A stretch of 64,000 nt of DNA from an uncultured Prevotellaceae bacterium (GTDB lineage Bacteria > Bacteroidota > Bacteroidia > Bacteroidales > Muribaculaceae). The stretch is taken from contig ONKF01000012.1 in assembly GCA_900318335.1 (NCBI GenBank), positions 62,001 to 126,000 of the forward strand. The letters are read 5' to 3'. Every line of letters begins with the position of its first letter. Position 1 is the stretch's first letter. This document shows positions 1 to 64,000 of the stretch, piece by piece. Both the position numbers and the translations under genes were made by a program. The notes beneath the pieces are model-generated. The model saw only the letters and a program-made list of their open reading frames with translations. It ran no database searches and was not told the DNA's origin.

Positions 1-1031
1 CCGCCAATACCGACAAGGCCGTGCCCACCATCGGCTTCATTGCCCACATGGACACCGCCCCCGACATGAGCGGTCATGACGTGAAGCCCCGCATCGTGAA
101 GTATGACGGCCAGCCCATCGTGCTGTGCGAGGAGAACAATATCGTGCTCGACCCCGTTCAGTTCCCCGAGATGAACGACTACCTGGGTCAGGAATTCATC
201 GTTACCAGCGGTGACACCCTGCTGGGTGCCGACGACAAGGCTGGTATCGCCGAGATTCTGAGCGCTGTCGAGTGGCTGCAGGAACACCCCGAGGTGAAGC
301 ACGGCAACATCCGCGTGGGCTTTAACCCTGACGAGGAAATCGGCCTGGGCGCACACCACTTTGACGTGGAGAAATTCGGTTGTGACTGGGCCTACACGAT
401 GGACGGTGGCGCCGTGGGTGAGCTGGAGTTTGAGAACTTCAACGCTGCCAGTGCAAAGATCACTTTCAAGGGCTTGAACGTACACCCCGGTGCCGCCAAG
501 CACAAGATGATTAACTCGATGCGTGTTGCGATGCAGTTTGCCGCTATGCTGCCCCGCTGGGAGACCCCCGAGCACACCGAGGGCTATGAGGGATTCTATC
601 ACCTCATCCGTATGGAAGGTGGCGTGGAGCAGACCACATTGAATTACATCATCCGTGACCACGACCGTGCCCGCTTTGAGAGCCGCAAGCGCGAAATCGA
701 GCACCTGTGCAACAAGATCAACTGTGAATTCCCCGATTGCGCCACTTGCGAAATCAAGGACCAGTACTACAACATGCGCGAGAAGATTGAGCCCGTGATG
801 AACATCATCGACATTGCCAAGCAGGCCATGGAGAACGCTGGCGTAACGCCCAAGGTACAGCCCATCCGCGGCGGTACGGACGGTGCCCAGTTGTCGTTCA
901 AGAACCTCCCCTGCCCCAACATCTTTGCCGGTGGCATGAACATGCACGGCCGCTTTGAGTATGTACCCATCCCCTCGATGGAGAAGGCCATGATGACCAT
1001 CGTCGAGATTTGCAAGATTGTCGCTCAGTAA
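1..1031 (+). CDS. pepT: Peptidase T (tripeptide aminopeptidase), 5' end missing
   Basis: This is the C-terminal part of a cytosolic zinc aminopeptidase of the M20 family that removes the N-terminal residue from tripeptides. The frame is already open at base 3, so the N-terminus lies outside the window; about 342 of the usual ~405 residues are present. Metal-site and catalytic motifs are visible in order: IAHMDT, GADDKAG, PDEEIG, TMDGG and, near the end, NMHGRFE. The sequence [10 protein letters not shown] before the last motif is also typical of PepT. The gene runs rightward and converges on the leftward gene at 1116, with a strong hairpin between them. Assignment is firm; only completeness is unknown. 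Confidence 0.96.
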
Positions 1032-1059
1032 ACCTGAGAGACCATCTTATAGAACATCA

Positions 1060-1093
1060 AGACGCGGAGCCCGCCATTGCGGGTTCCGCGTCT
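1060..1093. terminator. Bidirectional hairpin terminator after pepT
   Basis: A 15-bp stem (1060-1074 pairs with 1079-1093, one G-T wobble) with a 4-base loop lies between the convergent ends of pepT and the gene at 1116. There is no long T run on either side. Confidence 0.75.
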
Positions 1094-1115
1094 CGCTTTA
1101 CTGTTAGCTTCTTGA

Positions 1116-1481
1116 TTAATGGGCCGAACGGGTGGCGATTTTCTTGCCCTTCTTGTCCCAGGTGTAAATCCAACTGCCCTTGCGGCTGGTGAAGGTATCA
1201 CCCGCGGCATTGAGGACCTCGCCCACATTGCTCACGCTGAAGGTGTACAACTTTTTCCCCTTGGCATCATAGGTGTAGTACCAGCTGCCGTGCTTGACGA
1301 TATAGAACGAGTCGCTATAGGCGACCACTTCGCCCTGGGTGGTGCTGAAGGTGTGCACTTTCTTGCCATTGTCGTCATAGACGTAGTACCATGACCTTGT
1401 GGCCTCGATATGGCTGATCTTCTGGGCCTGAATGCCCGTGATGGTCATCATCATGACCAGGATGATAAGGATTCTTTTCAT
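1116..1481 (-). CDS. Small secreted repeat protein
   Basis: The 121-residue product starts with a clear signal peptide (MKRILIILVMMMTITGIQAQ), so the mature protein is about 100 residues and exported. It consists of three repeats about 36 residues apart, each with a core like SWYYTYDAKGKK (near residues 30, 66 and 103). The aromatic-rich core followed by GKK suggests small beta-hairpin units, but I do not recognise a named family and assign no function. It is the last gene of a long leftward series and follows the AlkZ-related gene by 17 bp, so it may share its transcript. It ends at the hairpin it shares with pepT. Confidence 0.7.
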   Translation of the reverse strand: MKRILIILVMMMTITGIQAQKISHIEATRSWYYVYDDNGKKVHTFSTTQGEVVAYSDSFYIVKHGSWYYTYDAKGKKLYTFSVSNVGEVLNAAGDTFTSRKGSWIYTWDKKGKKIATRSAH

Positions 1482-1498
1482 ATCGGTATTACATGAGT

Positions 1499-2179
1499 TT
1501 ATTTGATGAGTTTCATGATTTGTTTCTCGGTGGCATGAGGCAAGATGCGCTTGAAGTGTTCCAGGATGCGCTCAAGGGATTCCTCGGGCGCGCGGTCGCA
1601 GCGGCATGCTTCCTTGCCCAGCAGGTCCTCGGGTGTGGTGAGCAATGCCCAACCCCAGCCGTATTCATGTCCGTGCTTGTCACGTGGATAGACAAAATCC
1701 TGGGTAACGATGCGGCACGCCATCTGCAAACGTGTGACGTAGGCATCAAAGCGGCTGCGCATCTTGGCGCCCGTGAAGCCGCAGGCGGCACGCAATTCCC
1801 GCGTGATAAGGCTGCCGTGCTCACGCAGGGTAAGCACGATGGCTTCCTCGATGGAGCCTTCGACAGGTTCAGGATAGGCATGGCGGCGGTAGTTCATGAA
1901 GTCGGGCCACCAGTCCATACTGATGTAGCCAGCCTTCTTGTCAAAGAATTTTCCATACACACAAGGGCTCTCGGTCACTATCGGGCCTTTCCACTTCCAC
2001 ATGGGCCAATCCCAACCCCCGTCTTCATACACGACATAGCGGCAATCGCTATCGACGACGTCCTCGGCCGAATAGCCGCTGATGCCGCTATAGAGCAACG
2101 GCAAGAACCCGATTTCCTGTATCAGGTCAACCAGTTCTGTCGCATTATGAATCATTCCCCGTCGTATCATTTCTATCAA
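1499..2179 (-). CDS. AlkZ/YcaQ-related protein
   Basis: The 226-residue protein resembles a Bacteroidota family annotated as AlkZ-related, i.e. related to the winged-helix HTH_42 glycosylases that unhook interstrand crosslinks. Visible features are an N-terminal helix ending in IGFLPLL, a Trp-rich stretch (GGWDWPMWKWKG, near residues 54-65), and a winged-helix-like segment from about residue 108 (SIEEAIVLTLREHGSL). It is shorter than true AlkZ (about 400 residues), and I cannot identify the QxQ catalytic motif, so glycosylase activity is unproven. Its start overlaps the stop of the upstream DNPH1-like gene by 4 bp (ATGA), which implies translational coupling. Confidence 0.6.
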   Translation of the reverse strand: MIEMIRRGMIHNATELVDLIQEIGFLPLLYSGISGYSAEDVVDSDCRYVVYEDGGWDWPMWKWKGPIVTESPCVYGKFFDKKAGYISMDWWPDFMNYRRHAYPEPVEGSIEEAIVLTLREHGSLITRELRAACGFTGAKMRSRFDAYVTRLQMACRIVTQDFVYPRDKHGHEYGWGWALLTTPEDLLGKEACRCDRAPEESLERILEHFKRILPHATEKQIMKLIK

Positions 2180-2592
2180 TGGTTTAGGATCTCGTCAAGG
2201 AGGGGGTAGATGTCGGCCTCGGTGGCGTAAGGGTGAATATGAAAGTAGGGATTGCCAGTGAGCATGGCGGACAGTTGGCATTTTGTCTTGTCATAGAAGA
2301 TATGACAGGGGATGCCATGGGCCTCGGCATAGGCCAACTCATAGCCCACGCCCAGCGACGGACAGGTACACTCGCCAATCAACAAGTCGCTTTCGCGCAG
2401 CCATGCGGTATCCTGGTCATAGATGCGGGCGTCACGTTCACGACCCTGCTCTACCAGGCTCAAATTGCTCTTGCCAACGTGCTCGGTCAGCACCACATCA
2501 GTACGCTGGATGTAACTGATGATGCGGTGATACAACTCGGCATCAACGCGACCGCCACGTATTGACCCTGCAAAGTAGATTTTCTTATCCAT
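2176..2592 (-). CDS. DNPH1-like nucleoside 2-deoxyribosyltransferase family protein
   Basis: The 138-residue protein has the fold signature of the nucleoside 2-deoxyribosyltransferase superfamily: an N-terminal strand and phosphate-binding loop (IYFAGSIRGGR), an Asp in RESDLLIGE (near 69), and the nucleophile Glu85 in LGVGYELAYA. The opening FAGSIRGGR resembles human DNPH1/RCL, which hydrolyses the N-glycosidic bond of 2'-deoxynucleoside 5'-monophosphates, so a house-cleaning nucleotide hydrolase is the best guess. Genuine deoxyribosyltransferase activity cannot be excluded. It overlaps the downstream AlkZ-related gene by 4 bp. The 64 bp upstream of its start hold no recognisable promoter, so it is probably read from the thioredoxin-like gene. 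Confidence 0.75.
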   Translation of the reverse strand: MDKKIYFAGSIRGGRVDAELYHRIISYIQRTDVVLTEHVGKSNLSLVEQGRERDARIYDQDTAWLRESDLLIGECTCPSLGVGYELAYAEAHGIPCHIFYDKTKCQLSAMLTGNPYFHIHPYATEADIYPLLDEILNH

Positions 2593-2656
2593 AATTAAAT
2601 CAGCAATATTGACTTCGCTATCACCGTCAGTCTATGTCATTACTCTCGTCTGGGGG

Positions 2657-3160
2657 TTATTCCCGCACAGCCGCCGGGGTCCATTGCTGGAAGAACGTGA
2701 GCACCTTCTTCTGGTTATAGCTCTTGTCCTCCTCAAGCAAGCCCGAGTCCTGGATGTGAATGATCTGTCCCTCCTCATCGAGCACAACGAGCACGGGAAA
2801 GCCGAAGCGGCCCGCATTGTTGAGCCGTTTCATCAGCGCCTTGCCTACCTCACCAGCCTTGCGGGGATGATAGTTGACGTGTATATAGACGAAGTTCTGC
2901 TCAATGACGCTGTTGATAGTGCTGTCGTTAGTAATGAAATCGGCAAAGCGCAGGCACCAGGGGCACCAGTTGCCACCCACCTGGCAGATGACGAATTTAC
3001 CCTCGGCCTTAGCCTGCAGGATAGCCTGGTCAATCTGCTCCAGCGGATTGATCTGCTCATTATACACCTTCTTAGGGGCTGAAGTTGCCTCGGTTTGGGC
3101 ATTGGCAGTCACACAGAACAGTGCCATTGCCACCAATGTGATCGTTAATATCTTCTTCAT
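2657..3160 (-). CDS. Secreted thioredoxin-like protein (CPWC)
   Basis: The 167-residue protein has a signal peptide ending near NAQ (residue 22) and a thioredoxin fold with the redox motif C66-P-W-C69 inside VGGNWCPWCLRF. Downstream are the conserved cis-Pro region (GRFGFPVLVVLDEEGQ) and a C-terminal helix. It therefore acts outside the cytoplasm, probably as a disulfide oxidoreductase, or as a reductase for a periplasmic partner. Its first 4 bp overlap the end of the thioesterase gene (ATGA), so the two are translationally coupled. The substrate cannot be told from sequence. Confidence 0.8.
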   Translation of the reverse strand: MKKILTITLVAMALFCVTANAQTEATSAPKKVYNEQINPLEQIDQAILQAKAEGKFVICQVGGNWCPWCLRFADFITNDSTINSVIEQNFVYIHVNYHPRKAGEVGKALMKRLNNAGRFGFPVLVVLDEEGQIIHIQDSGLLEEDKSYNQKKVLTFFQQWTPAAVRE

Positions 3161-3528
3161 AATCTTGACATGAATTTTTCTTTATCCACAATAAAACGCA
3201 GGTGTGTGCCCTCGCCCAGCAGCGTGTCGCCGCAGTGGGCCTCAACCTTGAACTCGATTTTCTTGCCATCGACACGGGTGACAGTGGCTGTCGCCGTGAT
3301 TGTGTCACCCAGTTTGGTGGGTTTGAGATGGGACGATGAAATATGACCGCCCACGGTTGTACTGCCCTCGGGCAGATGATCGGCCACAGCAAGCATGGCA
3401 GCATTCTCCATGAGTGCCATCATTACGGGTGTAGCCAGCACAGGCAAATCGCCCGAACCCATAGCAATAGCCGTAACGGTTTCATTGACCGTTAATTGGC
3501 TCGTGTGCCGTAATCCTTCTTGCAGCAT
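3157..3528 (-). CDS. Hotdog-fold thioesterase family protein (FlK-like)
   Basis: The 123-residue protein matches small single-domain hotdog thioesterases of the FlK (fluoroacetyl-CoA thioesterase) type. Typical elements are the central helix segment (TPVMMALMENAAM), the following TTVGGHISSSHLKPTKLGD strand region, and the closing EGTHLRFIVDKEKF. These enzymes act on acyl-CoA or related thioesters in the cytoplasm; the substrate is unknown here. It lies 14 bp downstream of the 60-residue protein gene and overlaps the thioredoxin-like gene by 4 bp, so it sits inside an operon. Confidence 0.75.
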   Translation of the reverse strand: MLQEGLRHTSQLTVNETVTAIAMGSGDLPVLATPVMMALMENAAMLAVADHLPEGSTTVGGHISSSHLKPTKLGDTITATATVTRVDGKKIEFKVEAHCGDTLLGEGTHLRFIVDKEKFMSRL

Positions 3529-3542
3529 TATCTCGTTTCCAA

Positions 3543-3725
3543 TTAATACTTGTTGAAATTATACTTGGTTCTTAATTCGGCTTTTTTCTCCTCGCTCTGA
3601 CGAGAGAAATAGCTTCTCCATCCAGGGCAGAAATTAATGTGCCAACGCCAAAACCTGCCCAGCGCAGAATTGGGCTTATTGTCGTAATGAGCACGGAATT
3701 TACAGTTCTCGCAGATATGTGCCAT
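3543..3725 (-). CDS. Small conserved Cys-containing protein
   Basis: This 60-residue protein starts MAHICENCKFRAHYD, carrying a CxxC pair, and has a third Cys in INFCPGWRSYF, so it may bind a metal ion. I recognise it only as a small protein conserved in Bacteroidota with no known function. It is basic and Trp-rich, without a signal peptide or membrane segment. It sits between the large FAD/Fe-S oxidoreductase (30 bp upstream) and the thioesterase (14 bp downstream) on the same strand, so it is probably co-transcribed with both. Confidence 0.7.
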   Translation of the reverse strand: MAHICENCKFRAHYDNKPNSALGRFWRWHINFCPGWRSYFSRQSEEKKAELRTKYNFNKY

Positions 3726-3737
3726 AATCGTCTTTAT

Positions 3738-3759
3738 TTTTTAGTTAGTTTTTAGTTAT
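3738..3759. repeat. Two tandem 11-mers across a stop codon
   Basis: TTTTTAGTTAG and TTTTTAGTTAT lie directly next to each other and include the stop codon of the FAD/Fe-S gene. The unit is 11 bases, unlike the heptads elsewhere in the window. Confidence 0.5.
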
Positions 3760-6716
3760 TTTTTTGTGGTTACTTCGTTGACGAGATAGATGATGTTCAG
3801 ATAGGGAATGCCGCCGTTGGTTTCCAAGCCGACCTCACAGGTGCGGCTATTGCTGTAGCCCATCTCGATATGGTTTTCCTCGAGTTGTCGACGCAGTTTG
3901 CGCAGTGCCCAGCGGTTGACTTCGGGATGCGTCCAGCCACGGTCGCCAGCAAAGCCGCAACAGCCCACGCCCTCGGGCAGGAAGACGTTGTTGGAGCACA
4001 GGCGAGCCAACTGGGTCATCTTGTCCACGAGCCCCATCTCGCGGGTGGAGCACGTGAAATGCAGGGCGATATGGCGGTCGATGGGTGTGAACTCCAAGCG
4101 GTCGCGCAAGTATTCCCAGATGAATTCCACAGGTTCATACAGTTTCATCCGCTTGATGCACTTGCGCATACGGTGCAGGCATGGGCTCTGGTCGCACACG
4201 ACGGGATATTTTCCCTGCTCACTGGCCAGCCACAGGGCCTTCTCGAGTTCTTCGGTCTTGCGGTCAGCGATATCGAGCATACCCTTTGACTCCCAGATGG
4301 TGCCACAGCACAATTTTTCGATGCCCTTGGGGAATATCACCTGATAGCCTGCCTTACTGCACAACCTCACCATCTCGATGACAAGTGAATTCTCTACGGG
4401 CGAACCTTTGGACAAGCCCATCGTCTGGTTGATGCACGAGGGGAAATAGACAACCTTACCCGCCACATCCTGCCGGGGCCCTATTCTACCCGCAAGCGGC
4501 TGGCGGGCCTTACCAGGCATGGTTGGCGTCCACAGTGGCATACCTGCCTTGTGCAAGGCTCCGGCAATGCCGTTCATGGCACCCGTTCCCAGAACGTTGT
4601 GACCCAATCGTGCCGTATCAAGCACAAGGCGCAAGCCGCTCTTGACGCCAGCAAAATGACGGGCAGCAAAGTTGCCCACCTTGTAGCCCATGCTACCCTG
4701 CGGTAAAGCATCCTGGCGGATAAGGTGGGTCAAATCGGCCACATTGATGCCCATCGGGCATGAGGTGGCGCACAGGCCGTCGCCCGCACACGTCTGGTCA
4801 CCCTGATAGCGGTATTGCTTGACAAGTTTTGCCAGACGCCCAGGGTCGGCGCCCGTCTCACGCAGGTGTGAAATCTCGCGCTGAATGACGATGCGCTGGC
4901 GGGACGAAAGTGTGAAGCCACAGGTCACGCAATTCACCTCACAGAAACCGCACTCGATGCACTTGTTCGCCTTCAAGACGCCTTCGATGGTAGCTTGAAC
5001 ACTGTCGTGACGTTCGCTGGCTTTGGGCACACTTGCGGTACCTTTCAATTTAAGCTCAGGCAGGGGCTTGAAATTCTTGATGAAGCACTCAGGATCATCG
5101 TTGAAGATGACGCCCGGATTGAGCAGATTGCCAGGGTCAAAAATGGCCTTGAGCTCACGCATGGCAGCATAGGCCTCCTCGCCCCACTCCTGCTTGACAA
5201 ACGGCGCCATATTGCGGCCCGTGCCGTGCTCGGCCTTCAACGAGCCGTCATACTCCTCGACCACGAGCCTGGCCACGTCGCGCATCATCGCGGCATAGCG
5301 TTGCACCTCGCTGTCGGTGCTGAAGAGCTGATTGATGATGAAGTGGTAATTGCCTTCGAAGGCATGGCCGTAGATGCATGCATCCTTATAGCCATGGTCG
5401 GCGATAAGACGCTGCAACTTGACGGTGGCCTCGGGCAAATCCTCCACGGGAAACGCCACGTCCTCGATAAGGCACGAGGTACCCACAGGCCGTGAGCCAC
5501 CCACGCTGGGGAAAATGCCTGAGCGAATAGCCCAGTACTTGCCATAGACGGCAGGATCGGCCGTGAACTCAACGGGGATGTAGGTATTGAAACGCGACAG
5601 GCAAGCGGTAATCGCGTCGATGCGGCGCTGCAGCTCGCCAGGGGTCGTGGCCTTAGTCTCGGTAAGGATTGCCGTGAGGTTGTGGTAATCACCAGGTTTC
5701 ACACCCGCAATGCGGCCAGCATCCACGTCGCGCTTGTATTGCAGATAAACAGGATCATCGACCGAAGCCAGAGAAAGATAGTCGAGCATCTCAGCACTCT
5801 TGACCATCAGGTTCTCGGCACTCATGGCGATATCATCGTCACTCGACTGCAACTGCTTGAGGGCGACAACGGCCTCACAACTCTCACGCATCGTGAAGAA
5901 ATAGAGCATTGCCGAAGCCTTGCAGGGATAATCGTGCAGCGTGCGCATGGTCACCTGGCTGATAAATGCCAGGGTGCCCTCACTGCCCACCACGCTGTGA
6001 GCGATGATGTCAAACGGGTCATCATAGGCGATAAACGGCCTCAGGTTCAATCCCGTCACATTCTTGATGCTGTATTTCTTGCGGATGCGGTCGATCAGTT
6101 GGCCATTGGCACGGATACGGTCCCTCAGGGACTCGATACGGGCGATGAAATCGGGATGTGATTTCCTGAACGCCTCACGACTGTGCTCGTCACCCGTGTC
6201 AAGCACGGTGCCGTCGGGCAACACCAAGCGAGCCGACAGCAGCATGCGGTCACTGTTGGCGTGGGTGCCGCAATTCATACCTGAGGCATTGTTGGCGACT
6301 ATGCCACCCACCATTGCCGACCCGATGCTCGCAGGGTCAGGCGGGAACACCCGGCCTAAAGGCTTCAAAATCTGGTTCACCCTTGCCCCGACAATGCCAG
6401 GCTGCAAAGTGATGCTCTCACCATCGGGAGCAACGCTGTAATCTTCCCAATTCTTGCCCGCGACAATCAGGATGCTATCGCTCACGCTCTGTCCCGACAA
6501 CGAAGTGCCCGCGGCGCGGAAGGTGAACGGAAGTCCATACTTGCTGGCCAACTTGACGATTGCCGCTACCTCTGATTCGTCCTTAGCGCGGATGACAACC
6601 TGTGGCGTCAGGCGATAGAAACTCGCGTCAGTTCCCCACGCCAGTGTCCTCAACTCGTCGGTATAAACCCTGTCCCCGGGCAAGATACCCTTTATGTCAT
6701 TCAAGAACCTTTTCAT
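3756..6716 (-). CDS. FAD-linked / Fe-S (CCG-domain) oxidoreductase, D-lactate-dehydrogenase-like
   Basis: The 986-residue protein fuses a GlcD-type flavoprotein to a GlcF-type iron-sulfur part. The N-terminal PCMH/FAD_binding_4 domain shows PFTFRAAGTSLSGQS (near 62) and VGGIVANNASGMNCGT (near 138). The FAD-oxidase C-terminal domain extends to about 540. Two 4Fe-4S clusters follow in CIECGFCEVNC (near 588) and CAGDGLCATSCPMGI (near 643), and two CCG motifs in KLCCGTIWESKG (near 804) and GVGCCGFAGDRGW (near 920). Relatives oxidise D-lactate, glycolate or D-2-hydroxyglutarate and pass electrons to the quinone pool at the membrane. D-lactate is the likeliest substrate, but the sequence does not settle it. 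It starts 6 bp after the 99-residue gene, so the two form one transcript. Confidence 0.88.
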   Translation of the reverse strand: MKRFLNDIKGILPGDRVYTDELRTLAWGTDASFYRLTPQVVIRAKDESEVAAIVKLASKYGLPFTFRAAGTSLSGQSVSDSILIVAGKNWEDYSVAPDGESITLQPGIVGARVNQILKPLGRVFPPDPASIGSAMVGGIVANNASGMNCGTHANSDRMLLSARLVLPDGTVLDTGDEHSREAFRKSHPDFIARIESLRDRIRANGQLIDRIRKKYSIKNVTGLNLRPFIAYDDPFDIIAHSVVGSEGTLAFISQVTMRTLHDYPCKASAMLYFFTMRESCEAVVALKQLQSSDDDIAMSAENLMVKSAEMLDYLSLASVDDPVYLQYKRDVDAGRIAGVKPGDYHNLTAILTETKATTPGELQRRIDAITACLSRFNTYIPVEFTADPAVYGKYWAIRSGIFPSVGGSRPVGTSCLIEDVAFPVEDLPEATVKLQRLIADHGYKDACIYGHAFEGNYHFIINQLFSTDSEVQRYAAMMRDVARLVVEEYDGSLKAEHGTGRNMAPFVKQEWGEEAYAAMRELKAIFDPGNLLNPGVIFNDDPECFIKNFKPLPELKLKGTASVPKASERHDSVQATIEGVLKANKCIECGFCEVNCVTCGFTLSSRQRIVIQREISHLRETGADPGRLAKLVKQYRYQGDQTCAGDGLCATSCPMGINVADLTHLIRQDALPQGSMGYKVGNFAARHFAGVKSGLRLVLDTARLGHNVLGTGAMNGIAGALHKAGMPLWTPTMPGKARQPLAGRIGPRQDVAGKVVYFPSCINQTMGLSKGSPVENSLVIEMVRLCSKAGYQVIFPKGIEKLCCGTIWESKGMLDIADRKTEELEKALWLASEQGKYPVVCDQSPCLHRMRKCIKRMKLYEPVEFIWEYLRDRLEFTPIDRHIALHFTCSTREMGLVDKMTQLARLCSNNVFLPEGVGCCGFAGDRGWTHPEVNRWALRKLRRQLEENHIEMGYSNSRTCEVGLETNGGIPYLNIIYLVNEVTTKK

Positions 6717-6722
6717 AACAGT

Positions 6723-7022
6723 CTAATAATACTTGATGGTGAAAACGCTGGAAATTCTCAACTCTTCGCCCCAATGGTCACGATAAACGATGGAAATGCC
6801 ACGGTAAGCCTCAGGCACCAAGAGCACATCCACCTTACCCCAGCGGGGCGGTCCATAATCAAACGACTTACCCGACAAAATCAAGATGTTGCCCGCATAG
6901 TCGAACTCATAGAAACCGCCACCCAAGCATTGCTCATGCGGCAATAGCAGGTCACGATGCAAAGTGACCATACCCAGACGCAGGTGCCCGCCACTGGTGA
7001 TGATGAACTTAGGGTGTTCCAT
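6723..7022 (-). CDS. Conserved 99-residue hypothetical protein
   Basis: The product begins MEHPKFIITSGGHLRLGMV and continues with a Gly- and Tyr-rich beta-strand region (GGGFYEFDYAGNILIL). It looks like a small all-beta cytosolic protein of a type I have seen in Bacteroidales, with no assigned function. It lies 6 bp upstream of the FAD/Fe-S oxidoreductase and is probably the first gene of that transcript. A promoter -7 element lies only 5 bp upstream of its ATG, which would give a leaderless or nearly leaderless mRNA unless translation starts at the internal Met18. Confidence 0.6.
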   Translation of the reverse strand: MEHPKFIITSGGHLRLGMVTLHRDLLLPHEQCLGGGFYEFDYAGNILILSGKSFDYGPPRWGKVDVLLVPEAYRGISIVYRDHWGEELRISSVFTIKYY

Positions 7023-7027
7023 GACTG

Positions 7028-7035
7028 CAAAGATA
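7028..7035 (-). promoter_or_regulatory. Bacteroidota -7 element (TATCTTTG)
   Basis: On the minus strand this reads TATCTTTG, matching TAnnTTTG. It lies unusually close to the ATG at 7022. No clear -33 TTTG is seen. Confidence 0.45.
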
Positions 7036-7056
7036 ATAAAAAAGTTGATGCTCGAT

Positions 7057-7188
7057 GCTCGCGTTGCGAGCAGTTTAATGTTTAATGTTTAATGTTTAAT
7101 GAGGCATCCGCACTCCTGAAGCCAACAGGAATGCGGATGCACCTCTAAACTTTAAACACTAAACTCTAAACTGCGAGCGTTAGCGAGT
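7057..7188. repeat. Heptad array built into a 132-bp imperfect inverted repeat
   Basis: Four tandem TTTAATG heptads (7074-7101) are followed by a 15-bp hairpin (7104-7118 with 7126-7140, one mismatch). Then come inverted heptads of the CTAAACT/TTAAACA type (7145-7171). The outer flanks also pair imperfectly, through GCTCGC/GCGAGC sequences. The array fills the gap between the LRR-dockerin gene end (7190) and the 99-residue gene start. Confidence 0.8.
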
Positions 7189-7189
7189 A

Positions 7190-10100
7190 TCACCATGAAC
7201 CACCCAAGAGGTAGTCGATTAGGGCAGTAAGGTCGATGATGGTTACGCTGGAGTCGTTGTTGCAGTCAGCAGCGGGATTATCGATGGTTCCGCCACCCAG
7301 CAGCAAGTCAATCAGGGCAGTAGCGTCACTGATGTTCACGTTGCCGTCGCCGTTCACGTCACCACGAGTCACGGTGGGCTTGCTGATGACAACACCTTGA
7401 TTGAAGATCGTATTGCCGTTGGTTCCGACCACGGTGCCGTCACTATTGAAGTAGGCTCCAGCAGGCTCTGTGATTGTCAGGCCATCGTTGAGTGTGGGCT
7501 GCATACGAATGATCGAAGCGTTGGTCTGACCTATAGCAGTCAGTTTGGTGTCGGCTCCACTCATAATCAGTCGGCATGTATTAGAGCCACCGTAAATGCC
7601 ATAATACTTACCGTGGAACAGGGCTTGGACACCGCCGCTGATGGTCAGCGTTCTGCCAGTAGTTACCGAGCATCCATAGTAGGTATCACCCAAGCAATTG
7701 AGCCTACCAGTACCCGAGATGGAAACCGATTCCTTGACACTGAGAGGGGTATTGTTGCCGGTTGTGGTGATTGTATTAGTTCCAGTAACGGTGATCTTCA
7801 AGCCACTGATTGAGTTCTTGATGTTATCGGTGCTGTTGCTGGTTATGGTCGCATTACTCAGTTTCAGCGTGCTGGTGCTCGGAGTGTAAGTCACTGTACC
7901 ATCCACACCATCGATAAACGACAGGTTGCTGTAGTTCACGCTGTTGACCTGAACACCATTGATCCACAGATTGTAGTGCGTGGAATTATCCTCGATGTAA
8001 ACGTTGGATACTGTTATCGGGCCAACATCGGTCGCTTCCAGTTGCACATAAGCCGAACCGCTATTGATCGTCTGCGACGAGGTCACGCGGCTGAACCGGT
8101 CGGAACCGTTGAAAGTGTAGTTCCAAGGCCCTGAGGCTGTATAGGTGAGTGTTTGGCTGTCACCTGTCACACTCTTGAGATAGTTCTTGTTAGGGCCGTA
8201 GAATATGTAGGGCGACACATCGGTCTTGCGCCTGAAGCGATAGACGGTACCCACCGTGCCCTTGAGCAACATGCCTGTATTGCCCTTGATGCCCACGTCG
8301 TTGCTCAGTTTCTTCAAGACCAGCGAACGGGTCGCCAAGTCAAACTGCTCAGCGGTATGGAACTCTCCGGTGGCGGGCAGCAGCACGCTGTCATCGACAG
8401 GAACCGAGATGGGGGTCCATTGGGTGGTAGGCTTGACCCAGGGCAGCAGCTTTGTGGGCGCTGTAGTGGGATAGTTCGAATAGGTGCTGGTCTTCAGCTT
8501 GGAGTAGAAGTCGTAGAATTGGTTCAGAGGCACGTAGCAGATGAAGCCTTCGGCGTTGTTCGGGAAGAAATCCCTGCCAAACGTGGTGGTCTCGGTTCTG
8601 CTGATGAAGATGCTCGACAGTCCAGTGCAATTGGTAAAAGCTCCCGCCTCGATGGTGGCCAGCGTCGCTGGCATCGTGAGTTCTCCAGTGAGCTTTGAGC
8701 AGGCATAGAAGGCCTGCTGCCCGATAAATTCCAGTCGGCTGCCCATGTTGATGGAGTTGAGCTTGTCACAGAAGTAGAACGCATCTCTGCCAATGCTGAC
8801 CGGGTTGGGGATATTCACCGTCGTCAAGTTGAAACAGTAATAAAAGGCATTCTCGCCGATCTTCTTGATGCACTTGCCACCATAGACTGCAGTCAGGTTG
8901 GTGGCCGAGAATGCTTTGTCCTCGATCTCGGTGATGGCGTAGTTATCGACAGTGGTCTTGTAATACCTGATCGGGATGTTGATCGTGCTCGGGTTGGACA
9001 TTTCACCCCTGACGATTTTCACCTGGCCATTGAACGTTAGCGTGCTGGCCAGCGCGTCGGTATAGGTGCCCACGCTGGTAACGGTGTAGTACAACGTCGT
9101 GTTGCCCGAATCGTCGGCCTGTTCAAAGTCGAAGGCATAGCCGTTGATGGTGGCAAAGGCACTGCTCCACACGCTGTTCTGTGAGTAGGCCGAGATATTG
9201 TTGAACGGCACGCTCAGCACACAGTCGCTGCCGATGCCCGAGAAGTTCATGCCCGAGGGCGGAGCGGGTCTATTGAACATGAGCTTACGCAGTGAGGTCA
9301 TGTTGTAGAACGCATAGCCTGAAACCGAATTAGCCGAGCTGGGGATGCGCAACTCCTCCAGCGTCGTGTTGTAAAAGGCGTAATCGCCAATCGTCCTGAC
9401 ACCATAGGGGATCTTGAGATAGGTCGACTTGTTGCAGCCGGCAAAGCACCACGGCTTGATGGTCCTGGGCGTGCCATAGAAGCCACCGTTGCCCACCCTG
9501 GTGTTGGCGGCGCCCACCTGATAGATGGTTTCATAGTTCTCGCTGCACAGCCAGCCGGCAAAGCTCTCAAAGATGGTGTTACTGGAACTTACATTAATAT
9601 TCTCAAGGTTGCTGCACTGGGCAAAGGCACCGTCGCCATACGTTGTCAACGACTGCGGGATGTAGACCCAGGATACAGCGGTGTTGGCAAAGCAGCGCGT
9701 ACCCAGTTTCTGTGTGCCATAGTTCTCGGTATCTTTGAGGTACAGGTTGACGGTGGCCAGGTTGGTACAATTGTAGAAAGCGAAGTTGCCGATATTCTCG
9801 GCCGAGATATTGACCTCGGTCAATGCCTGGCAGCTGTTGAAGGCATAAGCGCCCACCTCCTTGAGCCTGAAGTAAGAGCCCAGATCGCTACGCCCGATCT
9901 TCCGCAAGGTCGAGTGATTATAGGCGGCATAGGGGGCTATCTCGGTCCAGTTGCAGAAGATGTACGACCCGCCGCCGTAGGTGCTGTTGGTATAGTCGTG
10001 GGCCGAAGAGACCATGGGCAGATAGGTCACCCCCGACTGGATGCCCACCAGCGTGACGTTGACGTTGTTGGTCGTTGTCGCGGGACTCGTAATCACATAG

Positions 10101-10696
10101 CACAGGCCGTTCTCAACAAAGTCGTTGGCCTTGATGCCAGTATAGGAGATCGTGCCGTTGCTGTCGGCAGCCTTCCAGGCGGTGACGTCGTTGTAACTGC
10201 TGACGTTGGGTTGCATCGCCGTGAAGATATCGCATGTCTTCATGCCCGACAAGGCATAAGCCGACAGCGTGGGCGGCGTCGGTGCTGCCACGCCCATCTG
10301 GATCATCGACGAGCAATTCTGGAAGGCATAGTTGTAGATGTGCGTCAGCGTGCTGGGCAGATAGACATACTTCAGGTTGGTACAGCCAGCAAAGGCATAG
10401 GAGGAGATTTCCTCCACGCCCCAGCCCAGGCGCACACTCTGCAGTGTGGTCACGTTCTTGAAGGCCTCACTGTCGATCGAGGTCACGCGATACTCCCTGC
10501 CGTTGTAGGTCACACGACCGGGAATCGTGATGTCGGTCAAGCCGTCATAGCCACCATAATAGGGGCTATCGCGCACCCAACAGGTGCCGTCGTCGGCTTG
10601 TTCATCGGGCTGATAATAGATATCGCCCACCTTGAAATAAGCACTGGCATACATTGAGACCAATGCAAACATGAGGGTTAGTAAAATCTTTTTCAT
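7190..10696 (-). CDS. BspA-like LRR_5 surface protein with C-terminal dockerin-like repeats
   Basis: The 1168-residue protein has a signal peptide (MKKILLTLMFALVSMYASA). Residues of roughly 50-760 are LRR_5/BspA-type repeats with cores like YAFAGCTNLKYVYLPSTL. From about 770 it changes to a beta-rich region (WTPISVPVDDSV, later LWINGVQVNSVNYSN and a Ser/Thr/Asn-rich part) that resembles a carbohydrate-binding or beta-helix module. The last 60 residues hold two dockerin-type calcium loops (GDVNGDGNVNISD and AADCNNDSSVTIID), ending in LIDYLLGGSW. BspA-like proteins bind host proteins, mucins or other cells; the ligand here is unknown. No lipobox and no type IX C-terminal domain are seen, so surface attachment may depend on the dockerin-like tail. 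Confidence 0.88.
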   Translation of the reverse strand: MKKILLTLMFALVSMYASAYFKVGDIYYQPDEQADDGTCWVRDSPYYGGYDGLTDITIPGRVTYNGREYRVTSIDSEAFKNVTTLQSVRLGWGVEEISSYAFAGCTNLKYVYLPSTLTHIYNYAFQNCSSMIQMGVAAPTPPTLSAYALSGMKTCDIFTAMQPNVSSYNDVTAWKAADSNGTISYTGIKANDFVENGLCYVITSPATTTNNVNVTLVGIQSGVTYLPMVSSAHDYTNSTYGGGSYIFCNWTEIAPYAAYNHSTLRKIGRSDLGSYFRLKEVGAYAFNSCQALTEVNISAENIGNFAFYNCTNLATVNLYLKDTENYGTQKLGTRCFANTAVSWVYIPQSLTTYGDGAFAQCSNLENINVSSSNTIFESFAGWLCSENYETIYQVGAANTRVGNGGFYGTPRTIKPWCFAGCNKSTYLKIPYGVRTIGDYAFYNTTLEELRIPSSANSVSGYAFYNMTSLRKLMFNRPAPPSGMNFSGIGSDCVLSVPFNNISAYSQNSVWSSAFATINGYAFDFEQADDSGNTTLYYTVTSVGTYTDALASTLTFNGQVKIVRGEMSNPSTINIPIRYYKTTVDNYAITEIEDKAFSATNLTAVYGGKCIKKIGENAFYYCFNLTTVNIPNPVSIGRDAFYFCDKLNSINMGSRLEFIGQQAFYACSKLTGELTMPATLATIEAGAFTNCTGLSSIFISRTETTTFGRDFFPNNAEGFICYVPLNQFYDFYSKLKTSTYSNYPTTAPTKLLPWVKPTTQWTPISVPVDDSVLLPATGEFHTAEQFDLATRSLVLKKLSNDVGIKGNTGMLLKGTVGTVYRFRRKTDVSPYIFYGPNKNYLKSVTGDSQTLTYTASGPWNYTFNGSDRFSRVTSSQTINSGSAYVQLEATDVGPITVSNVYIEDNSTHYNLWINGVQVNSVNYSNLSFIDGVDGTVTYTPSTSTLKLSNATITSNSTDNIKNSISGLKITVTGTNTITTTGNNTPLSVKESVSISGTGRLNCLGDTYYGCSVTTGRTLTISGGVQALFHGKYYGIYGGSNTCRLIMSGADTKLTAIGQTNASIIRMQPTLNDGLTITEPAGAYFNSDGTVVGTNGNTIFNQGVVISKPTVTRGDVNGDGNVNISDATALIDLLLGGGTIDNPAADCNNDSSVTIIDLTALIDYLLGGSW

Positions 10697-10740
10697 AATT
10701 TTATCATTTTAAGATTAGTAATTATCGTTCTTCAATACTG

Positions 10741-10748
10741 CAAATATA
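10741..10748 (-). promoter_or_regulatory. Bacteroidota -7 element (TATATTTG)
   Basis: TATATTTG on the minus strand, 44 bp upstream of the ATG of the 1168-residue LRR protein gene. A -33 element is not evident in the AT-rich stretch above it. Confidence 0.65.
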
Positions 10749-10894
10749 CGGTCTTTTTTCTAAAAAAACTATATATTTTCGCCCAAAATGCTTCATATTT
10801 TTTACCGAAACAACAAAAACATGACATTTTCATGCCATGTAATGTGTTATTTATACAAAAACGATAAAATATTACATAATCGCTAATGATAGTT

Positions 10895-12505
10895 TCACCA
10901 GCTGCCACCCAACAGATAGTCAATGAGGATGGTTACGTCACTGATATTGGGCGTTCCGTCTTCATCACAGTCGGCGGCAATCATATCGATGTCCGTGGAA
11001 CTGCCACCCAACAGGTAATCGATGAGGACAGTGACATCGGTTATTGTCACATGGCCATCGCCGTCCACGTCGCCGCGCTCGTGGGCATTGGGGTCGAAGC
11101 CAAGCTGGCTGTCCATCCAGGCGATGCGGTCACTGAGCCAGTTCTTGAGGTAATCCACCTCATCTTTATAGTTGTCGGCAATATAGTAATTGGGCCAGAC
11201 ATACTCGCCCCAACGTGGCCAAGCCATGCTGTTGCGGCGTTCGGCGCCATGTGAGGTCAGCACCGAGGCCAGCGAGTCCACTGTCGCCATGAGGCGGTCC
11301 TCGCGCAGGTTAGCACGGCGATACTGTGCCCAACGGGCCTTGAGGGCAGCGGTGTACTCAGGATTGGTATTTAGCTTATACCACCAGAAAGGAATCAGCT
11401 GCGGATCGCCCTCGTTGTAGAGGTTGCTGTTGTTCTTGTACATCCACGTGTCGGTGCGCCACCCCTGATAATAATCGGCGTTACCGTAGGCCAGGTTCAT
11501 GTCCCACACCACCATCTTGAAGCGAGCGTCCTCACTGTCACGGCGCTTAAAGAACTTGCCGCTCAGGCGGTAGCCATCCACATTGTGCCCCAGTTCCATG
11601 GCAATCTGGTAGTCAATGAAATTCTCCTCATCCAGGTACTCCTGATAATTGGCGGTGCCAGTGGGCCTGTAATTCCACAAGGCGGTTTCCATCTCGTCAA
11701 TCCGCCCGGTGATATAGCTCACCTGTTCCGAGGTCAATTCCTCATAATCGGGTGACTTATACTGGAAATGGATATAAGCATCGCTATAGCTCTTTCCCAT
11801 GCTGCTCACGGGATGATACTTGGAGGTATAAGTCACCTCGCCATCGATGCGGTTCACCTCCATGATGTAGCCGCCGGTGATGGTGTCGCCCTCCAAACCC
11901 GGGTCGGGCAGGTTGAGGCGGTGCTTGCCCTTGCTGACCACCTCGGTGAGAATGTACACACCATAGTAGGTGCCATCGAGGAACATCTCGCAGTAACGTC
12001 CCTGGGGAGTGTATTCCATCCACGGACGTGACACCTCAAAGGCCAGCAGGTCACGCATCATGCTCTTGTCGGAATAGGGGGCGAGCAGGGCCCAATTATT
12101 GTCCTTGCCCATACCCAGGATTTTCACCTTCTGTTTGGTGCCGCCATCCTCCAGGGGCTTGTCGATAGGACGGAAAGAATAGGGTTTCTTATCGCTTATA
12201 TTGAATGACGAGCTGCCACGGTAGCGAATGGCGATATAACCCTCGTAGTCAATAGTCTGACCCGGGTGGGCAATGGTATCGGCATAGTTGAGCTGACCGT
12301 CGCCATTGTGGATTATCTTCATGCGGCCCGTGATACGCTCTTCGCGGTCAATGTATTGGCCATCGACATCTATCCAAACAATGGGCAGATTGGTCGATGT
12401 GAGTTGCACTTCCTCGTTGTCTGGCGGATAGTTCCACCAGCCCCATGCGTGTGCGGTTCCCGACAAAGTCAATACCGTAACCGCCAGTAATAACAGTCTT
12501 TTCAT
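10895..12505 (-). CDS. CotH kinase-family secreted protein with C-terminal dockerin-like repeats
   Basis: The 536-residue protein has a signal peptide (MKRLLLLAVTVLTLSGTAHA), then a beta-rich N-terminal segment up to about residue 90. A CotH domain follows: IAIRYRGSSSFNISDKKPYSFR, KVKILGMGKDNNWALLAPYSDKSMMRD split across strands, then GTYYGVYILTEVV and a late MVVWDMNLAYGNADYY. CotH proteins are atypical kinases best known from Bacillus spore coats; in Bacteroidales they are secreted and largely uncharacterised. The last 60 residues hold two dockerin-type loops (GDVDGDGHVTITD and ADCDEDGTPNISD), each ending in IDYLLGGS. The two loop copies share the exact 14-mer CTGCCACCCAACAG at DNA level, a sign of recent internal duplication. 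Confidence 0.85.
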   Translation of the reverse strand: MKRLLLLAVTVLTLSGTAHAWGWWNYPPDNEEVQLTSTNLPIVWIDVDGQYIDREERITGRMKIIHNGDGQLNYADTIAHPGQTIDYEGYIAIRYRGSSSFNISDKKPYSFRPIDKPLEDGGTKQKVKILGMGKDNNWALLAPYSDKSMMRDLLAFEVSRPWMEYTPQGRYCEMFLDGTYYGVYILTEVVSKGKHRLNLPDPGLEGDTITGGYIMEVNRIDGEVTYTSKYHPVSSMGKSYSDAYIHFQYKSPDYEELTSEQVSYITGRIDEMETALWNYRPTGTANYQEYLDEENFIDYQIAMELGHNVDGYRLSGKFFKRRDSEDARFKMVVWDMNLAYGNADYYQGWRTDTWMYKNNSNLYNEGDPQLIPFWWYKLNTNPEYTAALKARWAQYRRANLREDRLMATVDSLASVLTSHGAERRNSMAWPRWGEYVWPNYYIADNYKDEVDYLKNWLSDRIAWMDSQLGFDPNAHERGDVDGDGHVTITDVTVLIDYLLGGSSTDIDMIAADCDEDGTPNISDVTILIDYLLGGSW

Positions 12506-12536
12506 TTGTTTCTATAATTGATATTGGTAGTCGGTG

Positions 12537-12544
12537 CAAAGATA
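12537..12544 (-). promoter_or_regulatory. Bacteroidota -7 element (TATCTTTG)
   Basis: TATCTTTG on the minus strand, 31 bp upstream of the CotH gene ATG. It separates that gene from the xerD operon that ends at 12601. Confidence 0.65.
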
Positions 12545-12600
12545 CAAAAATCTTTTTATGCCTGACGCTATGGGTGAAAAGTTTGATGCCTTCTTGTGCC

Positions 12601-13536
12601 CTAATTGCCGTCATGCTGATGATTACGGGGATGGTACTTGAGAATCTCGTCGCGCAAGCGGGTGCGGTCGATGTGGACATAAATCTCGGTGGTGGTGATG
12701 CTCTCGTGGCCGAGCATCTGCTGAATGGCACGCAGATTGGCGCCCCCCTCGAGCAGATGGGTGGCAAAACTGTGGCGCAAGGTGTGGGGACTGATGACCT
12801 TGCGGATACCCGCCAACTCACACAGCTGCTTGACGATGTGGAAAATCATCTGGCGTGTGAGCATCGCCCCACGGCGGTTCAAGAACAGGATATCCTCGCT
12901 CCCCTTTTTGGCTACCTGACGTGAACGGGTCTGCTCCAAGTAGAGGCCAATTTGCTCGATGGCGACAGGCGATATGGGCACCAGGCGCTGCTTGTTGCCC
13001 TTGCCCTGAACGACGACATAGCGCTCCTCCATGTAGAGTTGAGAAAGCTTGAGCGACACCAGTTCGCTCACGCGCAATCCACAGCCGTACAGGGTCTCGA
13101 TGATGGCACGGTTGCGCTGTCCCTCGGGCTTGGACATATCAATACAGTCAATCATGGCATCAATCTCGGCGATGGTAAGCACTTCGGGCAGATGGCGTCC
13201 TATCTTGGGCGTGGGCAGCAACTCGGTGGGGTCGGTATCCATGTATCCCTCCAGGCGCAGGAACTTATAGAAACCTTTCACGCCACTGATGATGCGTGCC
13301 TGGGAGCGCGGCTGGATACCCACATCCAGTAGCGTGCAGACAAAACGCTCCAGGTCATCGGTCGTGGCATGCTCGATGCCGATGCCCGAATCGGCAAGGT
13401 AGCGGGTGAGTTTGTCCACGTCATCACTGTAGGCCTGGGCTGTGTTCTGGCTCATGCCTTTCTCGAGGGTGAGGTAGGCCAGAAAACGCTTCTTCACATC
13501 GGCTATGTCGGTAATGTCACGCATGATTGGCTTCAA
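12601..13536 (-). CDS. xerD: Tyrosine recombinase XerD
   Basis: The 311-residue protein is a complete tyrosine recombinase of XerC/XerD length. The N-terminal SAM-like core-binding domain covers about residues 12-100. The catalytic domain carries all expected residues: Arg155 (GCGLRVSEL), Lys179 (VQGKGNK), His251 and Arg254 (HTLRHSFATH), His277 (LGHESI) and Tyr286 (TTTEIYVHI). It probably resolves chromosome dimers at dif with a partner XerC that is not in this window. Translation could start at Met1 or Met5; Met1 overlaps the upstream hydrolase stop by 4 bp, which favours it. It is the last gene of a four-gene operon headed by a WYL regulator, an unusual setting for xerD. No integrase-type context is visible. 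Confidence 0.9.
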   Translation of the reverse strand: MKPIMRDITDIADVKKRFLAYLTLEKGMSQNTAQAYSDDVDKLTRYLADSGIGIEHATTDDLERFVCTLLDVGIQPRSQARIISGVKGFYKFLRLEGYMDTDPTELLPTPKIGRHLPEVLTIAEIDAMIDCIDMSKPEGQRNRAIIETLYGCGLRVSELVSLKLSQLYMEERYVVVQGKGNKQRLVPISPVAIEQIGLYLEQTRSRQVAKKGSEDILFLNRRGAMLTRQMIFHIVKQLCELAGIRKVISPHTLRHSFATHLLEGGANLRAIQQMLGHESITTTEIYVHIDRTRLRDEILKYHPRNHQHDGN

Positions 13537-15119
13537 GGGGTTAAGAACTTGCCGTGAATCGTGTCGGTCAACAAGGGGTCAAAGCCATCGCTGACGGCCA
13601 CCGTCACGCCGTCACCATCGAGGGACATCCACAAGCGGCGGTTGTCGCCACCGTCGAGCCAATCGGCACGCATGGCAAGGGTATCGCCCCGCCAGCCATA
13701 AGCCGCAATTGTGGTGAACGGGCGATGGAGGTTGATGAATTGCTCGAGACTCTCCATGAGATAGATGACACGCTCGTCACCTGTAGTGTATTTCCATTCT
13801 CCGCAGGTGGCCACAAAGCGCAGGGGACCTCTATAGTCGTTCATGGTGAAAATGCGTTCATTGCCCCTGCGGTTCACCTCGATGGTGCTTATGCCCATGG
13901 GATTGTCATCAAGGGTGATGGTCCTGTTCAACAGGCGCTGCTCGATGGGACAGGTGGCCTCGCCACGGGGCATAATTGCCATAATAGAATCACACGCGGG
14001 GAGGGCCTCGGGCAGTTCTCCACTCACGAGAGGCACAACCAGATGGTCATAGAACGCATTGAGCTCATTGCCATAGTCCTTGGCCCTGCCGTTAACGACG
14101 ATCACCAGTTCGCACTTGGGCACGACATAGATGAGTTGGCCGCCATAGCCGGCGGCAAAGAACGCCTCGGCTCGCGGTTTGAGGATGGTCTTGGTCTGGT
14201 AGCCATAACCCGAGTACCAGTCGGAATTATTGTATCCGGTAAACCATGAGATGACATAATCACGTGCCTGGATAAGCCAACGCTTGACTTTCTGGAAAAA
14301 TGACAACTCAAGCTTGACATCAAATGTGATGTGGCGCTTAGTCATTTCTTTAATCCACTGCTCGCTCACCAACTGCCTGCCGTTCCACTGGCCGCCTTGC
14401 AGCATGAGTTGGCCTAATTTGGCCTCGCTCTCGGCCTGCAACCGCAGTCCCCATCCGCCGACCTCTGCTCCATCGGGCGCCAATTCCCAATCGACATCAG
14501 TGATGTGCATGGGCGTGAAAATGCGCTCCTGCACATATTCCAACAACGACTTGCCAGTCAAGCGACAGACAATCATCGCCAGGGCATGGGATACCATCGA
14601 GTCATAATAGAATTTTTTACCCACCCCCTTGAAATCACCTTGGAACCATTCGGCCAACCAGTCGCCCCGGCTCATGTACAGGCCGAAGTCCTCCTTGCGG
14701 CCCGCCGACATCATGAGCATGTTCCTGATCGTCAGGCTGTCAAGTGCTGGAGATAACGTTGCGGGCATTTTGTCACGCAGGAATTTAGAGACCTTGTCAT
14801 CAATCGTGAGCAATCCGTCCTGCACGGCAAGGCCCACCGCAAGCCCCGTCACCGTCTTGCTGGCACTGTGCAGGATGTGCTTGTCGGTTGCCTTATAAGG
14901 TGAAGCGTGCAGCTCACTGATAACCTTGCCATGACGCAGTATCATCACGTGATGCAAATCAATGTCCGGGTCAGTGCCCAACACATGGTAAAGATTGTTG
15001 ATCAGCACCGGGTTGACCCCCTCGGCCTCGGGAGTGGAGCGCGGCAGGTCACCCACCTGCCCCTTCATGGTCAGGCAGGCCAGCATTATCAGGCAGATGG
15101 AGGTCAAGTATCTGGTCAT
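13533..15119 (-). CDS. Secreted serine hydrolase, beta-lactamase (class C) fold, copy 1
   Basis: The 528-residue protein has a signal peptide ending at KGQ and then a region shared with its neighbour (VGDLPRSTPEAEGV). The catalytic S-x-x-K is Ser85-Lys88 in HSASKTVTGLA, and a Tyr motif occurs in KKFYYDSMVSHAL. The beta-lactamase-fold part is followed by a roughly 150-residue C-terminal beta domain. Relatives include esterases, D-aminopeptidases and peptidoglycan hydrolases, so beta-lactam hydrolysis is not implied. It is a tandem paralogue of the next gene, and both of its junctions are 4-bp ATGA overlaps. Confidence 0.82.
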   Translation of the reverse strand: MTRYLTSICLIMLACLTMKGQVGDLPRSTPEAEGVNPVLINNLYHVLGTDPDIDLHHVMILRHGKVISELHASPYKATDKHILHSASKTVTGLAVGLAVQDGLLTIDDKVSKFLRDKMPATLSPALDSLTIRNMLMMSAGRKEDFGLYMSRGDWLAEWFQGDFKGVGKKFYYDSMVSHALAMIVCRLTGKSLLEYVQERIFTPMHITDVDWELAPDGAEVGGWGLRLQAESEAKLGQLMLQGGQWNGRQLVSEQWIKEMTKRHITFDVKLELSFFQKVKRWLIQARDYVISWFTGYNNSDWYSGYGYQTKTILKPRAEAFFAAGYGGQLIYVVPKCELVIVVNGRAKDYGNELNAFYDHLVVPLVSGELPEALPACDSIMAIMPRGEATCPIEQRLLNRTITLDDNPMGISTIEVNRRGNERIFTMNDYRGPLRFVATCGEWKYTTGDERVIYLMESLEQFINLHRPFTTIAAYGWRGDTLAMRADWLDGGDNRRLWMSLDGDGVTVAVSDGFDPLLTDTIHGKFLTP

Positions 15120-16627
15120 CGGATGGTGAATTGAACAGTTTCGGGTTTCGTATTGGGATAGGTGTCCCGCAAGGTGACTTGCTGCTGAGCGAGGTCAATC
15201 ACAAGGGTCATGCCGCTAATCCAATCCACATAATGGACACGCACCTCGAGCGTCGTCCCCGATGTCCAAGCACAAGCGGCGGCAGCCTCAAAACCATGCT
15301 TGAAACCCTGCATCCGGTTAATCGCATGAATCGAATAGTAAGGATAGCCGTTCAACATGCTGTAACGCCATTCCCGATAACCCATAGCCAATGTCTCCTC
15401 GACGCCGTCATTGTAGGCGAGGCGCAAACTGCCGTCATCCACCGTGACTTGGCTCAAGCCGTAACGGTTATTCGACAAGTTGAGCACATGGCCCATGATG
15501 CCCTTGGCCTTGTTACTGCTGCGCTTGCCTCGAGGCATCGGCAACATGGCCGTTGCACACAGTTTTTCCAAGCGCTGTTGCAGTTTCTTCTCGGGAGCCA
15601 GTGGCGCTTCCTTCATGCCAGGCATCAACTGATTCCAGATGCAAGCCAATTCCTCGTGACCAAAGAGTTTCATGCCCAGGATGACCACGACAAGGTCCTC
15701 CTGGGGAACGACTACGGTATATTGCCCCATGGCACCATCGGCACGGAAGGAGCCGGGCCACTTGCTCTGCCACACCTGATAGCCGTAGCCCTGATTGCCG
15801 TCGGTGGGCGGCACGGTCTCCTTGGCACCACCGTCAATGAGACGTGAGCAGGCTTGTTCCACATAGTCGGCGCTGACGAGTTGCTGGCCATTCCAGTTGC
15901 CCTTATTGAGCAACAACAGGCCCAACTTGGCCATCGTCTCGGCCTGGACGCGCAGTCCCCAACCGCCCGTGTTGATGCCGTCGGGACTGGTTTCCCAATC
16001 GGCAACACTGATATTCATAGGACCGAAGAGTTTCTTCTGGAGGTATTCCAGCATGGTGAATCCCGTCACACGCTGCACAATGGCACTGAGCATAAAGGTG
16101 CACATCGAGTCATACTGGAACAACGTGCCAGGCACTGCATCGACAGGCTTCGCAAACCAGTCCCTGACCCAATCCGTGCTGTTGTTACGCATCGTCCAGT
16201 CAGGTGCCACACCCGAAGCCATCATCAGCAGGTCGCGTACCGTCATGGCCGCCATATTATCGCTGACTCGGTCCGAACGCTTGTCGGGGAAGAAAGTCAT
16301 CACACGGTCGGTAAGCCGCAGTAGGTTGTCATCGATGGCAAGGCCCACGGCCAGCGAGGTGAAGGTTTTACTTGCCGAGTAAAGCGTGTGGCTGTCCTGA
16401 GCTCGGAAGGGCGCGGGATGCAACTCGGCAATCACCTTGCCATGGCGCATGACCATCACGTGGTGGATATCGCACTCGGGCAATGCCATCAGCGAGTCCA
16501 TCATGTCGATAACCGCCTGGGTGCTAACACCCTCTTGGGCTGGCGTGCTGCGGGGCAGGTCCCCGACTTGTGCCGCCAACAACAGCGGCAACAGCGCCAA
16601 TAATATGAAAATACGATGTCTCATCAT
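15116..16627 (-). CDS. Secreted serine hydrolase, beta-lactamase (class C) fold, copy 2
   Basis: The 503-residue protein is organised like copy 1: signal peptide ending LLLAAQ, shared VGDLPRSTPAQEGV, catalytic Ser84-Lys87 in YSASKTFTSLA, Tyr region QYDSMCTFML, and a C-terminal beta domain. The shared leader and common architecture point to tandem duplication, but the two proteins have diverged widely in sequence, so the duplication is old or the roles differ. It follows the WYL regulator by 6 bp and overlaps copy 1 by 4 bp. With NamZ and the symporter nearby, action on peptidoglycan fragments is a reasonable inference. Confidence 0.82.
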   Translation of the reverse strand: MMRHRIFILLALLPLLLAAQVGDLPRSTPAQEGVSTQAVIDMMDSLMALPECDIHHVMVMRHGKVIAELHPAPFRAQDSHTLYSASKTFTSLAVGLAIDDNLLRLTDRVMTFFPDKRSDRVSDNMAAMTVRDLLMMASGVAPDWTMRNNSTDWVRDWFAKPVDAVPGTLFQYDSMCTFMLSAIVQRVTGFTMLEYLQKKLFGPMNISVADWETSPDGINTGGWGLRVQAETMAKLGLLLLNKGNWNGQQLVSADYVEQACSRLIDGGAKETVPPTDGNQGYGYQVWQSKWPGSFRADGAMGQYTVVVPQEDLVVVILGMKLFGHEELACIWNQLMPGMKEAPLAPEKKLQQRLEKLCATAMLPMPRGKRSSNKAKGIMGHVLNLSNNRYGLSQVTVDDGSLRLAYNDGVEETLAMGYREWRYSMLNGYPYYSIHAINRMQGFKHGFEAAAACAWTSGTTLEVRVHYVDWISGMTLVIDLAQQQVTLRDTYPNTKPETVQFTIR

Positions 16628-16633
16628 TAAAGC

Positions 16634-17530
16634 CTATTGGTAATTCTGTAATGCTCGTTGGAGTTCATCACGGATAATCATCTTCAGTTCCATGGGTTCA
16701 AGGACCTCGATACTCGCGCCATGGGACATCAATTCCTCCTTGAGGTCGTAGGTGATACGCATCCAGTAGGAGAAAATCGAGTATTCGTCATGGATTTCCT
16801 CTTGCTGGGAACTGTGGAGAGGCAAGGCACGGAAATACTTGGCCTGAGTGGGCTCCACGCGCAGGACAATGCGCTTGGGGCTATTCTTGTTGGTAATGAT
16901 ACCAAAACAGTCCTTGAAAAACGCCGACGGGTTAACGTTCTCGGGCATAGTAAAAGTGTCCTGCAAGAGGTTCAGGTGACTGATGCGGTCAAGTGAGTAG
17001 GTCTTGACCAGATCATCCTTGACATTCAGACCGATGACATACCACAACTGCTTGAAAATCTTGACAAAATAGGGTTCAAGGACAATGCCGTCGGTAAGTT
17101 GTGAACGCGTGTAACTCTTGTAGGAGAAACGGATGCGGTGATTCTGTTTGAGTGCATCGATAATCACGGGCAGATGCTCGCGTGCCGAGGGCACATTCTC
17201 GAGCATGATGCGGCTGCTGATGTCATGGGCATTGCTCAACATGCCGCTCATCGACACCGAGTCCACAAGCCACGACCTCAGCCGGGCGTTATCCTCGCCA
17301 CCCGAGTCGTCGATGTAGTATTCAAACGTGGACTTGTCGCACTGGATGTTGATGTCGAACATCTCCTCCACCCCGTCACGGTAATGGAAGAACGTGCGGC
17401 GAGCCAGGGGTTTTCCCTCACTGATCTCGCTGCGCAGCCAAGCCTTGTTCAAGTCCTTGAGAGTGATGCGCCCGTAGCGGCTGATGGTGTCCACCAGCCA
17501 CACGTAGCGGTTTATCATGTTGCGGGCCAT
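16634..17530 (-). CDS. WYL-domain transcriptional regulator
   Basis: The 298-residue protein has an N-terminal DNA-binding part (YVWLVDTISRYGRITLKDLN and a TFFHYRDGVEEMF recognition-like helix). A WYL domain follows with KQNHRIRFSYKSY near residue 130 and an LEPYFVKIFKQLWYVIG segment near 155. The C-terminal WCX-like extension contains RVEPTQAKYFRALPLH. WYL proteins sense ligands, often nucleotides or single-stranded DNA, and regulate DNA-damage, defence or metabolic genes. Here it heads an operon with two serine hydrolases and xerD, so autoregulation of that operon is likely. No defence genes are nearby. Confidence 0.82.
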   Translation of the reverse strand: MARNMINRYVWLVDTISRYGRITLKDLNKAWLRSEISEGKPLARRTFFHYRDGVEEMFDINIQCDKSTFEYYIDDSGGEDNARLRSWLVDSVSMSGMLSNAHDISSRIMLENVPSAREHLPVIIDALKQNHRIRFSYKSYTRSQLTDGIVLEPYFVKIFKQLWYVIGLNVKDDLVKTYSLDRISHLNLLQDTFTMPENVNPSAFFKDCFGIITNKNSPKRIVLRVEPTQAKYFRALPLHSSQQEEIHDEYSIFSYWMRITYDLKEELMSHGASIEVLEPMELKMIIRDELQRALQNYQ

Positions 17531-17540
17531 ACTTCTCTTA

Positions 17541-17575
17541 GTTAGGAGTTAGGAGTTAGAAGTTAGGAGTTAGAG
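17541..17575. repeat. Heptad array GTTAGGA x5
   Basis: Five consecutive heptads (GTTAGGA, GTTAGGA, GTTAGAA, GTTAGGA, GTTAGAG) fill the gap between the WYL gene start (17530) and the symporter stop (17597). A weak inverted counterpart (CTAACAACTAATTC) lies at about 17590-17603, overlapping the symporter stop codon. Confidence 0.8.
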
Positions 17576-17596
17576 TCAACTGCTGATTGCTAACAA

Positions 17597-19042
17597 CTAA
17601 TTCTTCTTGACGAGCAGGGCCAAGCCTATCATCGTGAGGGCCGCATTCAACAGCAGTAACTCAAAGCCGAGGGTGTAATCATATTGGTTCTTCAGCCACA
17701 TCTGGACAAAGAAGCTGATGAGGGGCGCGGCAATACATACCACAGGCACCAGTCGGTCGCGCACGGGGCTCTTGCACATCATGCCGAAGGCAAACAGGCC
17801 CAGGATGGGACCATAAGTGTAGCTGGCCAGGGTATAAACCGCACTGATGGCATCACTATTACTGATGGCATAGAAAATAAGGATGACCAAGCCCATGCCT
17901 GCCGCCATGGCAACATGGACCATGCGGCGTGTGCGGCCCAGTGTGGTCTCGTCCTGCTTTTTGTCGGCCTCAAGAATATCGACAGTAAACGAGGTGGTAA
18001 GCGATGTCAACGCCGAACCGGCAGCCGAATAAGCCGCGGCAATCAAGCCGATGATGAACACAACGCCAAGCAGCACAGGCATTCCCTCGCTGAAGGCCAC
18101 GGTGCCAAAGAGTTCATCGGTCTTCTCGGGCATGGCGATGCCGTGGGCACGCACGTGCAGGGTGAGCAGAGTACCCAGAATCAGGAACAAAGCGATAACA
18201 ATGACCTGAAGGAACACGCTCACGATGAGATTCTTGGCCGACTCGTTGGCATTCTTACAAGCCAGACTGCGCTGCATCAGGTCTTGATCGAGACCCGTGG
18301 TGGCAATGACCATGAAGATGCCGGCGATGAACTGTTTCCAGAAGTAGGTACCCTCCTTTGGATTATCAAAGAAGAACATGCGTGACGTCTCATCACCAGC
18401 CACGGCCTTACACAGACCACCGAAATCGTAGCCCAGACCCTTGGCGACAAAATAAATGCTCAACACAACCGACAGAATCAGGCAGAAGCTCTTTAACGTA
18501 TCGGTCCAGATGACGGTCTTGACGCCGCCCTGCAGGGTGTAAAGGAAAATGAGGGCAATGGTGACGATGACGTTGACGACAAAGGGGATGTGCAGCGGTG
18601 AGAACACCAGCAGCTGCAGGGTCACGCACACGACATAGAAACGTACCGCGGCTCCCAGCATCTTGCTGATAAAGAAGAACCACGCGCCGCTCTTGTGGGT
18701 ACTGCCACCGAAGCGTTGCTCCAGATAGCCGTAGATCGACACCAGGTTGCGCTTGTAGAACAGCGGAATGAGCACATAGGCTATAACAAAGTAGCCCACA
18801 ATGAAGCCGAGGGCCATCTGCATGTAGCTGAAGCCCTTGGTCACCACCATACCAGGAACCGAGATAAAGGTCACACCCGAAATGGGCGCTCCCAGCATGG
18901 CGATAGCGACGATGAACCATGGGGCCTGACGGCCGCCACTCAGGGCAGTGGCCGTGTCACTCTTGCGTGACGCTGCCCACGAGATGATAAACAACAAAAT
19001 AAAGTAGCCAACAATCGTGGCAAGTACAATCCAGGGAGTCAT
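17597..19042 (-). CDS. Sodium:solute symporter (SSS family), MurT-like candidate
   Basis: The 481-residue polytopic protein shows about 13 hydrophobic segments and SSS hallmarks: IISWAASRK after the first segment, GAPISGVTFISVPG in segment 2, the GYLEQRFGG region, and GLIAAAYSAAGSALTSLTTS late in the protein. It imports a solute with Na+ across the inner membrane. It lies 45 bp downstream of namZ on the same strand. In Tannerella forsythia a symporter of this family (MurT) imports N-acetylmuramic acid, and NamZ releases exactly that sugar. MurNAc or a related amino sugar is therefore the leading substrate guess, by context only. No murK or murQ is visible here. Confidence 0.85.
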   Translation of the reverse strand: MTPWIVLATIVGYFILLFIISWAASRKSDTATALSGGRQAPWFIVAIAMLGAPISGVTFISVPGMVVTKGFSYMQMALGFIVGYFVIAYVLIPLFYKRNLVSIYGYLEQRFGGSTHKSGAWFFFISKMLGAAVRFYVVCVTLQLLVFSPLHIPFVVNVIVTIALIFLYTLQGGVKTVIWTDTLKSFCLILSVVLSIYFVAKGLGYDFGGLCKAVAGDETSRMFFFDNPKEGTYFWKQFIAGIFMVIATTGLDQDLMQRSLACKNANESAKNLIVSVFLQVIVIALFLILGTLLTLHVRAHGIAMPEKTDELFGTVAFSEGMPVLLGVVFIIGLIAAAYSAAGSALTSLTTSFTVDILEADKKQDETTLGRTRRMVHVAMAAGMGLVILIFYAISNSDAISAVYTLASYTYGPILGLFAFGMMCKSPVRDRLVPVVCIAAPLISFFVQMWLKNQYDYTLGFELLLLNAALTMIGLALLVKKN

Positions 19043-19048
19043 ATTTCT

Positions 19049-19076
19049 GTTTAGAGTTTAATGTTTAAAGTTTAAA
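19049..19076. repeat. Heptad array GTTTAAA x4
   Basis: Four consecutive heptads (GTTTAGA, GTTTAAT, GTTTAAA, GTTTAAA) fill most of the 44-bp gap between namZ and the symporter. The unit is the same as in the array at 7074-7171. Confidence 0.78.
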
Positions 19077-19086
19077 GATGTGGGGC

Positions 19087-20358
19087 TCATTCTGCGTAGA
19101 GGAGGTAGGGGCGGCGCTGGACTTTAAAGAGGTCTACGTCGGCTTTCCAGGTGGCCTTGATTTCATCGGCACTCTTGCCTTGAGCAATCAGTTCGCGCAC
19201 ACGGGTAGTGCCCATCAACAGGTCAAAGAAGTTACTCTTCAGGTAGAACTGGTGCCCCCCCTTGGTGAGGTTGCGATAGGCATCGATAACATATTCCAGG
19301 TTAATGCCCTTGGCTATAACGGCCTCGGGGTCGAGATTGTGAAGGTCAACGCCATGGCACACCTTATCCATCTGGGGCGGCGTCTTGGCACCAAAGCGGC
19401 TCTTGGGCGTGAATTCAAAGCTGTAGCCCGTCATATCGGGGTGGCCATATACCTGGAAGGGCCAATCAGTACCGCGGCCCAAGCTCACTGTCGTGCCCTC
19501 GAAGTAGCACATCGAGGGATAGAGGTAGATGGCGAGCATATTGGGCAGATTGGGGCTCGGAGCGATGGGAAGCGTGTAGCGGGTCTGGTGGGTGTAGTTC
19601 TCGCACGGGATGACCGTGAGGTCACACTTCTGTCCATCCTTGAGCCAGCCCTCGCCGTTAGCCATCTGAGCCAGTTCGCCCAGCGTCATGCCGTGTACTG
19701 TAGGAATAGGCAGGCGTCCCACGCCTGACTTGAGCGACATGTCCAGTATGGGACCATCGACATACATGCCGTTGGGGTTGGGGCGGTCCAGCACCATGAA
19801 TTGCTTGCCGTAGGTCACGGCGGCATCCATCAGATTGATCATGGTCACATAGTAGGTGTAGAACCTGAGGCCCACATCCTGGATGTCGGTCACGATGACA
19901 TCGATACCGTCCATCACCTGCTTGCTGGGCATGGGCGACTTGCCGTCATAGAGCGATGCGATGGGAATTCCCGTCTTATCGTCCACACTGCTCGACACAT
20001 GTTCGCCAGCATCGGCATTACCACGGAAACCATGCTCGGGCGAGAAAATCGTCACGACGTTCACACCATTCTCAAGCATCAGATCCAACGTGTGCTTGTC
20101 GCCCACCATACCCGTCTGATTGCTCAACAGAGCCACACGTTTGCCCTTGAGCAGGGGCACATAGGCATCGGTACGGGCGGCACCAAGCACAACTTCACCG
20201 CTAGTCTGGGCCGCGACGGCAGGCTGCTGTTCACTGGCCGCAGGGGTGCCCTTCGCTGCCGGATTCACACGGCTGCTGCATGCGTTCAATGTGGTCATCG
20301 ACGTGAGCGACAGCCACACCACAAGCATCAAAACATAAGTCTTAGTCATACGTTCCAT
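19087..20358 (-). CDS. namZ: Exo-beta-N-acetylmuramidase NamZ (DUF1343) lipoprotein
   Basis: The DUF1343 family, characterised as NamZ, removes terminal MurNAc residues from peptidoglycan fragments. Family motifs here are ALLSNQTGMVGD, TIFSPEHGFRGNADAGE, VTDIQDVGLRFYTYY and LDRPNPNGMYVDG. The frame stays open upstream to 20469. I start at 20358 (423 residues) because a complete promoter lies at 20384-20413, inside that longer frame. The ATG at 20349 is an alternative. From 20358 the N-terminus is a lipoprotein signal with a Cys lipobox (TTLNACSS), so the enzyme is periplasmic or surface-anchored. It is followed by the SSS symporter, consistent with release and then uptake of MurNAc. Confidence 0.9.
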   Translation of the reverse strand: MERMTKTYVLMLVVWLSLTSMTTLNACSSRVNPAAKGTPAASEQQPAVAAQTSGEVVLGAARTDAYVPLLKGKRVALLSNQTGMVGDKHTLDLMLENGVNVVTIFSPEHGFRGNADAGEHVSSSVDDKTGIPIASLYDGKSPMPSKQVMDGIDVIVTDIQDVGLRFYTYYVTMINLMDAAVTYGKQFMVLDRPNPNGMYVDGPILDMSLKSGVGRLPIPTVHGMTLGELAQMANGEGWLKDGQKCDLTVIPCENYTHQTRYTLPIAPSPNLPNMLAIYLYPSMCYFEGTTVSLGRGTDWPFQVYGHPDMTGYSFEFTPKSRFGAKTPPQMDKVCHGVDLHNLDPEAVIAKGINLEYVIDAYRNLTKGGHQFYLKSNFFDLLMGTTRVRELIAQGKSADEIKATWKADVDLFKVQRRPYLLYAE

Positions 20359-20383
20359 TGTTTGAATTGATTGATTTCCATCG

Positions 20384-20413
20384 CAAAAATAGATAATTAC
20401 ATTGAAAAACAAA
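20384..20413 (-). promoter_or_regulatory. Complete Bacteroidota promoter for namZ
   Basis: On the minus strand, a -33 TTTG (20410-20413) is followed after 18 bp by a -7 TATTTTTG (20384-20391). Transcription should begin near 20377, about 20 bases before the ATG at 20358. This is the best -33/-7 pair in the window. Confidence 0.75.
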
Positions 20414-20520
20414 CAATCTTCACCCAACAATTTTGCCAAAAAGTGGCACATGTCGCACTCCTTCTCCATTTTGCAATAAGTTGCACCGAAAAAGAAGAAG
20501 CATTTTTCATTTAAAAGTAG

Positions 20521-20528
20521 TATATTTG
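20521..20528 (+). promoter_or_regulatory. Bacteroidota -7 element (TATATTTG)
   Basis: TATATTTG ends 10 bp before the ATG at 20539, so the leader would be only a few bases. The -33 position is AT-rich without a clean TTTG. Confidence 0.6.
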
Positions 20529-20538
20529 CAGATTAAAG

Positions 20539-21792
20539 ATGAAAACGGTTGTGAACATATTGATTGCCTACATCCTGCTGGTACTACTCTTCACTGGAGC
20601 AGTAGTAGCGGCATTTTCCATTCCTGGAAGCGCTATTGAACGGGGAGTACGTCAGTCGGTGCAGCAGGTGACCGACGACGGCAAGATGTTCACGGCCCAA
20701 GTGGGACAAATCCAACCTTTCAAGTTGGGGGTGTTCAGTGATTGCCTGATTCTGGGTATCGCCTATTGTGCCGACAATAGCCATCCCCTGCATTCGGCGA
20801 TGAGCGACAAGTTCATGATGGTCGGCAACTCACCCATCAAGGGGGCACAAGCAATGCTGGAGCCAGCAGGAAACGATAACCTAAAGCCCATTATTTACTG
20901 CCGCTATTGGCACGGGAACCAGGTGATAATCCGCCCGATGCTCTGTGTCACCACGTTGCATGGCATACGAGTCTTCAATTGGATATTCCTGACACTGTTG
21001 CTGCTGGGATTGCTGGTGGTGATGTGGCAACGGGTAGGACGAACTGACGCCATGATTGCCACCCTGTCGCTGGCAACGGTCATGGTGCCATCAGTACCCA
21101 TGTGCATGAATTATGTGCCCACGTTTTACATTGCCCTGCTATCGTCAATCATCATCCTGAGTTGGAGAACAGTCACAAGCAAGTGGCATTGCTCGATGAC
21201 CACATTTTTTATCATCGGCGCATGCACATCTTTCTTAGATCTGCTCACCACGCCGATGGTGGCTCTGGCGGTTCCTCTTGTGGTCTATATGCTCTATCGC
21301 AAACCTGAAAAAGCGTGGCGCACGGTCATCATGCTCTCGTTGGCTTCGCTCTTGGGTTATGCCCTATTGTGGGCGACCAAGTGGGCACTGGCGGCGTTCA
21401 TTACCGGGCATGCTGCATGGGAAGACGCCATGGGTGCTGTGACCCAGCGCACCGTCGGACACAATGAACAAGACTACATGATGTGGTGCTTGAAAGCCAC
21501 TGGCATGTTGCTGCTGGCCATTTCAACGTTCACGGCTACGGTCACATTGGCTTTCGCCAAATCATGGCAATCAATCCGGCATTACAGCTGGCTGCTCCTT
21601 GTGGCGATGGCGAGCTTTGTATGGACCTTCGTCCTGCTGGAGCACACGTGGCACCACCTGCATTTCACGTGGCGCACCTTTGTCGTGCTGGCAATCGGCG
21701 TAGGGCTTTTCTGGCACCACACCCTCGACTTGAGACAACCATTCGCATTGTTCCGAAACCATAAAACGTCATCCGTGAAACCATCCCACTGA
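20539..21792 (+). CDS. Polytopic membrane protein paired with a GT2 glycosyltransferase
   Basis: The 417-residue protein has an N-terminal membrane segment (VVNILIAYILLVLLFTGAVV), a roughly 110-residue extracytoplasmic loop, and then about nine hydrophobic segments. I do not recognise a named family. The layout, with a first membrane helix, a large loop and then many helices, recalls membrane glycosyltransferases or polymerases that use lipid-linked sugars. The next gene, encoding a polyprenyl-phosphate-type GT2, supports such a role. It overlaps that open frame by one base (TGATG), so the two are probably translated together. Function stays open. Confidence 0.7.
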   Translation: MKTVVNILIAYILLVLLFTGAVVAAFSIPGSAIERGVRQSVQQVTDDGKMFTAQVGQIQPFKLGVFSDCLILGIAYCADNSHPLHSAMSDKFMMVGNSPIKGAQAMLEPAGNDNLKPIIYCRYWHGNQVIIRPMLCVTTLHGIRVFNWIFLTLLLLGLLVVMWQRVGRTDAMIATLSLATVMVPSVPMCMNYVPTFYIALLSSIIILSWRTVTSKWHCSMTTFFIIGACTSFLDLLTTPMVALAVPLVVYMLYRKPEKAWRTVIMLSLASLLGYALLWATKWALAAFITGHAAWEDAMGAVTQRTVGHNEQDYMMWCLKATGMLLLAISTFTATVTLAFAKSWQSIRHYSWLLLVAMASFVWTFVLLEHTWHHLHFTWRTFVVLAIGVGLFWHHTLDLRQPFALFRNHKTSSVKPSH

Positions 21793-21815
21793 TGACCCAA
21801 CATGAGAGAAGAGAT

Positions 21816-22742
21816 ATGAATCAGATTGCAGTAATTATCCCATGCTATAATGAAGCAGCCACCATCGGCCAGGTGGTGCGTGAGTTTGCCGCGGCACTAC
21901 CTGAGGCAACCATATTTGTCGGTGACAACAACTCCACCGACGGGACTGCTCAAGTCGCACGTGAAGCAGGAGCAACCGTCATTTCCGAACAACGGCAAGG
22001 CAAGGGCAACATGCTCCGCACGATGTTCAATGCCGTAGATGCCGATTGCTACCTGGTTGTGGATGGTGATGCCACTTATCCCGCCAGCTGTGCCAATGAA
22101 CTATGTGGCAAGGTGATTGATGAGGGCTGCGACATGGTCATCGGGGACAGGCTATCAGCAACCTATTTTACCGTGAACCAGCGGCGTTTCCACAACACAG
22201 GGAACCGTATCATGCGAGCGCTCATCAACTGGATGTGCCATAGCAATGTAAGGGACATTTTTACAGGCTACCGCGCCTTGAGTTACAAATTCGTGAAAAA
22301 CTTCCCGTTGCGATCCCAGGGTTTTGAAGTGGAGACCGAAATGACCGTTCACGCTCTGGAGCACAGTTTCAAGGTTGACTCAAAAACAGTGGATTACCGC
22401 GACCGCCCTGAGGGTAGCCACTCCAAACTGAACACCTTCGGTGACGGTTACCGCGCCATCAAGACGGCACTTACCCTCTTCGGCGAGCACCGCCCGCTGA
22501 GGTTCTTCAGCCTAATCGCCGCACTGCTGCTCATCATTTCGGCCGTGCTGGTGATACCTGTACTGATCGAGTATTTCCAGACGGGTCTGGTGCCCCGCTT
22601 CCCCACCTTGATTGTGAGCAGCTTTATTGCCATGCTGGCCATGATGTTGTGGGTGGGTGGCGTGATTCTAGAGGTCATTTCCCGCAACCACTGGAAACAA
22701 TATGAGTTGATGCTCATGCACTGGGAGCACACCAGTCGATAA
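21816..22742 (+). CDS. GT2 glycosyltransferase, polyprenyl-phosphate sugar synthase type
   Basis: The protein opens with IAVIIPCYNEAATIGQVV, has the nucleotide-binding GDNNSTDGT and the metal-binding DGDATYP, and ends with two membrane segments (about 235-260 and 270-295). This is the DPM1/GtrB-like architecture of enzymes that transfer a sugar from UDP- or GDP-sugar to a polyprenyl phosphate in the inner membrane. The frame could start at 21792, overlapping the previous stop. I chose 21816 because an AGAAGAG stretch precedes it and the family motif then begins at residue 4. The upstream membrane protein may use the lipid-linked sugar it makes. Confidence 0.82.
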   Translation: MNQIAVIIPCYNEAATIGQVVREFAAALPEATIFVGDNNSTDGTAQVAREAGATVISEQRQGKGNMLRTMFNAVDADCYLVVDGDATYPASCANELCGKVIDEGCDMVIGDRLSATYFTVNQRRFHNTGNRIMRALINWMCHSNVRDIFTGYRALSYKFVKNFPLRSQGFEVETEMTVHALEHSFKVDSKTVDYRDRPEGSHSKLNTFGDGYRAIKTALTLFGEHRPLRFFSLIAALLLIISAVLVIPVLIEYFQTGLVPRFPTLIVSSFIAMLAMMLWVGGVILEVISRNHWKQYELMLMHWEHTSR

Positions 22743-22779
22743 TCAAGCCATGTAAAACGATTAGATTGTCTTTTCTTCT

Positions 22780-23982
22780 ATGTTCAAATTCATTCACACC
22801 AGTGACTGGCACCTAGGCCAGAATTTCTATAATTATGACCGCAGCGAGGAACAGCGGGCATTCTTGAGCAAGCTGACCAGCATCGTGCGCAAGCACAAGC
22901 CCGACGCACTGCTCGTGAGCGGAGACATCTACCACACCGCCACACCATCTAACGCCACCGTTGCGCTATATGTGCAATCCATGTTGGAGATACACCAGGC
23001 CTGTCCCTCGATGGAAATCATCGTCATCGCCGGCAATCACGACAGCGCATCGCGTCTTGACAGCGACAGCAGCCTGTGGAAACTTGCTAAAGTCACCGTC
23101 CTGGGCGGCATTGCACGCAAGGAGAACGGTCTTGCCGACCTGGAACACCACATCATCAAGGTGGGCGACAAGGGCATTATTGCTGCAGTGCCGTTTGCCT
23201 ATCCCTCAAGTTTTCCCAATGTGACGACCGAAGCTTTGCCCGCCGACCAACGCCAGCAAGCCTATTTCCAAGCCCTGCTCAACCGCGCCAACTCCAAAAA
23301 CATCCACCAGGAACTGCCCGTGGTGCTGATGGCTCACCTTACCGTCAACAGTTGCGACATTACCGGTCACGACCGCCTCGTAATGATGGACAGTGTTGAT
23401 GTTGGCACTCTGGGACAAGGTTATGACTATGCGGCTCTGGGACACATCCATCACCCACAGGACGTGACCGAACGGGCACGTTATTGCGGCACACCGCTGG
23501 CCGTGAGCTTTGACGAACAGTGCGAGCACTCGGTGAGCATTGTCGAGATAGACCAGCACGGCGCCATGCCACGCATCGAGGCCAGACACATCAGGAACAT
23601 CAAACCCCTGCACACGATTCCGCCTAAGGATCCCGTCCCGTTTGATGAAGCCCTGCAGCTGCTCCAGGAATTGGATCCCGAGGAGCCTGCCTACATCAGG
23701 CTTAACGTGAGCGTTGACCGTTATCTGCCCCATGGTGCCCAAGAGCGCACCGCCTTGGCACTGGCCAACAAGGCATGCCGTTTCTGCGAAATCAAGAAGA
23801 CCCTTACGACTGTGGTTGAGCAACAGGCCACTCAAATGACGGTCGAGGAATTTAACACCAAGTCGCCCATTGACATCGCCAACCAGTACTTTAAGGACAA
23901 ACTGGGCGAGGAGATGAGCGAGGAGCAGAAGAAGATGTTTAACCATATTTTCGAATTAGTCCAGAAGGAGAATAGACAATGA
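22780..23982 (+). CDS. sbcD: Exonuclease subunit SbcD
   Basis: The 400-residue protein has the metallophosphoesterase motifs of the SbcD/Mre11 family in order: TSDWHLGQ, LLVSGDIYHTATPS, VIAGNHDSASR, LMAHLTVN and ALGHIHHPQ. The C-terminal capping region (residues 270-400) is typical of SbcD. With SbcC it forms an ATP-dependent nuclease that opens hairpins and processes blocked DNA ends. Its stop overlaps the sbcC start by 4 bp (ATGA). It begins 37 bp after the GT2 gene on the same strand, with no clear promoter between. Confidence 0.95.
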   Translation: MFKFIHTSDWHLGQNFYNYDRSEEQRAFLSKLTSIVRKHKPDALLVSGDIYHTATPSNATVALYVQSMLEIHQACPSMEIIVIAGNHDSASRLDSDSSLWKLAKVTVLGGIARKENGLADLEHHIIKVGDKGIIAAVPFAYPSSFPNVTTEALPADQRQQAYFQALLNRANSKNIHQELPVVLMAHLTVNSCDITGHDRLVMMDSVDVGTLGQGYDYAALGHIHHPQDVTERARYCGTPLAVSFDEQCEHSVSIVEIDQHGAMPRIEARHIRNIKPLHTIPPKDPVPFDEALQLLQELDPEEPAYIRLNVSVDRYLPHGAQERTALALANKACRFCEIKKTLTTVVEQQATQMTVEEFNTKSPIDIANQYFKDKLGEEMSEEQKKMFNHIFELVQKENRQ

Positions 23983-26900
23983 AACTCAAGAAACTCACCA
24001 TCGAAAACATCGCATCGATTGAACATGCCGAGATAGACTTTAGCGCCTCGCCCCTCAAGGACGAACACCTGTTCCTCATCACCGGTCCCACCGGTTCGGG
24101 CAAATCGACCATCATCGATTGCCTGTGCCTCGCGCTATATGGCACCACACCACGCCTGGAGTCGGCAAAGAAACGCGAGGGAAGCTACGAGGATGTCAAC
24201 AACAATGGCGTTATCAAGGCCTACGAGAGCAAGCAACTGCTGCGCCGTGGCACTGTCAGTGCCAGTGTGACGCTTACATTTGACGACAACCAGGGCATTC
24301 CCTATACCGCCACATGGCAAGTGAGACGTGCCCACAAGAGCCTCGACAACAACATCATGACGCCCGAACGGGCATTACGCACCGACGAGGGAATCGTGCC
24401 TGCTGTCGACATGCACAAGGTCACCGAAATCAACAATCATATCACCGAACTCATCGGGCTCAACATGAACGAGTTCTTCCGTACTGTCGTGCTCGCCCAG
24501 GGTAAGTTTGCCGAATTCCTTAACAGCAACGAGAACGAGAAATCCGCTCTGCTCGAGAAGATGACAGGCACCGAGATTTTTACCCAAGTGGGGAAAAAGA
24601 TATTTGAGGTCTTCCGCGACAAGGAGAACCGGCGCAACAACCTGCAGGCCCAGTTGAACGAAATCACCCTGCTCAATGACGAGCAAAAGGCCTCAATCAA
24701 CGATGAAATCGGGCAACTCAACAAGCAACAGACCACCATACAGCAACAGCGTGATGGCGCTAAAAAGATGACCGATTGGCTCGATGAAAAGGAACAAAAC
24801 GAGAGAAATCTCGCACAGAAACAGCAAGACCTTGCCCGCCACGAGGAGCGTACCCGTGAAGCCGCATTTGTGGCACAACAGCAACTGGTCATCGACTGGG
24901 AAGCCACCATCGAAGCCCGCCGCGAGATGAGGGACATGGTCCAAGCTCAACAGCGCCTGGAAACACTACAACAGCAGCAGCCCGCAATGCAAGACGAGTT
25001 TGACCGCCTGTGTGCCGCGCTGCGCGCTACCATTCACAACGTGGAGGAAAAGCGGAAAAAAGTCGATGAAATCGGGACTTTTCTCAAGCAAGAAGCCCCC
25101 AATAGCGCCATGTATGATGCCATCAAGACCATCAAGGCACACATGAAACAACGCCAAGGCGAACTGGACAATATCAACGCATTCACCCTAGCGCTTGAGA
25201 AGGAACGCCAGCGGTTACCACAAGTCGAGGCACAGGTCAAGTCGTCGCTCGAAGCCCGCAATGGCCAAGACGCCAAGGTCCAGCAACTGCAGACCCAATA
25301 TGACAGCATAAAGGTGGATCAGGTCAATGCCCAGAAGGATGCCGTGACCGAGGCCAAACAGGCACTGATTCTGTACAAGGCCAAGCTCGATGCCGTTGTC
25401 CAGGAGGCCGACACCATCCTGAAGATGCAAACCGATGCGGCTCATGAGCAGCAGAACCTCGACAAGGAAAACGCCGTCATTGACTCTAAACGCGCCCTCA
25501 AGGAACAGGCCCGTGAGGCACTCGAACGGGAAAAGGACTGGAATGCTCTCATCGAGCAGGCTCACAAGTCACTGCGCGAGGGCGACACATGCCCCGTTTG
25601 CGGCAACCGCATCAGCAACCTGCAGGCTCCTAAGGGTAAAAATGTCCTTGACGAGTTGAAACAGCGGCTCAAGGAAGCCGAGGATAACCTGCAAGCGAGT
25701 GAAACCGCCATTGCCGCCACAACCAAAGCCATCCAGAGGCTCAAACAGGACATCGCAGACCACATCTCAGCACAGGCCAACAAGCAGAACGATTGCGGCA
25801 GACACTGGTCATACACCCGTGAGTTGCTTACCCGATGCGGAAAAAACACCGATGAAACCGCCGATGCCACCCAAGCCGACGCGCTCATTGAGTCGCTCAA
25901 CAAGGACCTCGACAGCATCAATGCCACGTTGCAGCAGGCCACAGAGCTTTACAACCAGATTACCGCCGAACGCAACAAACTCACCCAGCTAACCAACGAC
26001 CACAACAAAGCGCAAATCGACCTCAACAAGGTGGGTGACAGCATTAAGTACCAGGAGGAAGCCATCGCACGCAGCAAAGCCAAGTTCGCTGAATTCACCG
26101 CCGAGCTCGATGAACTATTAACCATGAGTGACTGGCAGGAGTCCGTAGCCCAAAATGCCGGTTTCATCGACGAATTGGAGCAACGGGCCAACGCCTATCA
26201 GCTTCAGGTGAAGACCGCGCAGCAACTGGAGAACGAGATTCAGGTGGCTAACGCCATCATCCCTGCCATGCAGGAGAACAAGAACAATATCACAAGGCTT
26301 GTGGACAACGGCAAGGGCTGCGACGATGTTCCCCGCAATCTGGATGAGCTGTGGCGACAGTTCGAGAACAAACACATCAACTGGAGCAACCAGCTCGACA
26401 ACGAGCAAAACAACGCCCAACGCGCTCAGCATGCCCTTGACAAGTATATCGCCGAGCACCCGTCAACGACAATGGAACGCCTCACCGAGATTGACCGCCA
26501 CGGGCAGGGCGATATCGCCTATATCAAGCGGGCTCAGCAAGAACTGGCCGAACTGATCACCCACACCAAGGGCGAACTCACCTCGCTCAAGAGCCAAAAA
26601 GATGAAATTGCCGCCAAAAAGCCCGATTTCATCGAACAAGACCGCGAGCAGTTGAGCAGGATTCTCCTTGATAGCCAAGCGCAGCTTGAACAGTTGGCCA
26701 ACCAGATAGCCGACCGCAGGGCGCAACTCATGAATGACGAGGAAAACCGCAAGACTGCAGGCAAGAAGCAAGAGGAATTTGAAGCCGCCGATGCCGAGTA
26801 TCAGCAGTGGTATGAATTCAACACGATGCTGGGTGACAGCAATGGCACGACTTTCCGCAAGATTGCCCAGAGTTACATCCTGGGAGAACTCCTGCATTGT

Positions 26901-27305
26901 GCCAACGGCTACCTGCGCCAGTTCAATACCCGCTACACCCTTGAGGCCAAAACCGGCACACTCACCATCCTGGTGCGTGACCAGTTGCAAGGGGATATCA
27001 CAACGGTCAACACACTCTCGGGTGGAGAGGGTTTCATGGTATCGTTAGCGCTCGCATTGGCGTTGTCGAGCACGACCGGCAAGATCTTCAGCGTTGACAC
27101 ACTGTTCATCGACGAGGGTTTCGGCTCATTAAGCGGAGACTATCTCGAGAAGGTCATGGACACGCTGAACCGCCTCTACAACATGGGTGGCAAGCGCGTG
27201 GGCATCATCAGCCACGTGGAGGCTCTGCAGGGCAGGGTCACGACCCAGATTCAAGTCACACGTGACCAGAAGAACAACACCGTCAGCCGCGTGACTGTCG
27301 TTTAA
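23979..27305 (+). CDS. sbcC: ATPase subunit SbcC (SMC-like)
   Basis: The 1108-residue protein has the Rad50/SbcC layout. The N-terminal ATPase half contains Walker A TGPTGSGKST (near 36). Long coiled coils interrupted by a zinc hook follow, with CPVCGNR near residue 537. The C-terminal half has the ABC signature LSGGEGFMVSLALALALSS (near 1013) and Walker B TLFIDEGFGSL (near 1042). It drives SbcD nuclease action on DNA ends and hairpins. The coding strand is rich in Gln, Glu and Lys codons, as expected for the coiled coils. It ends 15 bp before a strong terminator. Confidence 0.95.
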   Translation: MKLKKLTIENIASIEHAEIDFSASPLKDEHLFLITGPTGSGKSTIIDCLCLALYGTTPRLESAKKREGSYEDVNNNGVIKAYESKQLLRRGTVSASVTLTFDDNQGIPYTATWQVRRAHKSLDNNIMTPERALRTDEGIVPAVDMHKVTEINNHITELIGLNMNEFFRTVVLAQGKFAEFLNSNENEKSALLEKMTGTEIFTQVGKKIFEVFRDKENRRNNLQAQLNEITLLNDEQKASINDEIGQLNKQQTTIQQQRDGAKKMTDWLDEKEQNERNLAQKQQDLARHEERTREAAFVAQQQLVIDWEATIEARREMRDMVQAQQRLETLQQQQPAMQDEFDRLCAALRATIHNVEEKRKKVDEIGTFLKQEAPNSAMYDAIKTIKAHMKQRQGELDNINAFTLALEKERQRLPQVEAQVKSSLEARNGQDAKVQQLQTQYDSIKVDQVNAQKDAVTEAKQALILYKAKLDAVVQEADTILKMQTDAAHEQQNLDKENAVIDSKRALKEQAREALEREKDWNALIEQAHKSLREGDTCPVCGNRISNLQAPKGKNVLDELKQRLKEAEDNLQASETAIAATTKAIQRLKQDIADHISAQANKQNDCGRHWSYTRELLTRCGKNTDETADATQADALIESLNKDLDSINATLQQATELYNQITAERNKLTQLTNDHNKAQIDLNKVGDSIKYQEEAIARSKAKFAEFTAELDELLTMSDWQESVAQNAGFIDELEQRANAYQLQVKTAQQLENEIQVANAIIPAMQENKNNITRLVDNGKGCDDVPRNLDELWRQFENKHINWSNQLDNEQNNAQRAQHALDKYIAEHPSTTMERLTEIDRHGQGDIAYIKRAQQELAELITHTKGELTSLKSQKDEIAAKKPDFIEQDREQLSRILLDSQAQLEQLANQIADRRAQLMNDEENRKTAGKKQEEFEAADAEYQQWYEFNTMLGDSNGTTFRKIAQSYILGELLHCANGYLRQFNTRYTLEAKTGTLTILVRDQLQGDITTVNTLSGGEGFMVSLALALALSSTTGKIFSVDTLFIDEGFGSLSGDYLEKVMDTLNRLYNMGGKRVGIISHVEALQGRVTTQIQVTRDQKNNTVSRVTVV

Positions 27306-27320
27306 CACACTACTGCATCC

Positions 27321-27361
27321 TACAATAAAGGGCGGCTTGTGAAAAGCCGCCCTTTATTGTA
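27321..27361. terminator. Bidirectional terminator between sbcC and the DUF4251 gene
   Basis: A perfect 18-bp stem (27321-27338 with 27344-27361) has a GTGAA loop and a GC-rich core flanked by AT on both sides. It works as a terminator in either direction and serves convergent genes. Confidence 0.9.
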
Positions 27362-27377
27362 GTCTCGCCAAATATGC

Positions 27378-27869
27378 TTACAGGACATCAAGTCCGTGAA
27401 TCATACCGCTGTAAGATATCGCATCACGTCCACGCGGGTCAACGTCAACTGTGGTTTTACCGTTCATGAACACCTCGATATGGAAACGGTAGTGGTCATC
27501 ACCATTATCCACCTTGAAGGTCACCCGGGCGCGGTCATCCTTAGGATACTCCACCTTGTAGTCAGTGATCGGGCTCGAGAAATTCAGGGCCTTGTAACCA
27601 CTGGCATAACCCACATTCTGGCCCGAGCCCACATAGGGCAGATAGCAAGATACCGTGCCGTCACGGACGATTAACTTCTGGCCCTGGCTCACACTCACGG
27701 TGGGGGCGGACAAGGGTCGCATCGAACCCACCATCACCACAAACTGCCGCATCTCGAGTAGTGCCTGTACGGCTTGTGCCTGTACGGGGTCCACAGCGCT
27801 CTTATTGGATCCGCATGCCATAAGCATGAGAGCCATCAAAGTCATCGAAACGAGTAAAATCTTTTTCAT
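27378..27869 (-). CDS. DUF4251 lipoprotein, copy 1
   Basis: From the ATG at 27869 the product is 163 residues (the frame opens two codons earlier). It has a lipoprotein signal with the lipobox LMACGS, then a DUF4251-type domain with QFVVMVGSMRPLSAP, VSCYLPYVGSGQ and a final HYRFHIEVFMNGKTTVDV strand region. These are small surface or periplasmic lipoproteins of Bacteroidales with no established function; the fold is probably a beta-barrel-like lipid- or ligand-binding domain. It is a paralogue of the next gene upstream, with the same SCYLPYVG/DSYLPYMG element at equivalent positions. Confidence 0.78.
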   Translation of the reverse strand: MKKILLVSMTLMALMLMACGSNKSAVDPVQAQAVQALLEMRQFVVMVGSMRPLSAPTVSVSQGQKLIVRDGTVSCYLPYVGSGQNVGYASGYKALNFSSPITDYKVEYPKDDRARVTFKVDNGDDHYRFHIEVFMNGKTTVDVDPRGRDAISYSGMIHGLDVL

Positions 27870-27969
27870 ATCCAAGAAGTTTTTTAGTTAACGATACCGC
27901 TATGCGGTGATGAACTCATCTACTATTAAGACCATGGAAAACGATGATAGTTTAATTCGTGAGCCACGA

Positions 27970-28455
27970 TTAAAAAATCATCTCTCCGTCAAACGAGATT
28001 GCATCATGATCCTGCGCAATGACATCGATGACCGCTTTACCGTTAGTGAACAGGTCGATGCGGTAATGGTAGTAGTCCTCCTGGTTATTCACGTCAAATT
28101 CAATAACAAGTCGGTTACTGGTGGACTTGACCATCTTGTAGTTCTCGATCTTTCCCTTGAAGTTAAGGCCTTTACCGCCACCATAGGGTACACGGTAAGC
28201 CTCACCCATGTAGGGAAGATAACTATCCACCTCATCGCCATTGATTTTCAACTCATAGTTAGAGCTCACATGGCGAGCCATGCCGCCCAGGGGTTTCATC
28301 CAATCCACAGCAATGGTGTACTGGCGGGCCTCGACTGCGTTAACCACTTGCTGGGTAATCTGCGCCTGCTGTTCGGCCTTGGTCAATCCGTTAGTTGTGC
28401 CACACGAGGTGAGCACGGCAGCAATTACTGCCAACATAAATACGATCTTTTTCAT
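27970..28455 (-). CDS. DUF4251 lipoprotein, copy 2
   Basis: The 161-residue product has a lipoprotein signal (MKKIVFMLAVIAAVLTSCGT, lipobox LTSC) and the same domain as copy 1: QYTIAVDWMKPLGGMARHV, VDSYLPYMGEAYRVPYGGGK and YYHYRIDLFTNGKAVIDV. Identity with copy 1 is moderate, so the duplication is not recent. It is 58 bp downstream of the first PorZ-like gene and 100 bp upstream of copy 1, all on the minus strand. No terminator is evident between them, so co-transcription is possible. Function is unknown. Confidence 0.78.
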   Translation of the reverse strand: MKKIVFMLAVIAAVLTSCGTTNGLTKAEQQAQITQQVVNAVEARQYTIAVDWMKPLGGMARHVSSNYELKINGDEVDSYLPYMGEAYRVPYGGGKGLNFKGKIENYKMVKSTSNRLVIEFDVNNQEDYYHYRIDLFTNGKAVIDVIAQDHDAISFDGEMIF

Positions 28456-28513
28456 AGCTAAAGCATTTGATAAATTAATAATTGGAAATAATTAACACAT
28501 ATATATCATTTGA

Positions 28514-30832
28514 TTAACGAATCACGGCAATCTTGGTCACTACCGCCTCGCTGCCACCGTTGGCACGAGAACAGAGCACCATATAGACACCCGTCTTGAC
28601 ACGCTCGCCATACTGGTCACAGCAGTCCCATGTGGCCATGCCGCCCGTCGACTTCAACTGCCTGATGACATTGCCGCTGGCGTCTGCGATTTTGACCAGC
28701 GAATTGTCCATCATTCCCGTAATGGTCACTTCACCTGTATACTCGGGTCGCACAGGGTTGGGATAGGCATAGATGTTGCTGTAGTTGGGCTCGGCAGGGC
28801 TACTGTCGCTGAAGTATTCATACAGACCTGTAGGCGTTGTGACATAAACCGAGTTGCTGTTGGGATTGCAGCACACGCGATAGATGGTGTTGGACGCCAG
28901 GGGGCTGTTGGTCGAATTGAATTTCTTGATAATCTGCGTTCCGTCGGCACTCACGAGGAAGAGTCCCGAGGTCTGGGTGGCAATCCACTTGCGGTTAGCG
29001 CCATCCACAGCGATATCATTAACCTGGATACCATTGAGCAGATAATCGGCCATGCCGGTGCCATCGTTGCGCGGCACCTTGATGTGGTTTACCCTGAAGC
29101 TGCCTGTGAAGGCCTGGGCGGGATTGAACGAGATGACACCCTCGGTACAGCCCATCCACACCATGCCATTGCGGTCCTCGGTGAAGCACATGATTTTAGT
29201 CCAACTGAAGGGTTGTCCATCCTGGTCGATAAGTTCGCTGAACATCATCTGTTGAGGCCGTGATGAGATATCCCCATTGGAATTCCACATCACAATGGGC
29301 CTTTGGTAATCACCATTACTAAATATCTTGATGTCGTAACTGCTGTTTTTAGTCGATATAAAACTTGCAGTCTTAGTGGGCTCGTCCCTCAAACCATCAA
29401 TCTCAGGAATCACCCAATCACTCTTGCTGCTGGTGTTCTGCTTGAGCTTTGAGGCAGGAAGTACCATCACGGGAGATTTACCGTTCTTGAAAGTCTCATA
29501 GGTCTGCACGGCCCAGAGGTTACCATTGCGGTCAATCGTAATGATAGGATGACAGCAAGTACGCTTTGACAACGGGGAATTGGTAGAGTCATAGATTTGG
29601 ACAATCTCATTCTCATAAACCTTGAGCAGACCTTGATGCCAGGAACTTAACAGATAGGTATCAGGGTCACCAGGCATAAACTCGATTTTGAAAGAGCCCT
29701 TTACAGGAGCTTCCTCAGGGGTGACATCGTTCCACTTCAAGCCGTCATAAGTGTTCACCGCAGTCGGCCTGCTTTCCTCTTCAACAAAGAAGGAGTTGGT
29801 TGCCGGACTTGAGACATAAAGCAAGTCATCAGCTTTATTATAAGTCATCCAGAAAGGCAGGTCAAAGGTCACAGCATTGGGCAAATAGTAATTCTCGCTA
29901 TCCAACTGATGCAAACCATTTCGACCAGCCGCCCATATTGTGCCATCACCCGCAGGATGGGCACTGCACATTTCTCCATCAGTGTCAAAGGACTCTATAA
30001 TCTGTCCATACTCATCGGTCATGAAACACTGATCCATGTCAGGGACGTACAGCAAATAACCGTCCACCGTCTTCTGCAACAGTTCAGTGGCTTTATCAAT
30101 GAGCGTTTGAGACTCAAACAATGCCTGTTCATCATCATCTACAGTCATCGAATAGAGGACTGTAGAATCCGACAGACAGAAGAACGTGGAGTCGTTGATG
30201 GCACGCAAACAGCTTCCCTTGATAACTGTGGAGGTCTCGAACGATGACAATTTATCGTAATAAACATCAGCAAGACCATAGTAGGAAGCATCCGGGGAAG
30301 TCAACAACAACATATTGCCCACTTGGGCTACCGACGACAATGACTTGCCGTAGAGGTGTGACTCCTTGACGACAAACTTGCTGTCATCAATCACCACATA
30401 GCCAAAATCGGTGGCCAGATAAATCTCACCAGGCGCAAAGGTCACATCATTGATGGCCTTGCTCGATGTCATCACAGCATCCTTGATTTCGGGCATGTTC
30501 ACGACACTGCCGTCAGTCTTAATGATATCAATATTGGAATTGCCATAGATGACGACGAGGTAATCCTTGTCACTGTTGTAATATACCTGCTGGATGACCA
30601 TATCGGTCAAGTCATTGACAATGCTCAATGCCTCGTTTTCGTTGGTCTGCTTGTCCAGCCTGAACAAGTTGCCCGAAGATAAGTAATAAACCCAGTCCTC
30701 AGCATCGACAATAGCATTCACGTCGGTTCCCACAAAAGCGGAATGGAAACGCCAGTCGCCAACAGCATTCTGGGCACCGGCACACAACGTGGTCAACACA
30801 GTCAAGAACAACAGTATCTTCTTTATCATCAC
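28514..30832 (-). CDS. PorZ-like beta-propeller protein with type IX-type C-terminal domain, copy 1
   Basis: The 772-residue protein has a signal peptide ending CAGAQ, and its opening VGDWRFHSAFVGTDVNAIVD is typical of PorZ. Two-component-regulator-type propeller repeats follow through about residue 680 (for example ITIDRNGNLWAVQTYE and DRNGMVWMGCTEGVIS). The end is a type IX-type beta-sandwich: YAYPNPVRPEYTGEVTITG, then GERVKTGVYMVLCSRA. In Porphyromonas gingivalis, PorZ (776 residues) is a surface component of type IX secretion that delivers A-LPS to the sortase PorU. The matching length and layout support that family here. A paralogue lies at 31555, so which copy serves the secretion system is open. 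Confidence 0.8.
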   Translation of the reverse strand: MMIKKILLFLTVLTTLCAGAQNAVGDWRFHSAFVGTDVNAIVDAEDWVYYLSSGNLFRLDKQTNENEALSIVNDLTDMVIQQVYYNSDKDYLVVIYGNSNIDIIKTDGSVVNMPEIKDAVMTSSKAINDVTFAPGEIYLATDFGYVVIDDSKFVVKESHLYGKSLSSVAQVGNMLLLTSPDASYYGLADVYYDKLSSFETSTVIKGSCLRAINDSTFFCLSDSTVLYSMTVDDDEQALFESQTLIDKATELLQKTVDGYLLYVPDMDQCFMTDEYGQIIESFDTDGEMCSAHPAGDGTIWAAGRNGLHQLDSENYYLPNAVTFDLPFWMTYNKADDLLYVSSPATNSFFVEEESRPTAVNTYDGLKWNDVTPEEAPVKGSFKIEFMPGDPDTYLLSSWHQGLLKVYENEIVQIYDSTNSPLSKRTCCHPIITIDRNGNLWAVQTYETFKNGKSPVMVLPASKLKQNTSSKSDWVIPEIDGLRDEPTKTASFISTKNSSYDIKIFSNGDYQRPIVMWNSNGDISSRPQQMMFSELIDQDGQPFSWTKIMCFTEDRNGMVWMGCTEGVISFNPAQAFTGSFRVNHIKVPRNDGTGMADYLLNGIQVNDIAVDGANRKWIATQTSGLFLVSADGTQIIKKFNSTNSPLASNTIYRVCCNPNSNSVYVTTPTGLYEYFSDSSPAEPNYSNIYAYPNPVRPEYTGEVTITGMMDNSLVKIADASGNVIRQLKSTGGMATWDCCDQYGERVKTGVYMVLCSRANGGSEAVVTKIAVIR

Positions 30833-30997
30833 TAACTGATTTTTTATATTACTATTTCAATGATAGAGCCGCCAATCAAGCACATGGCCCCTATAGGTTA
30901 TAACGTAATAACACAAGTGTAAATTGTGTTATCAGGGAATTATACCCTCATGTCCCAGCCGCATGAGCGGGAGAATATTTCATATTATGCCCATTGC

Positions 30998-31459
30998 CTA
31001 TATCTTGAGGTTCACGACCTTGGGCTGAGGAGACGAGGTGTCATAGGTGAACGTCGCCCAGGTGCTGGTCACCTGGCTCTCATAACGCATCCGGTACTTC
31101 TCTCCAGGCCGCAGGCACTTCACGGTTACTTCACCATTAACGGCCACACCCACTGAACCCCGCCGCCTGACGCCTTTCTTCTCGACGATGGAACAATGGT
31201 CGTCTTGAATGGTGAACACCAGGTTGACCGTTTCCTCGGCTCCGATAGACAGGCCTGTACGGGAAATCCTCACCCTGCCGTTATCGAGTGCTTCGAGGCT
31301 CACGGTATCCTCGTCGTCATCGCACTCGGCAGGTGAGGTCAAGAGCTGCACGATATAGGTGCTGGGCGGATGCTTTTCGCTCCGTCCCATGAGCAACGCC
31401 ACAAGAGCCATCGCGATGACAAAAGCAATCGTGTAAAACTCTATAGAATTGATATCCAT
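30998..31459 (-). CDS. Membrane-anchored hypothetical protein between two PorZ paralogues
   Basis: The 153-residue protein begins with one membrane segment (FYTIAFVIAMALVALLMG, residues about 8-25). A roughly 120-residue beta-rich domain follows (ISRTGLSIGAEETVNLVF, VGVAVNGEVTVKCLRPG). I recognise no family. It lies between the two PorZ-like genes on the same strand. A terminator hairpin with a T run separates it from the upstream paralogue, so it may have its own weak promoter. Its position suggests, but does not show, an envelope role. Confidence 0.55.
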   Translation of the reverse strand: MDINSIEFYTIAFVIAMALVALLMGRSEKHPPSTYIVQLLTSPAECDDDEDTVSLEALDNGRVRISRTGLSIGAEETVNLVFTIQDDHCSIVEKKGVRRRGSVGVAVNGEVTVKCLRPGEKYRMRYESQVTSTWATFTYDTSSPQPKVVNLKI

Positions 31460-31494
31460 ATCACAATCAACACTGGACTCACATTATAAAAAAC

Positions 31495-31529
31495 ACAAGA
31501 GGACATGCATGAACCGCACACCCTCTTGT
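31495..31529 (-). terminator. Rho-independent terminator of PorZ-like copy 2
   Basis: An 8-bp stem (31522-31529 with 31495-31502 on the minus strand) is followed in the direction of transcription by GTTTTTTAT, a typical T run. Confidence 0.8.
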
Positions 31530-31554
31530 ATATATCCATTAAGGCTTGAAGCCT

Positions 31555-33900
31555 TTACTTGATAACCATCACAGTTGCCTGGGGCGTACCCGTGATTGCG
31601 GGCTGGGCACCCTGGGCGGCATAGATGTTGTAGATGCCAGTGGGAACACGCTCACCGTCGGCACCACTGCCATCCCACAGGGCGCTACCCATCACGGGAC
31701 CAAACTGCTTCACGACGTTGCCATCACGGTCGGTGATGGTGACATAGGAATTCTCCATCAGCTTAGCAATCTTGATCATGCCAGTGAAGTCAGGCTCGAT
31801 GGGATTGGGGAAGGCATATACATTGTCGAAGTTGAGTGCAGCGGCATCACCATCGGGAACATACTCGGCAAAGCCGTTATCGGTGAAGATGTAAACGCGG
31901 TTATGCTCGCGGTCACACTCAACGCTCCAAACGGTGTTGCTGGGAATATCGCTGTTGGCGGTGGTGAAGTGGTTATACACCTCGGTACCGTCGGGCGACA
32001 CGAAATACAGACCGTTGATGGTGGCAATCCACTTGTTGTTGTGGCTGTCACAACCGATATCATAGACGGTTAAGCCCTCACACAGGTAACCATTGCCCTC
32101 GTCAAACTTGGTCACATAGGGGGATACAGCCTTGGGATACTCGTCAAAGACATGTTCGGGATCAAAGATGAACACGCCAGAGGTCGAGCCAGCCCAGATG
32201 AGACCGTCGAGGTCCTCTTCCATGTGGTACATGTAGGTCCAGTCCACCTGACGGTTGTTCTGGTCGATGAAGTGGGTAATCGTTGCCAAGCGGTAGTTGT
32301 CTACCATGACATCCTCACTGAAGTTGTCCCAGCAGTACATGGATGACTTGTAGTCACCATCGTTATAGATCTTGACGTTGTTCTTCTTGGAAATGAGGAA
32401 GCGTGAAGCCTGCATCTTCTTGGTATTAAGCTGCAGCAGACCCGAGGGCTGGAACCAGTCGGTCTTGGTTACCGATGACAGGGCAACCTTGTTCTTGGGC
32501 AATACGGCCACAGGGCAGCTTGAGCTACCATAGGAGCTCACAATCCACATATTGCCATAGTTGTCAAATGCGGGATGAGCCTTGTAGGTACCCATCAGAC
32601 TGTTGTTCTTATTATAGGTGAAAACAACCGAGTGGTTTTTCACCCTGTAGATACCGCTTGCCCAACTTGCACGGAAATAGGTCGTCGAATCCATGGGATA
32701 GAACACGAACTGATAACCCGAGCCGTTGGGATAATAGCTGGTGACATTACTCCAGTTGGTACCATCAAAGATGTTGATGACATTGGGGGCAAAGTTGCCG
32801 CTCTGGGTACGGTTTACACGGTTCAATGCCGAGGTGGCAGTGAACAACTGGTCCAGTGCAGGGTTGTAGTGCAGCCAGTAAGGCTCATCGGTCGTCAAGG
32901 CATTAACCGCATAGCTGGTTGTGGAACCGCTCTTACGCAGACCAGCACCGTCATTGATCCAGACGGTGCCATCACCATTGGGATAGCAAGTGGCGAAGCC
33001 CAGCGTGGAAGAGGCCTTGGTTGCTACCGTTCCCGTCTCATCAATCGTATAGTAGTAGTTCTGGCCGGCAAAGTTGGCAATGAAGCCAGTCTTGGCCTTC
33101 TGGGCCGTGATTTCGGTCTCGGCCGAGAGAGTAACCAGGTTAGTCACTGACAAGGTACCTGACGAGAAGTCATAGTTCTTCAGGTCTTTCACGTTCAGCA
33201 GGAAGAGGGAGTGGTCGTTGATGGGATAGAGCCTTGCACCCTTATATGAGCCACCATAATAGGATGGATACTCGTTGATGGGGTCATTGCTGCCAACAGG
33301 GCCATAATAGCAATCATGATTGGTCAGGATGACCATCGTGTTGCCCACAACGGCAACCGAGTTGACATTACCCGTGCGGCCCATCACCTTGTGGTTGCCG
33401 GTAATCGTCTTGGTAGCCTCGTCGATAGTCACATAACCGTAATCGACTGCCACATAGGCGACACCGTGGGCAAACGTGATGTCGTTGATGGTCTTACCGG
33501 TATATCCGGTGAGCACGTTATCTTCGAGTGTGTAATTGCGGACATCCACCACAATGTCTTTCAGCTTGCTGACATTATAAACGGCACCCGTGTTGTCGAT
33601 GATGTCGATGTTGCAGTTGAGATAAGCGACAAACAACAACTGATTCTCCCAATCGTAGAAAATCTGAGAAATCTGATTATCAGACAACAGGTTCTGCCTG
33701 TTCAGGGCAATGGTCGTCGTCGTGGCCTTGTCAAACTGGAAAAGGCTACCACTGTTCAAGTAATAGATTTTGTCACCTGTGTCATAAACATTCTGAATCT
33801 TGGCGGTCAGATAGTAGTTATGAACTTTCCAGGTACCGGCACTGGCAGTAACAGCGGCCATCACCAGCAGCAAAACAAAAAGAAGATGTTTTTTTAACAT
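31555..33900 (-). CDS. PorZ-like beta-propeller protein with type IX-type C-terminal domain, copy 2
   Basis: The 781-residue protein has a signal peptide ending TASAG and shares the PorZ layout with copy 1. The N-terminal propeller has KIYYLNSGSLFQFDKATT against WVYYLSSGNLFRLDKQTN in copy 1. A second propeller includes HPAFDNYGNMWIVSSYG and EEDLDGLIWAGSTSGVFI. The C-terminal beta domain has YAFPNPIEPDFTGMIKIAK and GERVPTGIYNIYAA. It is a divergent paralogue of the protein at 28514, with a similar length. It carries its own promoter upstream and a terminator behind it, so the two copies can be expressed independently. Confidence 0.78.
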   Translation of the reverse strand: MLKKHLLFVLLLVMAAVTASAGTWKVHNYYLTAKIQNVYDTGDKIYYLNSGSLFQFDKATTTTIALNRQNLLSDNQISQIFYDWENQLLFVAYLNCNIDIIDNTGAVYNVSKLKDIVVDVRNYTLEDNVLTGYTGKTINDITFAHGVAYVAVDYGYVTIDEATKTITGNHKVMGRTGNVNSVAVVGNTMVILTNHDCYYGPVGSNDPINEYPSYYGGSYKGARLYPINDHSLFLLNVKDLKNYDFSSGTLSVTNLVTLSAETEITAQKAKTGFIANFAGQNYYYTIDETGTVATKASSTLGFATCYPNGDGTVWINDGAGLRKSGSTTSYAVNALTTDEPYWLHYNPALDQLFTATSALNRVNRTQSGNFAPNVINIFDGTNWSNVTSYYPNGSGYQFVFYPMDSTTYFRASWASGIYRVKNHSVVFTYNKNNSLMGTYKAHPAFDNYGNMWIVSSYGSSSCPVAVLPKNKVALSSVTKTDWFQPSGLLQLNTKKMQASRFLISKKNNVKIYNDGDYKSSMYCWDNFSEDVMVDNYRLATITHFIDQNNRQVDWTYMYHMEEDLDGLIWAGSTSGVFIFDPEHVFDEYPKAVSPYVTKFDEGNGYLCEGLTVYDIGCDSHNNKWIATINGLYFVSPDGTEVYNHFTTANSDIPSNTVWSVECDREHNRVYIFTDNGFAEYVPDGDAAALNFDNVYAFPNPIEPDFTGMIKIAKLMENSYVTITDRDGNVVKQFGPVMGSALWDGSGADGERVPTGIYNIYAAQGAQPAITGTPQATVMVIK

Positions 33901-33995
33901 ATCAAGTAAGTTTAATCTAATAATCTACCATATTAACACACTGATTAACAGCGAAATATGCAGCCAGACCGCATAAAACCCACTGAATCAAATGC

Positions 33996-34003
33996 CAAAG
34001 TTA
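33996..34003 (-). promoter_or_regulatory. Bacteroidota -7 element (TAACTTTG)
   Basis: TAACTTTG on the minus strand, 95 bp upstream of the ATG of PorZ-like copy 2, which implies a leader of about 90 bases. The -33 match is poor. Confidence 0.55.
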
Positions 34004-34089
34004 TAAAATAATAACGAAAAAATGGCATTTTTGCTTCCTCATAAATCCAAAAAAGTTTCTTAAAAATTGCAAAATCCCTATTTTCGGGA

Positions 34090-34128
34090 GGAGGCAGGAA
34101 AAACCCTCAACGGGTCATTCCTGCCTCC
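34090..34128 (-). terminator. Hairpin downstream of lysS
   Basis: An 11-bp GC-rich outer stem (34118-34128 with 34090-34100) encloses a short ACCC/GGGT inner pairing. It lies 37 bp after the lysS stop. No strong T run follows, so it may be only moderately efficient. Confidence 0.7.
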
Positions 34129-34164
34129 TTTGTTCCAATAGGACTAACTGCCAAGTGGACGTGC

Positions 34165-35913
34165 TCACTCCTGGGGGGCGACACTGGCTGCAGCCTCGAC
34201 CCACTTCTTGACCTCGTCAACGACGGGCACCTTGTAACCCAGTTTGTACTTTTTGTTGATATCCAAGAGGTCCTGGAAGAGCTTGCCTGGTTTCTCGAGA
34301 GCGCCAAGGGCTGCAACGGTGAGCAGACCGGCTTTCTGGATAGGAGCCACCCACTCCTCGGGGACACCGATGGCGGTGAATGCCTCGACCTTGTCGCGGG
34401 CGGGCACCTTCTCGGGACGCATCTGCGGGAACAGGAGCACATCCTGAATGTAGCTGTTGCCGGTCATGAGCATCACCAAGCGGTCAATGCCGATGCCGAT
34501 ACCGCTGGTGGGAGGCATACCGTATTGCAGGGCACGCAGGAAGTCCTGATCAATGATCATGGCCTCGTCATCACCCTTGTCGGCCAGACGCATCTGCTCC
34601 TTGAAGCGCTCCTCCTGATCGATGGGGTCATTGAGCTCGCTATAGGCATTGGCGAGTTCCTTGCCATTGACCATGAGCTCAAAGCGCTCGGTCAAGCCAG
34701 GCTTGCTGCGGTGCATCTTGGTCAGCGGCGACATCTCGACGGGATAGTCGATGATGAATGTAGGTTGAATGAATGTACCCTCACAGAATTCACCGAAGAT
34801 CTCGTCGATCAGTTTACCCTTGCCCATCGTGTCATCAATCTCGAGGTTGAGCTGCTTGCACACGTCGCGGATCTCGTCCTCGGTCTTGCCCTCCAGGTCA
34901 TGGCCGGTCTTCTCCTTGATGGCCTCGAGGATGGGCAGACGGCGGTAAGGAGCCTTGAAGCTGATGACCTGCCCGTCGATCTCGGTCTCAGGCTTGCCGT
35001 TGACAGCGGTACAGATTGTCTCGAGCAGCTGCTCGGTAAACGACATCATCCAGTTATAGTCCTTGTACTGAACATAGAGCTCCATGCAGGTGAACTCGGG
35101 GTTATGGTTGCGGTCCATACCCTCGTTACGGAAGTTCTTGCCGATTTCATACACGCCTTCAAAACCGCCCACAATCAGTCGCTTGAGATAAAGCTCGGTA
35201 GCGATGCGCATATACATCTGAATGTTCAAGGCGTTGAAGTGGGTGATGAACGGACGGGCCGTGGCGCCACCGGCAATGGCCTGCAGCGTCGGGGTCTCGA
35301 CCTCGGTATAACCAGCATCGTCCAGTACCTGACGCATGGTCTTCACAACCAGGGCGCGTTTCAGGAAAGTATCCTTCACACCCTTGTTGACCACGAGGTC
35401 GACGTAGCGCTGACGGTAGCGCAACTCGGGATCCTCAAACGCGTCATAGGTCACGCCATCCTTCTGCTTTACTACGGGAAGCGGCTTCAATGACTTACTC
35501 AACAGTTTGAGCGACTGTGCATGGACACTAATCTCGCCCGTCTGGGTGCGGAACACATAGCCCTTCACGCCCACAAAGTCACCCATGTCGAGCAACTTCT
35601 TGAACACGGTGTTATACAATTCCTTGTCCTCGCCAGGGCACAGGTCGTCGCGGCTCACGTACACCTGCACACGGCCACGGGAATCCTGCAACTCAAAGAA
35701 CGAGGCTTTGCCCATGATGCGACGGTTCATCATGCGGCCGGCAATGCTCACCTGACGCGGTTCGGCATCGTCCTTGAAATTGGCCACAATCTCATCGCTG
35801 TAGGCATCCACCACATACTCGTCGGCAGGATAAGGATTGATACCCATCGCCTTGAGCTGCTCTAAACTGTTGCGGCGAATAATCTCTTGTTCGCTTAATT
35901 CAAGTACATTCAT
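34165..35913 (-). CDS. lysS: Lysyl-tRNA synthetase, class II
   Basis: This cytosolic enzyme charges tRNA-Lys. It has an N-terminal OB-fold anticodon domain ([18 protein letters not shown] near 55), class II motif 2 ([15 protein letters not shown] near 264) and motif 3 ([15 protein letters not shown] near 470). The 582-residue length exceeds the ~505 of E. coli because of an extra C-terminal region of about 80 residues (from [12 protein letters not shown]), a form common in Bacteroidales. That tail has a helical, helix-hairpin-helix-like look ([19 protein letters not shown]) and may bind nucleic acid. The gene is monocistronic, with its own -7 element and a downstream hairpin. Confidence 0.95.
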
Positions 35914-35954
35914 TGTTATGTCGTTTATTAGGATGTTGTTTCGTTTTCAAACTG

Positions 35955-35962
35955 CAAAGGTA
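35955..35962 (-). promoter_or_regulatory. Bacteroidota -7 element (TACCTTTG) of lysS
   Basis: TACCTTTG on the minus strand, 41 bp upstream of the lysS ATG. Confidence 0.7.
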
Positions 35963-36032
35963 GTAAAAAGTCTTTAGACTACAGGCCTAAGACTTCAGTT
36001 TTTGGGCATCAGGGGCCAATTCTTGGCGGTTT

Positions 36033-37043
36033 TCAACGTTTGGAAGAACGGCTCTTGCCGAGCAGGAAGGGGAAGTAGCGCTCGACAATCAGGGCCAAGG
36101 GATACAGTGCTGCCATCACCGCGATGGCTATAGCGACTTTCAGGAGGATGCTTTCGTCGAGGATGGCTGGCCCTGCCACCTTGCTCACAATCATCTTGAT
36201 GATGCCGATGAGGTAGTTTTGCAAGGCCAGGTAGGTGATGCTTGTAATGGCGACATTCTGAGCTATGCGGCTGACGCCATGGCATTTCTCGAGCCACTTG
36301 CACATGGCCGTGTACAAGGGCAATGTGAGGATGACCGCCTCGGGGGCAAGGACATAAGCCACTCCGCGGTCGATGGTCAGCGGAGCGATGACCAGGAATC
36401 CCAGACCCAACACGGCAAGAAGCAGCCATAACAGGGAACGACCAGTTGTGGAGAAGTCAAATCGATCGGCCAGCGGCTTACAGCAGTTGCCGAGCGCATA
36501 AATCGGCATGTAGAGCAATGCCTTGTCCAGGTTCCAATAGCGCAGCCAGGGCAGGTCGGGCAGGATGAGCAGCGACAGGCTCAACATCAGCGCAACAGCA
36601 AGGGGCCACATGTCAGGCAGGAACTTCTTGACCGGATAATAGATGACCTGCATGGTGAACAGGGCCGCCAGGAACCAGAAGGGACCCAGGACCACATCAG
36701 GTGTACCTTGCAGGAACTGCCACAGCGGCGTCATCGTGTCGATGGCCATTTCTTCGGGACCAGCCATTCGGCGCCCCACGGCAAGCCACAAGGCATAAAA
36801 AATAATGAAGAAGGTGGTATAGGGCACCAGAATCTGCCGTGCCCGATGGCGCAGGAAGGTGAAGAAATTCTTCTGCTTGGCTATATTGAAAAGATACCCG
36901 GCGGCAAAGAAAAAGACAGGAGCACCCATGTTAAATAGGGCCACCTCACGGGCCGTGTCATAGCGTGGTGGCGTGTGGTACACCACCACCATAAACATGG
37001 CGATGAACTTCATGTAATCGAGCCAAGCCTGTCTTTTCATCAA
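36033..37043 (-). CDS. Membrane acyltransferase (acyltransferase_3 / OafA-like)
   Basis: The 336-residue polytopic protein begins WLDYMKFIAMFMVVVYHT, with the conserved family His in transmembrane segment 1, followed by VFFFAAGYLF and an RxxR-like HRARQILVPY. About ten membrane segments follow. Members transfer acetyl, succinyl or other acyl groups to sugars of surface polysaccharides or lipids at the inner membrane. The substrate is not indicated by neighbours, which are two tRNA synthetase genes. It begins 104 bp after serS, and that gap holds a heptad inverted repeat. Confidence 0.8.
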   Translation of the reverse strand: MMKRQAWLDYMKFIAMFMVVVYHTPPRYDTAREVALFNMGAPVFFFAAGYLFNIAKQKNFFTFLRHRARQILVPYTTFFIIFYALWLAVGRRMAGPEEMAIDTMTPLWQFLQGTPDVVLGPFWFLAALFTMQVIYYPVKKFLPDMWPLAVALMLSLSLLILPDLPWLRYWNLDKALLYMPIYALGNCCKPLADRFDFSTTGRSLLWLLLAVLGLGFLVIAPLTIDRGVAYVLAPEAVILTLPLYTAMCKWLEKCHGVSRIAQNVAITSITYLALQNYLIGIIKMIVSKVAGPAILDESILLKVAIAIAVMAALYPLALIVERYFPFLLGKSRSSKR

Positions 37044-37065
37044 TCGGATGCTGGGTTTTATCAGA

Positions 37066-37137
37066 TATTAGGCTTTAGGCTTTAGGTGTCAGGTAGCGGA
37101 TGCTCCCCTGTAGCCTAAAACCTAAAGCCTAAAGCCT
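37066..37137. repeat. Heptad inverted repeat between serS and the acyltransferase gene
   Basis: Heptads of the TTAGGCT type on the left and their complements (AGCCTAA type) on the right form perfect 18-bp arms (37070-37087 with 37120-37137) around a 32-base spacer. It lies just behind the serS stop on the minus strand and could fold into a hairpin in the transcript. Confidence 0.85.
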
Positions 37138-37147
37138 TATCGTGAAA

Positions 37148-38419
37148 TCAGTCGATAATGTCAAATCCAGTGTAGCGCTGCAGGGCGGCAGGGATGCGGA
37201 TGCCCTCAGGTGTCTGGTTGTTCTCGAGCAAGGCGGCCACAATGCGCGGCAGTGCCAATGCCGAACCGTTCAGGGTGTGGCACAGGTGAGTCTTCTTGTC
37301 ATCACCACGGTAACGGCACTTGAGGCGGTTGGCCTGATAGGTCTCGAAGTTGGAGACGCTGCTCACCTCGAGCCAGCGTTGCTGAGCGCCCGACCACACC
37401 TCAAAGTCGAAGGTAATGGCGCTGGTAAAGCTCGTGTCACCACCACACAGGCGCAGGATGTGCCACGGCAGTTCCAGTTTCTCGAGCAGGCCCTGAACAT
37501 GGTCCTTCATCTCCTCGAGGGCAGCATAGGAATTCTCGGGCTTCTCGATGCGTACAATCTCGACCTTGTCGAACTGGTGCAGGCGGTTCAGACCGCGCAC
37601 GTCCTTACCGTAAGAACCAGCCTCACGACGGAAACATGCCGAGAACGCGCAATTCTTTTTGGGCAATTCCTCCTGTGGGATGATAACGTCACGGTACATA
37701 TTGGTCACGGGAACCTCGGCTGTGGGAATCAGGTAGAAGTTGTCCACCTGGCAGTGGTACATCTGACCCTCCTTGTCGGGCAGCTGACCCGTTCCCAGAC
37801 CTGAAGCCTCGTTGACCACAAAGGGCGGTTCAATCTCGACATAACCGGCCTTTCCAGCCTCGTCGAGGAAGAATTGAACCAGGGCACGCTGCAGGCGTGC
37901 ACCCTTGCCCACATAGACGGGGAATCCAGCACCTGTGATCTTGACACCCAGGTCAAAATCAATGAGGTTATACTTCTTGGCCAGATCCCAATGAGGCAGA
38001 GCATCCTCGCCCAGCTCAGGCATCTTGCCACCAGTCTTCTCAACCACGTTATCCTCGGCACTCTTGCCCTCGGGCACACCGCTGTAAGGTACATTGGGCA
38101 CGCTCAGCAGGATGTCGTTGATCTCGTCCTGAGCGGCGCTCAGGTTGTCGTCAATTTCCTTGTTAGTGGCCTTGAGGGCTGCTACCTGGGACTTGACGTT
38201 CTCGGCCTCGTCACGGTTGCCCTGCTTCATGAGGACACCGATCTGGGCGGCCATTTTATTGAGCACAGCAGCATTGTCGTCGCGCTGCTTCTGCAGGGCA
38301 CGGCGCTGCTTGTCCAGTTCCACAATGCGCATAATGGGTTCACGCCCGTCAAACTGCTTGACGGCGAGGCGGCGAATCACGTCCTCGGGGTCCTGGTTAA
38401 TAAGTTGTAATGTCAGCAT
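37148..38419 (-). CDS. serS: Seryl-tRNA synthetase
   Basis: The 423-residue protein is a full-length class IIa synthetase that charges tRNA-Ser (and tRNA-Sec where present). It has an N-terminal antiparallel coiled coil (about residues 30-105, rich in Lys, Gln and Glu) that contacts the long variable arm. The catalytic core shows motif 2 FRREAGSYGKDVRG (near 268) and motif 3 ALPRIVAALLENNQTPEG (near 390). It begins 44 bp after ftsZ on the same strand without a visible promoter or terminator between, so read-through from the dcw operon is likely. Confidence 0.95.
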   Translation of the reverse strand: MLTLQLINQDPEDVIRRLAVKQFDGREPIMRIVELDKQRRALQKQRDDNAAVLNKMAAQIGVLMKQGNRDEAENVKSQVAALKATNKEIDDNLSAAQDEINDILLSVPNVPYSGVPEGKSAEDNVVEKTGGKMPELGEDALPHWDLAKKYNLIDFDLGVKITGAGFPVYVGKGARLQRALVQFFLDEAGKAGYVEIEPPFVVNEASGLGTGQLPDKEGQMYHCQVDNFYLIPTAEVPVTNMYRDVIIPQEELPKKNCAFSACFRREAGSYGKDVRGLNRLHQFDKVEIVRIEKPENSYAALEEMKDHVQGLLEKLELPWHILRLCGGDTSFTSAITFDFEVWSGAQQRWLEVSSVSNFETYQANRLKCRYRGDDKKTHLCHTLNGSALALPRIVAALLENNQTPEGIRIPAALQRYTGFDIID

Positions 38420-38463
38420 TTATTCTGTTATACCTTATAATATAAATATATGTTATACTGCAA

Positions 38464-39858
38464 TTATTCACCGAAATCGATGGTCTGGGAATCACCGTTT
38501 CCACCACCGCGTTTGGGCGCCTTGGGCACCTCGACAGGGCGCTCCTGGCTGGCATTCTGCTGGCGCTCCTTAATCTGGCTACGGAAGTCAGGCTTGCGGC
38601 CAAAGGTGGGATTCTTCTCAATCATGTCGATCATATCATCATCGTCCATTTGATCGGGTGTGAGCACGATGTAGCGAGCACGGTTCTGGGCCAGGACCTG
38701 ATCTTTGATGGCTCTTTCACCATATTCACGCACGAGACGGTCGGTAGGATTAGATACCGTGGAGCGGGTGGCAGCGACCTCGCGACGAGGCGAAATCGTG
38801 GGTGTGGGAGCTTCCTTGTCAAGCGACACGTTGAAACCGGCAGCCAGCACGGTCACCTTGATCTGCTCCTCGAGCGAGAGGTCGTGGGCGGTACCCCAAA
38901 TCACGTCAACCTCCTGGTCGAAGTTGGCCATGAACTCCTGAATCTCGTTAAGCTCCTTCATCAACAGGGGTGAACCGCTGTTGGGGTTGAAATAGACGTT
39001 CATCAAGATCTTGCGGGAACCGTAAACGTCGCGGTTCTTGAGCAACGGTGACTCGAGGGCGTCCTCGATAGCCTTGGTAACACGGCGTTCGCCCGTACCA
39101 TAACCCGAACTGATGATAGCGGCGCCACCATTGCGCAGGGTCGTGTTCACGTCGTTAAAGTCAAGGTTGATCACACCACGCACGGTAATCAGGTCACTGA
39201 TGCTGCGGGCTGCGGTGGTCAAGGTATCATCGGCCTTACCGAAGGCGTTAGTGAAGTCGAGGTCACTGTAGATTTCGGTCAGGCGCTGGTTATTGATGAT
39301 GAGCAGAGCGTCAACATACTTGCCCATCTCGTCGGCACCGGCAAGCGCCTTGAGAATCTTCTTGGGCCCCTCGAACAGGAAGGGAATCGTCACGATACCA
39401 ATGGTGAGGACACCCTTCTCGTGGGCGATGCGGGCGACAACGGGCGCTGCACCAGTACCGGTACCACCACCCATACCAGCGGTGATGAACACCATCTTGG
39501 TATCGTCGTCAAACAGTTGTGCGATTTCATTCTCGCTCTCCTCGGCGGCGCGCTTGGCGGTCTCGGGGATGTTACCTGCACCCAGGCCGTGGGTCGTGTT
39601 CGGTCCCAGCAGCACGCGGTTGGGCACCGGTGACTCGTTGAGCTGCTGGCGGTCGGTATTGAGGACGACAAACGACACGCCCTCAATATTCTGCATATAC
39701 ATGTGGTTGATGGCATTGTTACCACCGCCACCGACACCCATCACCTTGATGATGGTGCGTGATTTCTCCTTGTCCTGGAAACCTGAATTCTGGTCCAGCG
39801 TTGACATGATGTCCTGTCCGGGCTCGCGTGCACCGAAAATATTCTTACTATCTTGCAT
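38464..39858 (-). CDS. ftsZ: Cell division GTPase FtsZ
   Basis: The 464-residue tubulin homologue forms the Z ring. Visible features are the N-terminal GVGGGGNNAINHM nucleotide loop (near 41), the tubulin signature GMGGGTGTGAAP (near 128), and the T7 loop NLDFNDV. A long, variable C-terminal linker begins near residue 355. The C-terminus (DSQTIDFGE) does not match the proteobacterial FtsA/ZipA-binding peptide, as expected for Bacteroidota. It closes the dcw cluster, 54 bp after ftsA. Confidence 0.97.
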   Translation of the reverse strand: MQDSKNIFGAREPGQDIMSTLDQNSGFQDKEKSRTIIKVMGVGGGGNNAINHMYMQNIEGVSFVVLNTDRQQLNESPVPNRVLLGPNTTHGLGAGNIPETAKRAAEESENEIAQLFDDDTKMVFITAGMGGGTGTGAAPVVARIAHEKGVLTIGIVTIPFLFEGPKKILKALAGADEMGKYVDALLIINNQRLTEIYSDLDFTNAFGKADDTLTTAARSISDLITVRGVINLDFNDVNTTLRNGGAAIISSGYGTGERRVTKAIEDALESPLLKNRDVYGSRKILMNVYFNPNSGSPLLMKELNEIQEFMANFDQEVDVIWGTAHDLSLEEQIKVTVLAAGFNVSLDKEAPTPTISPRREVAATRSTVSNPTDRLVREYGERAIKDQVLAQNRARYIVLTPDQMDDDDMIDMIEKNPTFGRKPDFRSQIKERQQNASQERPVEVPKAPKRGGGNGDSQTIDFGE

Positions 39859-39912
39859 ATTGTGTTGTATTTATTTTTAAGTTAGGGTGAATGGTTCTTT
39901 TACACTTTTGGA

Positions 39913-41232
39913 CTACTGTTCTTCGTCATCATCCTCGGTCATGAGGCCTTTGAGTTTCTCGGTCCACTTCGACCAGGGCTTACGGGATTTAGGCTCCTTG
40001 GGCTCCTTGGTCTTTTCAGGCTTACGGGGTTGTGTCGGTTCCTCGCGTTGTGGATAGTTGCTGCCCTCTAACACGGGACCATCCTCATACTTGTTGAGTT
40101 CGACGCAGGTCTCACCTACAGGAATCATGTCGGCAGCCTTGGCCAACAGCGAGAACACCTCGATGTACTCCAGACGGTTGATCTCGTTGTTAAGGATGTT
40201 GAGCGTAACCGGGTTCTGGCCCATGCGCACCTTGATCTTGATGGTTTCCTCAAGTTTCTGCTGCAAGCCTCCCAGATGTGCGCCACCGCCGATGAGGACG
40301 ATGCTCTGGATGCTGTCGGCCGAAACGCCTGCATCAGCCAGCTGCTGGTTGATGTTGGCAATGATCTCACCCGTGCGGGCAGCAATATAGTTTGCGGCTT
40401 CGCGGGCACTTAAACCCTCGATTGTCACGTCGCTCACGTTGCTGGGGTCAAGCGGATTATTAATGTTCTTCTTGACATTCTCGGCAGTTTCCTCGAGGAC
40501 GCTAAGACCAATCATCACGTCACGCGTCAAGTTGCGGCCGCCCAGGGGCAGGGTGTTCAGATAGATGAGCGCGCCGTTCTTGTAGATGGCCACGGTCGTG
40601 GTCTCGGCACCTATGTCCACCAACATGCAACCAAGTTCACGGTCGCTGTCGGTCAAGATATTCTCTGCTACTGCTAACGGGGTAACGATGTAATCCTTGA
40701 CGGGGATACCGAAGGTCATCAAGCGGTTCAAGTTGAGCTTGAGTGCGGGCTTGGCAACAATGAGGTTGACCTTGATTTTTATGGAAGAGCCAAACTGGCC
40801 GACGGGGTTGGTCGTTTCAACCTTATCGACATAATAGGCACGTGGAACGATGTCCACCGTGTCGTGGTTACGGATTGGGGTACTGGTGGCATCGTGGATG
40901 ATGCGGTCGATGAGCTCGCTGGTGATAGGCTCGGTGGACCCCACGCTGCGGTTCACCTCGCTCACGCTGCTGTGCAGCGACCTGCCGCTCACGCCCATAT
41001 ACACCTTGGTAATGCGGCCGTCAACCATGCCCTCAAGGTTCTTGACGATGCGGTTGATGCTGCTCTTGATGTTCTCGACATTCTGCACGATTCCGTATCT
41101 CACGCTATTGAGATGCCTCTCTTCTTGCAAGTGCTTTACACTCAAGTATCCAGCCGAAGTTTTCTCGGCAATTGCTCCAACGATCTTGGAGCTCCCGATT
41201 TCAAGTGCTACAATGTATTGGTTCTTTTCCAT
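39913..41232 (-). CDS. ftsA: Cell division protein FtsA
   Basis: The 439-residue actin-like ATPase tethers FtsZ to the membrane. It starts with ALEIGSSKIVGAIAE (phosphate 1), has the 1C subdomain SHS2 region, VDIGAETTTVAIY (phosphate 2, near 217) and VLIGGGAHLGGL (adenosine loop, near 325). The C-terminus first runs through a Pro/Lys/Glu-rich linker and then ends with an amphipathic helix (PWSKWTEKLKGLM) that can insert in the membrane. It lies 43 bp after ftsQ. Confidence 0.96.
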   Translation of the reverse strand: MEKNQYIVALEIGSSKIVGAIAEKTSAGYLSVKHLQEERHLNSVRYGIVQNVENIKSSINRIVKNLEGMVDGRITKVYMGVSGRSLHSSVSEVNRSVGSTEPITSELIDRIIHDATSTPIRNHDTVDIVPRAYYVDKVETTNPVGQFGSSIKIKVNLIVAKPALKLNLNRLMTFGIPVKDYIVTPLAVAENILTDSDRELGCMLVDIGAETTTVAIYKNGALIYLNTLPLGGRNLTRDVMIGLSVLEETAENVKKNINNPLDPSNVSDVTIEGLSAREAANYIAARTGEIIANINQQLADAGVSADSIQSIVLIGGGAHLGGLQQKLEETIKIKVRMGQNPVTLNILNNEINRLEYIEVFSLLAKAADMIPVGETCVELNKYEDGPVLEGSNYPQREEPTQPRKPEKTKEPKEPKSRKPWSKWTEKLKGLMTEDDDEEQ

Positions 41233-41275
41233 AAAATGATTGATATGTATTTTTTAATTGTTTTTATTTTGGTTG

Positions 41276-42223
41276 TTAACTTTTCTTCTTGTTGGCGTCA
41301 TTGCCGGCAGGCTTATCCTTTTTGGATTCTTCCTTCTTGGAATCCTCTTTCTTGGTCTCTTCCTTTTTGGGCTCCTCTTTCTTGCTCTCGGCGGCCTGCG
41401 CGGCCTCGGGGGCGGCGCCTAATGCCATCGTCTGCATGTCGGGGGCCTGCTCGTCATCCTCGGGGTCATAATCAAAGATCTGTCGGACAGCCTTGACGCG
41501 CTTGGTAGCGACAATCTGGTGGTTCCACTTGACCGAGATGGTGTCATAGGTATTCCAGCCCTTCTTGGGCAGGACCTCGCTGTAAAACAGCTTGAGCTTG
41601 GCAAACTTGTTCTCAAAGCCGTCGGCATTGCCTATATTGACCACATGACCACTGAAGTTGGGCACAATGATGATGTTGTTGGTGTCACGCACCTGGTACA
41701 TCGTCACCAGTGAGTGGAGCAATGAATCCTTCTCGATATAGTCGATGAGGGGCAGCAACCGTGTCACGGGATACTTGCGGGTGAAATGACCTTGTACCAC
41801 GGGCACGTCACAATGGTAAAAACTGGTTGCCCCCATGCGCTTGCCTGCCCGGTTAACATAGTAGGAAGCGTCACCGTCAAACACACGCAACACCGGCACG
41901 AGCTGACTTACGCGTATCAGGACACGTCCGTCCTGACATTTCACGCAGTCGGCATTCTCCAGATAGGGAGACTGACGCAGGGCTTCTTCGATGCTGGAAG
42001 CATCGATCTTCCCCATGTACTTGCCCTTGAGCTTGACGCCTTGCTCACGCAGGTCGTTAAGGACACCTTGAGGCGTGACAAACGACGTGCTGTCGGCGTT
42101 GATTACCTCAACCTCGACCTTGGAGCAAATCTCATCATGCGACTTGCCGCGCGCCCACAGGATTCCCGTGGTGAGCGCAATCGCCATGACAAGCAGAATG
42201 ATATTTTGTATCAGCCGTTTCAA
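41276..42223 (-). CDS. ftsQ: Cell division protein FtsQ
   Basis: The 315-residue bitopic protein has one N-terminal membrane segment (IILLVMAIALTTGILW), a POTRA-like region (about 45-115: NDLREQGVKLKGKYMGKID, then RVSQLVPVLRVF) and an extracytoplasmic beta domain. It links the early divisome to FtsL and FtsI. The last 35-40 residues are a low-complexity Lys/Glu/Ser tail (KKEESKKDKPAGNDANKKKS), absent from typical FtsQ. Its start overlaps the murC stop by 4 bp. Identification rests on topology and its fixed dcw position as much as on sequence. Confidence 0.88.
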   Translation of the reverse strand: MKRLIQNIILLVMAIALTTGILWARGKSHDEICSKVEVEVINADSTSFVTPQGVLNDLREQGVKLKGKYMGKIDASSIEEALRQSPYLENADCVKCQDGRVLIRVSQLVPVLRVFDGDASYYVNRAGKRMGATSFYHCDVPVVQGHFTRKYPVTRLLPLIDYIEKDSLLHSLVTMYQVRDTNNIIIVPNFSGHVVNIGNADGFENKFAKLKLFYSEVLPKKGWNTYDTISVKWNHQIVATKRVKAVRQIFDYDPEDDEQAPDMQTMALGAAPEAAQAAESKKEEPKKEETKKEDSKKEESKKDKPAGNDANKKKS

Positions 42224-43608
42224 TGTCCTTGTTTCTTGAATTCATTGCATATTTCAGGCAGCAGATTGGCGATATCGCCGGCACCTGCTGTCAATAAGAC
42301 GTCAAAATTACTCAAATGTATTGACTTAATCAAATTTTCTTTTGAGTAAATGCTTTTTTTAGCACTTGTTATCTTTTCCAGTATCATTTCACTGGTCACT
42401 CCGGGGATGGGCTCCTCTCGGGCGGGATAGATGGGTAACAGAATCACCTCATCGGCCAGCGAGAGCGCCTGGGCGAAACCAGGAGCGAAATCACGCGTGC
42501 GGGTGTACAGGTGGGGCTGGAAAATCACGGTCAGCCGCCTGTCGGGATACAAGTCACGCACCGACTTGATACTGGCCTGCAGCTCACCGGGATGATGGGC
42601 ATAATCGTCGATCATCACCTTGCCATGACTGCCAGGTTCCTTGAGCCAGAACTCAAATCGGCGCTTGGGGCCCTGGAAGGTGGCAATGGCGTCACGCATG
42701 GCCTCTAACGGGGTGTCAACCAGGCGGCAAGCGGCCATCGCAGCAATAGCATTCTCGATATTGATGTCAACGGGCACACCCAGGCTGATGTCGGCCAGCG
42801 TCTCCCACGGGGTCACTAGGTCAAAGGTGATTTCACCGTCACCCTTGCGGATGTTGACGGCATGGAAGTCTCCCTCGTCACGGCTGTAAGTATAGGTCTT
42901 GACGTTCTCCCCTACCCTGGGTTTCAGGGCCAGCCCTGTGTGGACGATGAGGGCGCCACCAGGCTGGATAAGCTCGGTGAAATGGGCGAAACTCTCGAGA
43001 TAGTTCTCGGCGGTGCCGTAGATATCCAGATGGTCGGGGTCGGTCGAGGTCACCACTGCCACATGGGGACGCAGGTGGTGGAATGAGCGGTCAAACTCGT
43101 CGGCCTCGATAACCGAGAACGGACTGGTGGTGGACAACAGGAAATTGCTGTTATAGTTGCGCAACACGCCACCCAGGAAGGCATTGCAGCCTATGCCCGA
43201 ACTGTGCAGGATATGGGCCGCCATACTCGACGTGGTGGTCTTGCCATGGGTGCCCGCGAAGCACAGGCCGCGGGAATGATGGGTGACGACACCCAACAGA
43301 GCGGCACGCTTGAGGACATCGAAACCATGGTTGCGGAAGTAGGTCAGTCCCTGATGGCTGTCGGGCACAGCAGGAGTATAGACCACCAGCGTGCGCTCGG
43401 GGTCACGGCAGTAATCGGGGATGAGATCGGGGTTCTCGTCAAAGTCGATGTGAACGCCCTCGCGCTGCAAGGCTTCGGTCAGCTCGCTGGGGGTGCGGTC
43501 ATAGCCAGCGACGCGTTTGCCCATCGCCAGGAAGTAGCGTTCCAGGGCAGCCATGCCGATGCCGCCCGCTCCCACAAAATATAATGAATCAAAGTCCTTC
43601 ATTTCCAA
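42220..43608 (-). CDS. murC: UDP-N-acetylmuramate--L-alanine ligase MurC
   Basis: The 462-residue Mur ligase adds L-Ala to UDP-MurNAc, the first step of stem-peptide synthesis. It starts with a Rossmann motif (YFVGAGGIGMAALERYF), carries the ATP loop AGTHGKTTTSSM (near 118), the EADEFDRSFHHLRP segment and the C-terminal DDYAHHPGEL motif. All are standard for MurC. It starts 10 bp after the murG stop and overlaps ftsQ by 4 bp. Confidence 0.96.
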   Translation of the reverse strand: MEMKDFDSLYFVGAGGIGMAALERYFLAMGKRVAGYDRTPSELTEALQREGVHIDFDENPDLIPDYCRDPERTLVVYTPAVPDSHQGLTYFRNHGFDVLKRAALLGVVTHHSRGLCFAGTHGKTTTSSMAAHILHSSGIGCNAFLGGVLRNYNSNFLLSTTSPFSVIEADEFDRSFHHLRPHVAVVTSTDPDHLDIYGTAENYLESFAHFTELIQPGGALIVHTGLALKPRVGENVKTYTYSRDEGDFHAVNIRKGDGEITFDLVTPWETLADISLGVPVDINIENAIAAMAACRLVDTPLEAMRDAIATFQGPKRRFEFWLKEPGSHGKVMIDDYAHHPGELQASIKSVRDLYPDRRLTVIFQPHLYTRTRDFAPGFAQALSLADEVILLPIYPAREEPIPGVTSEMILEKITSAKKSIYSKENLIKSIHLSNFDVLLTAGAGDIANLLPEICNEFKKQGH

Positions 43609-43618
43609 TTGAATTAGG

Positions 43619-44749
43619 TTATGCTTTATTACGCTTGATAATTTTCTCTACCTCGTCAACGATGTGCTCGGCAGCATCCCTCAGCGCCATCTTCTCGACA
43701 TTATTGCCCAGTTGTGCCGTCTTGTCGGCATCCACAACGGTGTCGAGCATGGTATCCACGAGTTGGGCAGCCGCATCGGCGTCTCGGACCATGATTGCGG
43801 CATCGTGCTTGACCAGGGCCATGGCATTCTTGGTCTGATGGTCCTCGGCCACATTGGGCGAGGGAACAAGGATGGCGGCCTTGCCCAGGAGCTGCAACTC
43901 CGAGATGGAGCTGGCACCAGCACGCGACACTACGAGGTCGGCGGCACGGTAGGCCATGTCCATGTTGCTGATGAATGGCATCTGCACTACATTCTTCACG
44001 CCCGAGGCCCGCAAAGCCTCACTGCACTGCTGGTCATAGAACTTGCCCGTCTGCCAGATGACCTGAACATTATAGGCCTCGCCTATCTTGCTCAAGCCCT
44101 CGATGATGGCGTTGTTAATGGTGCGGGCACCCAGGCTACCGCCGATGATGAGGATGGTCTTCTTGTTGGGATCCACGCCCATCGCCTGTCGGGCCTGTTC
44201 GGGTGTGGCGCCACAATCCAGCAGGTTACGCCTAACGGGATTTCCCGTTAACACAATCTTGTCGGCGGGGAAGAAACGCTCCATGCCCTCATAGGCGACA
44301 CAGATGCAGTCGGCACGTGCGGCCAGCAGCTTGTTGGTCACTCCAGCAAATGAGTTCTGCTCCTGCAGGAGGGTGGGAATGCCTTGCTTCTGTGCAGCCT
44401 TGAGCATGGGACCGCTGGCATAGCCTCCCACACCGATGGCGATATCGGGCTTGAAGTCCTTGAGGATGCTGCGCGCCATGCCCATGCTCTTGAGCAAGCG
44501 GGCAACCACCTTGAAATTGCGCAACAGGTTCTTGCGGTCAAAGCCGCTCACCGGCAGACCGATAATCTTATAGCCGGCGGCAGGCACTTTTTCCATTTCC
44601 ATACGGCCCTCGGCTCCCACAAACAGGATATTGGCCTCGGGATAACGACGGCGCACCTCGTTGGCGATAGACAGAGCGGGGAAGATATGACCTCCAGTGC
44701 CGCCACCGCTCACCAGCACGTTGAATTGTTGTTGATTATTTCCAGACAT
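43619..44749 (-). CDS. murG: UDP-GlcNAc:lipid I N-acetylglucosaminyltransferase MurG
   Basis: The 376-residue GT28 enzyme converts lipid I to lipid II at the inner face of the membrane. Key motifs are the N-terminal VSGGGTGGHIFPALSIA, the central GGSLGARTINNAI (near 196), and the donor-binding RAGASSISELQLLGK with PSPNVAEDHQTKNA (near 275). It begins inside the ftsW coding region: the two genes overlap by 14 bp. Confidence 0.96.
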   Translation of the reverse strand: MSGNNQQQFNVLVSGGGTGGHIFPALSIANEVRRRYPEANILFVGAEGRMEMEKVPAAGYKIIGLPVSGFDRKNLLRNFKVVARLLKSMGMARSILKDFKPDIAIGVGGYASGPMLKAAQKQGIPTLLQEQNSFAGVTNKLLAARADCICVAYEGMERFFPADKIVLTGNPVRRNLLDCGATPEQARQAMGVDPNKKTILIIGGSLGARTINNAIIEGLSKIGEAYNVQVIWQTGKFYDQQCSEALRASGVKNVVQMPFISNMDMAYRAADLVVSRAGASSISELQLLGKAAILVPSPNVAEDHQTKNAMALVKHDAAIMVRDADAAAQLVDTMLDTVVDADKTAQLGNNVEKMALRDAAEHIVDEVEKIIKRNKA

Positions 44750-46079
44750 TTTTGGGGGGAATTTCTGTTGGGTTCACGGCATCCAGGCCCTCGATAATGG
44801 GAGCCTCTTCAACCTTATTTTTCTTGTTTCCGTAGTTGGCGATGGTGCGGCTCACGCTCAGCATCACGCCAAAGGCGATACTAATCACGATAATCGACGT
44901 GCCACCCTTGGAGATAAGGGGCAACGGCTGTCCCGAAACGGGGAACACGCCCACGTTGATGGCCATGTGGAACAGGGCCTGGAACGTGATGAACGACGCC
45001 ATACCAATGACAAGCAATGAGGGCAGTACACGCTTGCTGCGCCGCACAATCATGGCAGCGCGGCCCAATAGGGACAGGTAGAGTAACAGCACAAAGATAC
45101 CGCCTATCAGACCTGTCTCCTCGACGATAATCGAGTAGATATAGTCACTGAAGGCCAGCGGCAGGCGGCTGCACTCACGCGACTTGCCGATACCGCAGCC
45201 CAGGGGGCCACCATGGGCCTGAGCCATGCGGGAGAACATCTCCTGCTGGTTCTTGGGCGTGATGGGGCGGTAAACCAGCGAGTCGCTGTTCCACCATTCC
45301 ATAAGGCGGTTCATCCAGGTTTTCGAGCGGCCAAAATCGCTCTTGGAAGCGGTATTCTCGTCCGACGGCACGTTAACCATCATCTCGCGTTGCGTCTCAT
45401 TGAACATCTCTTCCTTCTTGTCGTTGTTATGCTTGATGATGACAAAGAAGCCGAACATGATGCCGAAGATGACCATCAGAATGCCGATTTTCTTTAAACG
45501 GGCACCGCCGATAAGCAGCATCGAACCACTGATGGCGATGAGCAGCAACGTGTTGGTCAAGCCACTCTTGATCATCAACGCGCCATACAGGCCAACGGCT
45601 ACTGCCGCTGCAAACAGGCCCTTGTTGCTGATGTCCTGATTCTTCTGGGACTTGGCAAAGATGTAGGACAGTATGGTGACAATCGACAACTTGGCAAGCT
45701 CGGCAGGCTGCAGGGTGAGCAGGCCGGGGATAATCGTCATCGCACGGCGGGCGCCATTGATGATTTCACCGAAGAACATCACATAAATCAGGCTGATGAC
45801 CGTGACCACAGCCAGTCCAGGTATCATCAGGTACAGGAACAACGGCTTGTTGTAGTCCAGTCGCTGGAGCCAGAAGACGCCAATGGCGCCTGCACCCAGG
45901 AAGATGCATTGCTTGATGATGGGCACATAGATGCCCTGGGCCGCAATCTCACGGCTCGAAGCACTGTAACTCTCGATGATGGAGATAATGATCAGCGCGA
46001 TGTAGATGCCCCAGATCCATGGGTCTCCATACTTCTGGGAAATCTCGGTGTATTTATTTGTCTTTTCGTTAGCAGACAT
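44736..46079 (-). CDS. ftsW: Peptidoglycan polymerase FtsW (SEDS family)
   Basis: The 447-residue polytopic SEDS protein polymerises septal glycan strands with FtsI. About ten membrane segments are visible. Characteristic regions are LTLQPAELAKLSIVTILSYI, the large extracytoplasmic loop with GGPLGCGIGKSRECSRLP, and PVSGQPLPLISKGGTSII near the end. The large loop is long here (about residues 220-310) and rich in charged residues and Trp. It follows murD by 45 bp and overlaps murG by 14 bp. Confidence 0.94.
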   Translation of the reverse strand: MSANEKTNKYTEISQKYGDPWIWGIYIALIIISIIESYSASSREIAAQGIYVPIIKQCIFLGAGAIGVFWLQRLDYNKPLFLYLMIPGLAVVTVISLIYVMFFGEIINGARRAMTIIPGLLTLQPAELAKLSIVTILSYIFAKSQKNQDISNKGLFAAAVAVGLYGALMIKSGLTNTLLLIAISGSMLLIGGARLKKIGILMVIFGIMFGFFVIIKHNNDKKEEMFNETQREMMVNVPSDENTASKSDFGRSKTWMNRLMEWWNSDSLVYRPITPKNQQEMFSRMAQAHGGPLGCGIGKSRECSRLPLAFSDYIYSIIVEETGLIGGIFVLLLYLSLLGRAAMIVRRSKRVLPSLLVIGMASFITFQALFHMAINVGVFPVSGQPLPLISKGGTSIIVISIAFGVMLSVSRTIANYGNKKNKVEEAPIIEGLDAVNPTEIPPKNVWK

Positions 46080-46124
46080 AGATATAGGGGTAATTGATAT
46101 CTGTGTTTATAGTGTCTCTTATTG

Positions 46125-47471
46125 TTACGCTTTCATCTTCTTGACACACTCCTTGAACTGGTTGCCACGGTCGGCCATGCCGTTGAACAGGTCAAAGCTG
46201 GCACAGCACGGCGACAGCAGCACGGTCGAGCCTTCGTGAGCCAGCTGGCGGCACTTGTCCATGCACTCGGGCATGCTGGTGGCATCGGTCACCACGGGTA
46301 CCTTGCCGTCAAAGAACTCATGCAGCTTGGCATTGTCCTTGCCCAAGCAGACGATGGCTGTCACCTTCTCCTTGACCAGGGGCTCGATCTGGCTGTAATC
46401 GTTGCCCTTGTCAATGCCGCCCAGGATGAGCACACAAGGTTCATTGACGCTCTCGAGGGCATACCAGCAGGCATCCACATTGGTCGCCTTGCTGTCGTTG
46501 ATGTAGCGGACGCCATCGACCGTATCGACATACTCCAGGCGATGGGGCACAGCCTCGAAATCGGCCAATGCTTCACGGATGACATCCTTGCGGATATCAA
46601 ACACCTGGGCCGACAGACCTGCCGCCATGGTGTTATAGACGTTGTGCAGGCCCTTGAGCGACAGTTGCTCACGCGGGATGTCCCAATGGTCGCCGTCGAT
46701 GTCAAAGTTGAGCACGCCATCATGTACCCATGCGGCATTGTTCTGATCATCGTCGGCAGTGAAGCTCAGCAGCTTTGACTCGAGATTGTGCTGGTGCAGC
46801 TGTGAGGCAATGATGGGGTCGTTCTTCCAGAAGATGAAAGAGTCGTCGCCCGTCTGGTTCTGGGTAATGCGGAACTTGGCGGCGGCATAATTCTCCATCT
46901 TGTAATCATAGCGGTCCAGATGGTCAGGCGTGATGTTGAGCAGCACGGCCACATTGGCCTTGAACTCATACATGTTGTCGAGCTGGAAACTGCTCAACTC
47001 GATAACGTACACGTCATGGTGCTCGGTAGCCACCTGCAACGCCAGGCTGCGGCCCACGTTGCCGGCCAGGCCCACGTTGAGGCCCGCCTTCTTGAAGATA
47101 TGGTAGGTGAGCTTGGTGGTTGTGGTCTTACCGTTGCTGCCGGTGATGCAGACCATCTTGGCATCGGTATACCGTCCGGCAAACTCAATCTCGCTCACGA
47201 TGGGAATACCCTTCTCGATTGCCTGAGCCACCATGGGAGCCGTGTCGGGGATACCGGGGCTCTTGACAATTTCGTCGGCATTGAGAATCTTCTCGGGGGT
47301 GTGGCCACCCTCTTCCCATGCGATATCATATTGATTGAGCAGATCCTTATAGGCCTGTCCGATGTTGCCGGCATCGCTCAGCCACACGTCCATACCCTTC
47401 ACGCGGGCGAGCACAGCGGCTCCAGCGCCGCTCTCGCCGCCACCCAATACTACTAATCGTTTGGTTGCCAT
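46125..47471 (-). CDS. murD: UDP-N-acetylmuramoyl-L-alanine--D-glutamate ligase MurD
   Basis: The 448-residue Mur ligase adds D-Glu. It has the N-terminal VLGGGESGAGAAVLARVKG, the ATP loop TGSNGKTTTTKLTYH (near 112), the ELSSFQLD segment near 160 and the C-terminal LSPCCASFDLFNGMADRGNQ typical of MurD. It lies 24 bp after mraY in the dcw operon. Confidence 0.96.
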   Translation of the reverse strand: MATKRLVVLGGGESGAGAAVLARVKGMDVWLSDAGNIGQAYKDLLNQYDIAWEEGGHTPEKILNADEIVKSPGIPDTAPMVAQAIEKGIPIVSEIEFAGRYTDAKMVCITGSNGKTTTTKLTYHIFKKAGLNVGLAGNVGRSLALQVATEHHDVYVIELSSFQLDNMYEFKANVAVLLNITPDHLDRYDYKMENYAAAKFRITQNQTGDDSFIFWKNDPIIASQLHQHNLESKLLSFTADDDQNNAAWVHDGVLNFDIDGDHWDIPREQLSLKGLHNVYNTMAAGLSAQVFDIRKDVIREALADFEAVPHRLEYVDTVDGVRYINDSKATNVDACWYALESVNEPCVLILGGIDKGNDYSQIEPLVKEKVTAIVCLGKDNAKLHEFFDGKVPVVTDATSMPECMDKCRQLAHEGSTVLLSPCCASFDLFNGMADRGNQFKECVKKMKA

Positions 47472-47495
47472 TATTGTATTGTGATTTTTGCTTGT

Positions 47496-48758
47496 TTAAC
47501 GTATCTTGAGAGTCACAAAGGTCAATGCCGCGAGCATGATGCTCACCAGGAAGAAACGCATCACGATCTTGGCCTCGGGGATGCGGTGATCAGGAATCTT
47601 GACCTTGTAATCCCACGTGATCTTGGCCGGATCGATGGTAAAGTGGTGATGCAGGGGCGTCATCTTGAACAGGCGCATGTTCTTGCCCTTGTGACGCTTG
47701 ACATACCATACCTGCAGGATGACCGACAGCTCCTCGATGAGGAAGATGCCGCACAACAGGGGGATGAGCCACTCCTTGCGGATGAGCACGGCAAACACGG
47801 CAATAATGCCGCCCAAGCACAGGCTGCCCGTGTCGCCCATGAACACCTGGGCCGGATAGGAGTTATACCACAGGAAGCCGATTGTCGCACCGATGAATGC
47901 CGCGGCATACACTACCAATTCGCTGCTATCTGGGATGTACATGATATTCAAGTAAGACGAATAGATGACGTTACCACCCAGATAGCACATGATCGCCAGG
48001 GCAACGCCTATAATCGCCGAGGTTCCTGTCGCCAATCCGTCCACACCGTCAGTCAAGTTGGCACCGTTGCTCACTGCAGTGATCACAAAGATGGTCACCA
48101 GGATGAACAGGAGCCAGCCGCCCAACTGCTTGTACTTGCCCATCCAGCCAGTGAAGTAGGCGTAGTCAAAGTTGTGGTTCTTGACAAACGGCAGTGTGGT
48201 CTTTGTTGCCTTGACAGCCTGTGACTTGTGGACCTCCACCAGTTCGGGGGTCTCGTTGCGGTTAGTCACATGCACGTTCTCATTCATGACAATGGCAGGA
48301 CTCAGATACATGGTCAGGCCAACGATGATGCCCAGACCCACCTGGCCGACAATCTTGAACTTGCCCTTGAGACCCTCCTTGTTGTGGTGGAAGACCTTGA
48401 TGTAGTCATCGGCAAAGCCCAGCGCGCCGCACCACAGGGTGGACACAATCATGAGCAGCATATAGACGTTGTTGAGTTTTCCCAACAGCAGACAGGGCAC
48501 GAGTATCGAGATGATGATAATGATACCGCCCATGGTGGGAGTACCCTGCTTGGCAGAATTACCGCCCAGTTTCTCATCGCGCTCCTTGTCACACATCTGG
48601 TGATTCTTGAGCCTGAAGATGATGCGACGGCCTATCACGATGCCAATGAACAGCGAGAGGATGAATGCGAAGCCCGACCTGAATGTGATATACTCAAACA
48701 GGCGTGCACCACTGACATGGTGATATTGCTCCAGATAATGAAAAAGATGATAAAGCAT
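47496..48758 (-). CDS. mraY: Phospho-N-acetylmuramoyl-pentapeptide transferase MraY
   Basis: The 420-residue polytopic enzyme makes lipid I from UDP-MurNAc-pentapeptide and undecaprenyl phosphate. It shows KQGTPTMGGIIIIISIL, the catalytic Asp region ALGFADDYIKV, the NLTDGVDGLATGTSAI motif, and the late KMTPLHHHFT. It is about 60 residues longer than E. coli MraY because of an extracytoplasmic insertion (about 195-235, including NETPELVEVHKSQAVKATK), a Bacteroidota trait. It lies 27 bp after murE. Confidence 0.96.
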   Translation of the reverse strand: MLYHLFHYLEQYHHVSGARLFEYITFRSGFAFILSLFIGIVIGRRIIFRLKNHQMCDKERDEKLGGNSAKQGTPTMGGIIIIISILVPCLLLGKLNNVYMLLMIVSTLWCGALGFADDYIKVFHHNKEGLKGKFKIVGQVGLGIIVGLTMYLSPAIVMNENVHVTNRNETPELVEVHKSQAVKATKTTLPFVKNHNFDYAYFTGWMGKYKQLGGWLLFILVTIFVITAVSNGANLTDGVDGLATGTSAIIGVALAIMCYLGGNVIYSSYLNIMYIPDSSELVVYAAAFIGATIGFLWYNSYPAQVFMGDTGSLCLGGIIAVFAVLIRKEWLIPLLCGIFLIEELSVILQVWYVKRHKGKNMRLFKMTPLHHHFTIDPAKITWDYKVKIPDHRIPEAKIVMRFFLVSIMLAALTFVTLKIR

Positions 48759-48785
48759 ATCCTTGTAGTGAAGGGGTTAATAATC

Positions 48786-50249
48786 TCACTTGGTTTCGGC
48801 CTCAAAGACCTCCAGCACCTGCTCGCGGTCATCGAAGTGGTGCTTGACGCCCTTGATTTCCTGGTAATCCTCATGGCCCTTGCCAGCCACAAGCACCACG
48901 TCGCCCATCCGGGCGAGCTGGCACGCCGTGCGGATGGCTTGGCGACGGTCGGTGATGGTCAGGGTGGTCAGGCGGTTCTCGTCGGGCAGACCTTCCTCCA
49001 TCTGGCGCAGGATCTCATCGGGGTCCTCGTTGCGGGGATTGTCGCTGGTGAGAATCACACGGTCGCTACGCACGGCCGATTCCCTCGCCATGATGGGGCG
49101 CTTGCCGGCGTCGCGGTTACCGCCACAGCCACACACGGTGATGATGTGTCCCGATGTGCCCACGACTTCACGGATGGTGTCAAGCACGTTGATCAGAGCG
49201 TCGGGGGTGTGGGCATAATCCACGATGGCGGTATAGCCACGGGGCGAACGCAACGTCTGGAAGCGGCCGGCAACAGGCTCGAGCAGGCTCATCTTGACAA
49301 GCACCTGCTGCGGGTCGAAGCCGAGCAGCAGCGACGCGCCATAGACCGACAGCAGGTTGTAGGCATTGAAGCGGCCCGTGAAGAGCACCTCAACCTGGTT
49401 GCCGTTGAGCTCGAGCGTCGTGCCATCCAGGCGCGACTCCACGATGCGGCCCTTGAAGTCGGCCATCGAGCGCAGGGAGTAGCGGTACTTGGAGGCTCGG
49501 GTATTCTGCAACATCACCTCACCCACCTTGTCGTCGGCATTGACGAGGGCAAAAGCGCCATCGGGCAGCATGTCAAAGAACATCTTCTTGGCCGCGATGT
49601 AGTTGTCCACCGTCTTGTGGAAGTCCATGTGGTCACGGGTGAGGTTGGTAAAAATGCCGCCGGCAAAGGTGATGCCCTCGATACGGCGCTGCACACACGC
49701 GTGGGAGCTCACTTCCATGAAGGCATACTCGCAACCGGCCTGCACCATCTCGTGCAGGAGGCGGTTGAGGGTCAAGTGGTCGGGCGTGGTCTGCTTGGCT
49801 GTCTCTTCACGGGTGTCGATGATGTTCTTGACCGTTGAGAGCAGTCCTGCCTTGTAGCCCATCAGGCGTGCCATCTCATAGAGCAGCGTGGCGGTGGTCG
49901 TCTTGCCGTTAGTGCCGGTAACGCCCACCAGACGCAGGTTCCTTGACGGGTGGTCAAACCACTCGTCGGCAATGTGGGCCAGGGCGACAACGCTGTTGTC
50001 CACTTGGACGTAGGTCACATAGTCATGCAATTTCTCGGGCAATTCCTCGCACACAATGGCACGGGCGCCGACAGCGATGACATCGGCGATAAAGCGGTGA
50101 GAGTCCACGGCGACACCCTTGACGGCGACAAACAGGATACCCTCACGGGCTTTGCGCGAGTCATTGACGACATCGGTGATTTCAATATCGGTATTACCCA
50201 CCACTCGGATGGGCTTGATAGACGTGATCAGTTGTGATAATTTCTTCAT
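48786..50249 (-). CDS. murE: MurE, UDP-MurNAc-tripeptide ligase (meso-diaminopimelate type)
   Basis: The 487-residue Mur ligase adds the third stem-peptide residue. The ATP loop is TGTNGKTTTATLLYEM (near 110). The DNPR motif (TSDNPRNEDP, near 402) identifies enzymes that select meso-diaminopimelate over L-lysine. The nearby divergent lysA fits, since LysA consumes the same metabolite. The substrate assignment rests on that motif. It lies 15 bp after ftsI. Confidence 0.96.
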   Translation of the reverse strand: MKKLSQLITSIKPIRVVGNTDIEITDVVNDSRKAREGILFVAVKGVAVDSHRFIADVIAVGARAIVCEELPEKLHDYVTYVQVDNSVVALAHIADEWFDHPSRNLRLVGVTGTNGKTTTATLLYEMARLMGYKAGLLSTVKNIIDTREETAKQTTPDHLTLNRLLHEMVQAGCEYAFMEVSSHACVQRRIEGITFAGGIFTNLTRDHMDFHKTVDNYIAAKKMFFDMLPDGAFALVNADDKVGEVMLQNTRASKYRYSLRSMADFKGRIVESRLDGTTLELNGNQVEVLFTGRFNAYNLLSVYGASLLLGFDPQQVLVKMSLLEPVAGRFQTLRSPRGYTAIVDYAHTPDALINVLDTIREVVGTSGHIITVCGCGGNRDAGKRPIMARESAVRSDRVILTSDNPRNEDPDEILRQMEEGLPDENRLTTLTITDRRQAIRTACQLARMGDVVLVAGKGHEDYQEIKGVKHHFDDREQVLEVFEAETK

Positions 50250-50264
50250 GATGATTACTGTGGG

Positions 50265-52403
50265 TTAGGAATTTCTTAATCTTAAACTAATGCGTTGACC
50301 GCGGGCATAATGCGAACCTGCCGAGAGGCTCTGGCTGGTCACCATGCCCGATCCGGTGAAGTTCACGACGAGTCCCGCATCCTCCAGGATCTTGATGGCC
50401 TCGCGGATGCTCAGACCCACGACGTCGGGAACTCCCTTCTCGATCTTGGCGGGACGGACATAGCAATGAGACGTCTTCACGGACAGGCCGTGCTTGACAT
50501 TCTTGGCGGCGCGGTCACTCATCGAGGCAAAGAAGGTGGGATAACTCTTCACTTCCTTGTCATCCTTGGCTTTCTTGTCGCCCTTGCCCTCGGTCCTGTA
50601 GTCGGAGTTGATGTCCAACAGGCCACGGGCATACATCTTGTGGGCCACGTTTCTCAGCACCATACCACTGCTGGCACCAGCACCACGGTCGGCACCCAGC
50701 ATGAGCACGATGCACGAGTATTTGGGCTTGTCATAGGGGAAGAAGCCGCAGAAGGCAAGACGCTTCTTGCTGCCGTACTTGCCGCCGATGACGTCAAACG
50801 CGGTTCCCGTCTTGCCGGCAATCTCGACCTTGTCGTCCTGTACCCAGTGGCGGGCGGTACCATGGCTGCCCCACACCACATCGTGGAGCATGATGCGCAG
50901 CTTGCGGGCATTCTCGGGCGAGCACACCTGCTTGCGGATGTAGGTTACAGGAATGATCGAGTCGGGCTCACCCTCACGGGAAAGCTTCTTGAACAAGTGG
51001 GGACGCACATACTTGCCGTCGTTGGCAATGGCGTTGTACATCGCCAGGGTGCACAACGGCGGAATGCGCGAACCGTAGCCATAGGCCTGACGGGACAGGG
51101 TCACGCGACCGCCATTCTTGATGGCGGCATCCTGGAACCAAGGCGTGGTCTCGCCGGCGATTCCCGAGTGGAAAGGCTCAAAGAAGCCCATCTCCTCCAG
51201 ACGCTTGCGGAAACCCTGCGGGTCCTTGTCATATTTCTTGACGATGATCTTGGCCATACCGATGTTGGACGAGGTCTCGATAATCTGCCTCGGGGTTCGC
51301 GTGGCACCACCATGGCTGTCGGTAATGGGGTTGCCGCCAGCATAGGTCCATGTCGAACCCGTGACGATAGGCTCCTCGATGTTGTCGACGATACCGTCCT
51401 CGAGGGCCACCATCATCGAGATGGTCTTGACTACCGAGCCTGGCTCATAGCCCAGCACGGCGTGGTTCACACCCTCGACATAGTTGCCCGTGGTCGGGTC
51501 AAGCTCCAGGTTGCTGATGGCCTTGATCTCGCCGGTAGCCACCTCCATGAGGACACAGGTACCCCAATCGGCACCCGTCTCGATGCACATGTCATTGAGC
51601 TCGTTCTCCACGATATCCTGCAACTGGACGTTGATGGTCGTGGTGATGTCATATCCCTTGACGGCTGGCTGGCTCTCGGCCCTGACGATGCCGTTGGTGA
51701 GCTGGATATTGCGGGCCTTGCCAGGCTTGCCGTAGAGCAGCGAGTCAAGTGCCATCTCCAGACCTGAATGGCCATGGATGCTGGAACTCGTCTCGTTCTG
51801 GCCCACGTTGCCGATACTACGTGCCGCCATGTTGCCATAGGGCTTGATGCGGCGGTTGTGCATCTCGTAGTAGAAGCCGTTCTTGTTCTTGGCCCTGCGC
51901 AGGAAGGGGAAACGGCGCACGCGCTCATACTCCTTGTGGGTGAGCATCCGCGGGAACAACTTGTAGGCGCGGTTCTTCTTGGCCTTCTTGCCGGGCGCGG
52001 GGTTCGTCGCAGCCTCCAGGATGCGCTCGCGGTCTCCCAATATCTTGGCCCGCCACTGCTCGGCCGTCATTGAGTTGTCAAATGCGGCAAGGCTATCACA
52101 CAACGGGCCGATGTCCTTCATCAGGGTATCAAGCTTGATGCCGTCGGTAAACCAGTCGATGCGGGGCACGTAGTACTGCAGGTTGGCTGCCAGCACAGTC
52201 CCGTTATCGGCGAGGAGCTTGCCACGCTCGGGCTCGATGGGCGTGGTGATGGTCAGGATCGAGTCGGCCTTCAACTTCCAGGCATGGGCCTGAATGGTCG
52301 TGGTCTTGAACAGGTTCCAGACGATCATCGTGGAGAACAGGAGCATGAATCCCACGACGAGTCCGTACCTGACCAGAATATGGCGCTTATTGTTCTGTTT
52401 CAT
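50265..52403 (-). CDS. ftsI: Septal transpeptidase FtsI (PBP) with C-terminal PASTA domain
   Basis: The 712-residue class B penicillin-binding protein crosslinks septal peptidoglycan. It has one N-terminal membrane segment (VRYGLVVGFMLLFSTMIVWN) and a pedestal domain. The transpeptidase triad is the catalytic S-V-V-K in YEPGSVVKTISMM (near 320), SSN in ETSSNIGMAK, and KTGT in EIAGKTGTAFDV (near 530). The final 60 residues form one PASTA domain (PDVVGLSIREAIKILEDAGL). It pairs with FtsW and lies 39 bp after the ftsL-like gene. Confidence 0.95.
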   Translation of the reverse strand: MKQNNKRHILVRYGLVVGFMLLFSTMIVWNLFKTTTIQAHAWKLKADSILTITTPIEPERGKLLADNGTVLAANLQYYVPRIDWFTDGIKLDTLMKDIGPLCDSLAAFDNSMTAEQWRAKILGDRERILEAATNPAPGKKAKKNRAYKLFPRMLTHKEYERVRRFPFLRRAKNKNGFYYEMHNRRIKPYGNMAARSIGNVGQNETSSSIHGHSGLEMALDSLLYGKPGKARNIQLTNGIVRAESQPAVKGYDITTTINVQLQDIVENELNDMCIETGADWGTCVLMEVATGEIKAISNLELDPTTGNYVEGVNHAVLGYEPGSVVKTISMMVALEDGIVDNIEEPIVTGSTWTYAGGNPITDSHGGATRTPRQIIETSSNIGMAKIIVKKYDKDPQGFRKRLEEMGFFEPFHSGIAGETTPWFQDAAIKNGGRVTLSRQAYGYGSRIPPLCTLAMYNAIANDGKYVRPHLFKKLSREGEPDSIIPVTYIRKQVCSPENARKLRIMLHDVVWGSHGTARHWVQDDKVEIAGKTGTAFDVIGGKYGSKKRLAFCGFFPYDKPKYSCIVLMLGADRGAGASSGMVLRNVAHKMYARGLLDINSDYRTEGKGDKKAKDDKEVKSYPTFFASMSDRAAKNVKHGLSVKTSHCYVRPAKIEKGVPDVVGLSIREAIKILEDAGLVVNFTGSGMVTSQSLSAGSHYARGQRISLRLRNS

Positions 52404-52442
52404 TGCTGTGATTGTTTACTGGGGTTAGGTATAGTCAATACT

Positions 52443-52787
52443 TCACTTGGACTTCAGCTCATATGGGGGATCTTCGGGGGCTGCCAGGTCCATGTGCTTC
52501 TCTCTCATGAGCTTGGTCATCTCGCTCTCGAGAATCATCGAGTTGTAGTTGGCACTCGCGTTCACGAGGTCGGTCTGGGCATTGGCCAGCTCGACCTTGA
52601 GGTTCATGACCTCCTGCATGCTGCTCTGGCAGACAAACTTGTTGGCGATGTAGGCCAGTGTCATCACCACCAGAGCAATGATGTACACCGCATTCCGCTT
52701 GAAGAAGTCAAGCGAAAATAAACGGCCTTGGAAGATGTCTTTCCCGGCTTTTTTTCCTGCTGATGCTGCGTTTTTTTTCTCACTCAT
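52443..52787 (-). CDS. ftsL: FtsL-like cell division protein
   Basis: The 114-residue bitopic protein has a basic N-terminus (SEKKNAASAGKKAGK), one membrane segment (AVYIIALVVMTLAYIANKF, about 32-50), and then a heptad-patterned helix (MQEVMNLKVELANAQTDLVN) suited to a coiled coil with FtsB/FtsQ partners. Sequence similarity to proteobacterial FtsL is slight. The assignment depends on topology and on its place between rsmH and ftsI, where ftsL normally sits. Confidence 0.8.
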   Translation of the reverse strand: MSEKKNAASAGKKAGKDIFQGRLFSLDFFKRNAVYIIALVVMTLAYIANKFVCQSSMQEVMNLKVELANAQTDLVNASANYNSMILESEMTKLMREKHMDLAAPEDPPYELKSK

Positions 52788-52819
52788 CGGTTTTGAATTG
52801 ATGCATTAAGGGTAATTTA

Positions 52820-53749
52820 TTACTGGTGTTTATTGCCTCTGGCCGGTTGCTCCACGAGCTCGGCAACGCGCAACTTGGCACTGCGCGAACGGGGATTGCG
52901 GGCCACCTCGTCGTCACTCGGAGCAATGACCTTGCCCGTGACCACACGCCACGGCGTGTTGACGCGGCCATAGAAGTCCTTCTCCTGCTTGCCCTCGACG
53001 TTGCCGGTGCGCATGAAGTTCTTGACCAGTCTGTCCTCCAGGGAGTGGTAGGTGATGATGGCAAGCCTGCCACCGGGATTGAGCACATCGACAGACTGAG
53101 CCAACAGCTTGCGCAGGGCGTCAAGCTCGCCGTTGACCTCGATGCGTAGCGCCTGGAATACCATCGAGAGCTCTTTCTTCTCCTGGGAGGGTTTGAGCAG
53201 GGGGCGGACGACGTCAACCAGTTGGCCGGTTGTGGCCAGGGGGCGCGCCTTGACGATAGCGGCGGCGAGGCGGCGCGACTGGCGTAACTCGCCATACAGG
53301 TACAGGACATCTGCCAGGCGGTCCACGTCATAGGTGTTCAAGAGGTCACGGGCGGTGAACGACGCGTTGCGGTTCATGCGCATGTCGAGCGGCGCGTCGG
53401 CACGGAAGGTGAAGCCGCGTTCCACATCGTCGAAGTGGTGGAACGACACTCCCAGGTCGGCAAGGATTCCGTCAACTCGCTCGATACCGTAGTACCTGAG
53501 GAAATTGTGCAGGTAGGCGAAGTTTCCGTGTGCAAATGTAAACCTCCCGTCATCCAAACGGTTGGACCAAGCGTCCATATCCTGATCCATCCCGACGAGT
53601 CGGCCATCGGGGCCCAGGTGCTCCATAATGGCACGGCTGTGGCCGCCACCGCCAAAGGTAACGTCCACATAGGTGCCATCAGGTTTGATGGCAAGCCCAG
53701 CTATCGTTTCAGAGAGCAGGGCGGGGATGTGGTAAACAGGTGTTTCCAT
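52820..53749 (-). CDS. rsmH: 16S rRNA m4C1402 methyltransferase RsmH (MraW)
   Basis: The enzyme N4-methylates C1402 of 16S rRNA in the decoding site. The SAM-binding motif is VDVTFGGGGHSRAIMEHL near residue 30, followed by MDQDMDAWSNR. Family regions ADLGVSFHHFDDVERGF and RLAIITYHSLEDR are also present. The frame is open up to 53875, but a -7 promoter element at 53796-53803 lies within that extension. I therefore start at 53749 (METPVYHIP, 309 residues), the usual N-terminus of the family. It is the first gene of the dcw operon; the mraZ that commonly precedes it is absent. Confidence 0.94.
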   Translation of the reverse strand: METPVYHIPALLSETIAGLAIKPDGTYVDVTFGGGGHSRAIMEHLGPDGRLVGMDQDMDAWSNRLDDGRFTFAHGNFAYLHNFLRYYGIERVDGILADLGVSFHHFDDVERGFTFRADAPLDMRMNRNASFTARDLLNTYDVDRLADVLYLYGELRQSRRLAAAIVKARPLATTGQLVDVVRPLLKPSQEKKELSMVFQALRIEVNGELDALRKLLAQSVDVLNPGGRLAIITYHSLEDRLVKNFMRTGNVEGKQEKDFYGRVNTPWRVVTGKVIAPSDDEVARNPRSRSAKLRVAELVEQPARGNKHQ

Positions 53750-53795
53750 TGCTGTATCTGGTGTGTTGACTTTTGCCTCGCTTTTTTGAGGACTC

Positions 53796-53803
53796 CAAAG
53801 GTA
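53796..53803 (-). promoter_or_regulatory. -7 element (TACCTTTG) of the dcw operon
   Basis: TACCTTTG on the minus strand, 46 bp upstream of the rsmH ATG at 53749. An ATTG at about 53826-53829 sits near the expected -33 position. This fixes the rsmH start downstream of it. Confidence 0.7.
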
Positions 53804-53817
53804 CAACATTTTTTTCG

Positions 53818-53950
53818 ATAATTTACAATCGCAAAACCTAAAAATTTGCAATTTCAAAAAAATATTTTTCAACACCCCCTGTTAATAAGTTTACGACCAT
53901 TGATTATCAGTGATTTATATTAAAGTTGTCAATAATTTACAACTGCAAAA
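53818..53950. repeat. Direct repeat of a 19-bp element (two copies)
   Basis: ATAATTTACAATCGCAAAA at 53818-53836 and ATAATTTACAACTGCAAAA at 53932-53950 match at 17 of 19 positions and lie 114 bp apart in the same orientation. They may be binding sites for a regulator of dcw or lysA. Confidence 0.6.
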
Positions 53951-54095
53951 AGTTCTAAATTGGGCACTTCGGGACAAAGTGAATTGATTGCAGGGAAGTG
54001 GAGCATGAAAAAACGATTACAGCGACAAAAAGCAGGGCTTGTCGTGTTTTAATAGAATTTATGATTTATAAATACTTTTTCAATGTTTTTTTTAA

Positions 54096-54103
54096 TACTT
54101 TTG
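54096..54103 (+). promoter_or_regulatory. -7 element (TACTTTTG) of lysA
   Basis: TACTTTTG on the plus strand. Transcription would begin near 54110, upstream of both possible lysA start codons. Confidence 0.65.
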
Positions 54104-54232
54104 CCACGTGATATCAGAAGGCATCCTGCCATTCTGCCGCAAACGAGAGTATAGAATTAGGCAATGGCAACACACCCGGAATGGATCGTGTGCCAATTTG
54201 ATTTAAGGACCCAAAACAGGGAGAGAATTGAG

Positions 54233-55405
54233 ATGTTTGATGCGTTAAATCATCATGGCTTCGCAATGGATCTTGTTGACAAGACCCCAACGCCGTTTTA
54301 CTACTATGACCTGGATGTGCTGCACTCCACACTGGAGGAAATCAACCGCCACATCTCAGGTTATCCATTCATGGTTCATTATGCCCTTAAGGCCAATGGC
54401 AATCCACTTATTCTCAAAGAAATAGCCAACCATGGATTGGGCGCCGACCTGGTAAGCGGTGGCGAGATAAAAGCCGCCATCCAGGCGGGTTTCAAGCCCC
54501 AGGAAATGAACTTCTCGGGGGTGGGAAAAACCGACTGGGAAATACGCTTGGGACTATCGCACGACATCGGTTGCTTTAACGTCGAATCCATCCCCGAACT
54601 CGAGGTCATCAACGAACTCGCTGGCGAGATGGGAACGACCGCAAATATCGCCTTCCGCGTCAACCCCGACATCGATGCCCACACCCACAAGTACATCACA
54701 ACAGGAACGGCCGACGACAAGTTCGGCATCAACATCGAGATGCTCGAGCCGGCTGTGAACCATGCGCTCCAACTGCCCAACATCCATCTGCGGGGCCTTC
54801 ACTTCCACATCGGTTCCCAAATCACCCAGATGCAGCCCTATGTCATGCTTTGCCAGACGGTCAACAAGCTGCTCGACCAGTTTGAGCAACGTGGAATCAG
54901 ATTCGAAATAATCAACGTGGGCGGTGGCCTGGGAATCAATTACACCGACCCCGACAGGCACCTCCTACCCGACTTCGAAACCTATTTCAACACGTTCAAG
55001 CAGCATCTCAAGTTGAGGGACAACCAGCTGCTGCACTTTGAGTTAGGACGTGCCATCGTGGGCGAATGCGGCTCACTCATCACGCGCGTGACCTATGTCA
55101 AGGAGAACCGCAATAAGAAGTTTGTCATCGTTGATGCAGGCATGACCGATTTAATCAGGCCGGCCCTGTATCAAGCCCATCACGAAATACAGAATATCAC
55201 GTCGCGGGAGAATAGCCGGGAAATGTATGACGTCGTCGGTCCCGTGTGCGAGTCGAGTGACGTGTTTGCCCACGACTGCTCCCTGCCACTCACCCGTCGG
55301 GGGGACATCATAGCCATCCGATCGGCGGGTGCTTATGGCGAGTCCATGTCCTCTGGCTACAATATGCGTTCCCTGCCCCAGAGCGTGTTCCACCACTGCA
55401 AGTGA
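54233..55405 (+). CDS. lysA: Diaminopimelate decarboxylase LysA
   Basis: This PLP enzyme decarboxylates meso-diaminopimelate to L-lysine. It has TPFYYYDLDVL at the N-terminus, the PLP lysine in VHYALKANGNP, and SGGEIKAAIQAGF. It continues with HFHIGSQI, the phosphate-binding VGGGLGINY, ELGRAIVGECG, and the catalytic Cys in GPVCESSDVFA near the end. The frame is open from 54164. I prefer 54233 (390 residues) because relatives have about 20 residues before TPFYYYD, and a GGGAGAGAATTGAG stretch precedes this ATG. It diverges from the dcw operon, whose MurE uses the same metabolite. Confidence 0.92.
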   Translation: MFDALNHHGFAMDLVDKTPTPFYYYDLDVLHSTLEEINRHISGYPFMVHYALKANGNPLILKEIANHGLGADLVSGGEIKAAIQAGFKPQEMNFSGVGKTDWEIRLGLSHDIGCFNVESIPELEVINELAGEMGTTANIAFRVNPDIDAHTHKYITTGTADDKFGINIEMLEPAVNHALQLPNIHLRGLHFHIGSQITQMQPYVMLCQTVNKLLDQFEQRGIRFEIINVGGGLGINYTDPDRHLLPDFETYFNTFKQHLKLRDNQLLHFELGRAIVGECGSLITRVTYVKENRNKKFVIVDAGMTDLIRPALYQAHHEIQNITSRENSREMYDVVGPVCESSDVFAHDCSLPLTRRGDIIAIRSAGAYGESMSSGYNMRSLPQSVFHHCK

Positions 55406-55491
55406 TAGGTTCAAAACCGGGTTAATCCACTCGACAGCAGTTAAAATCACACATAAATAAACACTATTTTAGCCCTTAATCGGCATTTTTC

Positions 55492-55515
55492 CTTAACTAT
55501 GATAGAATAGTTAAG
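55492..55515 (+). other. Perfect 9-bp palindrome CTTAACTAT/ATAGTTAAG
   Basis: Arms 55492-55500 and 55507-55515 flank a 6-base spacer, 86 bp after lysA and 88 bp before the Lrp -7 element. It could be a weak terminator or an operator, for example for the adjacent Lrp-type regulator. Confidence 0.5.
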
Positions 55516-55603
55516 TATTTCTTGTACAATCAATTAACCAAAATCGGAGATTTTTTTTGAAAAATATTTACCGAAACCTATAGCAACATTAAAAAAGAAT
55601 GGT

Positions 55604-55611
55604 TACATTTG
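55604..55611 (+). promoter_or_regulatory. -7 element (TACATTTG) of the Lrp-family gene
   Basis: TACATTTG on the plus strand, 25 bp before the ATG at 55637. It rules out the GTG at 55616 as the likely start because that lies at or before the expected transcription start. Confidence 0.7.
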
Positions 55612-55636
55612 CAATGTGATAGAAAACTCTCGTTTC

Positions 55637-56101
55637 ATGGAAAAAATTGATACTCTGGACAAGAAAATTCTTGAAATTGTAATGAACAACGCACGCATAC
55701 CGAGCAAGGATGTTGCTCAGGTGTGTGGTGTTTCGCGTGCCGCCGTTCATCAACGCATCCAGCGTCTCATCGATGATGGGGTTATCACTGGATCGGGTTA
55801 TAATGTAAACCCCAAGCTTCTTGGGTACTCTACTTGCACTTTTATTGGACTGACTCTGGAGCGCGGCTCGATGTACCGCACTGTCGTGCCCGAGCTGCTT
55901 AAGATCAAGGAAGTGGTTGAATGCCACTTTACTACGGGACATTATACAATGATGATCAAGGTCTATGCCCGTGACAACGAGCACCTGATGTCGCTGGTCA
56001 ACGACCGCATCCAGCACATCGAGGGCGTTGCCGCTACCGAGACCCTCATCTCACTGGAACAAAGCATCAGCCGCACGTTGCCCATTTATTATAATGAGTA
56101 A
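55637..56101 (+). CDS. Lrp/AsnC-family transcriptional regulator
   Basis: The 154-residue regulator has an N-terminal winged helix (DTLDKKILEIVMNNARIPS, recognition helix VSRAAVHQRIQRLIDDGVI) and a C-terminal RAM/Lrp effector domain with CHFTTGHYTMMIKVYARDNE. Such proteins form octamers and sense amino acids. The effector is unknown. It may regulate lysA or amino-acid genes, but nothing in the sequence proves it. It has its own -7 element upstream and a terminator behind, so it is monocistronic. Confidence 0.9.
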   Translation: MEKIDTLDKKILEIVMNNARIPSKDVAQVCGVSRAAVHQRIQRLIDDGVITGSGYNVNPKLLGYSTCTFIGLTLERGSMYRTVVPELLKIKEVVECHFTTGHYTMMIKVYARDNEHLMSLVNDRIQHIEGVAATETLISLEQSISRTLPIYYNE

Positions 56102-56125
56102 CGTCAGGGCGACGAATCATATCCA

Positions 56126-56164
56126 CAAGGGGGCAGACATCTCTACCGATGTTTTGCTCCCTTG
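56126..56164 (+). terminator. Hairpin terminator after the Lrp-family gene
   Basis: A stem of about 15 bp with one bulge and two wobble pairs (56126-56141 with 56148-56164) has a 6-base loop. It starts 25 bp after the stop codon. Confidence 0.65.
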
Positions 56165-56252
56165 ATGCTTATACCTCCTCTTACCATAGTGACGGATGGC
56201 AATTCACCCGAAAAAAGGAGTCCAGTAATTGGATGCTCTCTGATTTTATTTG

Positions 56253-56260
56253 TACCTTTG
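56253..56260 (+). promoter_or_regulatory. -7 element (TACCTTTG) of the mannose-1-phosphate guanylyltransferase gene
   Basis: TACCTTTG on the plus strand, 41 bp before the ATG at 56302. The -33 region has no exact TTTG. Confidence 0.65.
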
Positions 56261-56301
56261 CCACCGACTATCAACCAAACTTTAAATAGAGAAACGACAC
56301 A

Positions 56302-57381
56302 ATGAATAACAACCTATATTGCGTCATCATGTGTGGAGGCGTGGGGAGCCGTTTCTGGCCCTTCAGCAAAGCCGAAAAACCCAAACAGTTCCTCGACTTC
56401 TTCGGCACCGGACGCAGCCTGCTGCAGATGGCATTTGACCGCATGCAAGGCATTGTACCCGTAGACAATATCATCCTCATCACCAATGAGATGTATGAGC
56501 CGCTCATCAAGGAGCAGCTTCCCGAAATCAGTGCCAAACAGATTCTGCTCGAACCCGTTCGCCGCAACACCGCGCCGTGCATCGCATGGGCTGCCCACCA
56601 CATCAAGGCCATCAATCCCGATGCCAAGATGATGGTCGCTCCCAGCGACCACCTCATCCTGAATGTGGAGCGCTACAGGGAGAGCGTTGTCAAGGCATTT
56701 GAGTTCATCGAGAATCAGGATGCCCTTGTAACTATGGGCATCAAGCCCAGCCGCCCCGAGACCGGCTATGGTTATATCCAAGTGGGTGAGCACATCGAGG
56801 GCAACTTCTCGGCCGTCAAGACGTTTACCGAGAAGCCCAACGAGGAGCTGGCGCGCGTGTTCCTCAAGTCAGGCGAGTTCTTCTGGAACTCGGGCATGTT
56901 CTTCTGGAGCGCCGACAGCATTCTCAAGGCCCTTAACGACTGCGCCCCCGAGGTGAATGCGGTCTTTGAGCGGGGTCAGGAATTCTTCGGCACCGAGCAG
57001 GAACAGCAATACATCAACAGCCACTTTGAGGAAAGTCCCAGCATCAGCATCGACTTTGCTGTGATGGAGAAGGCTCCTAATGTCTTTGTAGAGACGGTGG
57101 ACTTTGGGTGGAACGACCTGGGCACCTGGCGTTCACTCTACGACCACTCGCCCAAGAACCGCGACGGCAATGTCACCCAGAACTGCAAGGCCCTCATGTT
57201 TAACAGCCACAACAACATCGTCGCCATCAAGGGTGACAAGCTCGTGGTGGCATCGGGTCTTGAGGGCTATATCGTCGCCGACGTTGACGATGCGCTGCTC
57301 ATTGTCCCCCTGGAAGAGGAGCAGAAGATCAAGCAGTATGTCAATGATGTGAAGACCAAGTTTGGTGACAAGTTCCTCTGA
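56302..57381 (+). CDS. manC: Mannose-1-phosphate guanylyltransferase (GDP-mannose pyrophosphorylase)
   Basis: This cytosolic enzyme makes GDP-mannose from mannose-1-phosphate and GTP, feeding GDP-fucose and mannose-containing surface glycans. The pyrophosphorylase signature is MCGGVGSRFWPFSKAEKPKQ (residues about 10-29), followed by MVAPSDHLI, TGYGYIQVG and FTEKPNEE. The 359-residue length means the type without a phosphomannose isomerase domain. Glycan genes do not flank it. It is monocistronic, with its own -7 element and a shared terminator. Confidence 0.93.
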   Translation: MNNNLYCVIMCGGVGSRFWPFSKAEKPKQFLDFFGTGRSLLQMAFDRMQGIVPVDNIILITNEMYEPLIKEQLPEISAKQILLEPVRRNTAPCIAWAAHHIKAINPDAKMMVAPSDHLILNVERYRESVVKAFEFIENQDALVTMGIKPSRPETGYGYIQVGEHIEGNFSAVKTFTEKPNEELARVFLKSGEFFWNSGMFFWSADSILKALNDCAPEVNAVFERGQEFFGTEQEQQYINSHFEESPSISIDFAVMEKAPNVFVETVDFGWNDLGTWRSLYDHSPKNRDGNVTQNCKALMFNSHNNIVAIKGDKLVVASGLEGYIVADVDDALLIVPLEEEQKIKQYVNDVKTKFGDKFL

Positions 57382-57412
57382 TACTGCCGCTTAATCATTT
57401 TCCACAGAAACA

Positions 57413-57453
57413 TCAATCACGGGACCCCTGCCAGGCAGGAGTCCCGTGATTGA
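57413..57453. terminator. Bidirectional terminator between manC and ssb
   Basis: A 13-bp outer stem (57413-57425 with 57441-57453) continues into an inner CCTGCC/GGCAGG pairing. It lies between convergent genes and is followed by AT-rich sequence on both sides. Confidence 0.85.
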
Positions 57454-57488
57454 TTATTGATTGGTTATACTCTCTTGGGCTATGCGAA

Positions 57489-57896
57489 TCAGAAGGGAGT
57501 GGCGCCGCCGTTGTTCTGGTTACCGGCAGGCTGTTGGGGCTGCTGAGGCTGGGGTGCGGTAGCAGGACGGGCAAGCAACTCAAACGTGTCAACATAGATC
57601 TCGGTAGTGTAGCGCTTCACCTGGTTGCGGTCTTCCCACGCGCGGGTGCGCAGCCTTCCCTCGAGGTAGATCTGCGTCCCCTTGCGGATGTAACGCTCGG
57701 CCACCTCGGCGTTCTTTCCCCACATCACGATATTGTGCCACTCAGTACGCTCGGGGACCTGAACACCATTGGCATTGGTATAGGCCCTGTCGGTAGTGGC
57801 AAGCGTAAACGATGCTACGGGCTGATTCTGTGCGACGTAACGCACATCCGGGTCTTTGCCCACACGGCCCAACAGAATGACTTTATTTACTGACAT
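57489..57896 (-). CDS. ssb: Single-stranded DNA-binding protein
   Basis: The 135-residue protein has an OB fold with SVNKVILLGRVGKDPDVR, FTLATTDRAY and EWHNIVMWGKNAEVAERYI, and coats single-stranded DNA during replication and repair. The C-terminal tail is Gln/Pro-rich and ends NNGGATPF. The final Pro-Phe, which binds partner proteins, is kept, but the usual acidic residues before it are missing. It is shorter than many Ssb proteins (about 150-178). It could be the housekeeping copy or a second one; the window does not tell. Confidence 0.92.
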   Translation of the reverse strand: MSVNKVILLGRVGKDPDVRYVAQNQPVASFTLATTDRAYTNANGVQVPERTEWHNIVMWGKNAEVAERYIRKGTQIYLEGRLRTRAWEDRNQVKRYTTEIYVDTFELLARPATAPQPQQPQQPAGNQNNGGATPF

Positions 57897-57950
57897 AAGA
57901 ATTAATGGTATATGGTTTTACTATGTTATTATATATAATGTATCACTCAT

Positions 57951-58919
57951 TTAACAGCCAGTTGCCTTGAGGCTCAGCCCCACCCGCTCGTGCAAGCCGA
58001 ACAACAGGTTCATCAAGTGGACCGCGTTGCCCGCACTGCCCTTGAGCAGCACATCCATCACGGCATGAACGGTAAGCAATCTGCGCGTCTCGTCTTTCTC
58101 GAGATGGATCAGGCACTTGTTGGTGTTTTCCACATCGGCTGTGACTATGGGCCTGTCTACCAGGAACACAAAATTGTGGTCATGATAATACTGCTCATAG
58201 AGCTGGCGCACCATCTCCTCGTCCACGCCACACGAGAACCGCGCGGCAACCGCAAGCGTGCGGCGCTCACCCAGGGGGGTGATGCTCATGTCAACCGGTT
58301 GGTTAAAACTTGACTGGCACAGCTTCAGCGCCATGGCCACTTCCTGCCGTTGCTCAGCCACCCACTGCTCGGCATCCAAGCCATCGATGGTAACGGGATG
58401 TCCCGCATCGTTGCAGGGGAAGCCCAGTGTGCCCATCGCCACGCGCAGGTCCAATGGACTATTGAGCAACAGGTTGCGGGCCATGGGCATCAACGCGATG
58501 AGTGATGCCACAGCAGCATTGCCAGGCATCGTCACCATGCGCGTCCCGTGCACGAGCACGCGACGCTGCATCTCGCTCAAGCCATAGGCCCACGGCTTGT
58601 CTTCACCATGGTCAAGGTTGTGGCTACCGCTCAAATCGATGACACGAGTGTCATCGGCCAGTCCCAATGACTCAAGTACACGTGATTGACGCCCACGGGC
58701 ATCACATGTGAAAACGAGGTCCACACCGCTGTGCGGAACGTCGTCGTTTACCACAAGGTCGTTCTCGCCCACGATGCCAGGCACAACATGGTCAAGGCGC
58801 TTGGCCTCGCCACTGTGGTCAATGGCCCACATGAGCTCGACGTCGGGATGGTTGATAAGCAACCTCACCAACTCTGCGGCACGCAGGTTGTCACATCCGG
58901 TTATCCCGACCTTAATCAT
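57951..58919 (-). CDS. ArgC-family protein lacking catalytic residues (likely pseudoenzyme)
   Basis: The 322-residue protein aligns over its full length with N-acetyl-gamma-glutamyl-phosphate reductase: AELVRLLINHP, YGLSE, PLGERRTL, and a well-kept end ENTNKCLIHLEK with LKGSAGNAVHLMNLLFGL. The active site is gone. Asn134 (MPGNAAVAS) stands where the catalytic Cys belongs (PGC), and the Gly-rich NADP loop is replaced by GCDNLRAAE. The HxHxPE motif with the catalytic His is absent, and the SGAG loop reads GTLGFP. The reading frame is intact, so the loss of motifs is not due to frameshifts. It overlaps the 3' end of argR by 8 bp and is expressed with it. A regulatory or binding role is possible; reductase activity is unlikely. 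Confidence 0.85.
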   Translation of the reverse strand: MIKVGITGCDNLRAAELVRLLINHPDVELMWAIDHSGEAKRLDHVVPGIVGENDLVVNDDVPHSGVDLVFTCDARGRQSRVLESLGLADDTRVIDLSGSHNLDHGEDKPWAYGLSEMQRRVLVHGTRMVTMPGNAAVASLIALMPMARNLLLNSPLDLRVAMGTLGFPCNDAGHPVTIDGLDAEQWVAEQRQEVAMALKLCQSSFNQPVDMSITPLGERRTLAVAARFSCGVDEEMVRQLYEQYYHDHNFVFLVDRPIVTADVENTNKCLIHLEKDETRRLLTVHAVMDVLLKGSAGNAVHLMNLLFGLHERVGLSLKATGC

Positions 58920-59481
58920 TCACATTGATGATTGGGCTACCGATAATGTGAGGGGAATTCTTGGGCATGAACTGTTCAAAAGCCACTGTGGCCTGCTCAT
59001 GCGTTACTCCCTCGGCAAGAATGGCAATCACGGTATCGGCACCGGCGATTGTACCCAAGACCTCTGGCGGACGGCTCATGTCGATGTCATAGGCCAAGCC
59101 AGGTGCATAACCATTACGGGTCTTGATGACAGCGATGTTGCCCGAGAAAGTGATTGAAACCAGCCCCACTTGCTTAGCGGCATGAGCATCCGTCTGGCGC
59201 ATGCTCAGCAGTCTGTCCTGCAACTGGTTGCTGTCGGGAATGATGTACATATACGTGTTGCGGTCGGTAGCCACCTTAGAGATCTTCAGCGCCTTCAGGT
59301 CACGTGACAATGTCGCCTGAGTCACATTGATGTTGTGCTCACGCAGCATGTCTGCCAATTCACTCTGACTGCCGATGCAGTTCGTCTTGATCAAATCTGT
59401 GATCAACTGTAAGCGGTCACGTTTTCTTTTCACGAGTACTTTCTTTTTTCTTGGTTTTTTTGTTAATGTTGTCGTATCCAT
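58912..59481 (-). CDS. argR: Arginine repressor ArgR
   Basis: This transcriptional regulator of arginine metabolism works as a hexamer with arginine as co-effector. The N-terminal winged helix contains SQSELADMLREHNINVTQAT and LSRDLKALKI. The C-terminal oligomerisation domain has the family core EVLGTIAGADTVIAILAEG. The frame is open to 59586, but a -7 element at 59515-59522 lies inside the extension, so I start at 59481 (MDTTTLTKKPRKKK, 189 residues). The Lys/Arg-rich N-terminal arm is typical of Bacteroidales ArgR. Downstream is only the degenerate ArgC; the usual arginine biosynthesis genes (argG, argD) are not here. Confidence 0.92.
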   Translation of the reverse strand: MDTTTLTKKPRKKKVLVKRKRDRLQLITDLIKTNCIGSQSELADMLREHNINVTQATLSRDLKALKISKVATDRNTYMYIIPDSNQLQDRLLSMRQTDAHAAKQVGLVSITFSGNIAVIKTRNGYAPGLAYDIDMSRPPEVLGTIAGADTVIAILAEGVTHEQATVAFEQFMPKNSPHIIGSPIINVND

Positions 59482-59514
59482 CTGAACAATATACTTAAAA
59501 GTTGGTTCACCATG

Positions 59515-59522
59515 CAAAGGTA
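59515..59522 (-). promoter_or_regulatory. -7 element (TACCTTTG) of argR
   Basis: TACCTTTG on the minus strand, 33 bp upstream of the ATG at 59481. An imperfect -33 (TTG) lies near 59541. Confidence 0.7.
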
Positions 59523-59678
59523 ATGTGTTTTCTGTAAATCCAACAACATATTTATTGACTTTTTTGCCCCAAAAACAATAATTCACTGAATTTTCATTAC
59601 ATATTCATCAGATTCCATAAGTCCAAATACCATTATTAACATGTATAATGTTGCAGCCAGCAGCAATACGGCATAGAA

Positions 59679-59712
59679 AAGGGCAAGCCCCAACAATTCG
59701 GAGCTTGCCCTT
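59679..59712 (-). terminator. Terminator downstream of the 881-residue LRR gene
   Basis: A perfect 10-bp stem (AAGGGCAAGC at 59679-59688 with GCTTGCCCTT at 59703-59712) has a 14-base loop. On the minus strand the stem is followed by TTCT. It serves the LRR-dockerin gene. Confidence 0.75.
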
Positions 59713-59731
59713 GCGGTCAATTAATGCAATA

Positions 59732-59800
59732 TTATTCGGTTGGGGTCCCGACATTCATTGTCGCCCACAGTGCGCCACTCGGCAACCCCAGGTCAACCCA
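59732..59800 (-). pseudogene. Remnant of a FISUMP domain in frame behind the LRR gene stop
   Basis: Directly after the TAA stop of the LRR-dockerin gene (59801-59803) the same frame continues with 22 codons reading WVDLGLPSGALWATMNVGTPTE, given here with its own stop at 59732. The start WVDLGLPSG-LWAT-NVG is the N-terminal edge of the FISUMP domain, as in the neighbour at 62664 (WVDLGLPSGTLWATCNVGA). In that neighbour the domain also follows a dockerin-like segment. The most likely history is loss of a C-terminal FISUMP domain by a stop mutation and decay or deletion. Only the first 22 codons remain. Confidence 0.8.
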
Positions 59801-62446
59801 TTAGTACCCAGAAGAGCGCGCGATGATGTCAACGACAGCATTCATGTCGGCGATGGTAATCTCACCGTCACCATTCACGTCGGCTGCTGAGACAGGATCA
59901 TTCACACCCGTGATGATGTCGATAACGGCATTCACGTCAGCGACATTCACCTCGCCGTCGATGTTCACATCACCGGGCATCGAGTTTTCCACAATCTGCC
60001 CGAAATAGGGATACCAGCTCTCGTCGGCCCGATAGTCAGCAGCCGTCCCATTGGGCACATGAAGCGTGCGGCCTGAATAGTCGCCATCAAATTTAAAGAC
60101 TTCTCTTTCTACCGACACACTCGAGAGGTCGGTAATGTAACTATACACATCCATCAAGTCATTGCAGCGATCGAACGCCCATATACCAATGTGGGTGACT
60201 GATTTGGGAATCGTTATACTCTTCAGACTATAACACTCGAAAAAGGCCATTGTGCCGATGGTCGTGACGGAATTAGGGAAGTTCACATTCGTCAAGTTGC
60301 TGCAGTCCTCAAACGCATAGTTGCTGATTGTGGTGACGGAATTGGGGATATACACGTTAACCAAACCGGTGCAGCGAGAGAACGCCCCAAAACCGATTTC
60401 AGTGACAGCTTTGGGGATGGTCACACTCGTCAGGCCAGTGCAATCAGAGAACACTTCTTTACCGATGATGGTAAGGGCGTCTGAAATGGTCAGGTTCGCC
60501 AGACCGCTGCAGCCATAGAATGCATTGTCACCGATGGTGGTGACTGAATTGGGGATAGTGATGGTGGTCAAGCCGTTGCAGAAAAAGAACGCTCTGTAGG
60601 CGATTTCAGTGACTGATTCGGGTATGGTTATACTCGACAGGCCTGTGCAGCCCGAGAAAGCATTGCTGCCGATTCTTGTGACCGAACTGGGGATGACCGT
60701 GTTTTTACAACCTGCAATCAATGTATTGCTTGACGTCTCAATAATGGCATTACAGTTGTCGCGGGAATCGTATGCTATGTTTCCGCTTTCCACGTCGAAG
60801 CCCTCAAGGCTTTCACAACCCTCAAATGCACCTCTGCCAATGCTGGTGACATGACTGGGGATGACCATGCTTGACAAACCCGTGCAGCCATCAAACGCAT
60901 ATATGCCGATGGAAATGACGGAGCTGGGAAGGGTCATGTCAGTCAAGCTACCGCACCCATTAAACGCCAAGTCGCCGATGGAGCTTAGCGTGCCGGGAAG
61001 GGTCACATTTGCCAGACTGCTGCAGCCATAGAACGTATACTCACCGATGGTAGTAAGGGCGTTAGGGAGGGTGATGCCCGACAGGTCACTGCAGCCATAA
61101 AACGCATGGCCGCCGATGGAGGTGACTGAGTTGGGGATGACCACGCTTGTCAAAGCACTGCAGCCATTGAACGCTCCACTACCGATGGTGGTAACCGAAT
61201 TGGGGATATCCACACTCGACAGGCCGGTACAATTCTGAAACGCCCAACTATCGATTGAAGTGACGGAGTTGGGAAAGGTCATGCTTGTCAGACCCGTGCA
61301 ATTCTCAAACGCATAGTTGCCAATGGAGGTAACAGAGTTAGGAATAGTAAGGCTTGTCAAGCCACTACAGTTATCGAACGCGTAATCAGTAATACTTAAC
61401 GTACCGTCTTTTATTGTGATGCTTGTGCCATCGGGCATCGTGCCTTTGTAACAGTAAGCAACAGAGCCGGCATACACAAGTCCGTCAGGCCGGTTGTTGT
61501 ACCACGGAGTTTCCTCAAAGGCCCGAAAACCGATGCTGGTGACGGAATTAGGGATGTTCACGCTACTCAGGTTACGGCAGTACCAAAACGCCTCCTGGCC
61601 AATCGAGGTAACCGAATTGGGGATGTCTACGCTAGTCAAGCTATAACAGTCCCAGAACGCCCCTTCGCCGATGGAGGTGACGGAGTTGGGGATAATCACG
61701 CTCGTCAACCCTCTGCAGTCATAGAATGCGCAGTTAGCAATACTTATCGTTCCGTCGTTTATTACGATGGTCGTACCAGCAGGCATCGTGCCCTTGTAAC
61801 GATAAGCGACCAAGCCCGCATATACAAGCCCGTCGTGCTGGTTGTTGTACCAAGGGGTTTTCTCAAATGCCCGGTAGCCGATGGAGGTGACGGTATTGGG
61901 GATGCTCACACTTGTCAAGGCACTACACTCATAGAAGGCCGCTCTGCCGATTGAGGTAACGGAGCTGGGGATAGTCACACTCGTCAGGCTGCTGCAACCA
62001 GAGAACACCATCTCGCCGATTGTAGAAACAGCGTTGGGGATGGAGACACTCGTCAGGCTGCTGCAGTTCCAGAAGGCACGTTCTCCGATAGTGGTGACAG
62101 AGTTGGGGATGCTCACACTTGTCAAGCCACTGCAATCCCTGAAAGCCGCTTCGCCGATGGTAGTAACGGAGCTGGGGATGGTCACGCTCGTCAAGTCTTT
62201 GCAGTTCCAGAAGGCCCAATTACCGATGGCGGTGACTGTAAAGGTGATGTTCTTGTGGGTGACTGTGGCGGGGATAGTCACATCTCCATGATATTCAGGA
62301 TCAGTTTGATGTCTTGTGGACACTTCAACGGAATTGATGCCCGTGATGGTGTAGTCCAAGCCGCCATATTTGAAGCTATAGGCGGTAGCGGTGGCTGGTA
62401 ACAGCAGGGCCAGCACCAACAGGGTGGAAATAATCAAGTTTTTCAT
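59801..62446 (-). CDS. BspA-like LRR_5 surface protein with C-terminal dockerin-like repeats
   Basis: The 881-residue protein has a signal peptide (MKNLIISTLLVLALLLPATA) and about 30 LRR_5 repeats of about 23 residues, with cores like AFWDCYSLTSVDIPNSVTSIG, over residues 60-780. Two near-identical blocks (TPWYNNQHDGLVYAG and TPWYNNRPDGLVYAG) interrupt the regular repeats and show internal duplication. The last 60 residues hold two dockerin-type calcium loops (GDVNIDGEVNVADVNAVID and ADVNGDGEITIADMNAVVD). It is exported and probably surface-exposed, with an unknown ligand. Behind its stop the frame continues into a FISUMP fragment, so the present end may be a truncation. Confidence 0.87.
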   Translation of the reverse strand: MKNLIISTLLVLALLLPATATAYSFKYGGLDYTITGINSVEVSTRHQTDPEYHGDVTIPATVTHKNITFTVTAIGNWAFWNCKDLTSVTIPSSVTTIGEAAFRDCSGLTSVSIPNSVTTIGERAFWNCSSLTSVSIPNAVSTIGEMVFSGCSSLTSVTIPSSVTSIGRAAFYECSALTSVSIPNTVTSIGYRAFEKTPWYNNQHDGLVYAGLVAYRYKGTMPAGTTIVINDGTISIANCAFYDCRGLTSVIIPNSVTSIGEGAFWDCYSLTSVDIPNSVTSIGQEAFWYCRNLSSVNIPNSVTSIGFRAFEETPWYNNRPDGLVYAGSVAYCYKGTMPDGTSITIKDGTLSITDYAFDNCSGLTSLTIPNSVTSIGNYAFENCTGLTSMTFPNSVTSIDSWAFQNCTGLSSVDIPNSVTTIGSGAFNGCSALTSVVIPNSVTSIGGHAFYGCSDLSGITLPNALTTIGEYTFYGCSSLANVTLPGTLSSIGDLAFNGCGSLTDMTLPSSVISIGIYAFDGCTGLSSMVIPSHVTSIGRGAFEGCESLEGFDVESGNIAYDSRDNCNAIIETSSNTLIAGCKNTVIPSSVTRIGSNAFSGCTGLSSITIPESVTEIAYRAFFFCNGLTTITIPNSVTTIGDNAFYGCSGLANLTISDALTIIGKEVFSDCTGLTSVTIPKAVTEIGFGAFSRCTGLVNVYIPNSVTTISNYAFEDCSNLTNVNFPNSVTTIGTMAFFECYSLKSITIPKSVTHIGIWAFDRCNDLMDVYSYITDLSSVSVEREVFKFDGDYSGRTLHVPNGTAADYRADESWYPYFGQIVENSMPGDVNIDGEVNVADVNAVIDIITGVNDPVSAADVNGDGEITIADMNAVVDIIARSSGY

Positions 62447-62485
62447 TTTCGTTATGGGTTTTTATAGTATCTGTTATGGATGTCG

Positions 62486-62493
62486 CAAAAATA
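62486..62493 (-). promoter_or_regulatory. -7 element (TATTTTTG) of the 881-residue LRR gene
   Basis: TATTTTTG on the minus strand, 39 bp upstream of the ATG at 62446. Confidence 0.6.
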
Positions 62494-62552
62494 TGGAAAA
62501 ATATTGGAATCCACCAAGTTTTTCAGCAGCAAAACCAGGATGGGTCATAATA

Positions 62553-62597
62553 GGCCTCTGGATTTTAACCGTTAGGGCGATTTAAAAACCAGAGGCC
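62553..62597 (-). terminator. Hairpin downstream of the dockerin-FISUMP gene
   Basis: A 16-bp stem with one mismatch (62553-62568 with 62582-62597) has a 13-base loop, 66 bp after the stop of the gene at 62664. It lies upstream of the LRR gene promoter and probably separates the two transcripts. Confidence 0.65.
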
Positions 62598-62663
62598 AGT
62601 TTTGACACATTCTCTCAGCTAACCACCACTCGTGAAAGCTTGTTAGTCATGAGAGAGCATATT

Positions 62664-63455
62664 TTACGGTACACGCACCGCACGGACACTGTGACCGTAG
62701 TAGCGATAGCAGTATGGACCGTTCAAGAACCGGCTCCATGACTCCCAATTAAATCCCATGTCACAGGCATTGAAGGCATAGGTCGAGACGCCATTGCTGG
62801 TGTAACACGAGCGAGACCATAGGCTGCAGTATGTCCCCTCGTCGATGAGCATGCCATCCTCACGATAACCCGCAGCAGGCAGGAACAACGAGTTTCCGTT
62901 CGGTCCGGTCACACGGAATCCGTGCACGCCATTCTGGGTCGTTCTCGCCCATGAGCACTTATCCATCAGCTCATTCTGCTGATCGGTGGTAGGTGTGCGC
63001 CACGAGGGACCCCAGTTCACATAGGCAGCATCGTCCTCAGGATCAAGCTCGGTCTTGTTATCAACCATTCCTAAGCTGCTTTGAGTATTGTACTTTGTCA
63101 GCGTAAACATGCTGCCGTTGCACCATTGATAGGTGCTCCAGTTATACACTTCCTTAGGAGAGGTCTCACCCCAAGCAAAGTGGTCGCCGTATTCCTCGGG
63201 AGCGTTGGCGCCCACGTTACAAGTAGCCCACAGGGTGCCGCTGGGCAGCCCCAGGTCAACCCACTCGTGATTATCGGGAGGGGTCACCGGTTCATCAGGC
63301 CATGAGCCTTCCAGCAAGTAATTCATCAAAAAGGTCACGTCATGAATGTTCACGATGCCATCCTGGTCCACATCACCACGCTGATATTCAACGCCAGCAG
63401 TGAATGAAGCCAGCATCAGCGAAATAACAGAAATAATTAAAATCGATTTTTTCAT
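62664..63455 (-). CDS. Secreted protein with N-terminal dockerin-like motif and FISUMP domain
   Basis: The 263-residue protein has a signal peptide (MKKSILIISVISLMLASFTAG), one dockerin-type loop (GDVDQDGIVNIHDVTFLMN) at residues about 27-50, and then a FISUMP domain. That domain starts at WVDLGLPSGTLWATCNVGA and has HFAWGETSPKE, WGPSWRTPT and a C-terminal YRYYGHSVRAVRV. FISUMP domains are common in Bacteroidota and Fibrobacter surface proteins; no function is established. The dockerin-like motif is at the N-terminus, whereas the other dockerin proteins in this window carry it at the C-terminus. The protein has several Trp and Cys residues and may be disulfide-bonded. Confidence 0.82.
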   Translation of the reverse strand: MKKSILIISVISLMLASFTAGVEYQRGDVDQDGIVNIHDVTFLMNYLLEGSWPDEPVTPPDNHEWVDLGLPSGTLWATCNVGANAPEEYGDHFAWGETSPKEVYNWSTYQWCNGSMFTLTKYNTQSSLGMVDNKTELDPEDDAAYVNWGPSWRTPTTDQQNELMDKCSWARTTQNGVHGFRVTGPNGNSLFLPAAGYREDGMLIDEGTYCSLWSRSCYTSNGVSTYAFNACDMGFNWESWSRFLNGPYCYRYYGHSVRAVRVP

Positions 63456-63567
63456 AATTCTGAGTGCTTTAAAAGATAATTGTATGTTATTGCTCTAAAT
63501 ACGAATTGTTATTCCAGCATATTCAATCCTCACATGCTGGGCAGGTAGTATCCGATTTCTTGTGCTA

Positions 63568-63575
63568 CAAATTTA
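63568..63575 (-). promoter_or_regulatory. Possible -7 element (TAAATTTG) of the dockerin-FISUMP gene
   Basis: TAAATTTG on the minus strand, about 112 bp upstream of the ATG at 63455, implying a leader of about 105 bases. No clear -33 is present. Confidence 0.4.
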
Positions 63576-63736
63576 AGGTCATGATAATAGGCTGACAAGT
63601 TTTTTTCAACAAAACTGCCAACCGATAGTGAAAAAAAACAAAAAGTGTAAAAATAATAGACAAAAAATATATTTTTGATTTATTTTAACGGTGTCCGTTA
63701 AAGACGACCAACAGCGGCCACTAAGGGCCGCTTCAA

Positions 63737-63792
63737 GGGGACGGTTCGGTTTGTAACAAAAGATATCTTTTGTTGCTAACGGAACCGTCCCC
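63737..63792. mobile_element. 56-bp palindrome with GGGGACGG ends, MITE- or REP-like
   Basis: Arms of 28 bp (63737-63764 and 63765-63792) match at 25 of 28 positions with no spacer, starting GGGGACGGTTC and ending GAACCGTCCCC. A smaller GC-rich hairpin (63713-63719 with 63726-63732) lies next to it. Palindromes with these ends are, from memory, spread by REP-associated tyrosine transposases. No transposase gene is in the window. It could also act as a terminator for the gene ending at 63819. Confidence 0.6.
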
Positions 63793-63818
63793 ACGTAATA
63801 GGCAAGTGAAGAGGGATG

Positions 63819-64000
63819 CTATTTGGGAGATTCGTGCACAGCACGGACAAGGAAACCGTAAGGGCGGATAGGCGTGGCATCCCTCTGCCAGCCGTCCGAA
63901 TTGAATTCCATGCTGTAGGCAGCGGGCGAGACGCCGAGGCTGAGTGACCAATAGCAGCCGTAAGAATTCACAGACTGGAGTGAATCCTCCCAACGATACC
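63819..64000 (-). CDS. FISUMP-domain protein, C-terminal part only
   Basis: The frame ending with TAG at 63819-63821 reads YGCYWSLSLGVSPAAYSMEF and then IRPYGFLVRAVHESPK at the end. This is the C-terminal half of a FISUMP domain (compare YGHSVRAVRVP in the gene at 62664). About 60 codons are inside the window, and the 5' part lies beyond it. Other frames over this stretch give no recognisable protein. It is a second FISUMP gene next to the first, separated by the palindrome-bearing gap. Confidence 0.78.
   Translation of the reverse strand, partial: YRWEDSLQSVNSYGCYWSLSLGVSPAAYSMEFNSDGWQRDATPIRPYGFLVRAVHESPK

Follow-up and report, generated by a model that had tools for sequence, protein, structure and literature searches.

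Retention of an ArgC homologue with a degenerate active site, beside argR in a Muribaculaceae genome and more widely in its family

In yeast, Arg5,6 provides an acetylglutamate kinase and an ArgC-type reductase, and it has been reported to act in gene regulation too. The locus described here resembles it in that proteins of the ArgB and ArgC families, with a possible second role, are concerned, a degenerate ArgB being conserved in the same genus; it differs in that the yeast enzymes are active and made as one precursor, whereas in this genus both proteins are degenerate and encoded at separate loci. Other relevant systems are the dead paralogues that regulate a partner, i.e., the trypanosome AdoMetDC prozyme and the deoxyhypusine synthase paralogue (described in excerpts of PMC5201418 and PMC3663545). 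Here too, a catalytically dead relative is retained, but, unlike in these systems, most genomes with a dead ArgC have no detected active ArgC to regulate. Pseudoenzymes in general are well known. In the open-licence literature, we found no report of a dead ArgC (searched as pseudoenzyme, as moonlighting protein, judged by title, and in Muribaculaceae) and nothing relevant by title on arginine in Muribaculaceae; a word search did not return arginine in the available main text of a review of the family.

The window, i.e., the whole stretch of 64,000 nucleotides that was analysed, carries on its minus strand (the earlier note gave no strand) an open reading frame of 322 codons with an ATG start inside argR (Table 1). 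Both Pfam semialdehyde-dehydrogenase domains are found in its product above their cut-offs (PF01118, 45.3 vs. 26 bits; PF22698, 36.6 vs. 27 bits), which places it in that superfamily. The NCBIfam argC profile TIGR01850 matches residues 2–317 with 123.4 bits, below its equivalog cut-off of 233.6 bits, and the predicted structure has the ArgC fold across the entire length of the protein. Alignment with active relatives showed that the catalytic and cofactor motifs are replaced. The catalytic Cys motif, NPGC(F/Y)AT in ArgC and NPGCFAT in these relatives, reads MPGNAAV, with Asn134 for Cys; the NADP Gly-rich loop reads GCDNLRAAEL vs. GGAGYTAGEL; GTLGFP occupies the STGAG loop region; and EQWVAEQRQEV stands where active relatives have KPFxHQHLAEI, i.e., the HQHLxE(I/V) motif with the catalytic His. 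The full-length ArgC homologue without its active site that the earlier note had described, with its Asn134, lost Gly loop, altered SGAG loop and missing His motif, is thus borne out in each of these points. In all probability, the protein can neither bind NADP productively nor reduce its substrate.

Table 1. Features of the pseudoenzyme locus, in window coordinates.
Feature	Position	Strand	Basis or remark
ssb, 54 bp downstream of the pseudoenzyme gene	57489..57896	minus	argR-argC-ssb order conserved in most of the genus sample
ArgC pseudoenzyme gene, 322 aa	57951..58919	minus	profile matches, alignment; agreement of predicted fold with ArgC structures
Strongly conserved C-terminal segment, residues 289–318, DVLLKGSAGNAVHLMNLLFGLHERVGLSLK	57966..58055	minus	alignment, dN/dS, column conservation
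GTLGFP, residues 163–168, STGAG loop region	58416..58433	minus	alignment
Codon of Asn134, catalytic Cys position	58518..58520	minus	alignment
Degenerate NADP Gly loop, residues 8–16, GCDNLRAAE (active: GGAGYTAGE)	58872..58898	minus	alignment
argR, upstream	58912..59481	minus	8-bp overlap with the pseudoenzyme gene
Conserved promoter-like block AAAAAAGTCAATAAATATGTTGT...TACCTTTGC before argR	59514..59565	minus	upstream regions, window and 24 relatives

A scan of genomes kept 80 loci, 24 of which are close relatives of the window locus (58–79% amino-acid identity). They are assigned to Muribaculaceae, Prevotellaceae, Porphyromonadaceae or Bacteroidales, and several come from ruminant guts; many of their genomes are metagenome assemblies, and several are apparently assemblies also present in the family sample (e.g., L230/G193, L236/G164, L242/G180). 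The frame is open in all 24 (315–322 codons, with starts set by script) and the loss is common to these relatives, so private decay or a sequencing error was rejected. The median dN/dS of the 25 sequences is 0.22 (107 of 300 pairs with dS < 1.5, many dS values being near saturation), i.e., about four times that of ArgR (0.058; 270 of 300 pairs), which still indicates purifying selection. Residues 216–322 give about 0.10–0.12 (medians over all pairs), in agreement with the well-conserved C-terminal region noticed before, and 71 of the 322 residues are invariant in the 25 sequences. In a neutral simulation, 17, 5 and 2 of 2000 copies stay open at three distances, and two copies share 17–32% amino-acid identity vs. 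the range observed between the window protein and its 24 relatives. Open frames, dN/dS and the presence of dead copies in 13 genera all agree with the earlier view of a retained pseudoenzyme rather than a decaying gene: its catalytic residues are gone, and the protein is conserved under selection.

The genome that carries the window (3.15 Mb, 92.9% complete) was searched by profile for the second, complete argC that the earlier note had proposed to look for. This candidate was rejected, as no other argC was found, the sole other match being asd (aspartate-semialdehyde dehydrogenase); nor was argG found with TIGR00032. Upstream, argR ends at 58912 and the pseudoenzyme gene starts at 58919, which confirms the overlap reported earlier. 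From the sequence, argR probably starts at the ATG at 59481 (MDTTT) and not at 59586, where the listed frame begins with GTG; its start region is conserved in relatives. In all 24 close relatives argR adjoins the dead gene, with an overlap of 8 bp in 16 and of 4 bp in 4 and a gap of 9–28 bp in 4. In the window's genus, argR likewise adjoins the dead copy in the 15 sampled genomes that carry such a copy. The Bacteroidetes promoter of the −33/−7 type has the consensus TTG / TAnnTTTG, and we take the conserved block before argR to resemble it. The block emerged from an alignment of relatives, whereas a scan for sigma-70-type promoters gave no more matches than chance; no TAnnTTTG motif was seen by eye in the window's 54-bp gap between argC and ssb. 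Behind the dead gene, ssb is found in 24 of 24 close relatives; it is also present in 14 of the 16 stretches read in the genus, those of G122 and G173 being the exceptions.

Putative ARG-box-like TGAAT/ATTCA stretches were noticed by eye 5' of argR in some relatives. An altered arginine pocket of ArgR was considered as the reason for a new sensor and rejected: the core GTIAGADTV is identical in G173, which keeps an active ArgC, and the core pattern is unmatched in 10 of the 40 ArgRs compared. Elsewhere in the window, 59801–62446 (minus strand) encodes an 881-aa protein with BspA-type leucine-rich repeats and a C-terminal type I dockerin domain, and the adjacent protein (62664–63455) gives a borderline dockerin match.

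Dead ArgC is common in Muribaculaceae, and ArgC is absent from no good genome sampled there. TIGR01850, run over 198 family genomes, gave a match in 196, which may be asd, and exceeded its cut-off in 134. With A1, a profile built from 29 suspected dead ArgC copies, an ArgC-family protein was found in 192 of 196 family genomes, none of the four without a match being 90% complete, and in every one of the 140 with a completeness of 90% or more and a contamination of 5% or less. The same 140 genomes have argR in 87 (TIGR01529) and argG in about 81–83 (TIGR00032, with marginal partial matches in G086 and G150). Absence of ArgC, argR or argG means no match with A1 and TIGR01850, TIGR01529 and TIGR00032, respectively, the other ArgC type, TIGR01851, being outside the search. 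Our control consisted of 290 Bacteroidales genomes from outside the family (295, from which 5 of Muribaculaceae were removed), in which A1 gave 92 matches, or 90 once two weak partial ones (G274, G303) are set aside, and no ArgC in 200. Among these control copies, 88 exceed the argC cut-off; all 80 that were read (the 8 highest-scoring were left unread) keep the Cys, as NPGCFAT in 79 and SPGCFAT in 1. The two below the cut-off, in G214 and G432, are without it, so that dead ArgC is rare outside Muribaculaceae (2 of 82 control copies read). In G214, argR is followed by the Cys-less homologue and then by a proC-like gene (L327:2340-3812, minus strand), an order resembling that of L218 in genus g29.

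Within the family, the Cys is absent from 88 of 137 distinct ArgC homologues collected, representing 88 genomes and 13 genera. This set is non-random (mainly suspected dead copies and some active ones, with the fragments G099 and G137 dropped), and 88 is a lower bound, since it includes neither most of the single g20 copies nor the second copies of G091, G178 and G108. An active-type ArgC, assigned by score and place, accompanies the dead copy in 31 of the 88 genomes (Cys read in 13, all of which keep it; copy split over contig ends in G078 and G192). argG occurs together with the active-type ArgC in 31 of 31 genomes and in only one of the other 57 (G079), and argR is present in 51 of the 88, with none found in 37. 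The position of the lost Cys is taken by N, P, A, S, T, D, G, E, Q, M or V. R223, K294, G295 and N305, possible pocket residues, are retained at 87% or more by weight in dead copies. New conservation is nearly absent from the dead copies: it reaches 50% or more in 7 columns (in an analysis without the atypical, Cys-keeping second copies of g7, 11 in number, and g3, one), and thus no function is suggested by a newly arisen binding site.

The surroundings of active copies bear on the origin of the dead ones. The arrangement argR-GNAT-argG-argC was found for active ArgC in G163, G129 and G031, and in G173, a member of the window's genus, with GNAT and argG in one frame; the linkage of argR and dead argC looks like a remnant of this operon. 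In 15 genomes with two ArgC proteins, the active locus reads GNAT-argG-argC-argD-argF-argB, with argE and argH in 14; G167 has the last three genes first, and the contig of G087 stops at argB. No argR lies in the stretches read around these 15 active copies (G038 has one about 6 kb farther along the contig). The active copy has the Cys in all 15, and the second copy is dead in 13, keeping the Cys in G087 and G130. As the active ArgC stands in another operon and the second copy is mostly dead, the dead gene looks like the native gene left in place, and the second arg operon (L305-L317, L107, L171) like a replacement operon. The second copy can also move, being near gltX in examples from g4, g7 and g8. 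In g7, the second ArgC (L139, L142-L146, L148-L151, L153) keeps the Cys with altered Gly and STGAG loops, possibly an intermediate state; it adjoins gltX in two stretches read (L171, L172).

Parsimony on the ArgC tree, which has many long branches, requires at least four changes between active and dead forms. An AU test nevertheless does not reject a single dead clade (p 0.703), and constraining the tree to one dead clade improved on the free quick search by 18 log units; we therefore dropped the counting of independent losses. The dead set may be one ancient lineage, in which event there would be less reason to assume that an old function was exposed repeatedly. In the window's genus, G173 has an active copy, whereas that of G095 retains the Gly loop but carries Ser in place of Cys and altered STGAG and HQHL motifs; this suggests losses in place within the genus.

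ArgB is degenerate in the same genus. In the genome of the window, its gene lies beside asd on contig C50 (L001:1933-2712, minus strand). The ArgB of G000 scores 118.4 bits, below the cut-off of 151.3, its HGGG loop being changed to FSGN and its GGMIPKL-type region to DWFVNKL, and in G040, G060 and G135 the N-terminal Lys is replaced by Asn. ArgB is below the cut-off in 14 of 16 genus genomes (G156 having a fragment only) and above it in G173, and G109 gives only a weak partial match, of the kind seen as second match in its relatives. Its dN/dS is nevertheless 0.048–0.085 (10 pairs, five close genomes). The degenerate ArgB may form one module with the dead ArgC in this genus. In g22, no ArgB above 40 bits was found in 13 of 14 genomes, yet 13 dead ArgC copies persist.

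What, then, could retain such a protein? Its homology and predicted fold, together with the lost catalytic residues, the purifying selection and the family-wide retention, point to a pseudoenzyme kept for a non-catalytic role, which we consider the likely explanation. The protein, whose activity would be lost and whose whole ArgC fold would be kept, would most likely act as an oligomeric scaffold or regulatory subunit, assembling and acting through its conserved C-terminal part. For such a protein, the earlier note had named a metabolite sensor or a partner of ArgR as possible roles. A role in which ArgR would be tuned by the pseudoenzyme, through binding of ArgR itself or of an arginine-pathway metabolite, the two being tightly co-expressed via the overlap, is in our opinion unlikely. 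Their adjacency in the genus and in the close relatives (20 with an overlap), the conserved block before argR and the occurrence of the same pair, with the proC-like gene, in another family (G214, L327) would fit such a role. However, 32 of the 76 dead-copy genomes at least 90% complete show no argR with TIGR01529, which a very divergent ArgR could escape, and none was found close to the dead gene in the g4, g8, g16, g20 and g22 stretches examined. Moreover, active ArgC also occurs within argR-GNAT-argG-argC, so the linkage can be inherited. ArgR is therefore not the general partner: the proposal does not stand as a general reason, and it keeps some plausibility within the window's genus, where argR adjoins the dead gene in 15 genomes.

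The dead copy could also enter mixed tetramers with an active ArgC and regulate it, as the 31 genomes with both forms would permit and as known partner-activating dead paralogues suggest (PMC5201418, PMC3663545, in excerpts). No active-type ArgC was found in 57 of the 88 genomes, that of the window included; such regulation cannot explain those genomes, and we regard it as very unlikely. We give hardly any credence to a new enzyme, in which the fold would catalyse another reaction with a different nucleophile or cofactor: the fold and the four possible pocket residues are kept, but the Cys position varies freely with no conserved replacement, and neither the Gly loop nor the second catalytic motif is intact. 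Most improbable of all is a slowly decaying remnant, or a gene that is translated as a placeholder between argR and ssb and keeps its frame for no other reason than to prevent polarity on ssb. The pathway is broken, argG being undetected in 14 of the 16 genomes of the genus, and ssb comes next in all close relatives, but a placeholder would keep its frame and not its sequence, against the dN/dS and the invariant residues found here; dead copies persist in other surroundings, e.g., behind gltX, and the neutral simulation leaves at most 17 of 2000 frames open.

In Muribaculaceae, ArgC-family proteins are retained far more widely than argR or argG, whereas other families lose ArgC; for this reason, the non-catalytic role favoured here would probably be older than the loss of catalysis. 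It would already have been present in active ArgC and have come to light once the native pathway had gone or given way to another. More tentatively, and short of an even chance in our estimate, ArgC of Muribaculaceae may carry an old non-catalytic function that the host cannot lose, so that, upon loss of the native arginine pathway or its replacement by a second operon, the other genes would disappear while ArgC would remain and decay in its active site only, the degenerate, strongly conserved ArgB of the window's genus perhaps serving the same module. In practice, at least five copies without the Cys exceed the argC cut-off (G041, G136, G016, G095, G114), and annotation by score only can thus overstate arginine prototrophy in a common gut family. 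If the reading is true, a family-wide ArgC pseudoenzyme displays a hidden role in isolation. With active, dead and both forms among their genomes, Muribaculaceae are a natural experiment in which a textbook enzyme can be tested for a function so far hidden.
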